From NCBI GenBank assembly GCA_001464155.1, contig LNEN01000227.1, positions 1-38,525 of the forward strand: a DNA stretch of 38,525 nucleotides. The letters are read 5' to 3'. The notes below the pieces were generated by a model. That model worked only from the letters and a program-made list of their open reading frames with translations, did not search any database and was not told where the DNA came from. Every line of letters starts with the position of its first letter. Position 1 is the stretch's first letter. The DNA is from Cytophagales bacterium Ga0077538. GTDB lineage: Bacteria > Bacteroidota > Bacteroidia > Cytophagales > Cyclobacteriaceae. Shown here piece by piece: positions 1-38,525 of this stretch. Position numbers and translations under genes: made by a program.

Positions 1-307
1 CTTCTATTTGTTCCTGTAATTCAGCAGAACCTATCAGTTTATATACCCACTTACCATCCTTATCTTTTCCTTTAACCAATTGGTTATAGTTATTCTCTTC
101 CCCCTGCCCTATTCCATCAATAATAAAGTTTCTAGGTACTTTAGCCAGAATACAAACCGCATCAATAAATTCAACAGAATCAATCGGTTTTTCCGAATTC
201 AGCCTTTCGGTAATGGTTGAATTAGTGACCTTTAAATAGTCAGCAAGCTGCTGCCTGGTCACATTAGCATCTTTTAAAACCTGCTTAATTAACTCATTTA
301 GGCTCAT
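1..307 (-). CDS. XRE/CI-like HTH repressor (partial, C-terminus off window)
   Basis: Not in the ORF track because it runs off the left edge. Reading the minus strand from ATG at 307 gives about 102 residues beginning MSLNELIKQVLKDANVTRQQ. Residues 4-60 look like an XRE-type helix-turn-helix (QQLADYLKVTNSTITERLNS is the helix-turn-helix core), as in CI/Cro repressors that hold a prophage dormant by binding operators. It is divergent from the rightward early operon, and the roughly 100 bp between them hold inverted and direct repeats that would be its operators. The C-terminal part (dimerisation or peptidase domain) is not visible, so whether it is a cleavable LexA-like repressor is unknown. 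The HTH call is from motif reading; the role as lysogeny repressor is inferred from position. Confidence 0.8.
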   Translation of the reverse strand, partial: MSLNELIKQVLKDANVTRQQLADYLKVTNSTITERLNSEKPIDSVEFIDAVCILAKVPRNFIIDGIGQGEENNYNQLVKGKDKDGKWVYKLIGSAELQEQIE

Positions 308-347
308 TGTAGGATATACAGAAAATATATTTTAGGTTTTTCTTGTT

Positions 348-379
348 TAGTATTATCGGTTTTGGCGATAATTGTACTA
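348..379. promoter_or_regulatory. Operator-like inverted repeat between repressor and early operon
   Basis: ATTATCG at 352-358 and CGATAAT at 366-372 form a perfect 7-bp inverted repeat with a 7-base spacer. The symmetry continues outward as TAGTA at 348-352 and TACTA at 375-379, offset by a 3-base insertion. It lies between the divergent XRE repressor start (307) and the first early gene (412), where a lambda-like switch keeps its operators. Binding is inferred, not shown. Confidence 0.5.
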
Positions 380-409
380 CCATTTACTATTTACTAACAC
401 CATTTACTA
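379..409 (+). repeat. Direct repeats ACCATTTACTA upstream of first early gene
   Basis: An 11-base direct repeat ACCATTTACTA occurs at 379-389 and 399-409, exactly 20 bases apart (about two helical turns on the same DNA face). A third ATTTACTA lies between them at 389-396. They occupy the leader just before ATG 412. They could be binding sites for a regulator or simply leader repeats; no function can be fixed from sequence. Confidence 0.5.
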
Positions 410-411
410 CC

Positions 412-681
412 ATGCAATTAACGAAGAAAAATCGTGAAGCAATACTGCTTTACTTAACCGAAATCAAACAGGCAGAGGCCGAGCAAATTGCAGGCCTCAA
501 TGCTGTGGGTGTGTCTACCGTATGGCGCATCTGGAAAGACATACGCACCGGCCAACCAGTAGAGGTAAACAATATTACCCTTGCCATCGCTGAGCTTGCC
601 CTTAGCAAAAAACCCGTGGTCAACAACTTCAATAAAACCATAAGGCAATTATCGACACGTAAGCGAAGACTTGCCGCGTAA
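412..681 (+). CDS. Small HTH-like early regulator, 89 aa
   Basis: The track begins this ORF at 343, but that start lies inside the operator-like repeat. The ATG at 412 (MQLTKKNREAILLYLTEIKQ) directly follows the direct repeats and is preferred. Residues about 20-45 (AEQIAGLNAVGVSTVWRIWK) read as a helix-turn-helix, and the C-terminus is strongly basic (STRKRRLAA), so a DNA-binding regulator similar in position to Cro or a phage transcription activator is likely. It is the first gene of the rightward early operon, divergent from the XRE repressor. I do not recognise a named family. Function is inferred from the HTH pattern and location. Confidence 0.65.
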   Translation: MQLTKKNREAILLYLTEIKQAEAEQIAGLNAVGVSTVWRIWKDIRTGQPVEVNNITLAIAELALSKKPVVNNFNKTIRQLSTRKRRLAA

Positions 682-731
682 CCATAGCCCATAGCCTACA
701 GCAGTACCAATACCCACGCTAAAAAACTTAC

Positions 732-890
732 ATGACAGTATACTATGAATGTCCTCACAGATTTGGCGCACTGTTCAACATAGTGGCCAATAACAAGGCA
801 GAGGCTATTGAAAAAGCGAAAGAGAAGATGAGTAACAGTACATCAAAATGGTGTGCTGGCAATTGTAAGATAACCTATAAAGTAAGCTAA
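732..890 (+). CDS. Hypothetical early protein, 52 aa
   Basis: This ORF is too short for the track. From ATG 732 it reads MTVYYECPHRFGALFNIVAN and ends KITYKVS before TAA at 888-890. It is a compact alpha/beta-looking peptide with three cysteines (CPH, WCAGNC) and a helical middle (NNKAEAIEKAKEKM), a pattern that resembles small domains handling a repeated 'shape' in phage early regions. It sits between the HTH gene and the Cys-rich 69-aa gene on the same strand with short gaps. No family is recognised. Coding is supported by normal amino-acid composition and by filling an otherwise empty gap in a compact operon. Confidence 0.55.
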   Translation: MTVYYECPHRFGALFNIVANNKAEAIEKAKEKMSNSTSKWCAGNCKITYKVS

Positions 891-901
891 TCAACAACAC
901 T

Positions 902-1111
902 ATGAAAGCATCCAAAGAAACTCTCATCCTGTTCGGTAGCCCTAAGGATCCCGAAGTACAGCAGTCTATTAATAAGGCCGCCATTGTTGGTCGCAAAGTA
1001 GAGTTAAAACCTACACCCAACTTCGATACTAACCAGGGCCGCTGTGGCAAGTTATGCCATTGCAAGTACAGCTGCGCAATGTCTTACACTAACAACATTG
1101 CCAGTGTATGA
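902..1111 (+). CDS. Cys-rich hypothetical early protein, 69 aa
   Basis: The first part (MKASKETLILFGSPKDPEVQ) is followed by a cysteine cluster near the C-terminus, GRCGKLCHCKYSC, which could bind zinc or form a small knuckle. The stop codon overlaps the next start as ATGA (1108-1111), so translation is probably coupled to the 59-aa gene. No family is recognised. The overlap and the operon position make it a credible gene rather than a chance ORF. Confidence 0.6.
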   Translation: MKASKETLILFGSPKDPEVQQSINKAAIVGRKVELKPTPNFDTNQGRCGKLCHCKYSCAMSYTNNIASV

Positions 1112-1287
1112 CCCAGGTGCGCATCAACAAAGCCGTAGAAGCCTTGCTTGAAGAGCAGCAGCAGATAAAAGAGCGGCTGCGCAACAACGACTACATCGGC
1201 AACACCGAGCGCCTTAACGATGAGGCCCGGGCAAAAGAAGTACAGAAGCAACTCAACAAACTATACATCGAAAAAAATGGGTTATGA
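1108..1287 (+). CDS. Coiled-coil hypothetical early protein, 59 aa
   Basis: Not in the ORF track. It starts at ATG 1108 in an ATGA overlap with the previous gene and ends at TGA 1285-1287, again in an ATGA overlap with the next. The product (MTQVRINKAVEALLEEQQQI...) is charged, glutamine-rich and almost wholly helical, so it probably forms a coiled coil. The two consecutive ATGA junctions are the best evidence that it is translated. Function unknown. Confidence 0.55.
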   Translation: MTQVRINKAVEALLEEQQQIKERLRNNDYIGNTERLNDEARAKEVQKQLNKLYIEKNGL

Positions 1288-1460
1288 CACGCATCGAATC
1301 CCTCACAGCGCGCAAGCAGCTACTGATCAACCGCATCAAGCAGGGCAAGAACTACATGAGCAACGCGCAGATACAAGTGCTGCGCAAGCGCATACAGCGG
1401 TACAACCAGGTGCTCAAACTATTTCAGCAACAGCGCCAACCACAGCAGCTAAGTCTGTAG
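1284..1460 (+). CDS. Basic helical hypothetical early protein, 58 aa
   Basis: Not in the ORF track, which instead offers the overlapping 1220-1666 frame. Starting at ATG 1284 in an ATGA overlap with the previous gene, it encodes MTRIESLTARKQLLINRIKQ and ends QQRQPQQLSL before TAG at 1458-1460. It is rich in Arg, Lys and Gln, helical, and could be a nucleic-acid or partner-binding peptide. I prefer this frame over 1220-1510, whose Ala/Thr/Gln/His-rich translation looks like an off-frame shadow. No family recognised. Confidence 0.5.
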   Translation: MTRIESLTARKQLLINRIKQGKNYMSNAQIQVLRKRIQRYNQVLKLFQQQRQPQQLSL

Positions 1461-1510
1461 CGGAAGATGAGCAATGCATATACCTGCCAGAGCCAAGGCT
1501 TATAAAAGGT

Positions 1511-1666
1511 ATGCACGTTCGCTATACACGCCACGGTGCCAGGTATCTTAAAGAGCATTGGACTCAGGTAATGGCTGTAATGCCCGATAAGCTTACTGAC
1601 AAGGCACACATCCTGCGCATGATCGAAGTGTACGACCAAACACTAGAACTCTACAGCCATGAGTGA
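1511..1666 (+). CDS. Hypothetical early protein, about 51 aa (start uncertain)
   Basis: This is the C-terminal, protein-like part of track ORF 1220-1666. From ATG 1511 it reads MHVRYTRHGARYLKEHWTQV and ends QTLELYSHE. The upstream portion overlaps the better-supported 1284 gene in another frame and has shadow-like composition, so I start at 1511. An upstream non-ATG start just after 1460 would add residues such as YLPEPRLIKG and cannot be excluded. The stop overlaps the next gene start (ATG 1659). Function unknown. Confidence 0.45.
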   Translation: MHVRYTRHGARYLKEHWTQVMAVMPDKLTDKAHILRMIEVYDQTLELYSHE

Positions 1667-1877
1667 AGCCCAAAAGCTAGAGTTGTACGTGCGGATGTAC
1701 CGCACGCACTACAACATGCTGCGTGAAAAAATGCGCGACATGAGCAAGTACCCACGCTGGCCACTGTGCTATATGATGGACTGCACCGAAAGCCTTTACT
1801 ACGAAATGATCTTGATGATACCCGTAGAACACTACGAGCAGATTGAAGAAGTGAAACAACAACTAAACATTGCCTAG
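1659..1877 (+). CDS. Hypothetical early protein, 72 aa
   Basis: The start ATG 1659 overlaps the previous stop by eight bases, and the stop at 1877 is followed directly by the next start at 1879. The product (MSEAQKLELYVRMYRTHYNM) is rich in Met and Tyr, helical, with the central stretch KYPRWPLCYMMDCTESLYYE. The length and overlapping packing are typical of phage early operons. No family recognised. Confidence 0.6.
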   Translation: MSEAQKLELYVRMYRTHYNMLREKMRDMSKYPRWPLCYMMDCTESLYYEMILMIPVEHYEQIEEVKQQLNIA

Positions 1878-1878
1878 C

Positions 1879-2052
1879 ATGACCCTCATCCACGCAAAGC
1901 CCGGCCAAAAGTTCACCATTAGCGAAATACCGATGGAGTTCTTTTACTGGGATGGCGACCACCCCGTCTTCACCTTTCAGGTAAATAACCTGCAGGTAAC
2001 CTATGTAAACAAAAACTGGAATTGCAACACACTCTTAACCGAAGTAAAATGA
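1879..2052 (+). CDS. Hypothetical early protein, 57 aa
   Basis: The track uses a TTG at 1870, but ATG 1879 (MTLIHAKPGQKFTISEIPME) follows the previous stop by one base and is the likely start. The sequence looks like a small beta-rich domain (FYWDGDHPVFTFQVNNLQVTYVN). Its stop overlaps the next start as ATGA at 2049-2052, implying coupled translation. Function unknown. Confidence 0.6.
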   Translation: MTLIHAKPGQKFTISEIPMEFFYWDGDHPVFTFQVNNLQVTYVNKNWNCNTLLTEVK

Positions 2053-2351
2053 AAACTGAAACCTACACACTCCAACGTCTATACCACGAAGCACAAGCAC
2101 TCATTGAAAAGTACCAAGCCGTGGAAGATGACAAAAAACTTCGTGTCCAATTTCAAATTGAAGAAGTAAAAAATGTTGCTAAGCTAAACGTCTGGATCAG
2201 CTACTCTGACGAACGATATAATAAGTATACCGCTGGCTCAGGTCTTACACCAACACATGCACTGAATGAGTTTGAAGATGAGCTGCAAAAGTTATCAGGA
2301 AAAAAACTCATCGAACGGGTTGGCATCGAACTCGAAGCTAACAGCCAGTAG
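2049..2351 (+). CDS. Hypothetical early protein, 100 aa
   Basis: Start ATG 2049 lies in an ATGA overlap with the previous gene (the track's 2022 start is a TTG inside that gene). The product begins MKTETYTLQRLYHEAQALIE, has a helical N-terminus, a beta-like centre (QFQIEEVKNVAKLNVWISYS) and an acidic helical end with ALNEFEDELQKL. It resembles small alpha/beta phage proteins of unknown role. It is the last of the chain of overlapping mini-genes before a 66-base gap. Function unknown. Confidence 0.65.
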   Translation: MKTETYTLQRLYHEAQALIEKYQAVEDDKKLRVQFQIEEVKNVAKLNVWISYSDERYNKYTAGSGLTPTHALNEFEDELQKLSGKKLIERVGIELEANSQ

Positions 2352-2417
2352 CTCGCATCTTCTAACGTCTCACTACTTACGTCTACCATCTAAAAACGCT
2401 GCCAACAACCACTACGA

Positions 2418-2765
2418 ATGCACATACTCGAACAAATAAAGCAACAGCAAAATGAGCACACCAGGGCAGGTGTTTGCTTCTCTAATGTTATTCAAGACCT
2501 AGAGAAGGAACTACAGCGCATGAAGGATAAAAAATTGCCACAAGATTTAATTGATGCGCGTGACAATCAAATAGAAACCCTTATTGATTTCTATAACACA
2601 ACAGACAACCTATTTCAATTTTTTAAACTAGCCACTATCAATTTGCACTCCGAACTTAAGATAACTGAAGTATTACTTATGAGCACAGCGAAGAATCGCG
2701 AGATGCTTATAGATCAATTGATGAACTTTAAAATGCAACGCCATGGCAAAGCTGAAGCGCTTTAA
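2418..2765 (+). CDS. Helical hypothetical early protein, 115 aa
   Basis: Almost entirely helical and charged (MHILEQIKQQQNEHTRAGVC, then QDLEKELQRMKDKKLPQDLI), likely a coiled-coil or bundle protein. It overlaps the start of the helicase gene by 23 bases, so the two are probably made together, and a role as helicase accessory or loader is possible from position alone. No sequence motif supports that directly. It has no membrane segment or signal peptide. Confidence 0.65.
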   Translation: MHILEQIKQQQNEHTRAGVCFSNVIQDLEKELQRMKDKKLPQDLIDARDNQIETLIDFYNTTDNLFQFFKLATINLHSELKITEVLLMSTAKNREMLIDQLMNFKMQRHGKAEAL

Positions 2766-5058
2766 AGACGAACCAACAGGGTTAGAAATAAACCTAGAAA
2801 CCGGTGATGTAACGAAGCCAGAGCCTAAAGTATGGTCAGTTCAAACAATGGCCAGCTTTGCGAGGTGTGTTAATTTGGTTGATCAGATCGTTGCAAACCA
2901 ACTAAACATCGTTGACGATACGAATGTAACCACCATCGCTTATTCTCTTGTTGAGTTTGAAGAAAAAGGTAGATCGTTATTCACTCAGGTTTGCCTATTT
3001 CAACATCAATACGAAGTCCCCTTTTTAAACAACCTCTGGCAAGAAGCACTTCAAAAAAGCAAACGCAAATCTTCCTCATTTATAAAGATTTGTAAAGAGA
3101 AAGGTTTGCAAGCTGTTATCAGCGAGGACGAAGCGTGGACCTATATTTTAAAGGAACCCGGTAAAAGTCCTCGCGATATCAGTGCTGAACTTACCGAAGC
3201 TGATTCCGAATGCATACGAGAATATCATCACCTGGAGTATGACAACTGCTACTACTTTGCGAGATACGAGCGTGATGAACTGGGTAATCCTCGAAACTGT
3301 GTTCTCGAACGTAAAAGCAACTTTGTTTTGCAGATCCTCTACCACATACAGCGAGGTAAAATTAACAAGCGGGTGGTGGTCTTGAAAAACAATCGCAAAA
3401 GAGAAGTAACCCTGGATATTGAAACCGATCAAATCACCAGCTTTCAAAAGTTCAAATCAGTAACAGAAGGCGCTGGCAACTTCCTTTTTGAAGGTACTCA
3501 GGTAGACCTTAATAAAATCAAAAACAAACTATTTGAATTAGAAAAGCCATGCGTTCAAATAGATACACTTGGCTGGCACAAAAAAGGAAGCTTCTTCACC
3601 TTTTGCAACGGCATTTACAACGCACAGTTTAGACCGGTAGATAAATACGGGATAGTACAATACGAGGAATGTAATTACTACATACCCTATCATCCAGAAG
3701 GTGAAGAAAGTATGTTCTTAAACGAGAAAAAGTTCGCCTTTAAAGACAGTGCAATTACCTGGAGCCAGTGGGCGCCCATGTACTATAAAGCCTTTGGCGA
3801 AGCGGCCATGCCATGCTTGGTATTTGCAGTGGCTACTCTTTACAGTGATGCAATATTCGCAGCTAAAAACAATTTCCCGATGCTGTTTCTGTATGGAGAA
3901 GGTGGCTCTGGTAAATCTACAGTTGTCAACTTTTTGCAATACCTATTCGGCCAACCACAGCCAGCCCTTAAGCTCAGCGAAAAAGCGAATACTGATAAAG
4001 CAAAAATCAGAAAGCTGGCACAGTTTGCCAATGCCATAGCTTGTATGGAAGAGTACATCAACGATCTCGACCTTTCAGTTAAAAAAACACTTACCGGTAT
4101 ATACGACCGTCTCGGTTACGAACGTGGTACACTCGATAGTAAGTTCGGAACAGAAACAGTACCAATTCAGTCAACCATTATTGTGACTGGCAACGAATAT
4201 CCAGATGATGATCCACTATTGCAGCGGCTTATTCTAATCGATTACAACCACAACGTTCGCACACCAGAGGTTACCAAAAACTTCGATAAGTTAGTGCAGT
4301 TAAACAGGCAAGGCATTACCTCTGTTACCGGCCAATTGCTACAACACCGCGATAGCATTATTGCAAAATGGGATCAAGTCTATCGTCAAGAATTTATCAA
4401 CCTTAAAAATGCATACACAGGGCCGATTGTTCCCGATCGCATGATCGAGAATAATGCTGTTCTGCTAGCAGTTTACAAAATACTAAACGAAGTAGGTAGA
4501 GAATGGCCATTTACATACCTACAACTCCGCGATTTTCTTATCAAAACACTCATCAGCCAGGCTGATAAGCGCGACACAGGTGCGGTGCTGCAACGCTTCT
4601 GGGATATTGTGCTAAGTCTTCTCAATAAAAAAATAATCAAGAACGGGCGAGAAATTAAAGTAGATGGCAATGAAGTAAGCATTCGCTTTAAAGAGATTCA
4701 CCTACTGTACCTGGAAGAGCACAACAAGATCTACCGCAGCAAGGGGTTAGCATCAAACACCATATTGGAAAAATTAAAAGCCAGCCGAGCCTTTGAGCAA
4801 GCAAAGAGCAATGAGCGCTTTGGTGAGAAGGTAACAAGCAGTTATGTGTTTAAGTATGATGAGCTCGGTGTAGACTTTCTTTCCATCATTAACTACCAGC
4901 ATCAAGAGGCTATGCGTTTTGCCCAGAGGGAAGAGAAGGCTAATAGTCCAACTACTGCTACAGAACTAAATTCTGAAAATGTCAAAAACAATCATTTTTC
5001 AATGACACATAATCAAATAACTGAACCTTCAAATTCATCTGATGACCTCCCATTTTAA
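2743..5058 (+). CDS. SF3/D5-like phage replicative helicase (DUF927-like), 771 aa
   Basis: The protein has a P-loop GEGGSGKST at residues 385-393 after a hydrophobic strand (FPMLFLY), a Walker-B-like acidic stretch (AIACMEEY, about 431-438) and a sensor region IVTGNEYPDDDPLLQRLILI (about 479-500). This arrangement fits the superfamily-3/D5 or DUF927-type phage helicases that unwind the origin. The N-terminal 350 residues (with LGWHKKGSFFTFCNG) match no primase motif I can see, so it seems to be helicase without an obvious primase active site. The C-terminus is a Ser/Asn-rich linker ending SSDDLPF, like the tip of bacterial SSB. The start overlaps the preceding helical gene. Directly downstream lies an iteron array, supporting an origin-helicase role. 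Confidence 0.85.
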   Translation: MAKLKRFKDEPTGLEINLETGDVTKPEPKVWSVQTMASFARCVNLVDQIVANQLNIVDDTNVTTIAYSLVEFEEKGRSLFTQVCLFQHQYEVPFLNNLWQEALQKSKRKSSSFIKICKEKGLQAVISEDEAWTYILKEPGKSPRDISAELTEADSECIREYHHLEYDNCYYFARYERDELGNPRNCVLERKSNFVLQILYHIQRGKINKRVVVLKNNRKREVTLDIETDQITSFQKFKSVTEGAGNFLFEGTQVDLNKIKNKLFELEKPCVQIDTLGWHKKGSFFTFCNGIYNAQFRPVDKYGIVQYEECNYYIPYHPEGEESMFLNEKKFAFKDSAITWSQWAPMYYKAFGEAAMPCLVFAVATLYSDAIFAAKNNFPMLFLYGEGGSGKSTVVNFLQYLFGQPQPALKLSEKANTDKAKIRKLAQFANAIACMEEYINDLDLSVKKTLTGIYDRLGYERGTLDSKFGTETVPIQSTIIVTGNEYPDDDPLLQRLILIDYNHNVRTPEVTKNFDKLVQLNRQGITSVTGQLLQHRDSIIAKWDQVYRQEFINLKNAYTGPIVPDRMIENNAVLLAVYKILNEVGREWPFTYLQLRDFLIKTLISQADKRDTGAVLQRFWDIVLSLLNKKIIKNGREIKVDGNEVSIRFKEIHLLYLEEHNKIYRSKGLASNTILEKLKASRAFEQAKSNERFGEKVTSSYVFKYDELGVDFLSIINYQHQEAMRFAQREEKANSPTTATELNSENVKNNHFSMTHNQITEPSNSSDDLPF

Positions 5059-5097
5059 CACAAAAAAGCCATGATTATTAAAAACTCGGTTTTTGAC

Positions 5098-5231
5098 TTC
5101 CTACACTTCCTACATTCCTACAAAGTGCTTTTTTTTAATAAAATCAAGCTTTTTAATGGTATTCAGTCTCGAAAAAGTGTAGGAAGTACTGTAGGAACTG
5201 TAGGACTTGTAGGAATGTAGGAATGTAGGAA
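5098..5231. other. Candidate replication origin: two inverted blocks of TGTAGGAA iterons around an AT-rich core
   Basis: Three copies of TTCCTACA lie at 5098, 5107 and 5115, and six copies of the complement TGTAGGAA lie at 5178, 5190, 5199 (variant TGTAGGAC), 5208, 5216 and 5224. The spacing is mostly 8-9 bases. Between the blocks is a 55-base AT-rich stretch with a run of eight T. The region is non-coding, immediately behind the SF3-like helicase gene. Iterons plus an AT-rich unwinding region next to the replication gene is the classic layout of phage and plasmid origins. Function is inferred; the repeats themselves are read directly. Confidence 0.7.
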
Positions 5232-5286
5232 CCCTGTTTTCTGATTTTATAGCCGTTTCCGAGATGTTTCATATAACAAATAAAAT

Positions 5287-5589
5287 ATGGATTACCCCCA
5301 ATTCTTCCACCACCGAGGCCGCTGCATCAAGCGCGAAAGCGATACCCAAGCCACCGAAGTGCGTGTGCCCGAGCCAGGCAAAATGCTGCCCCTCATGCAC
5401 ACACCAATGTCGGAGTTAGGCATTACTAAAGCCGAGCAAATAGATGCCATTGTCGCCAATATGAAAGCATGCGACCAGGCACAGTACGAAAGCTACCTGG
5501 CTATGTACTACCAGATAAGCCACAGCAACCGCCAGATTTTTAACAACTATCGTCAAAAGCAATATGAAAGCGCGCATCCTCAATCGTAA
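5287..5589 (+). CDS. Hypothetical early protein, 100 aa
   Basis: First gene after the iteron array. It begins MDYPQFFHHRGRCIKRESDT and continues with a helical half (SELGITKAEQIDAIVANMKA). No motif links it to a known family. It overlaps the next gene by 26 bases. Its position between the origin and later early genes suggests a replication or regulatory accessory, but this is only context. The 55 bases between iterons and start contain no clear Bacteroidota -7 element. Confidence 0.6.
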   Translation: MDYPQFFHHRGRCIKRESDTQATEVRVPEPGKMLPLMHTPMSELGITKAEQIDAIVANMKACDQAQYESYLAMYYQISHSNRQIFNNYRQKQYESAHPQS

Positions 5590-5902
5590 GCCAATGGATT
5601 ACCTCTTTCACCACATACTTGCCGGCTTTGCCAGCAGCTACAATGGTGTGCGCATGATTTTCGCGGATGAGGTAATTGATAAAGACGAGTACATCGAACT
5701 ACTCGAAAAAAATTGCGAAAGGCTGATCGAGCGCATCAAAGAGTTTGAAGTAGCGCAAAAAATTACCTGCATCACCTTTGCTGTGTTGTTTACCACCATG
5801 CAAATAAATGGCGAAGACCTGGAGCGTAAAGGCCGAGGCCGCAGTGGCAGACGTAGAAACGATACCGAACTACCCGACTACTTAGGAGACATTGAACAAT
5901 AA
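5564..5902 (+). CDS. Hypothetical early protein, 112 aa, with one possible hydrophobic segment
   Basis: It begins MKARILNRKPMDYLFHHILA and overlaps the previous gene. The middle is a charged helix (ELLEKNCERLIERIKEFEVA), followed by a moderately hydrophobic stretch KITCITFAVLFTTMQI (about residues 66-81) and a basic patch RKGRGRSGRRR. The hydrophobic part is too short and uncertain to call a membrane helix. The basic patch could bind nucleic acid. Family not recognised. Confidence 0.6.
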   Translation: MKARILNRKPMDYLFHHILAGFASSYNGVRMIFADEVIDKDEYIELLEKNCERLIERIKEFEVAQKITCITFAVLFTTMQINGEDLERKGRGRSGRRRNDTELPDYLGDIEQ

Positions 5903-5931
5903 GCAGCGCGCCACTCATTACGACATTAAAC

Positions 5932-6021
5932 ATGTGTATAAAAAATGATTTGGGGAAATCACGTAAGCTGGAAGCGAGTGCTTCGAGAGTGGCGAACATC
6001 ACAAATACATTAACAATTTAA
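5932..6021 (+). CDS. Possible 29-aa mini-ORF before the SSB-tipped protein
   Basis: ATG 5932 opens a short frame (MCIKNDLGKSRKLEASASRV, 29 residues) ending 11 bases before the next gene. It is in the 130-base gap 5903-6032 and contains the small hairpin GAAGC-GAGT-GCTTC (about 5970-5983). It could be a leader peptide or chance. Coding support is weak: size only, with normal composition. Confidence 0.2.
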   Translation: MCIKNDLGKSRKLEASASRVANITNTLTI

Positions 6022-6032
6022 ACCAACACTAC

Positions 6033-6350
6033 ATGAATCAAAAACTAGAATTATTTGCAATCGTTGAACTCTTTGGCCACACCAAAATGGCGGGTAAAGT
6101 AACCGAACAATCTATTGGACCTGCCACCTTTGTTCGCGTAGATGTTCCTGAAACAACTGAGCAGCCATCGTTCACCCGGCTACTTAACCCAAGCGCTATT
6201 TATGCGATCAATCCAGTTACCGAAGAAGTAATGGAACACATGGCTAAAAACTTCTCTCAAAAACCAATCGAAAGTTGGGACATTAGAAAAATGCACGAAA
6301 AGCTATTGAGCATTGGAGCAAATCCAAAAGACGATGATCTTCCGTACTGA
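6033..6350 (+). CDS. Conserved phage protein with SSB-like acidic tip, 105 aa
   Basis: The core (ELFGHTKMAGKVTEQSIGPA, then FVRVDVPETTEQPSFTRLLN and SAIYAINPVTEEV) matches a small beta-rich phage protein family I have seen in many prophages, of unknown function. The C-terminal part is helical and the last residues are DDDLPY, close to the acidic SSB tip (DDDIPF) that binds RecQ, PriA, RecO and Pol III chi. Since the helicase ends in DDLPF, both may tap the same host partners. Start: first ATG, with an AT-rich leader. It is the last gene before the inverted-element segment. Confidence 0.7.
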   Translation: MNQKLELFAIVELFGHTKMAGKVTEQSIGPATFVRVDVPETTEQPSFTRLLNPSAIYAINPVTEEVMEHMAKNFSQKPIESWDIRKMHEKLLSIGANPKDDDLPY

Positions 6351-6358
6351 TCAATAGT

Positions 6359-6508
6359 TGATAGCCAGTGTTGGCAGGCCGTTTCAATGCCTGCCAATGT
6401 ATCAAGTATATGCGGTGCCTTTTTGTGCGGGTCGGATGTGGCGCAGGCTTGCAGGCTTATGCGCAGAAGCGAGGTTTGTGTGGTGATGGGCATGTGCCTG
6501 CAAAAGCG
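6359..6508 (+). repeat. Element A: structured intergenic repeat, inverted relative to element B
   Basis: The 187-base gap 6351-6537 has no credible gene. It starts TGATAGCCA (6359-6367), then a perfect 9-bp hairpin TTGGCAGGC (6371-6379) / GCCTGCCAA (6389-6397), then TATATGCG and G-rich sequence. The same order of motifs (TGATAGCCA, TTGGCAG, CAATGCC, GCCTGCCAA, TATATGCG) is found on the minus strand from 7735 leftward. The right boundary is approximate. The two copies enclose the 138-aa ORF and the KilA-N gene. Confidence 0.55.
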
Positions 6509-6537
6509 TGGATTTGAAAATTTAAAACTAATGCAGT

Positions 6538-6954
6538 ATGTTTGAAGTGCGATATAAGTTACAATCACATGGAGCAATCCAATTCAAGCAGTACAATTTT
6601 AAAAATCTGGGAGGCATATCGGTGCAAGTCCGAAACGTCTGTTTACAGCTCCGCTGTAACTTATGTCGCGGTGACCTCCCTCTTTTTGTTTTTATGCGAC
6701 ATAAAAATGACGACACTTGCCCATGCGCGAAGCACAGTAGCGCACCGGTAACGGACGAAGCACGAAACGCTATCAACGAACTCTTCTCCACTTATGGCGA
6801 CTATTCTGCAATAGACAGAGATCTATGGCAAATCATCGTTGCCGCCATCGCCAGTAAAGAATTAGACCAAGTACCCGGCTTCGAACGGGCAAACTATCTC
6901 GGCCTTTACCGCGAAGTCACTAACATTCTTAAACTACTTAAACCCACTGAGTAA
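6538..6954 (+). CDS. Hypothetical protein with Cys cluster, 138 aa
   Basis: Between the intergenic element and the KilA-N gene, ending in a TAATG overlap with the latter (6952-6956). Residues about 34-70 carry CLQLRCNLC and DTCPCAKH, which could be a zinc-binding knuckle. The remainder is helical (VTDEARNAINELFSTYGDYS and onward). The true start is uncertain: the first 30 residues are unlike the rest and an internal start such as the Met in VFMRHK is possible. Family not recognised; co-translated with the KilA-N protein. Confidence 0.55.
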   Translation: MFEVRYKLQSHGAIQFKQYNFKNLGGISVQVRNVCLQLRCNLCRGDLPLFVFMRHKNDDTCPCAKHSSAPVTDEARNAINELFSTYGDYSAIDRDLWQIIVAAIASKELDQVPGFERANYLGLYREVTNILKLLKPTE

Positions 6955-7484
6955 TGGAAGCACTACAAGTATTCACGTACAATGGACAGGAAGTAGAATT
7001 TGACCTGACCAATTCTGCCCTTATGATTAACGCCACCGAAATGGCTAAAATCTTCGGAAAGCGAACCGATGTTTTCCTAAAAACTGACCATGCCCAAGCC
7101 TTCATAAAGGTGCTTAAGCTACCACCGAATGGTGGTAGCTTGTGGATAAAATCGACTGAAAATATTATACAAGAAAGAGGACGAAATGGTTTATGGATGC
7201 ACAGGATTTTAGCCCTCAAGTTTGCCGCTTGGCTTGACCCCAAGTTTGAACTATGGGTTTACCAGACCATTGATGAAATCCTTTTTGGCTCTTACCGGAG
7301 AATGGAAGAAAGCCTACGCCTTTCAGCCCAACGTAAAAACCGTATTGAGGAACTGAAAAACACTTTGGGTTCATCATCTGATTTTTTGGAACTGCAAAGG
7401 CTTGAACTGGAAGAACGGCAAGCCAGTTATGGAAGAACGAAGGAGAACCGTAATCAACTACAACTCTTTCGAGTAGCACAGTAA
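6954..7484 (+). CDS. KilA-N domain protein, 176 aa
   Basis: The N-terminal half reads as a KilA-N domain: VFTYNGQEVEFDLTNSALMI followed by NATEMAKIFGKR, then IQERGRNGLWMHRILALKFA and AAWLDPKFELWVY. This fold is a DNA-binding module spread among phages and large DNA viruses. The C-terminal 70 residues are a charged helix (RRMEESLRLSAQRKNRIEEL), probably a coiled coil. The start ATG overlaps the previous stop as TAATG. The gene and its upstream partner lie between inverted copies of an intergenic element, hinting at a mobile cassette. The target is unknown. Confidence 0.85.
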   Translation: MEALQVFTYNGQEVEFDLTNSALMINATEMAKIFGKRTDVFLKTDHAQAFIKVLKLPPNGGSLWIKSTENIIQERGRNGLWMHRILALKFAAWLDPKFELWVYQTIDEILFGSYRRMEESLRLSAQRKNRIEELKNTLGSSSDFLELQRLELEERQASYGRTKENRNQLQLFRVAQ

Positions 7485-7735
7485 TGGCAAAAAAGCAAAT
7501 GTGGTTGGGCATAGTGTTGACTTCGTGCAGGAGCGCCCAACCTCTTTTGCTTGCGCTGATGGACAAAGGCGGGTCGCCAAGAAAAAAAGGTAACGCATAT
7601 ATAGTGTTGGCAGGCCAGCGATTGGTTTGCGCGTGGTGGCGAACTGTGCCGCCTGAGCGTAGGCGGTGCGAGGAAAAGCTTCCATGCCCGAAGCACCATC
7701 AGGCAGGCGGCATTGCTGCCAATATGTGGCTATCA
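7484..7735 (-). repeat. Element B: long hairpin-rich repeat, inverted copy of element A
   Basis: The minus strand from 7735 reads TGATAGCCA, TTGGCAG, CAATGCC, then about 100 bases with hairpin CCGCCT/AGGCGG, then GCCTGCCAA and TATATGCG, as in element A. At the inner end is another hairpin: GGTTGGGC (about 7502-7509) against GCCCAACC (about 7535-7542). The track offers ORF 7484-7762 here; its translation (AGQRLVCAWWRTVPPERRRC) looks like structured-DNA read-through rather than protein, so I do not annotate it as a gene. Confidence 0.55.
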
Positions 7736-7763
7736 GTAATGGAGCCGTTTAAAATCGGATAAG

Positions 7764-7997
7764 ATGATGGAACAGCTAAGACTTTTTGAGCAACGTGTCT
7801 ACGACTACACGCAGCTAACCATTCACCAACGCATTAACTTTAAAAGTTGGCATGCAAAACCAGATCGCTGGCCAGAGATCTATTACACTATTAAATGTGC
7901 ACGAGATCGAATAAGGCACTGGAATCCTAAACCCCTAACCAGCGATATAGAGTTATGCAGGGTTAACCGGCATAACAAGTACTGCCGAAATGATTAG
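7764..7997 (+). CDS. Hypothetical protein, 77 aa
   Basis: It starts ATGATG at 7764 just right of element B and is convergent with the leftward 73-aa gene, which ends at 7999. The sequence MMEQLRLFEQRVYDYTQLTI is followed by aromatic and basic residues (WHAKPDRWPEIYYTIKCARD). No family recognised. There is no clear terminator between the convergent genes. Confidence 0.55.
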   Translation: MMEQLRLFEQRVYDYTQLTIHQRINFKSWHAKPDRWPEIYYTIKCARDRIRHWNPKPLTSDIELCRVNRHNKYCRND

Positions 7998-7998
7998 T

Positions 7999-8220
7999 CT
8001 AAACTATACGGTTAACTGCAATTGGTCCTCTGTCTTTGTACACCAATGTGTACCAGATGTGCACGTACTTTTGAGCAGATTCTGTTAATTGTTGGCTTTG
8101 CAACAGGCTTATCAGCTCAATTTGTTTGTTGCTTAAAAAATCGTTCAAGGCAGCCTGGGCCTTGTCGTAGGTCTCCTGCTTGTCCACAAGCCCGGAGAAG
8201 TAAAAAATGTGTGTTTTCAT
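7999..8220 (-). CDS. Hypothetical protein, 73 aa
   Basis: Small alpha/beta protein (MKTHIFYFSGLVDKQETYDK, helix with LNDFLSNKQIELISLLQSQQ, then strand HIWYTLVYKD). No catalytic motif. It has its own promoter element: TACATTTG on the minus strand ends six bases before ATG, so the transcript may be leaderless or nearly so. It is separated by 130 bases from the SRAP operon on the same strand. Family not recognised. Confidence 0.6.
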   Translation of the reverse strand: MKTHIFYFSGLVDKQETYDKAQAALNDFLSNKQIELISLLQSQQLTESAQKYVHIWYTLVYKDRGPIAVNRIV

Positions 8221-8226
8221 CTACGG

Positions 8227-8234
8227 CAAATGTA
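8227..8234 (-). promoter_or_regulatory. Bacteroidota -7 element TACATTTG
   Basis: CAAATGTA on the plus strand reads TACATTTG on the minus strand, a full match to the Bacteroidota sigma-ABfr -7 consensus TAnnTTTG. It ends six bases upstream of ATG 8220. A -33 TTG at the usual distance is not clear. The rest of the 8221-8350 gap holds nothing else I can name. Confidence 0.5.
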
Positions 8235-8350
8235 TATGAGTGTGTACAACTTGTTAGGTTAAATATTTTTATACTGGCCGAATTCCTAAGAATGTTATAG
8301 AAACATACACTACAAAGCATCAACACTTATTAAGTTGAAATCACCATTCT

Positions 8351-8761
8351 TTAGTTAAGTGTATGACTTCCCTCTTCCTTATCATAGGTATTCAGAAAGT
8401 GTTGGGCATCTTTTAACTCTTCGGGCGTTAGAAGTTTGGCATCGTACATGCCTTTCACAAAGCGGTCGTCACAGCCTTCATACACAAAATCGTATCGTTC
8501 CGGGCGAACAAGTATTCGTACTGTTACTTCGCTACCCGGGTATTTCTGGCATTGCAGAAACAGTGTGGCCAGCATGGCTGAATACTTAGTAAGCAAGGGT
8601 TGATCCTTCGGTTCAGCTTGTTTTACCTGGTAGGCTTGCAAGGTAAGCTCACGCATTATCAGCCGGCAATCTTCCACCAGGTTAACTCTGTCAAGTTTCA
8701 GTTCTGCCGTAATGATCGTTTCGTTATTTTCAACTGGAGGTGTAAAAAGTTTGTGTAGCAT
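8351..8761 (-). CDS. Hypothetical protein, 136 aa
   Basis: Follows the SRAP gene by six bases on the same strand, so it is in one operon. It starts MLHKLFTPPVENNETIITAE, has a helical centre (CRLIMRELTLQAYQVKQAEP) and a beta-like segment VTVRILVRPERYDFVYEGCD. No signal peptide, membrane helix or known motif. Its constant neighbour here is a DNA-repair type protein, so a role in damage response is possible but unproven. Confidence 0.6.
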   Translation of the reverse strand: MLHKLFTPPVENNETIITAELKLDRVNLVEDCRLIMRELTLQAYQVKQAEPKDQPLLTKYSAMLATLFLQCQKYPGSEVTVRILVRPERYDFVYEGCDDRFVKGMYDAKLLTPEELKDAQHFLNTYDKEEGSHTLN

Positions 8762-8767
8762 AGTTTA

Positions 8768-9541
8768 TTAAAACGCTATTTCTTCATAGTCATAAAATGA
8801 ATGGGCCTCTTCTTTATTACCGATGCCATTCTTCCCTTTCAATTGCTTCACCGGCCAGGCTTGCATTAAGTCTTCATCGTAGGGCTTTATTAACTCCTGC
8901 AACAATTCCTTGTCTGCCTTATCATTAAAAGGCTTTAACCAATTGCGTTCCAATTCAGGCGGCAATATTACTGGCATGCGTGGTCCCTCAGTTTGCGCCC
9001 GTTCGTTGTTGTGGATTTTTGCCATCAAACCATTTGCTTCCGTGGTTACAATGGTAGCGGTATACCGAATGCTGCCAGTGCTCTTGTCCTCCCAACGCTC
9101 CCACAATCCGGCAAAGGTCATGCTCTCATTATTTTTAAGGCTTATGTAAAAGGGATAACTCTTACCACCTATATGGTGATGTTCAAAAAATCCATCAATG
9201 CAGGTGATCAGGCACCTACGTTGTTTGGCAGCTTCCCTGAATGACGGTTTTTCAAAAATACTTTCTCCCCTGGCGTTCAAACATTGCTTGCTGAGTTTAG
9301 CTGCATCTGCAGGCGACTTCACCCAAAACGGAATAAGTCCCCAATTGTAGGGTTGAAACTCCTGTGGCTTTTCATTCGTAATAACAGGAAGCTTGGGATG
9401 TACAAATCCACTAACATAGTAGGTTGGTTGCTGCTCAACCTTTTCAAGTTTGCTTTTATACGCTTCCACATCCTCTTTGCTGCCATGTCTTTCGGCATAC
9501 TTGTAATTCTTTCTAGAGAGGTAGGATAAATCGTAACACAT
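8768..9541 (-). CDS. SRAP-domain protein (YedK/HMCES family), 257 aa
   Basis: The family uses the N-terminal Cys2, exposed after Met removal, to crosslink covalently to abasic sites in single-stranded DNA and shield them. Visible here: MCYDL start (Cys2), LNARGE (Asn89, Arg91), GFFEH (Glu120, usual form GFYEW) and AKIHN with PRMPVILPPE (His177, RMP at 188-190). About ten residues are inserted between the His and RMP compared with the short bacterial form. Length is normal for the family. It lies second in a three-gene leftward operon. In a phage it probably protects replicating DNA from abasic-site breakage. Identification is confident from motifs. Confidence 0.92.
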   Translation of the reverse strand: MCYDLSYLSRKNYKYAERHGSKEDVEAYKSKLEKVEQQPTYYVSGFVHPKLPVITNEKPQEFQPYNWGLIPFWVKSPADAAKLSKQCLNARGESIFEKPSFREAAKQRRCLITCIDGFFEHHHIGGKSYPFYISLKNNESMTFAGLWERWEDKSTGSIRYTATIVTTEANGLMAKIHNNERAQTEGPRMPVILPPELERNWLKPFNDKADKELLQELIKPYDEDLMQAWPVKQLKGKNGIGNKEEAHSFYDYEEIAF

Positions 9542-9542
9542 G

Positions 9543-9782
9543 CTATGCTGGCTTTATATAGATTGGAAACTCATCGATGCCATTGGCCATTTCTCTACAT
9601 TGGTCATCCTGAATAGAAATTTGGTAGTGCCTTTTATCCAATGCTAACATTACTTCGCTCGTGGGTTCTACCAGGTAGTGGTCCCATAGATTGTAGCAGT
9701 TAAGATAATGAAACCCGGCTGCCTTCCACTCAATTAGGTGTGAGTGAGTAAATACCTCCTTAGTGCTTACTGATTCATTCAT
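9543..9782 (-). CDS. Hypothetical protein, 79 aa, first gene of SRAP operon
   Basis: It ends one base before the SRAP start and is therefore co-transcribed with it. The sequence (MNESVSTKEVFTHSHLIEWK, then GFHYLNCYNLWDHYLVEPTS) is rich in His, Tyr and Trp, with no motif I recognise. The start has overlapping ATGAATGAAT. The upstream intergenic space contains a 25-base near-palindrome shared with the divergent 134-aa gene. Confidence 0.6.
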   Translation of the reverse strand: MNESVSTKEVFTHSHLIEWKAAGFHYLNCYNLWDHYLVEPTSEVMLALDKRHYQISIQDDQCREMANGIDEFPIYIKPA

Positions 9783-9839
9783 TCGGTAAAAATGAGGAAG
9801 TTAATTTACTATAAAACGAGATAACCTTGTCTATCCGTG

Positions 9840-9864
9840 AATTTTGACATTAGTTGTCATAATT
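9840..9864. promoter_or_regulatory. Palindromic operator candidate for SRAP operon and divergent gene
   Basis: TGACA (9845-9849) and TGTCA (9855-9859) form inverted arms around TTAGT, and the symmetry extends to AATT on both outer ends with one mismatch, so nine of ten positions pair over 9840-9864. It lies between the SRAP operon start (9782) and the divergent gene at 9917, where a repressor could control both. Which protein binds is unknown. Confidence 0.5.
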
Positions 9865-9902
9865 TCTTATTGTATGATTAAAGGGGTGAGATCGGCTACA
9901 GG

Positions 9903-9910
9903 TACCTTTG
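9903..9910 (+). promoter_or_regulatory. Bacteroidota -7 element TACCTTTG
   Basis: Full match to TAnnTTTG, ending six bases before ATG 9917. The identical six-base distance is seen at the leftward 73-aa gene. A -33 box at standard spacing is not evident. The palindrome at 9840-9864 is 39-63 bases upstream. Confidence 0.5.
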
Positions 9911-9916
9911 TAGAGT

Positions 9917-10321
9917 ATGATTGCACGTGCTGAAGTAGGGAAAATTACAGTGCCTGGTATAGCCAGAGAAGTGCAGTACGTGTTTACGACCTCGCACCTG
10001 CATTATGTTAGACCACTTATTTTAAAAGTGCTTTCGGAAGAAGAATGGATTCAGCTATTGAAACGCTGTTGGGAAGAAGAAAGGCTTTTGAAATGTAGCT
10101 TGAAGGGCTCTACCTACTTTCTGTTTTTCTGCCAGCGTAATGTAAACCCATTACTGAATCAACGATTAAACCGCCCAGCTGATTACCCCACCTTCAATAA
10201 CATGCTTGCCTATGCCTTTAGGGAGATGATCAGCAACACGGTATACTGCCGTGAGCTGATCAAAGAGCAACCTCGAGATCCCAATTTCAAAACCTTCCCA
10301 GCTGCCTACAGATGTAATTAG
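9917..10321 (+). CDS. Hypothetical protein, 134 aa
   Basis: Single rightward gene, divergent from the SRAP operon and convergent with the membrane protein at 10375. It starts MIARAEVGKITVPGIAREVQ and includes WIQLLKRCWEEERLLKCSLK and FLFFCQRNVNPLLNQRLNRP. It is basic with a mix of helix and strand. No family recognised. The TACCTTTG element six bases upstream suggests leaderless or near-leaderless expression. Confidence 0.6.
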   Translation: MIARAEVGKITVPGIAREVQYVFTTSHLHYVRPLILKVLSEEEWIQLLKRCWEEERLLKCSLKGSTYFLFFCQRNVNPLLNQRLNRPADYPTFNNMLAYAFREMISNTVYCRELIKEQPRDPNFKTFPAAYRCN

Positions 10322-10374
10322 GGGTATAGCAATACCATTTTTGGCTAATCGTGAAGATTTTATACAGTTGGAAT

Positions 10375-11172
10375 CTAAACCACTCCCACAATTCCCTTTT
10401 TGTTAAATGGACTGGTCTGATACAAAATGGAATCCCTGTTGTAGAATAAGTAGTCATTTTCATTTGCCCAAAATTCAATAACCTTTCTTTCGAATTCATA
10501 AACTACTTGGATAACTTTTCCCTTACCAGGTGCTGGATCTTGCAATTGCTTCCCTATTCCTAAGTTATTGTTCGTTAATTGGAACTGGGTACCTATTTGA
10601 AAACTTCTACTAAGAGTATCTGTAACATCTAGCATCTTATTACTTGATCCGGGCAACCCATACTTGGCTAAAATAATTCTAAGCTCATTATGGCTAAATA
10701 CTTTTTCGTTTAATGAAGCAATCTTAGTATTCAGCTGTTCAATCTCTCTTGTTTTAATAGTAATGCTAGAATCATACTTTTGCTCAAGATCATTCATTTC
10801 ACTGATCATTCGGCTGTATTGTGCCTTCGTTATGAGTCTATCCTTCTCCTTTTCTTGCTTCTTTTTTATTCGTGCGTCTTCGAAGTTAAGAGCTATCTCA
10901 TAAAGCTTGTTTGATAAGATAGGTAATGCCCCAATTAGCAAGAGTGTAGATACAAACGGGAAAATAAGAGTTGTGCACCAATCGATGTAGTGGGCTTCTA
11001 TGTACTGAATCCTGGTTAAAGGCTTCAGCATTTCTTCATCAACAAATAGGGTTAGGTATGGAATCCTCCAATTCCAAACCAACCAAGAAAAAATAAACGT
11101 GCCATAGAAAGGGCTTGTGGTCCTTTCGTACAAAATGGCATTGAATGATTTACGTAATTCATCTATTGACAT
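10375..11172 (-). CDS. Two-TM coiled-coil membrane protein, 265 aa (accessory)
   Basis: Residues about 20-45 (SPFYGTFIFSWLVWNWRIPY...) and 66-90 (TLIFPFVSTLLLIGALPILS) are membrane helices. Residues about 97-160 form a strongly charged coiled coil (EKEKDRLITKAQYSRMISEM), and the C-terminal 80 residues look like a small beta domain (GKGKVIQVVYEFERKVIEFW). The N-terminal SPxxGxFIFSWxxWNW pattern recalls a widespread conserved membrane family of unknown function. It stands alone, on the opposite strand to its left neighbour, as expected for a lysogenic conversion or superinfection-exclusion gene, but that is inference. A weak -7 element (CACCTTTG) lies upstream. Confidence 0.7.
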   Translation of the reverse strand: MSIDELRKSFNAILYERTTSPFYGTFIFSWLVWNWRIPYLTLFVDEEMLKPLTRIQYIEAHYIDWCTTLIFPFVSTLLLIGALPILSNKLYEIALNFEDARIKKKQEKEKDRLITKAQYSRMISEMNDLEQKYDSSITIKTREIEQLNTKIASLNEKVFSHNELRIILAKYGLPGSSNKMLDVTDTLSRSFQIGTQFQLTNNNLGIGKQLQDPAPGKGKVIQVVYEFERKVIEFWANENDYLFYNRDSILYQTSPFNKKGIVGVV

Positions 11173-11219
11173 ATTATTAAATGTTAAGATGCAAAGGTGG
11201 AGAACGAAGGTTAATTTCT

Positions 11220-11238
11220 AGGTTAGAAAAAATAACCT
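11220..11238. promoter_or_regulatory. Inverted repeat AGGTTA/TAACCT upstream of membrane protein gene
   Basis: AGGTTA (11220-11225) and TAACCT (11233-11238) are separated by seven A/G-rich bases, and another GGTTA lies at about 11209. This is the promoter region of the leftward 265-aa gene. It may be an operator or a weak hairpin; nothing else is seen in 11173-11281. Confidence 0.3.
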
Positions 11239-11281
11239 TAAAAATTAAGTTTTTTGTGGATAAATGTCCCTTAAGCGGCCA

Positions 11282-11461
11282 TCAAATTGCATCTAAAATC
11301 TCTTGGACTTGTTGAGGCTTTGACTTTGTTAAATCGATTATTCTGGCAACATCATCGGCACCATCTCCATATATTATCCTTGCCTTTCGGTCTTCAATAA
11401 GGGTAATTCTGGCGGGCTTCTTTCGGTAAGTAACTTGATCTCCTTCGCTATAGGTTATCAT
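11282..11461 (-). CDS. Hypothetical small protein, 59 aa
   Basis: Below the track's length limit. The minus strand from ATG 11461 reads MITYSEGDQVTYRKKPARIT, then LIEDRKARIIYGDGADDVAR, and stops at 11282. It looks like a small beta-barrel-like fold (V-T-Y, A-R-I-T, A-R-I-I-Y strands) followed by a helix. It is downstream of the DUF1353 gene on the same strand, so it may be the last gene of the leftward tail block. Family not recognised. Confidence 0.55.
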   Translation of the reverse strand: MITYSEGDQVTYRKKPARITLIEDRKARIIYGDGADDVARIIDLTKSKPQQVQEILDAI

Positions 11462-11516
11462 AAAAAATGGGTTAGTTAAATAAGGCTTTAACCAACCTTC
11501 ATTTTAAAAAGTTCCC

Positions 11517-11894
11517 CTACGTCTCCCACCACCTTTTCCCACCAATTACAACCGCCAGAGTAAAGAGTACAGCCTTCCATTGAGGTACACCGTCTTGGCG
11601 CATCCACAAGTAAAAGTCCCAATCCGCATCTGCGCGGGAGCCTATGCGGTTATCGTAGAGGTAATCGTGTGCGAGGCTGGCTTTGCTATACTTACCCATT
11701 TGTGGGAACAGCCAGCGCAGCATCCATGGTACACTGGCCCCATCGGTTACTGTGCCTTTTGGTATTGTAATCCACTCACCATTGGAGCGCCTAAGAATTA
11801 TCGGCTCAACCAATTTGTATAAAGGTTGATCGGCTTGCCATTTTATAAACAGCAAACCTCTATGCCTGGTCTCGATGATGAATTCTAAGATCAC
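11517..11894 (-). CDS. DUF1353-family phage protein, 125 aa
   Basis: The central pattern GTVTDGASVPWMLRWLFPQM followed by KYSKASLAHDYLYD is the signature of DUF1353, a family common in phage tail and lysis regions. The spaced Asp and His residues (TDGAS, AHDYLY) suggest a metal-binding or hydrolase-like site, but no activity is established. The C-terminal hydrophobic stretch (AVLFTLAVVIGG) could be a membrane helix. The start overlaps the stop of the upstream gene by an ATGA-type junction (11891-11894), placing it in the leftward tail operon. Confidence 0.8.
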   Translation of the reverse strand: MILEFIIETRHRGLLFIKWQADQPLYKLVEPIILRRSNGEWITIPKGTVTDGASVPWMLRWLFPQMGKYSKASLAHDYLYDNRIGSRADADWDFYLWMRQDGVPQWKAVLFTLAVVIGGKRWWET

Positions 11895-12334
11895 AACGGC
11901 TGACCTAATTCTGTAATATAACTTTGCTTACGCTCAGCTGCTGTGGCATACCCTGGAGTGACTACAAAAGTAGCGTCTGGTATTTGACTAATTAAGTAGA
12001 TAGCTGTGCCTAGATCCCCCACATCCAGTGCCATCTTCACATTCTGAAAGGCTTGCATCTGAGCGATGCTGTCATTTGTGGAAATATCTGTACTCGCGTT
12101 TTCTGACAGGAATCTTATCACAACCTGTCTGCCTCTTTCAATTCTCTGCTCTACTATTTGTCGGGGTGATTTCTCAACAGAAGTCCAACTTGCTTCATTA
12201 TTAATATCATTGATATCGATACACCTCAAATTTGTATTCTCAAAGTTGATAAACGATGGACATTGAAATTGATAGGAGGCATCATACCCTAACTCTTTTA
12301 TCATTCCTTCTTCGGAAAGGTTCATTCTTAGCAT
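11891..12334 (-). CDS. Hypothetical protein of the leftward tail block, 147 aa
   Basis: Starts one base after the beta-propeller gene and overlaps DUF1353 at its end, so it is in the same operon. The sequence (MLRMNLSEEGMIKELGYDAS) has an Asn-rich segment and an acidic helical part (VKMALDVGDLGTAIYLISQI). It resembles short proteins placed after tail fibres, some of which are assembly helpers, but I cannot name a family. No membrane segment. Confidence 0.6.
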   Translation of the reverse strand: MLRMNLSEEGMIKELGYDASYQFQCPSFINFENTNLRCIDINDINNEASWTSVEKSPRQIVEQRIERGRQVVIRFLSENASTDISTNDSIAQMQAFQNVKMALDVGDLGTAIYLISQIPDATFVVTPGYATAAERKQSYITELGQPL

Positions 12335-12335
12335 A

Positions 12336-13730
12336 TTACGATGGGATTAAATGATTGAAGCAAGCAGCGCAGTTTGCGTACCGGTTGGCAGTTGTGCTAG
12401 TATTACCTGTTAGGTCTGTTAAGTTTCCAACAGTGATAAACCCAGCGATCATATCGGTAAGAGCTACCTTTCCATTGTCAATCCAAAGCTGCGGGTTTAA
12501 GACATGCACACGGTTTTGAGGACTTGTTCCGTTGGCTAAAAAGTAGAACTTCTTATTCTTTACACCATACACCATGCTTCTGGCTATGGTGTCATTGGTT
12601 TGTTTGTTGGTTCGTACAAACTCTCCCAACCAGGTATTGGTTGCTTTGTCTACTACGTGTATTTCTCCACCGTTAAATTCGTAGGCTAGTGATATAAGAA
12701 GGTCATAGAATGGTGAGTAAACATGATTACCAAATATAGAAGGGTACGAATGGTTGCCTCCATTACTAGAACTAACGTAATTTCTTATCACAGCTAAAGA
12801 ATCAGCATTAAACTCTACTATTGCCACTCTTCCTCCCACGTAAGCATTATCTTTTGTTATGTAGCATCCTTTTGTAGTAGGGGTTACACCTGCGTTGCTA
12901 AACCAAGCTGAGGCCAAATCATTCTGAACTTTTGTTATAAACCCTCCTGTTTGATAGAGCTTATTGTTTGGAATGTAAACTCCGCACGAGTTATTTTGAT
13001 TAAATGGTACAGAGGATAATGATGAGGTAAAATTGAACTTATACCAGGACTCCGTAACTGTAACTCCTAAATAAATTCGATCATTTACGTAGTCATACAC
13101 AGCATCGGTTATACCAGTACCCACACCTCCAGAAAGCCCTGTTTCTGAATTTATGGTTCCCGTTAGGTTGTATATATTTTTGAAAGTACCACTCGCTGGA
13201 TTAGCATCAATTTTACAAACCTTAGCTAATCCAAAAACATAGATGTAATCATCAGCAGAACGGTAACATAAGGCTCTATATTGAGAAGCACCTCCCCCCG
13301 GTAAAGTTAAAGTGCTTTCAACAGTGTCAGTATCAGTATCTATTACACTTATTGTTTGGTCAGTGTAATTAATTACAAATAAGTGCTTTCGCGTTGCATT
13401 CACTTGCGTGAGTGCACTAATGCTTACACTCTTAGCATCAAACTTAGGAGCATTGAATAAAAAAGTAGATGCCCTGGCGCTGTCAATTTTTACTACACTT
13501 TCAATAGATAGAACATCACCAGCAACAACGTTAAAAGGAAAGGCTATTGGCGATCCATTCTTTTTTAAAGTATATGAGGAAATATTCATGGCGGTTACAG
13601 TAGCAATTCCTCCAGAGAATTCTACTGTAAATCCAAATGCGGCCATTGAGTTAATAGGGAATGTAACTGTGTACACAAACCCATTTTGCGCATTTCGATC
13701 TTTAATAATAAATGGAGCTGGATTTATCAT
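12336..13730 (-). CDS. Beta-propeller (YVTN-like) tail or adsorption protein, 464 aa
   Basis: After an N-terminal 100-residue beta-rich attachment region (MINPAPFIIKDRNAQNGFVY) comes HLFVINYTDQTISVIDTDTD and VESTLTLPGG, the typical YVTN surface-layer beta-propeller blade. Further blades include DDYIYVFGLAKVCKIDANPA, DRIYLGVTVTESWYKF and GGEIHVVDKATNTWLG. Propellers of this kind bind surface ligands, so receptor recognition at the tail tip is likely. The start overlaps the preceding 142-aa gene by ATGA. No signal peptide is present, consistent with a virion protein rather than a secreted one. Confidence 0.7.
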   Translation of the reverse strand: MINPAPFIIKDRNAQNGFVYTVTFPINSMAAFGFTVEFSGGIATVTAMNISSYTLKKNGSPIAFPFNVVAGDVLSIESVVKIDSARASTFLFNAPKFDAKSVSISALTQVNATRKHLFVINYTDQTISVIDTDTDTVESTLTLPGGGASQYRALCYRSADDYIYVFGLAKVCKIDANPASGTFKNIYNLTGTINSETGLSGGVGTGITDAVYDYVNDRIYLGVTVTESWYKFNFTSSLSSVPFNQNNSCGVYIPNNKLYQTGGFITKVQNDLASAWFSNAGVTPTTKGCYITKDNAYVGGRVAIVEFNADSLAVIRNYVSSSNGGNHSYPSIFGNHVYSPFYDLLISLAYEFNGGEIHVVDKATNTWLGEFVRTNKQTNDTIARSMVYGVKNKKFYFLANGTSPQNRVHVLNPQLWIDNGKVALTDMIAGFITVGNLTDLTGNTSTTANRYANCAACFNHLIPS

Positions 13731-14155
13731 TCTTCGTATCCCTCAAGTTCTCCGTACAAAATTAGATCAGAAGCCACGCTCGATTCAGCTTTCAATTTTT
13801 TCCCCGGTGCAACCCGAAAGAAGAAATTACCAAAGGCATCATACCTAACTCCTGAAATCTGGTAGGTCGGATCATTGATTAATTTTATAGCCAACGAACC
13901 AGCCAACTGGCCACTGTTAGCAGGAATACTTACCACATGGATTTTCTCAGGGTTAGCGCCTGCATTATCAGTTTCGTAAATCGTTAATGTAACGGGAGCT
14001 GCGTTCTTGTTAATTGCGATTAGCTTCGTTAAATCTCTCAAGTAAGTTGCATCTGCTGCAAACATATCAGCTCCACCTCCAGCGTTAGATACCACAACTC
14101 TAAAGGGTACCACCTTGTTTGCATTTCTGAAATGTTGTGTCGTGTTGATAGCCAT
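13727..14155 (-). CDS. Small tail-tip or decoration protein, 142 aa
   Basis: Beta-rich (MAINTTQHFRNANKVVPFRV, VTLTIYETDNAGANPEKIHV, SIPANSGQLAGSLAIKLIND), ending GELEGYEE. The pattern of alternating strands and Gly/Asn turns fits a jelly-roll-like virion component. It is between the tail-fibre-like protein and the propeller protein in the same leftward operon, overlapping the latter by ATGA. Probably a spacer or chaperone-like structural part of the host-binding device. Family not identified. Confidence 0.6.
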   Translation of the reverse strand: MAINTTQHFRNANKVVPFRVVVSNAGGGADMFAADATYLRDLTKLIAINKNAAPVTLTIYETDNAGANPEKIHVVSIPANSGQLAGSLAIKLINDPTYQISGVRYDAFGNFFFRVAPGKKLKAESSVASDLILYGELEGYEE

Positions 14156-14161
14156 TTTCTT

Positions 14162-15682
14162 TTACATGGATATACCCATGCCTCCTATGTTAAGTTTGTT
14201 TTTCAATTTGTTAATTACCTGTTGCGTCACTGCTCCATCGGTATTGTTGCCATAGTCGTTGTACAACTTTGCAATTCCTTTAACAGAAGGTGTGGCATCG
14301 GCAACCGGTGCACCGCTGGCAATAATCCACTGCACGTCTTCATCATCCCAGATGTACTTAACAGCATCTACACTTACACCTCCATTTACAATAGCATAAT
14401 CACCAGGATTCGCTGTAGGCAAAGCGGCTTCAAGTGCTACAAGGCTTGCATACTCACCTCTAAAATGATCCTGATTTCTTGGTTGTATACCAATTAAAAC
14501 TCCACCGCTTTGGTACACTCCAAATATCCAATCGCTTTCGGTAGTGGTGAGCACACCACTCGGGCTTACATAAATGTAATCGCCTACCGCAGGCGAACCA
14601 GTAATGGGTGTTGTGGCCAAGCCAGACTGTTGAAGTATGTAATAACTACCTGAGCTGAATCGCTGTATCACAACCGCCCAGGGCTTGTCTGCAGCTGAGC
14701 TCACTTTCGTAAAGTCATGCTTCAACACATCACCTACAACCAGCGTAGGGCTTGCCTGAAAGTAAGCACGCGTTACGTGTGGGAACTCTGCCCAGGTGCT
14801 GATGGCTCCCGTGCTTCCATCGTTTACATTAGTAAAAATCTTTCCACCGTTTTTAGTGCCCAACTTTACTTGTATGGTGGCATTGATATACTGATCGCCA
14901 AAAGACGCATAGCGCATATCCTGTCGAGGGGTAAGCACCCAGGGAGATCCGGAAATAAATGGAGGCACAGCAGTTTGCCCCAGCGAAGTAAGCTCGTATA
15001 CTTTATTACGCTGCCAGTCATCTTCATGCAATACCAGCAAAGAGTCGCCCACGTTTATGGTTACGCCATCTTTAGAAGTGAACGGTCCATTGGCAGTAGC
15101 ACGCAAGCAACCATCTACACCGCCAAGGGTTACCACTGTGTAACTTGGCAGGGCTGAGGTCGTGCTGGCCTTTGCTACTTTCTTCCAGTGCAGCTGCGCC
15201 CAGTTGTCTGCAATAATGGGCTTCCAGTTGGCCTTGTCGGCATCAGGAGAAACACTGCTGTTGAATGGGCGTGAAGGATTCGTGAGCAAACACAACTCAC
15301 CATTCCAGTAAACAATTACAAGTCCTGCACCAAACACACCCGGTGCCCATTCTTTAATAGCACTACCACTACTCGGGCTTACTTCTATCCAAAAATCATC
15401 TTCGGTGATATCCGGATTGGTGGGCGGCTGGTGCCCAATGTTGTTGGCAACTTTACTATTCCAAAAGCGCAGGTTTCCGTTATCATCCGGGTGCGTACTA
15501 AAGGCACCATCACCTGTGCCATCAGCATTAAAATCTAAGAGGGCAGTCCAGGCCGGTATGCCCGTGGTAATGCTTTGCGTGATAAAGTCTATTACAGAAT
15601 CGAATACTATAAATTCCTGCTCAATGGTACGCTGGGCCAGCAGGGTTGCTCTAATAAAGTTTTTTTGTTCCTGGGCTGTCAT
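14162..15682 (-). CDS. Tail-fibre-like protein with carbohydrate-binding-like segment, 506 aa
   Basis: N-terminal 100 residues (MTAQEQKNFIRATLLAQRTI) look like a baseplate-attachment region. Residues about 109-155 (KEWAPGVFGAGLVIVYWNGE followed by LCLLTNPSRPFN and DKANWKPI) resemble the chitin-binding-like module (CBM5/12 style) often found in phage fibres. The middle (GDSLLVLHEDDWQRNKVYEL, YKLTS-type strands) and the C-terminus (GKGIAKLYNDYGNNTDGAVT, then QQVINKLKNKL) match tail-fibre C-terminal collar patterns. The start overlaps the 206-aa gene by four bases. A role in adsorption is inferred from module types and position. Confidence 0.75.
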   Translation of the reverse strand: MTAQEQKNFIRATLLAQRTIEQEFIVFDSVIDFITQSITTGIPAWTALLDFNADGTGDGAFSTHPDDNGNLRFWNSKVANNIGHQPPTNPDITEDDFWIEVSPSSGSAIKEWAPGVFGAGLVIVYWNGELCLLTNPSRPFNSSVSPDADKANWKPIIADNWAQLHWKKVAKASTTSALPSYTVVTLGGVDGCLRATANGPFTSKDGVTINVGDSLLVLHEDDWQRNKVYELTSLGQTAVPPFISGSPWVLTPRQDMRYASFGDQYINATIQVKLGTKNGGKIFTNVNDGSTGAISTWAEFPHVTRAYFQASPTLVVGDVLKHDFTKVSSAADKPWAVVIQRFSSGSYYILQQSGLATTPITGSPAVGDYIYVSPSGVLTTTESDWIFGVYQSGGVLIGIQPRNQDHFRGEYASLVALEAALPTANPGDYAIVNGGVSVDAVKYIWDDEDVQWIIASGAPVADATPSVKGIAKLYNDYGNNTDGAVTQQVINKLKNKLNIGGMGISM

Positions 15683-16299
15683 GATACAGTAAAGTATTCG
15701 GTTAAGGAATAGTTAGAAGTAATGTTAAACTCTTCACCTGGTTGCAACAGACCGATAACGGCACCATTGAAGCGCACCACTGCCGGTGCTGCACCCACGG
15801 GTGGTGTGCCTGCAGTACCATTGTAAAAGAAAGTATTGTCGGGGCCTTCGTAGTAGAACACCCCTTCGTAGAAGTTGCCATCGGCAAATCGGCTGCCCGT
15901 GTTGTGGTCGAAGCTAAAGCGCATGGGCGCGTGCAGCTGGCCTACTAACTTTTGCTGGCCGCTGCCATCGGTGTAGAGCAAAATGAATTCGTCTTGCGTA
16001 GCCAACTCCAGCATGGCACGTATGGCAGGCTGGTCTTTCGGGATCACCACCCGCAAGCGAGTATCCTTCTTCTCACCTTCGCGTGTTTGCTGGCCACGGC
16101 TTTGGAGATTTGGTGTGTCGAGCGTAGCCTTCCAGGTGTTAAACCCAGTAACGCCAGGCTTAAAGGTTATCACCCCATACACCTGCCCGTTTACCGGATC
16201 GGGTATGCTCAACACATCTCGCTTGCTGATCACCTTTAGGTCTATAAGACCACCGAGGTTATCGCTGTATAAACTGTTTATGTTTTGGAGGTAGCTCAC
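15679..16299 (-). CDS. Tail-tube-like virion protein, 206 aa
   Basis: It begins MSYLQNINSLYSDNLGGLID. The second half (EFILLYTDGSGQQKLVGQLH, NFYEGVFYYEGPDNTFFYNG) follows the same order of strands as the rightward 183-aa tail-tube candidate (PLLVLYKQGNTGKRYCLGLQ and CAHGPIEYNGT). I therefore read it as a diverged tail-tube-like or distal-tail protein. It heads the fibre-type genes 14162-12336 on the minus strand with overlapping ends, so it may connect fibre to tail tip. Similarity is by eye and modest. Confidence 0.55.
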   Translation of the reverse strand: MSYLQNINSLYSDNLGGLIDLKVISKRDVLSIPDPVNGQVYGVITFKPGVTGFNTWKATLDTPNLQSRGQQTREGEKKDTRLRVVIPKDQPAIRAMLELATQDEFILLYTDGSGQQKLVGQLHAPMRFSFDHNTGSRFADGNFYEGVFYYEGPDNTFFYNGTAGTPPVGAAPAVVRFNGAVIGLLQPGEEFNITSNYSLTEYFTVS

Positions 16300-16405
16300 G
16301 ATTCGAAATTCGTGAGACTATAAGACGATTTGTAGGACGGCTTTAGGCAGATTTTAGCAAGCCACAAAGCAACAAGACAAAAGCTATATTGATATAGGAC
16401 AAAAT

Positions 16406-16873
16406 CTATTTAAAAACTTCTACCCGTTGGTAGTGTTTATAGGCTGCATCGAGGTTGTAATCATCCACCAGCTTGTAGTGTTCGAGGAAAGAGCGGCAAG
16501 CCGTGTACTCCGGTATGCCAGTAATGCGCTGCGCTTCTATGTGCGTGAGCATGCTTTCTTTCAACCACATGTCCACATCAATGTTTATGCGCACGAGTTT
16601 TCCCAGGCGAGGGCTCAGGCTCATCATGTAGGTGCTTAAGGCAATGGTAATGTCATCCGTAAGCTGGTCGCGGTATTGGTCATTGTGTTCCTTGGCACGG
16701 TCCTTTCTGTTTTCGCGAAGTGCCGCCAGCACCATCTTGCCCAGCAGGCTGTGCTCATCTACCGGTATGGGCTTACTTACATCAAGGCCCTGGTGCTCTT
16801 TCAAAAACTTTTTCACGCGCTTGTACACCGGTACTTTAAAATGATTGGGGCGGTAGTTGTCGAATAGTTCCAT
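16406..16873 (-). CDS. Hypothetical helical protein, 155 aa, first gene of leftward block
   Basis: Sequence MELFDNYRPNHFKVPVYKRV is followed by a helical charged body (LAALRENRKDRAKEHNDQYR) and MMSLSPRLGKLVRINIDVDM. No known motif. It is divergent from the prohead protease and 106 bases upstream of the tail-tube-like gene. An 11-base inverted repeat (TGTAGGACGGC at 16331-16341, GCCGTCCTACA at 16954-16964) lies on both sides of the gene. A weak -7-like TGTATTTG on the minus strand precedes it. Function unknown. Confidence 0.6.
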   Translation of the reverse strand: MELFDNYRPNHFKVPVYKRVKKFLKEHQGLDVSKPIPVDEHSLLGKMVLAALRENRKDRAKEHNDQYRDQLTDDITIALSTYMMSLSPRLGKLVRINIDVDMWLKESMLTHIEAQRITGIPEYTACRSFLEHYKLVDDYNLDAAYKHYQRVEVFK

Positions 16874-16884
16874 AATGTTTGTCA

Positions 16885-16908
16885 GCCTGAGCTTGTCGAA
16901 GGCTCAGC
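16885..16908. repeat. REP-like hairpin (GAGCTTGTCGAAGG type)
   Basis: CTGAG (16887-16891) pairs with CTCAG (16903-16907), with inner CTT/AAG pairs around GTCG, forming a stable hairpin just upstream of the leftward operon start. The GAGCTTGTCGAAGG core is a dispersed palindrome common in Bacteroidota chromosomes (recalled, not searched). It would lie in the 5' leader of the leftward mRNA. Confidence 0.5.
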
Positions 16909-16921
16909 GAAGATACAAATA

Positions 16922-16950
16922 CAGAATCTTAATTCTGAAACATTTCAGAA
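16922..16950. promoter_or_regulatory. Nested inverted repeats at the divergent late promoter region
   Basis: TTCTGAAA (16933-16940) and TTTCAGAA (16943-16950) are perfect 8-bp inverted arms two bases apart. CAGAAT (16922-16927) pairs with ATTCTG (16932-16937) in an overlapping repeat. They sit between the leftward tail block (start 16873) and the rightward late operon (start 17000). The TCTGAAACA part recurs right beside the integrase start, so one regulator may act at both. Confidence 0.5.
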
Positions 16951-16999
16951 ACTGCCGTCCTACAGAAACTATCCGAATAAATCAAAATTTACTTCCGAA

Positions 17000-18331
17000 A
17001 TGATCGAGTTATTACAATACAGACAGTGGGCCATGAATGAAGCATACATGCGGGTAATGACACCCCGCGTGCTCGATGCTATTAAGAATGGCGTTACACT
17101 TATTGAAAAGAAAACCCAATCCGACTATGAAGTAAGAATAGAATCACTCTTTGCTGCGGGAACAGACGAAGAGGTAGAAGTGAGCTACAGCCGCGACACC
17201 AACAGTGGTTTCCCGATTGCTAAAGTGGGCAGCAAGAACATCATGCTTATGTCAGTGATCGGTCCGCTTAGTAAGTATGGCGGCATGTGCAGCATGGGTA
17301 TGCAGGACTATGCCAAGGTCATCAACATGATGAATGCCAACACCAACATACACGGCATGGTCATGATCATCGATTCGCCTGGTGGCACAGTAGATGGAAC
17401 ACCCGAGCTGGGGCTTACCATTAAGAACAGTGCCAAGCCGATTGGTGTATTTGGCGATGGCATGGTGGCAAGTGCCGCCTTGTGGATTGCCAGCCAATCA
17501 TCTGTAATCGTTGGCAATAAAAACAACCCCACCGAGTTTGGCAGCATCGGCACTTTATTGGTGACGGAGAATTACACCAACATGATGGATGCCGGCAACT
17601 TTCCCAAAGTGAAGATCCACCGCGCACCCCAGAGCACCGAAAAAGCCCTGGTCAATTATGTAGAAGAAATCACAGACGATTTGCAGGAAGGTATTAATGG
17701 AGAGCTGAAAGAGATTACCGATCTCTTTATTTCTGCTGTTAAGACTGGCCGAGGCGAAGTGCTGGATACCAAAGCAGAAGGCCTCTTTAAAGGCCGCATG
17801 TTTAGCGTAAGCGATAGTAAGAAAATGGGATTGATTGATGCCGTAGGTACTCTGCAAACGGCTATCAACAAAGTGGCTGCCCTGGCACGCAACGAACAAA
17901 AAACAACAAGTAAAAAAGAAGAAGAAAATATGTTTGGATCAGAAGCAAAAGATCAACTCAAAGCAGAACAGGAAGCGCATGCTAATACCAAAGCGGATCT
18001 TGCTCTAGCCGAACAGCGGATCGCTGCCGAGCAGGAGAAGCTCCAGCAGGCAACAAACGAGAAGGCCGCGCTGGAAGCCAGAATTTCAGTACTTGAAGCC
18101 GAGGCAAACACACATGCCGAAGCTGTCGCTGCTAAAGAAGCAGAGATCACACAATTGAAAGAAGCCATTGCCCAAGCCCCAGCTGCTTCTGTTACCACTG
18201 TAGTGCCCAACGAAGAAAAAGAGGCCGAAGTAGCTGGCGACAAAGACGGTGCCACTAACCAAAAAAGCAAGTACCGCACACCGACCGATGATGAGGCCGA
18301 TGCCATTGTTAAACTAACCCAACCCAAATAA
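17000..18331 (+). CDS. S49 (SppA/ClpP-fold) prohead protease fused to scaffold region, 443 aa
   Basis: Residues about 75-295 form an S49 peptidase: HGMVMIIDSPGGTVDGTPEL, GDGMVASAALWIAS with catalytic Ser158, then TEFGSIGTLLVTEN. This is the phage capsid maturation protease that trims scaffold and capsid protein. After a linker (NEQKTTSKKEEENMFG) the C-terminal 133 residues are a long coiled coil (DQLKAEQEAHANTKADLALA), typical of a scaffold. Directly followed by the major capsid gene, five bases later, which is the expected neighbour. The layout resembles lambda C/Nu3. Length is normal for a protease-scaffold fusion. Confidence 0.9.
   Translation: MIELLQYRQWAMNEAYMRVMTPRVLDAIKNGVTLIEKKTQSDYEVRIESLFAAGTDEEVEVSYSRDTNSGFPIAKVGSKNIMLMSVIGPLSKYGGMCSMGMQDYAKVINMMNANTNIHGMVMIIDSPGGTVDGTPELGLTIKNSAKPIGVFGDGMVASAALWIASQSSVIVGNKNNPTEFGSIGTLLVTENYTNMMDAGNFPKVKIHRAPQSTEKALVNYVEEITDDLQEGINGELKEITDLFISAVKTGRGEVLDTKAEGLFKGRMFSVSDSKKMGLIDAVGTLQTAINKVAALARNEQKTTSKKEEENMFGSEAKDQLKAEQEAHANTKADLALAEQRIAAEQEKLQQATNEKAALEARISVLEAEANTHAEAVAAKEAEITQLKEAIAQAPAASVTTVVPNEEKEAEVAGDKDGATNQKSKYRTPTDDEADAIVKLTQPK
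17930..18331 (+). CDS. Possible nested scaffold protein from internal start, 133 aa
   Basis: In-frame ATG at 17930 (residue 311 of the protease, MFGSEAKDQLKAEQEAHANT) is preceded by the purine-rich GAAGAAGAAAAT, a leader that suits Bacteroidota initiation better than a Shine-Dalgarno. Starting here yields the coiled-coil scaffold alone, as lambda Nu3 is produced from inside gene C. The start is inferred; only the ATG, its leader and the domain boundary are visible. Confidence 0.45.
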   Translation: MFGSEAKDQLKAEQEAHANTKADLALAEQRIAAEQEKLQQATNEKAALEARISVLEAEANTHAEAVAAKEAEITQLKEAIAQAPAASVTTVVPNEEKEAEVAGDKDGATNQKSKYRTPTDDEADAIVKLTQPK

Positions 18332-18335
18332 GAAA

Positions 18336-19571
18336 ATGAAAAAATTAATTGCCTTTGCAGGCTTACTCTTGATGACGGCCCTGGCCGTGGCCACTCCTTT
18401 AGGAGCTATGGCGTTCTTCCTTGCCGCTCCTGGCAACTATGTAGTGCTGGGCACTGCAGTTGAAGTATCGGCCATCACCGCTTATGCCGATGAGCACAAG
18501 CGCGATTTGATCGCAACCCTCGTGAATGGTTTGGATATCGCTAACGATATCACCGTTATACCGAATGTTAAAAACAAGATTGCCCTTACTAAACTAACCA
18601 TTGGCGATGGCTTGCGCCCTTATGCTGCTAACCACGAACCAAAAGCTGGCCAATTAGTATTTAGCGATCGTTACTTAGAAACCGCCATTGGTAAGCGCGA
18701 CTTACTGATCGACTACCGCGACTTTAAGAGCAAGCACTTAGCATGGAGAACCCGCCCAGGTAATGCTGCTGGCAAAACTATCAACGACATGGACTTCGCT
18801 CCATTCGTGTGGGATCAGGTAATCAAAGGCGTGCAGCGCGAAATCAACGACCAGGTATCGTACTTTGGTTTTGATAAATCAACTGCAGCTGTTTACTCAG
18901 AAGCATCTACCTATGCAGCCAATGCCTACATCATCTTCCCTGTAAATGGTGTAAATGAATACTTCCAGAACATCTCTGGTTCTACCACTACTGCTGGGCA
19001 AGATCCATTGGATACTCCAGCCAAGTGGTTGAATGTAACGGCCCGTGCCGTAGTGCCAGGCTTAAAGAGCTACATCGATGCAGCCATTGCAGGCGGCTTC
19101 TCTGTAACTGCTACTGGTGCCGTAACCGATGCAGCCACAGCATTGTCTGCCTTTAAAACATTGTTCCGTGCCATGCCTATTACGTATAAGAACTGGGGAG
19201 TAATCATCCACGCATCAGTAACGGATTGCGAATTCTTAATGGATGCTTTGGCAACACGCACACAATATGTGAGTGCTGATACCGCCAGCATGATTAAGCA
19301 AGGCTTAATTCCAATTCCTGAAACTGGTGGAAAAGGATTTGCGAAAATTGCTACCTGGTTAGGTACCAGCCGCAGATTAATTGCCGAACCAATGGAAATG
19401 AGCGGTGGCACAGCTTACGGTCTTAACCTGGTAATGGGAACAGACTTACTCAGCGATGCAGCCACTATCAACAACATCCCGGATGTGTACACCATCAAGT
19501 CAGGTATTACCGTAGACCTGGGTTTCCAGATCTCTGACCTGAGCGCATTGAAATTAGGTAACCAAGCTTAA
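18336..19571 (+). CDS. Major capsid protein candidate, 411 aa
   Basis: Directly follows the protease-scaffold gene and is the right length for an HK97-type capsid protein. The body is alpha/beta with AITAYADEHKRDLIATLVNG, a loop region DYRDFKSKHLAWRTRPGNAA and a C-terminal VYTIKSGITVDLGFQISDLS. The first 33 residues are hydrophobic and signal-peptide-like (MKKLIAFAGLLLMTALAVAT), which is odd for a capsid and might be a delta-domain-type leader cleaved by the upstream protease. Capsid identity rests on position and length, as no single motif is diagnostic. Confidence 0.75.
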   Translation: MKKLIAFAGLLLMTALAVATPLGAMAFFLAAPGNYVVLGTAVEVSAITAYADEHKRDLIATLVNGLDIANDITVIPNVKNKIALTKLTIGDGLRPYAANHEPKAGQLVFSDRYLETAIGKRDLLIDYRDFKSKHLAWRTRPGNAAGKTINDMDFAPFVWDQVIKGVQREINDQVSYFGFDKSTAAVYSEASTYAANAYIIFPVNGVNEYFQNISGSTTTAGQDPLDTPAKWLNVTARAVVPGLKSYIDAAIAGGFSVTATGAVTDAATALSAFKTLFRAMPITYKNWGVIIHASVTDCEFLMDALATRTQYVSADTASMIKQGLIPIPETGGKGFAKIATWLGTSRRLIAEPMEMSGGTAYGLNLVMGTDLLSDAATINNIPDVYTIKSGITVDLGFQISDLSALKLGNQA

Positions 19572-19583
19572 CCACACGTTAGC

Positions 19584-19895
19584 ATGGCAGTAAAGAAATG
19601 GACATCGCTGTCTGCCGAAGAGCAGGCAGCGATTCTACAAAAAGTAGACGAAGGCGCAGAGCTTAGCAAAGCCGAAGCCACACAGCACGCACAGTACTTA
19701 CGAGGCCTTAGTGAAGAAGAAAAACAGTACCGTTTTATTACGCCTGCCTTCAACCACAATGGTGTTGAGTACAAAAGTGCGCAGCTTGAAAAGCTTATCG
19801 AAGAAGGCGATGAAACAGCCCTGGCCCTGGTGCCCGAGCTGATCCGCTTAGGTCAAATTGTTGAAGAAAAATCCACTGCCCAGGAGGGCGAGTAA
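19584..19895 (+). CDS. Small acidic structural-region protein, 103 aa
   Basis: Helical and acidic (MAVKKWTSLSAEEQAAILQK, then GAELSKAEATQHAQYLRGLS), ending in VEEKSTAQEGE. It lies 12 bases after the capsid gene and two bases before the tail-tube candidate, in the same operon. It could be a head-completion or decoration protein, but no motif proves it. No signal peptide or membrane segment. Confidence 0.65.
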   Translation: MAVKKWTSLSAEEQAAILQKVDEGAELSKAEATQHAQYLRGLSEEEKQYRFITPAFNHNGVEYKSAQLEKLIEEGDETALALVPELIRLGQIVEEKSTAQEGE

Positions 19896-19897
19896 GC

Positions 19898-20449
19898 ATG
19901 GACGATTTATTATACACCCAAGGGCAAGACAATATGAGCGGCCTTATTGGCGAGCTCGAAATTGTAGCACAAGCCGATGTGGACGATGCCTCTCTGCCTG
20001 CTTTGGCGGCTGCCGGTGATCTGAGCATTACAGGCAACATTGTACTAAAGGCAGGTAAGAAATTTGGTCGCATGTACATTACTGTCGATAGCGGCAGCAT
20101 GGACGGTGCCACCGTAGGAAGCTACGATGCCAAGAGTGGCGAGTGGATGCTGAAAGGCCGCTACCCGCGCCTGGACAAAGGCTTCTTCAATTGGTTGCGC
20201 GGAATCCAGAACGGACCCCTGCTGGTATTGTACAAGCAAGGCAACACCGGTAAGCGCTACTGCTTAGGCTTGCAAAATTTTGATAAGACCACCACTACCC
20301 TTCAACTAGGCCGTGGCGTTTACTTCGAAACAGGCGAGTTTAAAACAGGTGGTGCTCCTGCTGATGAGGCAGGTGGAACCATCACCTTTAAGTGGGCATG
20401 CGCGCACGGTCCCATCGAGTACAACGGTACAGTCGATGTAACAGCATAA
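19898..20449 (+). CDS. Major tail tube-like protein, 183 aa
   Basis: The sequence MDDLLYTQGQDNMSGLIGEL with strands SITGNIVLKAGKKFGRMYIT and GPLLVLYKQGNTGKRYCLGL, ending GPIEYNGTVDVTA, is beta-rich and of typical tail-tube length. The leftward 206-aa protein shows the same order of elements. Followed by an intrinsic terminator at 20488-20524, so the protease-capsid-tube genes form one transcription unit. Identity as tube versus head-decoration is not certain from sequence alone. Confidence 0.55.
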   Translation: MDDLLYTQGQDNMSGLIGELEIVAQADVDDASLPALAAAGDLSITGNIVLKAGKKFGRMYITVDSGSMDGATVGSYDAKSGEWMLKGRYPRLDKGFFNWLRGIQNGPLLVLYKQGNTGKRYCLGLQNFDKTTTTLQLGRGVYFETGEFKTGGAPADEAGGTITFKWACAHGPIEYNGTVDVTA

Positions 20450-20487
20450 GAATTAGCAGACGGCTATAGGTTTAGATTGGTTATGAA

Positions 20488-20524
20488 CGGGAAGCCTCTC
20501 CTTAGCGGGAGGGGCTTTTTTATT
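20488..20524 (+). terminator. Intrinsic terminator after tail-tube gene
   Basis: AAGCCTCTCC (20492-20501) and GGGAGGGGCTT (20507-20517) form a GC-rich stem with a five-base loop, followed by a run of six T (20516-20521). This is the classic rho-independent form on the plus strand. Confidence 0.85.
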
Positions 20525-20559
20525 TAGACAAGGGGACAGTTTTTCTGAACAAAATTTTA

Positions 20560-20781
20560 ATGGTACGAGCAAAATTTAAAGTAACAGCCATTGAACCGAA
20601 TACTGGTGGTGGCGATGGTAAGTCAATAACATTATTCCCAGTAACTGGCGGTAGTGTTGAGAACGAAAGTTTTTACAAGTATACTCCTGGGGGTTCAATC
20701 CTTTTATCCACCATCAACGAAGAAGCTGCAAAGCAATTCGAAGTAGGTAAGGAGTTCTATGTAGACTTTTCTGAGGCATAA
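20560..20781 (+). CDS. Small conserved phage protein, 73 aa, between two terminators
   Basis: MVRAKFKVTAIEPNTGGGDG, then KSITLFPVTGGSVENESFYK and a C-terminal FEVGKEFYVDFSEA. This beta-rich pattern (K-F-x-V ... ENxSFxKYTPxG ... GKEYYVDF) is familiar from many phages and looks like a small OB- or SH3-like fold; no function is known to me. Terminators lie directly before (20488-20524) and after (20786-20815), so it is transcribed alone, perhaps strongly. Its promoter must be inside 20525-20559, which is AT-rich without a perfect TAnnTTTG. Confidence 0.7.
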   Translation: MVRAKFKVTAIEPNTGGGDGKSITLFPVTGGSVENESFYKYTPGGSILLSTINEEAAKQFEVGKEFYVDFSEA

Positions 20782-20785
20782 AAGT

Positions 20786-20815
20786 AAATGCCCTACAATC
20801 GCGTGGGGCATTTTT
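20786..20815 (+). terminator. Intrinsic terminator after 73-aa gene
   Basis: AAATGCCC (20786-20793) pairs perfectly with GGGCATTT (20806-20813) around a 12-base loop, followed by a T-run to 20815. It begins four bases after the stop codon at 20779-20781. Confidence 0.85.
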
Positions 20816-20857
20816 ACAGTCCTAAAAAACCAACAGTACATTCAGCACTTTCACAAC

Positions 20858-21172
20858 ATGATCGGCATCGATAAAGTACTTACGCATTTTGACGACACGT
20901 ACAATGAAAGCGATTTCAAAGTGAACGAGTACGGCCTGCGCTTTATCACCGAAGATGGCCGCGTGCGCACCATGCGTGCCAAAAAGAAATTGAAAGCCCC
21001 CAAGCAGGGCTTGCGCAAACCCACCAGCGACCGAGGCCAGTACCTCTACAACCTGCAGCGCCTGGGCAATATGTTGTTGGAAGATCTTGACATTAACGAA
21101 CCGCGCACGGTAAAGCCTGCCACGTTCTTCTCCTTTAAAAAAGCAAGTGGTTGGGAGGCCATACACCACTAA
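20858..21172 (+). CDS. Hypothetical protein upstream of portal, 104 aa
   Basis: Basic (MIGIDKVLTHFDDTYNESDF, then VRTMRAKKKLKAPKQGLRKP), with a TAATG overlap with the portal start at 21170-21174. The second half (RGQYLYNLQRLGNMLLEDLD) is helical. The basic patch could contact DNA or a negatively charged protein. No family recognised; it is co-translated with the portal and could assist portal assembly. Confidence 0.6.
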   Translation: MIGIDKVLTHFDDTYNESDFKVNEYGLRFITEDGRVRTMRAKKKLKAPKQGLRKPTSDRGQYLYNLQRLGNMLLEDLDINEPRTVKPATFFSFKKASGWEAIHH

Positions 21173-22551
21173 TGCAAACCACACTACCGCTACGCTCCCG
21201 CGAAACCAAGTGGGCCATGGAAAAAATACAAACCGGTATCTACATGAGTTCCGAAACCGGCACCGTGTACGAAACCGATAAGTTTAGCGTAGAGCCCGAC
21301 ACCAAAAACAGCACAACCACCTCCAACAGCGGCAAGCCTTATGCGCGTTGGGGCAAAGATAACTTCTACCCACAGCGCCTGATAGATACGGTCAATGCCG
21401 ACCCGGCAGCCTCCTTGCTTGAACGCAGAATCCACATGCATTGGGGCAAGGGTTTATTCTTTTACCGCAAGCGCATCGATAAGCAAGGCAACGAAGTAAT
21501 TGAAGTAGTGCCCGATGAGCAAGTGCCTGCAGAGATAGACGACTTTATGTGGCAGAATGATTTCCTCAATTTTCAGCAGGGAATCATTAGCGACTACGAG
21601 TGGTGGCACCGCTACGCAGTGCAGTACATTGCCAGCAACGATACGAAGATTCGCACGATTGAATGGACCCGAGTAAAAGACGTGCGTGCCGAACTGCGCG
21701 ATAAAAAAACAGGTCGCATCAATAACTACTACGTAAGCGGCAACTGGCCTGATCCTGCTGTAACGGACTATAGAAAAGTGCCTGCGCTGGATCGCCTCGG
21801 CAAAGGCAGTGGTATGTACATGCATCAGTTGGTGAACATCGACAAAGACTACTACCCGCAACCTGCCTGGCATGGCATCAACAAGTGGTTGCACATAGCG
21901 GCAAAAATTCCCCGTTGGATCCTCGCTAATATTGATAACAGCATGAACATAAAGTACCACGTGAAAATACCACTGGAGTACTTTATGAAGCGCCACCCCA
22001 TTGATGCCTACAAAACAGGTGAAGAGCGCCTGGAGGCCATTGCCAAGTTTGAGCAAGAGACATATAAAAACATCGACAAGTTTTTGGCAGGTGCCGAAAA
22101 TGCGCAGAAGGCCTTCTACAGTAAAGTAGCCGTAGACGACCAGGGCCACGCACTACCCGGTTGGGAAATAATTGTGCTGGATAACAAACTGCAAGACGAA
22201 GCCTGGCTGCGTGCTTACGGTACTGCAGCACTCGCCATTACTAGCGGTGTGGGCTTGCAGCCTAGCATTGCAGGCTATGTATTGCCCAACGGCCTAGGCT
22301 CTGGTAGCGGCAGCGACTTGCGTGAGCAATACAACTTTAGCAACCAGGTACTCTTTGGAATTGGCAGGCAAACCACCTTAGAGCCTTTCAATTTTGTGAA
22401 GCGAAGAAACGGTTGGGATCCTACCCTACACCTGGGCTACAAAGAGGTAGTGCTGCAAAGCACCGACCAGAACAAGAGTGGCTATGCCGTGCAGAATGAA
22501 GAAGCACCAACGAGCGACAAAGCCCAAACTAAAGACCCGATGACCGTATGA
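21172..22551 (+). CDS. Portal protein candidate, about 459 aa
   Basis: The track starts at TTG 21151, but ATG 21172 overlaps the previous stop (TAATG) and is preferred. The body includes NSGKPYARWGKDNFYPQRLI, IHMHWGKGLFFYRKRIDKQG and helical EERLEAIAKFEQETYKNIDK, with a Gly-Ser turn LPNGLGSGSGSDLREQYNF that resembles the portal crown/wing boundary. Length of 400-500 residues and position before a connector protein support a portal, the ring through which DNA enters the head. Unusually the terminase is 13 kb downstream rather than adjacent. Confidence 0.65.
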   Translation: MQTTLPLRSRETKWAMEKIQTGIYMSSETGTVYETDKFSVEPDTKNSTTTSNSGKPYARWGKDNFYPQRLIDTVNADPAASLLERRIHMHWGKGLFFYRKRIDKQGNEVIEVVPDEQVPAEIDDFMWQNDFLNFQQGIISDYEWWHRYAVQYIASNDTKIRTIEWTRVKDVRAELRDKKTGRINNYYVSGNWPDPAVTDYRKVPALDRLGKGSGMYMHQLVNIDKDYYPQPAWHGINKWLHIAAKIPRWILANIDNSMNIKYHVKIPLEYFMKRHPIDAYKTGEERLEAIAKFEQETYKNIDKFLAGAENAQKAFYSKVAVDDQGHALPGWEIIVLDNKLQDEAWLRAYGTAALAITSGVGLQPSIAGYVLPNGLGSGSGSDLREQYNFSNQVLFGIGRQTTLEPFNFVKRRNGWDPTLHLGYKEVVLQSTDQNKSGYAVQNEEAPTSDKAQTKDPMTV

Positions 22552-23570
22552 GCTTAATCACTACCATAGCGGAGTTAAAGAAGTATGTGAGCATCGATGC
22601 GAACGCAGCCATTGAAAACTGGCAACCCTTCATTGACGAAGCGCAAAGCCTGTACTTAAACGACTTGCTCAGCGAAGCTTTTATTGCTGAACTGCAAGCT
22701 GAGTATGACGATGTAAATGGTGATGCCGAAGCACTGCCAACTGATCTTAAAAACCTTTTCCCATACATCCAGCGAACCCTAGCTTACTATACGCTCCTAC
22801 TCGGCATTCCACACCTTACCGTTACGGTGGGCGATATGGGCATACGCGAGCACAGCAATCCGGAAAGCATGACGGCCAGCCGGTGGAAGGAAGAGAAGAT
22901 ACAACTTCATGCCCTTACCCAGGGAGATATACATGCTGATAAGTTGCTGGACTATTTAGAAGCCAATGCAGCAGTTGCGGCTTATGCCACCTGGGTAAGT
23001 AGCGAAGCCAACACACAGCGAAGCGGGTTTTTGGTGTATAGCACCAGCATTGCCAATCAGCATATCCGCATTAACAACAGCCGCAGGTTGTATAAAAAGT
23101 TACTGCCTATAATCGAAACAATCGAAACGCGTACAGTGCGCAAGTTGGTAGGGCAAGAGCAATACAATGAGCTGGTATCACAACTCAAAGATAATACGCT
23201 TACCTCTGAAAACAAAACCCTTGTTGGCAAGCTACAACCCATCATTAGCAAGCGTGCGCTCTACGAAGGCCTACCCCATTTGCAAGTAAGCATTGGCAGC
23301 GATGGCATTTGGTTATACACCGAAGTAGCCGAGCTGCGCAAGAAAGATTTCCTCGCCACCGATGCACAGGTAAAAGCCCTGCGCATGCAAGTAATGGATG
23401 GTGAATACGGCTACCTGGCCGATGAGCAGGAACTAAGACAATTTTTATTGGATAACATTGACCACTACCCGCTGGTAAAGGTTACCGGTGTGTACACCGC
23501 AAGGCCTGATCCTGGGCCCGTGTGGACTACACCACTGCCCGAGCCTGGCGATAAATACTTTAGTGTATAA
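22548..23570 (+). CDS. DUF6712-like head-tail protein, 340 aa
   Basis: It overlaps the portal stop by four bases (ATGA). Two halves look alike: LFPYIQRTLAYYTLLLGIPH with LTVTVGDMGIREHSN (about 68-102) and LQPIISKRALYEGLPHLQVS with IGSDGIWLYTEV (about 228-260), so an internal duplication is likely. This is the appearance of the DUF6712 family from Bacteroidota phages, probably a head-tail connector. Neighbours (portal before, lysis genes after) fit. Family name is from recall, not a search. Confidence 0.65.
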   Translation: MSLITTIAELKKYVSIDANAAIENWQPFIDEAQSLYLNDLLSEAFIAELQAEYDDVNGDAEALPTDLKNLFPYIQRTLAYYTLLLGIPHLTVTVGDMGIREHSNPESMTASRWKEEKIQLHALTQGDIHADKLLDYLEANAAVAAYATWVSSEANTQRSGFLVYSTSIANQHIRINNSRRLYKKLLPIIETIETRTVRKLVGQEQYNELVSQLKDNTLTSENKTLVGKLQPIISKRALYEGLPHLQVSIGSDGIWLYTEVAELRKKDFLATDAQVKALRMQVMDGEYGYLADEQELRQFLLDNIDHYPLVKVTGVYTARPDPGPVWTTPLPEPGDKYFSV

Positions 23571-23571
23571 C

Positions 23572-23820
23572 ATGGCTAAGAGAAAGCAAGACATAGATAC
23601 CGAACAGGAAGTAACCCTGGCAAGAATTGATGAACGATTAAAAGCAATCATCGATAGCAATGATTTGATTTACTCTGAAGTAAAAAAAAACAATGGCAGG
23701 GTAACCAATCTTGAACATTGGCGCAGCCGCATGAAGGGCGTGTGGATAGCCGTGGTTATTGGAGGATCTGTGATCGGTGCCCTTGCTGGCATTCTCGTTA
23801 CCTACCTAATCCCTAAATAA
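23572..23820 (+). CDS. XhlA-like single-TM protein (holin accessory), 82 aa
   Basis: The track starts at 23488 inside the previous gene; ATG 23572 follows the stop by one base and is the real start. A charged coiled coil (residues 1-50, QEVTLARIDERLKAIIDSND) is followed by one membrane helix at about 56-80 (GVWIAVVIGGSVIGALAGIL). This is the XhlA or small holin-accessory layout. The endolysin follows one base later and a 3TM-type holin is next, so a lysis role is likely. Confidence 0.7.
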   Translation: MAKRKQDIDTEQEVTLARIDERLKAIIDSNDLIYSEVKKNNGRVTNLEHWRSRMKGVWIAVVIGGSVIGALAGILVTYLIPK

Positions 23821-23821
23821 T

Positions 23822-24379
23822 ATGAAGGCTGCAGACAATGTGTTTTTAGTGGTAAAGCCCGGTGTGGTGCTCACGCCAATTATTGAACCGGTCATCTGCT
23901 CGCTGGAGATCTACTTCCGCGAAGCAGGACTAAAAGCCTTTGTTACCAGCGGCCTGCGCGATGCACATGACCAACTGCGCATTGTTAAAAAGTACTTGAT
24001 CGCTAAAGGTCTTGATAAACACTATCCTGCAACCATGGCCTGCAAACACCCCATGGAGAAGGACCGTGGCTACTATGTGTGGCAATTGGCGTGGAGCCAC
24101 TTGCTAAACGTAGGGGTAATCATTAACCCACCGCTCGCATCTGAATGCTTGATGGACTACTTCCGAAATGGTAAAAACCGTAAGGGGCAAATCATTAATC
24201 AAACACCCCACGCCAATGGTACCAGCTTCGACATAGGTGGTGCCGGTGGAGACGATGCTACTATTAAAGATGAGTTGGTAGTCATGGAACGCGCTATGAA
24301 AGCCAAGGTAAAAGGGCTTATCTACATCCTACCAGAACACAACAACAACGCCATCCACTGCGACTGCGTGCGCAGCTAA
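23822..24379 (+). CDS. M15-type (D-Ala-D-Ala peptidase-like) endolysin candidate, 185 aa
   Basis: His130 and Asp137 in TPHANGTSFDIGG match the HxxxxxxD zinc site of M15/VanY-type peptidases, and His173/His179 in PEHNNNAIHCDC could supply the third ligand with Glu172 as the base. TSGLRDAHDQLRIV near residue 45 is the expected substrate-side segment. Such enzymes cut peptide bridges in peptidoglycan at lysis. It sits between XhlA-like and holin genes. No signal peptide, so release would need the holin. Assignment from motif spacing; exact subfamily unknown. Confidence 0.7.
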   Translation: MKAADNVFLVVKPGVVLTPIIEPVICSLEIYFREAGLKAFVTSGLRDAHDQLRIVKKYLIAKGLDKHYPATMACKHPMEKDRGYYVWQLAWSHLLNVGVIINPPLASECLMDYFRNGKNRKGQIINQTPHANGTSFDIGGAGGDDATIKDELVVMERAMKAKVKGLIYILPEHNNNAIHCDCVRS

Positions 24380-24420
24380 CCCGTCCTAAGATACAGTACA
24401 GTGTATGGGTAGTTTAGAGT

Positions 24421-24894
24421 ATGAATTTCATCGGCAAACTACTGGGCATCAAACCCGAAAAAGTTGTAGACAGTGTCGGCAATGTGCTCGACAACCTGAT
24501 TACCAATAAGGAAGAACTCGCTGCGGCCAAGCTGGCCGTGCAGCAAGAAGCCAATCGTCACCTGGAAGCGATATCCACCGCAGCCGAGAACATGGAGAAG
24601 GCTTACCTCGCAGACATTGACAGCGCACGCAAAATGCAAGCGGTAGCTCTCGGCCAAGATGATAAATTCAGCAAACGCTATGTGTATTACCTCAGCAGCT
24701 TTGTGATCGTCAGTGCCACTGCTTTTGGCATACTCTTGTTCTACGTAGACTTTCCGGAAAGTAATCGCAGGTTGGTGGAAATGTTTGCAGACATCTATCT
24801 GTTTGCCGGTGCCATTATGGTATTACAATTCTTTTTTGGTAGCAGCAAGGGCAGCCAGGATAAAGATGTATTGCTTAAGCAAATGAAGCCATGA
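24421..24894 (+). CDS. Holin candidate (3TM-holin-like family), 157 aa
   Basis: An amphipathic N-terminal region (FIGKLLGIKPEKVVDSVGNV) and a long helix (AAKLAVQQEANRHLEAISTA) precede ARKMQAVALGQDDKFSKRYV, a pattern of the GTA/3TM holin family, then membrane helices at about 87-109 and 121-141. Such proteins form the membrane pore that releases the endolysin. It follows the endolysin by 41 bases and overlaps the next gene by four. It could be named differently in some catalogues; two visible TM helices plus an N-terminal amphipathic part support the call. Confidence 0.75.
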   Translation: MNFIGKLLGIKPEKVVDSVGNVLDNLITNKEELAAAKLAVQQEANRHLEAISTAAENMEKAYLADIDSARKMQAVALGQDDKFSKRYVYYLSSFVIVSATAFGILLFYVDFPESNRRLVEMFADIYLFAGAIMVLQFFFGSSKGSQDKDVLLKQMKP

Positions 24895-25382
24895 TCCAGT
24901 TTACGACTCTCAACTTACCCGAAATAGTACCCCAGCAAGACTTACTCGACTGGCGCAAGAGCTTACGCACTACAGAGGCGAATGCAGCTCCTTCCGAGGT
25001 AAAAGAATTTATTGAAGCACTCGCGGCTAAGCTACCCGACTATGGCCGCATCGGGCAAGACATGGTGCCCTTTACCGGCTATGAGTTACGCCTTGCAGGT
25101 ATCAAACAATTGGGTGGCGAGACACTGGTGGACTTTGCTGTGTACAAAATAGCCGTGCCACGTTTGGCCGCCACCGACCAGGCATTGACCATGTACCGCA
25201 TCTACCAACGCAAGGGCAAGAAGGGATTGATCGACTACTGCAAAGCCAAGGTGCAAGGCACGGAGCTGGAGCGATTACTGTACATTCTCAACGTGCATGT
25301 GTTCCATATCGAGAGCGTGGAGTTTAGAGAAGTAATGGACCGCATTCACAATTCAAATAAACTGCTGACCGATGAACAATAG
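24891..25382 (+). CDS. Hypothetical tail-region protein, 163 aa
   Basis: Begins MIQFTTLNLPEIVPQQDLLD and has a mixed fold with TGYELRLAGIKQLGGETLVD. It overlaps the holin gene by four bases and the 266-aa gene by eleven. The position between lysis and tail-tip genes suggests a tail completion or assembly factor, but no motif is diagnostic. The two genes that follow overlap in a staircase; no slippery heptamer is seen at the 25372-25382 overlap. Confidence 0.6.
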   Translation: MIQFTTLNLPEIVPQQDLLDWRKSLRTTEANAAPSEVKEFIEALAAKLPDYGRIGQDMVPFTGYELRLAGIKQLGGETLVDFAVYKIAVPRLAATDQALTMYRIYQRKGKKGLIDYCKAKVQGTELERLLYILNVHVFHIESVEFREVMDRIHNSNKLLTDEQ

Positions 25383-26172
25383 AACCTACAAGGTATCGGA
25401 CTTATTTTATACCAACTGGCAACAAGTAAGCGCCCAGCGGCTGGCCGAAGGCTACACTGCGTACAGCATTTTGCAAGGTTGTGAGTTGGGTAGCGATGAA
25501 TACGGCAAGGCTTTGATTATGACTTTGCGCGCTTTGCGAAAGAACCCGCGCCTGGTAGATCAGATTACGGTAGAGCAGGCGGTAGATATTTTTAACGAGA
25601 TCGCCCCAGAGCTATCCAAGCCCTGGTATAGCTTTCCACAACAACGCATCGCTTTTCGCTTTCAGTTTTTGTTTGCCCCTAAAGAGAAGATGGGCAACAG
25701 AACCTTTGATCATTTAGTGTATGCGGACTCCTGCCTGATGAAGATATTGAACAGTGCCGAGCCCGAAAAGCAACTAAGCGAACTTAGTCGCCTTGCTTCT
25801 ATACTGTATACCCGATCAGGCGAGCACTATTACAACGACCGCGAAGTAACAGCCAAGCAAGTTCACTGGCAGAAGAACTTAGAACTATGGCAACTACAGG
25901 CCATCTTCTACACGTTTGCGCACATCAAAAAATACATAGTAGAGGGCTGCCAACATTTGTTCGAGCAGCCTAAAGGGGATGCCGGAACAGGTCCGGTAAA
26001 GGTGAGCGATAGCATGCCCATGTGGAGCGAGATTAAGTTTGCGCTAGCAGAGAGCGGTGTATTTGGAACCTTTGATGAGGTAGGTAGAACGGATCTCTAC
26101 AAAGTGATCAATTACCTGGAGAGCCGCGCCAAGAAGCAGAAGGAGGCTGCAAGCAATGCTAAGTCTAAATAG
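25372..26172 (+). CDS. Hypothetical tail assembly protein, 266 aa
   Basis: Largely helical with MNNRTYKVSDLFYTNWQQVS, a central PQQRIAFRFQFLFAPKEKMG and a basic C-terminus SRAKKQKEAASNAKSK. It starts inside the previous gene and ends 17 bases into the next. It lies between the lysis genes and tail-tip genes, where assembly chaperones of the tape measure are often found. No family identified. Confidence 0.6.
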   Translation: MNNRTYKVSDLFYTNWQQVSAQRLAEGYTAYSILQGCELGSDEYGKALIMTLRALRKNPRLVDQITVEQAVDIFNEIAPELSKPWYSFPQQRIAFRFQFLFAPKEKMGNRTFDHLVYADSCLMKILNSAEPEKQLSELSRLASILYTRSGEHYYNDREVTAKQVHWQKNLELWQLQAIFYTFAHIKKYIVEGCQHLFEQPKGDAGTGPVKVSDSMPMWSEIKFALAESGVFGTFDEVGRTDLYKVINYLESRAKKQKEAASNAKSK

Positions 26173-26659
26173 TTATACAGGATACCGCGCCTACTTTGAG
26201 AACCTGGCTACTCAACACGTAGACATTGCCGGCTTTAAGTATGGCGATGATAAGGTAGTGCAGAACGATAGCCGCAAAGGTTTGCCAACCGTATTCTTAC
26301 ACTGCCTGCCCTACGAGAGTGCCCGTTATAGCGGTCCCAACATAGACCAGCAGTACAGACGAAAGCGTGCCCGTTACGCCATTTTGAAAGTATGCCCACC
26401 CGGCAACTTTGCAGCAGAGAATGAAGTGCTTGACTTCTGCGAGGTAATAGCCTTGCAGGTGAATGCCCGTATGATTTATAAAGACAAACCCGTGCTGAGC
26501 GTGATGCTGGATGTGAGCAGTATTGAAATGAAACCTGTTACCGACATCATCAACTCCACCAAATACATTGGTGTGGAAGTGGGAATCGATGTAATGGATA
26601 ACCCAGGCATGAGTTTAAATGTGAACAAGTGGACAGATTTAATACCCCCAACACCCTAA
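26156..26659 (+). CDS. Tail completion-like protein, 167 aa
   Basis: The sequence (MLSLNSYTGYRAYFENLATQ, VFLHCLPYESARYSGPNIDQ) continues as a beta-rich body ending VNKWTDLIPPTP. It precedes the large tail protein by three bases. Size and fold suggest a small tail-tip or tail-terminator component, but this is inferred from position. No motif recognised. Confidence 0.55.
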   Translation: MLSLNSYTGYRAYFENLATQHVDIAGFKYGDDKVVQNDSRKGLPTVFLHCLPYESARYSGPNIDQQYRRKRARYAILKVCPPGNFAAENEVLDFCEVIALQVNARMIYKDKPVLSVMLDVSSIEMKPVTDIINSTKYIGVEVGIDVMDNPGMSLNVNKWTDLIPPTP

Positions 26660-26662
26660 GCC

Positions 26663-28852
26663 ATGCCAACCATAGGAAGTAATTTATCGCAGTGGGGTAA
26701 CGTAGGTGAATACGAAACCGACAGAAGCACCTGGGGCTTTTCGGATACTGCATTTATTGCCTATTCCAGATCCACACTTTTTAGTTTTGTTTTTAGCAAT
26801 AGCTGTGTAGCCTACTTGCATTCATTGCCCGGGCTCTACCCCTTTCTTGATTGGGTTCCTCAACGATTCACAGCAGTAGCAGGAAAGAAATATCGAGCGG
26901 GTGCCCTGGTAACTAAAACCGGATCTGCCAGTGCAGGAAGCGTAGTGGAGATTATCAGTACATCGGCCAACCTGGTGAAGGATACGGCTACCACTAAAAC
27001 ATTTGGTGAGTTGGCCAGTACACCCACCTTTATTGAAACCTATTTTGATTGTTTAGTGAGTGGCACGTATACCATCTGGATACGTTCTACCAATGTAGAC
27101 AGCTTGCAAACATTATCGATCGGTACCAATATCTACACCGATTCATTTAGTGTTTTTGAATGGGAGGAGCCCGCTGGCCCCGTGTGCACACTTGCCTTTG
27201 ATTTACCCAACTGTGTTGTCGTTAACGAAACAGGTCCAAGCAGCACAGATGGATCTATTACCCTTGCGGTAACAGGCGCAACAGGACCGGTGGAATACAG
27301 TAAAGACAATGGGGCTACATGGCAGAGCAGTGCCCTCTTTGCAGGGCTGGACAGTGGCACCTACCAATGCAAGGCACGAGAGACAGGTAATTTAAGCTGC
27401 GTAGTATCACAAAGTTTTGCCGTAAACATTGCTGCGCCAACGTTTAGCTGGACCAGCGCCAAAACCGATGAGACGGTGGCAGGTTCTAATGATGGAACTA
27501 TTTCTATAACAGTAAGCGGGACAGTAGCGCCTTTCACCTATTCCAAAGACGGTGGCACCACCTACCAAGGCGGTAACATTTTTACAGGGCTGGCTCCTGG
27601 TACCTATACCATTACTGTAAAAGATTTTAACGACCAATTAGTAAGTGGCAACGTAACCATTGCGGCAGGAGTTGTTTTGTTTGACAAGGCTTTCTTTTCA
27701 CTAGATCCGATACCCTTTACAGTGAATGAAGGTGCAAACAGTGCCGAAGATAATTACCGATTGTACGTAGATGTGCGAGTGGAAGATGTGGCTGGCAGCT
27801 CCGTTTTCACCAGCAGAATGAAAGCTACCCTGGAGCCTGAAAGCAACGGTGTTGCCACATTCAATTTACGACAGGCCTTTCGAGATGCATTAACTGCAGC
27901 ACCTCCCGTATTGAATACAGCTTTACCGCAACGCATAACAGATCGTATTAAGTTTTTTAAATGCTACAGTGGAGAAATATTTGACGCCTTGACTGTACCA
28001 AGTGAGCTTACTGCATCCAATCTTTTATTAGTACTTCTCGGAGGGTTAGACAAAAAGCAATACCCTGGCTTTAACTTCTTTACTAGCTTCTTAAGCACTT
28101 ATAAGAAGTTTCTGAGCTGGCAACCCTTGGTTAAATATGTGAATCGTGCACAGGAAGAATACCTTACCTTCTTTGTATACGCCACAAACCAGACCACATT
28201 GAAGATGCGGGTGAAGTGCTACTATACTGATAACACGAACAGTACCTATACTGCCTTTACCGTTTCTGGTGGAGCGTTGAAAGGTTATTTGTACCAGTTC
28301 CCTACTGGCCCTACACATGCGGGTATTCTCGGGCATCAACCAGCAAAAACGCTAACCCACTATGAAGTGTGGCTATTAAACGGTGCGGATGAGGTAATCA
28401 CCGAAGTAAGAACCTACAAAATGAATTCGGTAGAATCTCCCAACACACGCTATTTCCTATACCTGAATAGTGTGGGTGGTTATGATACCCTACTGGCCAC
28501 CGGAAAAGCTACCGTTGAAACAGCTATTGAGAAAACCATTATTCAAAAACACTTGCCTGTAAACTACCAGGCAGAAGATGGGGAGTTTGAAGTGAACGAC
28601 AGTCTCTTCCAGAAATCAGGCAACTATAGTACCGGATACTTAATCGGAACTTATGGTGAAGAATTTCAAAAGGCCCTGCTCGATTTTATGAAGAGCAAGC
28701 GGGTGTTTGAAATAACCACTGGGAAACGTGTACCAGTAATTATTGAGAAGGCCAACATGCGCTACAGCGATGACGACAGCACCGAATATTACTTGCGGTT
28801 CAACATTCAAGAAGCTTACAACAACCATTCTTTCACTCCTGATGTGCTATGA
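26663..28852 (+). CDS. Large tail protein with two SprB-type repeats, 729 aa
   Basis: Residues about 175-255 and 260-330 are two copies of the SprB repeat: ITLAVTGATGPVEYSKDNGA, FAGLDSGTYQCKARE, and ISITVSGTVAPFTYSKDGGT with FTGLAPGTYTITVKD. SprB repeats build the mobile surface adhesins of gliding Bacteroidota. The N-terminal 170 residues look like a jelly-roll or galactose-binding-like fold, and the C-terminal 390 residues match a Bacteroidota phage tail protein. It overlaps the next gene by ATGA. Most likely a tail-tip or adsorption protein; whether the repeats bind host or other proteins is unknown. Confidence 0.75.
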   Translation: MPTIGSNLSQWGNVGEYETDRSTWGFSDTAFIAYSRSTLFSFVFSNSCVAYLHSLPGLYPFLDWVPQRFTAVAGKKYRAGALVTKTGSASAGSVVEIISTSANLVKDTATTKTFGELASTPTFIETYFDCLVSGTYTIWIRSTNVDSLQTLSIGTNIYTDSFSVFEWEEPAGPVCTLAFDLPNCVVVNETGPSSTDGSITLAVTGATGPVEYSKDNGATWQSSALFAGLDSGTYQCKARETGNLSCVVSQSFAVNIAAPTFSWTSAKTDETVAGSNDGTISITVSGTVAPFTYSKDGGTTYQGGNIFTGLAPGTYTITVKDFNDQLVSGNVTIAAGVVLFDKAFFSLDPIPFTVNEGANSAEDNYRLYVDVRVEDVAGSSVFTSRMKATLEPESNGVATFNLRQAFRDALTAAPPVLNTALPQRITDRIKFFKCYSGEIFDALTVPSELTASNLLLVLLGGLDKKQYPGFNFFTSFLSTYKKFLSWQPLVKYVNRAQEEYLTFFVYATNQTTLKMRVKCYYTDNTNSTYTAFTVSGGALKGYLYQFPTGPTHAGILGHQPAKTLTHYEVWLLNGADEVITEVRTYKMNSVESPNTRYFLYLNSVGGYDTLLATGKATVETAIEKTIIQKHLPVNYQAEDGEFEVNDSLFQKSGNYSTGYLIGTYGEEFQKALLDFMKSKRVFEITTGKRVPVIIEKANMRYSDDDSTEYYLRFNIQEAYNNHSFTPDVL

Positions 28853-30708
28853 TCGGAATAAAATACAATGGCGAATGGTTCGATCTGCTGCCTTCTACAC
28901 GTATACAGCTGGCACTTAAGAGTCCATTGTTTGCAGAGAACAATGTAATCCCAGGAAGCTTCTCTCTTCCCTTTGAACTTCCTTTTGGTGAGGCTAGCCC
29001 AAAGAACACTCAAATGCTTAGCCACATAGATGTGGTGGAAAACCCAGTGCGTGTGCGTAAGGTTCAGGTACAATTGCACTATGATAACAATCTTTTTAAA
29101 CCAGGATACCTGGCTATTGGAAAGGTTAATGCACAAGGGAACAGAGTAAGTACCAATTTTGATTTTGGGCTTTCTATACTAGCCGATGACTTTAAAACAA
29201 AAAAGATTACTGAGATCGCGAACGATTCGGTTACCATGTCTAGTGCTCCTTTTGTTAAGAGTGTGATCTTAATTGCCAGAACCAACATTCACAGTGCACC
29301 ATTTAAAATTGAAATTAACGGTAGGGAATTTTCTGGAAATAATAATGCTGCAATTGCTGCCGCCATAAATGCCGATGCTAATGAACCACGAGCAAAAGCT
29401 ACCTATGTAAACACTCCCTTTAATGGCGATGCCCCTGATTACATAAGCCTGGAACCCTATACGGGGGCAACCAATATTGAAACTCCCCTTACCATCAAGT
29501 ACATTGATGATATACCGAGCACGTTGAAGTGGAGCATCAATGCTGATGACCTTCATGCCAACTACACCACTCCCATTATCAACTGGCTCAATACAAATTT
29601 TAACACAGCCACACCTTTGGATAACCGTATGCGCTTCCCCATGTATAAAAATGAGGGGCTGTATGAAGATGAGAAGGTGAAATGGTTTAAAAGTGTAGAC
29701 TATAATTGGATGAACCCCTGCAACTTCGGCAACTACCTGGGAAACTTGGCGGCCAACGAAGGTTTTAGGCCAAGTAATTTTGGGAGCCTTGCTCCTTATA
29801 TAAGGCTTGCTTGGGTTATGGATCGAATTGAGTCATACTTTGGTATTGAGTTCGAAGGTGATTTTTTAACAGATCCAGATTACGATGCTGCTTTGTTCTT
29901 CCACAGTCATTCGCTGGATATACGCATCCCCTTCATCACCGGAACGGATGAAGCTCGCGACTGGATTGCCTTCAAAAGAACTTTTAACACCAATGAATTT
30001 CTTCCAGAAATAACGGTGCCAGAGCTCTTGAAGTCGATAGGCGCTTGCTTCAATTTGGCTGTGTATTACAATGAAGCGACTGGCAGCATTCGGCTACAGA
30101 AGCGAGATCCAATACTGAGTGAAAGAAGCTACATCCCTAAAACACGCTACAGTCCACTAAAGGATAGCGATGATATTGGACTGAACGGCATAACATTTAG
30201 AAGAAACAAAGACACTGACGACCTCCGAGCAATTGACGACCAGTACGTAAGTGGAGAAAGCGAGCAGGATATTGTGTTTGCTTTAGGCTCAACACCAGGC
30301 GAGGCTACTGTGTACTATGGTAGCAGCAGCTTGTACCCTTACACCGTACCTGTAGTAAAACGAAAGAGCTCAACAAAGATTCCGCTCAGCTTCTTCTTTT
30401 ATGAGTACAGAGCTGGCGGTGCCAGTGGCAACAAGCCGTTAGTGAATACCCATTTGCAAGATTGCAACTTTACCCTGGCAGGTGCTGAGGGCCTTATTGA
30501 AAAAAGGCATGCACTTTACCTGCGGTTTTTGCTTACAAGAAAAGAACTGAGCTATACTGAATACATGGCTTTGGGCGAAGTGCTGGCGTTGGATTGGGAA
30601 AAGAAGGTGATGCTGGACAGAGTTAAGTATTTGTACAAAGACATTACCCTTACACTTAGCATGCAAGGCATAGAGCCTGCCGAGGTTACACTTTACACAA
30701 CCCCTTAA
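28849..30708 (+). CDS. Distal tail or baseplate-like protein, 619 aa
   Basis: Starts MIGIKYNGEWFDLLPSTRIQ, a region reminiscent of distal tail proteins, with FSLPFELPFGEASPKNTQML shortly after and large mixed beta segments. Begins in an ATGA overlap with the SprB-repeat protein and ends three bases before the next gene. In siphoviruses such a protein joins the tail tube and the fibre. No catalytic motif. Function inferred from location and N-terminal pattern. Confidence 0.6.
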   Translation: MIGIKYNGEWFDLLPSTRIQLALKSPLFAENNVIPGSFSLPFELPFGEASPKNTQMLSHIDVVENPVRVRKVQVQLHYDNNLFKPGYLAIGKVNAQGNRVSTNFDFGLSILADDFKTKKITEIANDSVTMSSAPFVKSVILIARTNIHSAPFKIEINGREFSGNNNAAIAAAINADANEPRAKATYVNTPFNGDAPDYISLEPYTGATNIETPLTIKYIDDIPSTLKWSINADDLHANYTTPIINWLNTNFNTATPLDNRMRFPMYKNEGLYEDEKVKWFKSVDYNWMNPCNFGNYLGNLAANEGFRPSNFGSLAPYIRLAWVMDRIESYFGIEFEGDFLTDPDYDAALFFHSHSLDIRIPFITGTDEARDWIAFKRTFNTNEFLPEITVPELLKSIGACFNLAVYYNEATGSIRLQKRDPILSERSYIPKTRYSPLKDSDDIGLNGITFRRNKDTDDLRAIDDQYVSGESEQDIVFALGSTPGEATVYYGSSSLYPYTVPVVKRKSSTKIPLSFFFYEYRAGGASGNKPLVNTHLQDCNFTLAGAEGLIEKRHALYLRFLLTRKELSYTEYMALGEVLALDWEKKVMLDRVKYLYKDITLTLSMQGIEPAEVTLYTTP

Positions 30709-30710
30709 TC

Positions 30711-31193
30711 ATGTACAGCACTAATCTTCAAATAAAGCTGCTGGACATTGCCAATGAGTATCGTGGCAAAATAGAAGCAGGCATACGGCAAGTGATCAGT
30801 CAACCAAAGTACCGAGCCAGTGGCGAAGGCTTAGCCAGCTTAACAGTAACAGTAATAGAAGGCAACGCACAAAAGGCTCCTGTTATCGTGGTGAACATTG
30901 CCGATCAAATTATGCGACTGGAAAGCCGCAACCTGCAGTGGACTGAATTACCGAACATGGGTAAAATGTACAGTTGGGCCAGCTATAAAAAAAGCGATCC
31001 TAAAGAGGCCAGAGATCTAGCCTGGGCAGTGGCTAAAGACAAGCAGAAGAACGACACATGGAAGCCAAAACTATGGCGCAGACAAAGCCTGAGTGCAGCA
31101 CTAAAAGAAATGAATAAGGCCATGCTGGCCGCATTCGATAAAGCAATTGAAGAAGATCTACTTAAAGCCGGTATGGAGGGCTTACAACAGTAA
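30711..31193 (+). CDS. Hypothetical protein upstream of tape measure, 160 aa
   Basis: Basic and helical (MYSTNLQIKLLDIANEYRGK, SAALKEMNKAMLAAFDKAIE), with the central VTVIEGNAQKAPVIVVNIAD. Its stop overlaps the tape-measure start (TAATG). The position directly before the tape measure fits a tape-measure chaperone, but usually these occur as G/GT-like frameshift pairs and no frameshift signal is visible here. Family unrecognised. Confidence 0.6.
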   Translation: MYSTNLQIKLLDIANEYRGKIEAGIRQVISQPKYRASGEGLASLTVTVIEGNAQKAPVIVVNIADQIMRLESRNLQWTELPNMGKMYSWASYKKSDPKEARDLAWAVAKDKQKNDTWKPKLWRRQSLSAALKEMNKAMLAAFDKAIEEDLLKAGMEGLQQ

Positions 31194-33316
31194 TGGCAGA
31201 AATTAAAATAACCCTTGTAAATGGCGAGCTGGCAGGGAAGACTGCGCAAGAAATTGGTAAGGCCGTTCGGGAGGCCTCGAAGGAATTAAGTAAGGCCAAG
31301 ATTGGAACCGAAGAGTGGGTGAAGGCTAATCAGAAGTTGGAAGATGCCAAGCAATTGCAGGAAGACCTTGGTAAGCAAATAAAGAGTACGGCCGGAGCCA
31401 GCGACATGCTTAAAAAAGCCTGGAACAATTTACCGGGTGCTCAATACTTCAATCAGGTGAGCGAAAGCTTCGGCATGATGAAGCAAGGTGTTGGTGGATT
31501 GGTGAGTCAGTTTGGAGTGTTGAAGACCGCTATTGCTGCAACAGGTATTGGGCTCTTGATTATATCGCTGATGACTCTGGTGCAATGGTTCAAAAAAACA
31601 GACGAAGGAGCTACGCTCTTGTCTGGTATAATGACCGGCATCGGAAAAGTATTCGATTTGGTTTTTGGTAAAGCCTTAGCATTGTTCAAAGACTTAGGTG
31701 AATACTTTACCGGCAAAAAAAGCATTAAGCAGGGCCTGATTGATTTGGTCGAGTTTATTGGCAACAACCTACTCAACCGCTTAAAAGCTTTTGTGGTAAT
31801 CTGGGATGGAATTCGTAACGCAGATCTGAAAAAAGTAACGGATGGCTTCATCCAACTTGGAACAGGTATTACCGATGGCACAGATAAAATGGCAGATTTT
31901 GCTGGGGAAGTTGCCAACGCTGTAAAAGAAGGTATTGAATTAGAAAAGCAACTGGATGCCATTGCCGACCGTGCCCGTGAATTAAAAGTAGAGCAAGCCG
32001 AAACAGAGAAGGTTGTAGGGCAACTGCTTTTGCAAAGTAAAAATGTAGCTCTAAGTCTAGAAGAACGAATTGCATTGCTCGACAGGGCTTCCGCGTTAGA
32101 ACTTAAAAACCATAACGATCAACTTGCCAATGCCAAAGCTATGGAGGCACTGCGCAAAAAGGAGATGGAGGATAAGTTAGCCCTTGGTATTACTGATGAT
32201 GCTTATGCAGAAGATTATGCCGATGCGCAAGTAGCACGCATTAACCTGGAGAAAGAAAGTATTACCCTGCAGGAAAAAATTGAAAATAGAAGAAGTGCAT
32301 TGTTAGAAAAGCAAGAAGCTGAGCGCAAAAAGGCACAGGAGGAAGAAGTAAAAGCCCTGCAGAACATTCAAGATCTTAAGGATGCACTTATTGCCGATGC
32401 ACAAGAGCGCGAGATAGAACAGATCTGGACACAAACTCAACGCAAGATTGAAGCGCTCACCGGAACCTCAGAACAAATCGCAGAGCAGGAAGCCTTGCTA
32501 AAAGAGCAAGAGATTATGGCCGTGCAGGCGGTGGTGGATAAGTATGCGGCAGAGGCAGAGGAAAAGAAAAAAGCGGCAGATGAAAAGGCCCTGGCCGATA
32601 AAAAGGCACAAGCAGAAAAGGAGAAGGAAATTGCAAGGGAAAAAGCTGTCTTTGAGCAAGGAATACTGGACAACACAATTGCGGCAACTGAACAAGCCGT
32701 TGGGTTGGGCGCAGACCTTCTTGCTTCGCAGGCCAAAAATGAAAAAGAGGCCAAGAGAATTAAAAAGATAGGAGCCATTTCAGAAATAGGTATCAATTTA
32801 TTTAGAGAACTTTCTGCCAACAGTGCCTATGCTGCAACACTTGGTCCTGCAGGTGGTGCATACCTTGCGCTTAAAAATCCACCAGCCTATTTCAGAGCCG
32901 CGTTTGCTACCGCCAGAGTCTTAGCCTTTAGAAAAGGTGGTATTCTTAGAGGCCCAAGTCATGAACAAGGAGGCATCGGCATGATGGTGAATGGTAGAAT
33001 GGTAGCCGAGGCCGAAGGTGGTGAGCCAATACTTACTGCAGCTGTAAGCCGCAACCCGGTATTGCTAGCCGCTGCCAGCCGCATAAATGTAGCAGCAGGT
33101 GGTAGGCCATTAATGGAAGCCGGTGGCGTAACTCCAAGTGCAGCCAGTGCAGGAGCACAACCTTTCGATATGAATGGATTTGAACAGCGCATTGCCAGCA
33201 TTATGCTGGCCGCCATGGACAAAAAAATAACCACTCTTAGAGTGGTTAACGATCCGCTGGAAACTCAAAGTAAGGTTGATGAGATCAAGCAGATTGAAAA
33301 TCGGGTGAATGTTTAG
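31193..33316 (+). CDS. Tail tape measure protein, 707 aa
   Basis: Long helical protein with extensive coiled coil (EKQEAERKKAQEEEVKALQN, then AAEAEEKKKAADEKALADKK), a hydrophobic segment at about 107-132 (KTAIAATGIGLLIISLMTLV) and Gly-rich C-terminal part (FRKGGILRGPSHEQGGIGMM). This matches phage tape measures, which set tail length and may help DNA cross the membrane. At about 0.15 nm per residue, 707 residues suggest a tail near 100 nm. Start overlaps the previous stop (TAATG). The 3' end overlaps the leftward 199-aa gene by four bases. Confidence 0.85.
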   Translation: MAEIKITLVNGELAGKTAQEIGKAVREASKELSKAKIGTEEWVKANQKLEDAKQLQEDLGKQIKSTAGASDMLKKAWNNLPGAQYFNQVSESFGMMKQGVGGLVSQFGVLKTAIAATGIGLLIISLMTLVQWFKKTDEGATLLSGIMTGIGKVFDLVFGKALALFKDLGEYFTGKKSIKQGLIDLVEFIGNNLLNRLKAFVVIWDGIRNADLKKVTDGFIQLGTGITDGTDKMADFAGEVANAVKEGIELEKQLDAIADRARELKVEQAETEKVVGQLLLQSKNVALSLEERIALLDRASALELKNHNDQLANAKAMEALRKKEMEDKLALGITDDAYAEDYADAQVARINLEKESITLQEKIENRRSALLEKQEAERKKAQEEEVKALQNIQDLKDALIADAQEREIEQIWTQTQRKIEALTGTSEQIAEQEALLKEQEIMAVQAVVDKYAAEAEEKKKAADEKALADKKAQAEKEKEIAREKAVFEQGILDNTIAATEQAVGLGADLLASQAKNEKEAKRIKKIGAISEIGINLFRELSANSAYAATLGPAGGAYLALKNPPAYFRAAFATARVLAFRKGGILRGPSHEQGGIGMMVNGRMVAEAEGGEPILTAAVSRNPVLLAAASRINVAAGGRPLMEAGGVTPSAASAGAQPFDMNGFEQRIASIMLAAMDKKITTLRVVNDPLETQSKVDEIKQIENRVNV

Positions 33317-33912
33317 CGTTTTTTCTTTAGGTGTTTGCCAGCATCAAGGTCTACGCCTAGTCCAATTGTAAATAATACTAGACCTGCCGCTGATATGGCC
33401 GGAGAAACATATTTAGGTTCTGGTAGAGATCCGGATGGGCTACTCAAGTAATCTTCAAGATCCTTTTCATATTGCTTGTTATAGATGGATTGAAGTAACA
33501 CGCTACCCCCTATCGCTAAAATCCCAACCAGCTGTGCAGTCTTTCCATTATTCCTTTGAATTCTAAACTGTTCAATGCTTCTGTCTAATCCTTCAATGCT
33601 TGCACTTGTCTCTGTAATGGTAGGTACTACTTTAATGGGTTCCCTTTCAACACCATCTACCAACACATTTACACCTGCCTTTTTTAAATCAGCTTGCAGC
33701 TTGGCTGATGCCTCTTCTATTTTAGAAAATGTGATGGATGCTATGTCTTTGAATTTTATACTACCTCCTGCGATGTAGAGCGCATCGCTTCCGGTAGCAT
33801 TGATTGCTACAACTTTTTCTTCTCCCGTCTTTAATTGAAGCTTTACAGTCTGACTGTAGCTTGTAAGGCTGATGAACGTTGCTATGGCAACTAGGGTAAC
33901 TATTCTGCGCAT
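33313..33912 (-). CDS. Leftward exported membrane-associated protein, 199 aa (moron candidate)
   Basis: Starts MRRIVTLVAIATFISLTSYS, a clear signal peptide with likely cleavage after TSYSQ. A beta-rich part follows (TVKLQLKTGEEKVVAINATG, IKFKDIASITFSKIE), then two hydrophobic stretches AQLVGILAIGGSVLL (about 125-139) and AISAAGLVLFTIGLGV. It is the only minus-strand gene in the late region, tail-to-tail with the tape measure. Export signal plus opposite strand suggests a lysogenic-conversion gene acting at the cell envelope. Family not recognised. Confidence 0.65.
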   Translation of the reverse strand: MRRIVTLVAIATFISLTSYSQTVKLQLKTGEEKVVAINATGSDALYIAGGSIKFKDIASITFSKIEEASAKLQADLKKAGVNVLVDGVEREPIKVVPTITETSASIEGLDRSIEQFRIQRNNGKTAQLVGILAIGGSVLLQSIYNKQYEKDLEDYLSSPSGSLPEPKYVSPAISAAGLVLFTIGLGVDLDAGKHLKKKR

Positions 33913-33958
33913 ACGAGTTTGTTTTTGTGAACTCTAATATACTAAAGCTGTCCTATTT

Positions 33959-33984
33959 ATGGCGACTACGTGTCGCCATTTTTA
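33959..33984 (+). terminator. Intrinsic terminator, perfect 8-bp stem
   Basis: ATGGCGAC (33959-33966) and GTCGCCAT (33972-33979) form a perfect stem with loop TACGT, followed by five T. The track starts an ORF on this ATG, but the hairpin makes that start unlikely. It would stop plus-strand transcripts running past the tape measure and the leftward gene. Confidence 0.8.
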
Positions 33985-33988
33985 CTAC

Positions 33989-34201
33989 ATGGCAACGCTA
34001 CTACGCTGTATAGATGATCGCAACCGCCCCGATGAAATACCCGAAAGCAAAATGGTGAAGGCTGGCGAGATCTACACCTTTAAAAAACTATGGTACAGTG
34101 CCTCGCAAGACAATTGCCCTTTTATTGAACTGGAAGAAATAGACCTAACCGGTTGCGGACTATACAAGGGTTTTGCCGCCTTTAGATTTGAACTGGTATG
34201 A
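33989..34201 (+). CDS. Hypothetical protein, 70 aa
   Basis: Start at ATG 33989 (MATLLRCIDDRNRPDEIPES) rather than 33959, which is inside a terminator stem. The small beta-like protein has an SH3-like pattern (VKAGEIYTFKKLWYSASQDN, FIELEEIDLTGCGLYKGFAA). The stop overlaps the next start as ATGA (34198-34201). First gene of the terminase unit. Family unknown. Confidence 0.6.
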   Translation: MATLLRCIDDRNRPDEIPESKMVKAGEIYTFKKLWYSASQDNCPFIELEEIDLTGCGLYKGFAAFRFELV

Positions 34202-34836
34202 AGCTCAACCTCGCCAAAATACAAGCACAACTGGCTGCACCAAAACAAAAAGCTACTAGCCACAAGCCGCTAGCTACTAGCAACCAGAAGCCAGTAGCCA
34301 GCAGCTCGAAGCTTGAATTGCTAGATCCCATCACCACCCAATACGCCCAGCTTAAAAAGCAACGTGCCATTCTCAGTACAGCCATTTCTCCTTTAGTAGA
34401 AAAACTACGCGCAGAACTGCATGCGCAAAGTCCGGCACTGGCAGATGAGTTAATGAATGGCAAACTGCCAATGCCAGAGCTAGCCGAGCACTACAAAAAG
34501 ATAATAGGCATCACCGAGCAGATGACCAAGCTGTGGGATGACATACGCTACGTGCAAGACCATGGCAAACTACCCGAAGAACCCACGCCTAGCGTAATCA
34601 CAGCACCGAGCCAAGAGTTGAGCGCACTCACAGCCGAGATCAGAAGGCTGGATGATCTCATCCACAAAACCTACAAGAAGCTACGTACGGGGAAGCCCAA
34701 GAATGCCGACCGCGTAAACGAGTGGAAGGTGAAGATAGCTCTGGCAGAAGCCGAGCGAGACAATTTAAAACGTAAACGAGCAGCACTACACTATGGAGCA
34801 AGAGCACAGCGCGCTGGTATCGAGCAAGAAGGATAA
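34198..34836 (+). CDS. Coiled-coil protein upstream of terminase, 212 aa
   Basis: Helical charged protein (MKLNLAKIQAQLAAPKQKAT, then TQYAQLKKQRAILSTAISPL and LIHKTYKKLRTGKPKNADRV). Residues about 17-40 (KATSHKPLATSNQKPVASSS) are low complexity and come from a DNA stretch of AGC-rich near-repeats. It overlaps the small terminase start by 44 bases. Could be a packaging accessory or DNA-binding factor. No family recognised. Confidence 0.6.
   Translation: MKLNLAKIQAQLAAPKQKATSHKPLATSNQKPVASSSKLELLDPITTQYAQLKKQRAILSTAISPLVEKLRAELHAQSPALADELMNGKLPMPELAEHYKKIIGITEQMTKLWDDIRYVQDHGKLPEEPTPSVITAPSQELSALTAEIRRLDDLIHKTYKKLRTGKPKNADRVNEWKVKIALAEAERDNLKRKRAALHYGARAQRAGIEQEG
34249..34314 (+). repeat. Low-complexity TAGC/AGC-rich near-repeat inside coding sequence
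   Basis: This stretch is a run of CTAGC, CAGC and AAGC-type units (for example GCTACTAGCCACAAGCCGCT). It keeps the reading frame and encodes the Ser/Ala/Thr/Lys tract of the 212-aa protein. Similar runs are known to me as dispersed low-complexity repeats in Bacteroidota genomes (recalled). Confidence 0.5.
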
Positions 34837-35401
34837 GCTGCCACGCGAACTTAAAAAAAGTAAGGATAGCGACTTCGACCGCATCTATAAGTTCTACCAC
34901 CACAGCAAAACACGCATAGAACTTAGCGCAGATGAAGAAGTAATCCGCGAGCGTTGGGAAAAGGCTTGGTTACTCATGTGCCGTGGTCGCACCGTTAAGG
35001 CGTGCGCTGATATAACGTGTCGCTTGTTCAACATAAGTCAGGCAACTGCATACGATGATGCGCGCAAGGCACAAATGCTCTTTGGCGATCCGCGCAACGA
35101 TCTGAAAGAAGCCAAGCGCAGAATCATTGAGCAACAACTACAGAACGGTGCCAACAAAGCCTGGAACAAAGGCAACTTAGACATGCACCTTAAGTACCTC
35201 AAAGAGATCTCCGAGATCAGAGGCCTCAAAGAACCAGATGCTGATACTAACCTGGCTGATTTGATGAAGAAGCTCGTGCCTACACAGATCAACATTCTGG
35301 CAAGCATGGAAGACCTCAATGCATTGGCTCAGTCCATGCGCGAGCAAATAACGAAAGACATAGGCTTCGAAGAAGTAAAAAATGAAGAAGCCAAAGGTTA
35401 A
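34793..35401 (+). CDS. Terminase small subunit candidate, 202 aa
   Basis: Directly upstream of and overlapping the large terminase by 20 bases. Residues about 67-95 (TVKACADITCRLFNISQATA) read as a helix-turn-helix used to recognise the packaging site, followed by a charged helix and an oligomerisation-like region (RIIEQQLQNGANKAWNKGNL). The length is normal for TerS. Assigned by location and HTH pattern; sequence of small terminases is poorly conserved. Confidence 0.75.
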   Translation: MEQEHSALVSSKKDKLPRELKKSKDSDFDRIYKFYHHSKTRIELSADEEVIRERWEKAWLLMCRGRTVKACADITCRLFNISQATAYDDARKAQMLFGDPRNDLKEAKRRIIEQQLQNGANKAWNKGNLDMHLKYLKEISEIRGLKEPDADTNLADLMKKLVPTQINILASMEDLNALAQSMREQITKDIGFEEVKNEEAKG

Positions 35402-36887
35402 GCAGATTGATAGGTACTTAAATCCGGTAGCGCAGATCTTTCTGCTGTGTCAGGCTATATACAAAGTTCTGATTGCTGGGCGTGGTTTTAGTAAAAGCTT
35501 TACTAATGGTTTGCAAGTAGCGGAGAAAGTGGCGCTCATGCCGCGCTCGGTAGGCTTATTCCTAAGCCCCACCTACAGCATGATCTACACCAAAACGCTG
35601 ATCCCCATGAAGGCAGCCTGGGAGCAGCACCTTGGGTACATTGAAGGCATCCATTATGTAGTAGGCAAAGCACCACCTAAGCACTTTGCCAAGCCATGGC
35701 ATAAGCCACATCGATACGAGAATGTAGTAACCTTTTGGAATGGTACCACCATTGTGTTTGGTAGCTTCGATAGGCCTGCGCTAATTTCCGGTGGATCCTA
35801 CGATTGGTCCATTTGCGATGAAGCTTACCTAATTGATAAAGACGATTATGATAACTATGTAATCCCTACCATGCGGGGAACTCACACCAGCTTCCAAAAC
35901 ATACCTACCCATTTGCAGCAAAGCTTTAGTAGCTCTATGCCCTTTCGTAACCAGGGCGATTGGTTGCTGGAATTCTATGCGAAGGCAAAAGCAGACCCGC
36001 GCATGTATGGCTTTATTGGTTGGGAACCTAACGCTAAGCTTCAACTTGGCAGCACGTGGATGAATAGAGAAGTATTGGGCGATAAAGCCATACTATCCAT
36101 GCAGGCAGAGATGAGCGAGGTAAGCTACAGAGTAATGATACTCAACCAACAGGTAACTAATTGGGGCAACCTCTTCTATCCAGCCTTAGCGGCTAAGCAT
36201 TGGTACACACCAAAGGCTAACGACCGAGTGATACAGATACCCATAAGCACAAACTATAAGCGCGATGCCCGATACGATGTAGGCCAGGATGATTACAATC
36301 CTGATATGCCCCTACACCTAAGCCACGATTGGGGTACGTTTAACTGCATCACTATTGATCAGCAGTACCCCAAGGAGATAAGGGTGATCAACACCATGCA
36401 CGTGCACAACCCTAAGACCATCGATGATCTGGCCGATGAGTTCTGCGAGTACTACCTACACCATAAGGCTAAGCTGGTATACCAATGGGGAGATAAGAGC
36501 GGTAACAACAGGCAGGCCAATGCCAAGCTCACCTACTTCGAACAGTTCTCTGAGATACTAAGAGCCAAGGGCTGGCGTGTTGTATTGAAGAAGACTGGCG
36601 ACATTGAACACCTGGAACGACACAGACTACTGGCTAAGGTACATGCAGAGACAGACACGCGCTTTCCAATCGTTCGATACAACTCAAAGTGCACAGACTT
36701 TCGTATAGCCATGGAGAGCGCTCAGATGAAGGACCACAAGAAGGATAAGAGTAGCGAAGGCAACAGCTCCATCAAGCCCGAGCATGCTACCCACTACACG
36801 GATGCACACGACTATCGCATGTACCATGCACTCAAACAATATGAGGCTAAAGACTACGGCATGGATATCTACTCTACCAACCTCTAA
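35382..36887 (+). CDS. terL: Terminase large subunit (ATPase plus nuclease), 501 aa
   Basis: ATPase: Walker A-like AGRGFSKS at residues 32-39 and Walker B SICDEAYL with Asp146-Glu147. Nuclease (RNase-H-like): LSHDWG with Asp316, WGDKSG with Asp371 and HYTDAHDY with Asp474/Asp477 as probable metal ligands. This enzyme pumps DNA into the head and cuts concatemers. It starts inside the small terminase gene. It is the last gene of the rightward block, followed by an 11-bp hairpin and the convergent integrase. Its place after the tape measure is unlike the usual terminase-first order. Confidence 0.92.
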   Translation: MKKPKVKQIDRYLNPVAQIFLLCQAIYKVLIAGRGFSKSFTNGLQVAEKVALMPRSVGLFLSPTYSMIYTKTLIPMKAAWEQHLGYIEGIHYVVGKAPPKHFAKPWHKPHRYENVVTFWNGTTIVFGSFDRPALISGGSYDWSICDEAYLIDKDDYDNYVIPTMRGTHTSFQNIPTHLQQSFSSSMPFRNQGDWLLEFYAKAKADPRMYGFIGWEPNAKLQLGSTWMNREVLGDKAILSMQAEMSEVSYRVMILNQQVTNWGNLFYPALAAKHWYTPKANDRVIQIPISTNYKRDARYDVGQDDYNPDMPLHLSHDWGTFNCITIDQQYPKEIRVINTMHVHNPKTIDDLADEFCEYYLHHKAKLVYQWGDKSGNNRQANAKLTYFEQFSEILRAKGWRVVLKKTGDIEHLERHRLLAKVHAETDTRFPIVRYNSKCTDFRIAMESAQMKDHKKDKSSEGNSSIKPEHATHYTDAHDYRMYHALKQYEAKDYGMDIYSTNL

Positions 36888-37000
36888 TTCATATATCTCT
36901 CAAAAATTCATTGGCGACAGTCAAAAAGGGGAAGGCACACGGGAGTTGATCGTGTCTAAAATGTTGTGCTTTTTCTTTTGCGGAAGTTTATTCTATTGAT

Positions 37001-37027
37001 AGCCAAATAATTGAATATTATTTGGCT
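37001..37027. terminator. Hairpin between convergent terminase and integrase genes
   Basis: AGCCAAATAAT (37001-37011) and ATTATTTGGCT (37017-37027) form a perfect 11-bp stem with a five-base loop. Neither side has a long T-run, so it may be a bidirectional, weak terminator or an mRNA 3'-end structure. The stretch 36888-37000 otherwise has no gene; a 5-bp ACACG/CGTGT hairpin is present at about 36935-36955. Confidence 0.55.
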
Positions 37028-37035
37028 GTAATTGC

Positions 37036-38301
37036 CTACCCTTTTATGAGTGCATTCATTTTGGCAAGGTCGCTATTCATTACCTTCTTATCAGTTTTGA
37101 CGTACTTTTCCAAAGTGTTCCGCTTTTTCAAACCCATGAACTTCATTAGTGAAGTGTGGTTAGCTCCGGCTTGGTCCATAAGGCTGGCAAACGTATACCG
37201 GGCCACATGATGGTGTAGGTTTACATCGATCGCAAACTTGGCAGCAATATTCTTTAATACACGGTTTGCGTATTGATCAACAAATCTGTTGAACACAGTG
37301 CCCTTCGGGTTGTCATCCAATTCATCATCTAGGAGCATTCGGGCAACATCATTAAGAGGAACCGAATCTATCTTGGTACCATATCTCTCTGTTTTTTGCG
37401 GCACTATAGTCATCTGTCCGTTGTCAAACATAGACCTGTCAAGTTTCTGTAAATCGCTTATGCGTAGTGCGCAATTGCATGAAAACAAAAACCTGCGAAG
37501 TACTACTATCTCGCTATTCGTTAATCCCTGCCTGCTATCCTTTTGCTTGTACAACATTGGCAAGGGTTGATCTTTCCACTTTAGGTATAGCTCAAGCAAG
37601 TTTTTAAACTGGCCTAGTTCTAAGGGCTTCCAGTTTCCATCCTGTAACTGGTTTTTGAAACGACTATACGGATCTGTAAACTTTATATTGTCGATTCGCT
37701 TGGCAATGTTCAAGTAGGTTTTCACATGCTTATGCCGTGGCCATCTACCATTTATGCTAATTTCCTTTTTACGCAGCTCCGGATTGATCTCAGTGTTGAT
37801 ATCTCTTTTAAGTTGCCGGTCGAAATCATTAGGCCAGTCGGCATTGAATTCATGAAAGGGTATAACGGTGTAGAACTTCTGGAGTTTTTTAAGTGTGCCC
37901 TTCTCCTTTTCGTATGTCTCGTTGGAGATCATTCCCTTATTCCACCGTTCGAATGACTTCTGCGCGTAGTATTGGATGAAATCGTTCTTATTAAGGTCAG
38001 TCTTATACTCCTTCAAAAACGATTCTAGCGATAAATGTATGCCCCTGAGCAGATAGTCCTTCCGGATGTTATTGGCCTTTGCCAGTGCGTTGCTAATGAT
38101 AATGTTATACTCATCCACATCCGGATCCTTCTTAATCCTTGGCTTGCATAGATCTCTTACGTTGAATTTCTCGGGTGGCCAACAGATTCCGAGAGGAAGC
38201 CTGGCCTTCTTCCGGTCGATAATTACCTGCATAAATATGGCGCATGTTCCATCAGTCCTTTTGTAGACTGTGTCCATCTTGATCTTAGCTGAGTATCCCA
38301 T
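37036..38301 (-). CDS. int: Tyrosine recombinase (phage integrase), 421 aa
   Basis: Bacteroidota-type integrase with N-terminal arm-binding and SAM-like domains and a C-terminal catalytic domain. Visible residues: Arg280 in CNCALRISDLQKL, Lys303 region VPQKTERYGTK, His365-x-x-Arg368 in HHHVARYTFAS and nucleophile Tyr400 in LEKYVK. The LGH position normally supplying a second His reads MGLKK (Leu391), so that catalytic residue is replaced. Integrase inserts and excises the phage at its att site. The gene reads toward the terminase; its start is four bases from a repeated TCTGAAACA motif. It marks the right end of the prophage. Confidence 0.93.
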   Translation of the reverse strand: MGYSAKIKMDTVYKRTDGTCAIFMQVIIDRKKARLPLGICWPPEKFNVRDLCKPRIKKDPDVDEYNIIISNALAKANNIRKDYLLRGIHLSLESFLKEYKTDLNKNDFIQYYAQKSFERWNKGMISNETYEKEKGTLKKLQKFYTVIPFHEFNADWPNDFDRQLKRDINTEINPELRKKEISINGRWPRHKHVKTYLNIAKRIDNIKFTDPYSRFKNQLQDGNWKPLELGQFKNLLELYLKWKDQPLPMLYKQKDSRQGLTNSEIVVLRRFLFSCNCALRISDLQKLDRSMFDNGQMTIVPQKTERYGTKIDSVPLNDVARMLLDDELDDNPKGTVFNRFVDQYANRVLKNIAAKFAIDVNLHHHVARYTFASLMDQAGANHTSLMKFMGLKKRNTLEKYVKTDKKVMNSDLAKMNALIKG

Positions 38302-38304
38302 TTG

Positions 38305-38321
38305 TCTGAAACAATTCTGAA
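38305..38321. promoter_or_regulatory. Regulatory or arm-site repeat at the integrase start
   Basis: GAAACAATTCTGAA occurs at 38308-38321 and again at 38460-38473, an exact 14-base direct repeat 152 bases apart. The first copy is preceded by TCTGAAACA (38305-38313), also present at the divergent late promoter region (16934-16942). Likely integrase arm sites or regulator sites overlapping the int promoter; function inferred. Confidence 0.5.
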
Positions 38322-38340
38322 ACGATAGCCCTAAAAAGTA

Positions 38341-38365
38341 GGCCTAGAAGCTTTAATTCTAGGCC
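38341..38365 (-). terminator. Intrinsic terminator for the gene entering from the right
   Basis: GGCCTAGAA (38341-38349) and TTCTAGGCC (38357-38365) form a perfect 9-bp stem with a 7-base loop. On the minus strand it is followed by TACTTTTT, so it stops leftward transcripts of the gene that ends at 38480, insulating the integrase. Confidence 0.7.
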
Positions 38366-38401
38366 ATATTCAGCGTTTTTACCCACGCTATGCAGGTTTT
38401 G

Positions 38402-38426
38402 TGCCCAGGACTGGGGCAGCTTTTTT
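38402..38426 (+). terminator. Possible rightward terminator
   Basis: TGCCCAG and CTGGGGCA (38402-38418) form a short GC-rich stem followed by GC and six T (38421-38426). No plus-strand gene is directly upstream, so it may be part of a neighbouring bidirectional structure or an att-side relic. Confidence 0.4.
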
Positions 38427-38457
38427 ACCTCATTACCAACTAGTTGTACCATCAGGT

Positions 38458-38473
38458 CAGAAACAATTCTGAA
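38458..38473. promoter_or_regulatory. Second copy of the GAAACAATTCTGAA repeat
   Basis: This copy lies in CAGAAACAATTCTGAA, where TCAGAA and TTCTGA form a six-base inverted repeat around ACAA. It is seven bases beyond the end of the neighbouring gene at 38480. Together with the copy at 38308 it brackets 150 bases holding two terminators, a plausible attachment region. Confidence 0.45.
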
Positions 38474-38479
38474 TCATTG

Positions 38480-38525
38480 TTACTCCTTACTGATCTCTTT
38501 TAGCTTCTCCGCCATTAATGCTTGC
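38480..38525 (-). CDS. 3' end of a neighbouring gene (partial)
   Basis: The minus strand reads QALMAEKLKEISKE then TAA at 38480-38482. The remainder is beyond the window. It is a helical charged C-terminus with no identifiable family. If the attachment site lies between it and the integrase, this is a host gene; otherwise it is one more phage gene. Only 14 residues are visible. Confidence 0.5.
   Translation of the reverse strand, partial: QALMAEKLKEISKE

Follow-up and report, generated by a model that had tools for sequence, protein, structure and literature searches.

A probable replication origin of PICI-like layout beside a Cch/Rep-like helicase gene in a tailed Bacteroidota prophage

The replication origins of phage-inducible chromosomal islands (PICIs) always consist of two sets of iterons around an AT-rich region (PMC6092414), and a 2018 paper called this layout unique to these elements. 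The Rep helicases of SaPIs recognise iterons located just past their own genes via their C-terminal domain, and Cch2 likewise uses its C-terminal domain to bind direct repeats just past its gene; Cch has been described as a DUF927-containing protein related to SaPIbov1 Rep (PMC7581432). Here, we analysed a 38.5-kb contig of Cytophagales bacterium Ga0077538 (hereafter the window, meaning the whole stretch of DNA), in which an array of short repeats lies at 5.1 kb. We consider it very likely that replication of a tailed, integrase-bearing Bacteroidota prophage starts at this array, and that the array is read by a Cch/SaPI-Rep-like helicase encoded just upstream.

The repeat array and the element that carries it

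The array has two blocks of opposite orientation. The left one (5098-5122, minus strand) has three copies of TTCCTACA, which reads TGTAGGAA on the minus strand, starting at 5098, 5107, and 5115. The right one (5178-5231, plus strand) has six units TGTAGGA(A/C), with TGTAGGAA at 5178, 5190, 5208, 5216, and 5224 and TGTAGGAC at 5199. Start-to-start spacings are 9 and 8 bases on the left and 12, 9, 9, 8, and 8 on the right. Between the blocks lies a core of 55 bp (5123-5177), the presumed melting site, which is 74.5% AT and includes CTTTTTTTTAAT and CTTTTTAAT. The sequence-only reading of this DNA had listed nine 8-base units at a spacing of 8 to 12 bases and a 55-base AT-rich core, and each of these items is exact. 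The core contrasts with an element that is 55% AT, as just 0.6% of the element's 55-bp segments are equally AT-rich. Still, the gaps between repeat blocks of other orientation also show an excess of AT, and the core is therefore not specific evidence for an origin.

The array is a singular feature of this DNA. It lies in non-coding DNA, 40 nt past the stop codon of the helicase gene (5058) and upstream of a co-directional gene that starts at 5287. With a detector that is blind to the unit and looks for any 7-mer that recurs on both strands in a span of about 250 bp, it was the sole inverted array in the 38.5 kb of the window. The detector counted nine copies in the real 500 bp and not one in any of 60 dinucleotide-shuffled versions of this segment. 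The 16-mer TTCCTACATTCCTACA has no second site in the host genome, even when one mismatch is allowed. The nearest exact DnaA box (TTWTNCACA) is at 5933, and none lies less than 700 bp from the array, as would suit an initiator that is self-sufficient. The GC skew has no clear switch at 5.1 kb.

Could the array work as RNA, forming a large hairpin at the 3' end of the helicase mRNA that serves as a terminator or a stability element? The RNA strand does fold stably (z of -3.57, with no shuffle equally stable), but any array of opposed repeats would fold likewise. The terminator scan gave no signal and no terminator-like site at the array, and the Rfam search returned sub-threshold hairpin matches and no family at gathering score. 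Furthermore, copy number and orientation pattern vary among the relatives described below (e.g., '--+----+++'), and the unit changes in all copies. Hence, we regard a function as RNA as extremely improbable.

The element carrying the array encodes a tyrosine integrase (37036-38301, minus strand; PF00589, 3.4e-10), a terminase large subunit (35382-36887, plus strand; phrog_2, 3.3e-15), and an S49-type head maturation protease (phrog_53), and it has a weak match to a portal protein. Judged by these genes, it is a tailed prophage, or the contig is made of one. The terminase, the head protease, and the weak portal match also rule out that the element is itself a PICI. The contig corresponds to the IMG/VR record 2623620416_000004. 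Neither of its ends matches another contig of the genome, and the two do not overlap each other. An HTH open reading frame (2-307, minus strand) runs off the left end, and the right end (38400-38525), read by eye, provides a plausible continuation, QALMAEKLKEISKE. This continuation needs about one missing base at the join and hints at a circular molecule. A gene for an SOS-response associated peptidase (SRAP; PF02586, 1.9e-49) lies on the minus strand at 8768-9541, some 3.5 kb past the array.

The helicase and its C-terminal tip

The gene upstream of the array (2743-5058, plus strand) encodes a protein of 771 aa, the presumed initiator, which matches phrog_22657 (1.7e-65) and phrog_1139, annotated as DNA primase (8e-27). 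The AlphaFold model of this AAA+ replicative helicase (pLDDT of 75) has as top PDB matches SCCmec Cch (5DGK, 6.5e-13) and SaPIbov1 Rep (8TCH, 2.3e-11), with the D5-type primase-helicases ranking behind them. Because the TM-scores of these matches, at 0.34-0.40 on the query, are modest, the likeness to Cch and Rep is one of fold kinship and not of fine detail. By predicted fold, the DUF927-type Cch/Rep group is thus the best match and the D5 type comes second. The Pfam family DUF927 is not matched by the helicase of the window; it is matched by its relative L205. The array had been placed directly downstream of an SF3-like helicase in the sequence-only reading. The position holds, whereas the protein is not a classical SF3 (D5-type) helicase: it has no D5_N domain, DUF5906 reaches only 0.003, which is below the cut-off, and the D5-type structures come after Cch and Rep. 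Many relatives are longer and have, ahead of the same helicase, a primase half that resembles DnaG (CHC2 zinc finger, DNAG_N, and Toprim). The protein of the window is the helicase half alone, without a fused primase.

Near its C terminus, the model has a predicted winged-helix domain (approximately residues 638-704, encoded at 4654-4854, plus strand), with the order strand-strand-helix-helix-strand-strand, followed by a helix and a disordered tail. By analogy with the C-terminal domains of SaPI Rep and Cch2, we presume that this domain reads the iterons. The tail finishes in SSDDLPF (5035-5055, plus strand), the last six residues of which are identical to those of the host SSB (L371), which ends in GSDDLPF. 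An end in PF or PY is a family trait, found in 23 of 30 members of the helicase family and in 5 of 371 other open reading frames (Fisher test, 1e-26). The SSB-like tip is absent from the other groups of replicative helicases that we compared (D5-type, DUF5906-type, and AAA_25). The tip of the E. coli SSB is a binding site for DnaG and numerous other proteins (PMC5872125, PMC7145534). The SDDLPF tip of the helicase probably aids in the recruitment of host replication proteins such as the DnaG primase. The partial library of literature that we searched held no report of recruitment by an SSB tip in phage initiators.

Tails of this kind are also present on small proteins. Near the array, an open reading frame of 105 aa (6033-6350) ends in the SSB-tip-like PKDDDLPY; it has a weak match to phrog_29525 and none to a Pfam family, and may be an SSB-like or replisome-docking protein of the phage. 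Small open reading frames of L130 (8526-8801), L260 (3457-3840), and L261 (3210-3614) have tails resembling it.

Arrays beside the helicases of other phages

Of 27 non-redundant helicase loci, 16 have an inverted array no more than 500 nt 3' of the helicase stop codon, as against 3 of 326 other open reading frames of the same loci (Fisher test, 6e-18). The 27 loci are a limited sample, obtained nearly entirely by protein search alone; part of it was seeded with L205 and L067, which were first met in loci with arrays, and their relatives were then chosen by protein alone. The three exceptions are displaced arrays (1.4-3 kb) in L130, L250, and L134, with none at the helicase stops of these loci. 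The remaining 11 of the 27 relatives have no array at the threshold of the detector, some of them with degenerate or displaced repeats; L132, L253, L381, and L009 carry repeats under this threshold.

The nearest relative is L005 (68% identical helicase). A search of close relatives with the same helicase had been proposed in the sequence-only reading as a check, and here the array is present, again 40 nt past the helicase stop and in the same layout. Its core has two T-run/AAT stretches similar to those of the window, and its units are all TGTAGGT instead of TGTAGGA. The change is thus common to all copies, which is what one would expect if a single cognate protein reads them. The unit TGTAGGAA is found again in L008, whose helicase is 28% identical. 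Across clades, the layout is kept with the units TGTAGGAA, TGTAGGTA, TGTAGGGAT, TGTTGGA, TGTCCGA, TGTTGAGA, and GCGAAGTAAG, and relatives selected by protein have AGTTAGTT and TCAGTAAG at the same place. Among the phages that share the layout but not the unit are cultured ones, such as Flavobacterium phage laban6-1 with TGTTGAGA.

These loci also bear on the idea that the repeats are operators, at which a repressor or the helicase would bind and control the downstream early operon, with the origin elsewhere. The array is immediately upstream of the co-directional gene at 5287, and iterons frequently double in autoregulation. Yet loci with a different downstream gene still have the array behind the helicase gene, the promoter scan gave no excess and no plus strand site in 4900-5500, and opposed blocks around an AT-rich core suit an origin better. 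We find a purely regulatory role quite unlikely.

Independently of the protein, two blind scans of viral contigs for DNA patterns, together with the window, L005, and L008, gave at least 62 non-coding TGTAGG/CCTACA arrays. Leaving out these three loci, and among the matches listed, 35 of 59 arrays were on a contig that also encodes a recognised replicative helicase: 13 of the kind in the window, 8 of D5 type, 10 of DUF5906 type, and 4 of the AAA_25 (RepA-like) type. Among these listed matches, the array was 3' of the helicase gene in 34 of the 35 contigs, and 22 had it no more than 300 nt away. The exception is L113, where it is on the 5' side. In L181 and L232, the arrays overlap the 3' end of the helicase gene and were counted as 3' from their coordinates. 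The arrays of the DUF5906 group are more distant, 1.8-3.2 kb from the helicase gene. Given that 3'-side arrays recur across four groups of helicases, an inverted iteron array 3'-proximal to the gene is a widespread feature among phages that encode replicative helicases and not a property of a single family.

The recurrence of TGTAGG itself is in part an effect of having searched for it. Among the matches listed, non-coding arrays with at least four cores were found in 44 of 120 loci for TGTAGG and in 8 of 107 for one reversed control core, and some arrays of the control core look genuine, with other units. Since protein-selected relatives use many other units, we dropped the idea of a universal TGTAGG signal. 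A profile comparison revealed no similarity between the C-terminal domains of the four helicase groups, and the common core is therefore not accounted for by a single reader domain present in all of them. A host protein or another phage DNA-binding protein (e.g., for partition) that binds the array in place of the helicase would account for TGTAGG-core arrays beside unrelated families. However, the units diverge widely among the helicase relatives (GCGAAGTAAG, TGTCCGA, TGTTGAGA), which speaks for a cognate reader that evolves along with them, and the constant feature is closeness to the 3' end of the helicase gene. We deem such a binder very unlikely. Within one library of literature, we found no earlier description of TGTAGG iterons in phages.

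Other arrays were observed along the way. In a group of phages with DUF5906 helicases (L015, L025, L066, L163, and kin), about 2-3 kb separate the helicase gene from TGTAGGTGG/TGTAGGCAG arrays. Three phage contigs reached through the control pattern (L295, L304, and L355) contain inverted ACTATCA/TGATAGT arrays in which the spacing is long and regular.

A candidate origin among known systems

The iteron-origin interpretation advanced in the sequence-only reading is therefore supported by the position 3' of the helicase gene, which is conserved, by the likewise conserved arrangement of two blocks around an AT-rich core, by the concerted change of the unit, and by the predicted Cch/Rep fold of the initiator. 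Under this interpretation, the C-terminal winged helix would bind the 8-bp units, and one helicase oligomer could assemble on each of the opposed blocks. The AT-rich core between them would melt, and two helicases would travel outward in both directions. This bidirectional loading is what we infer from the opposition of the two blocks. The tip would then provide a helicase that has no fused primase with host partners.

The layout of the origin is in itself already known from PICIs. What is new is its presence in complete tailed phages, its changing unit, and its association with an SSB-tipped initiator. One may generalise that a large group of phages, many of them from Bacteroidota, have PICI-type origins read by Cch/Rep-like helicases which, once bound at the origin, would offer SSB-docking host proteins a place to dock through their copy of the host SSB tip; we see the chances of this as evenly balanced. 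If true, the PICI origin layout would be a module shared phage-wide rather than a signature of PICIs. The occurrence of the layout in tailed phages beside kin of the same helicases bears on the source of PICI replication modules. It also provides a simple rule to find origins in uncultured phages, namely inspecting the region 3' of the helicase gene. The natural pairs of helicases and iterons are material for studies of DNA recognition, and mimicry of the SSB tip is a testable route of recruitment.

How does this candidate origin compare with those of other elements? Iteron plasmid origins (RepE, RepA, and Pi types) also have short repeats beside an AT-rich region, and typically need DnaA and a Rep that is not a helicase. 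We rejected a DnaA-dependent origin of this type, having found no exact DnaA boxes beside the iterons. The alpha protein of phage P4 shares with the window a phage-encoded helicase-initiator and short iterons; it differs in being a primase-helicase fusion and in the separate second site crr. In SCCmec, the origin is downstream of the gene, as the array is here, and Cch is the top structural match of our helicase. Cch2, in contrast, has three AAGTG iterons in one region of direct repeats, where the window has nine units in two opposed blocks. The closest systems are the origins of PICIs and SaPIs (SaPIbov1, SaPI5, and EcCICFT073). As in these, the window has two iteron sets (3 + 6 units, opposed) around an AT-rich core, 40 nt 3' of the gene of an initiator-helicase whose best fold matches, in a predicted structure, belong to the same helicase group. 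The likeness between them is one of layout and fold. The window differs in being a prophage of 38.5 kb, which encodes a terminase and a head protease of its own and is not a satellite, and in a helicase bearing an SSB-like tip.
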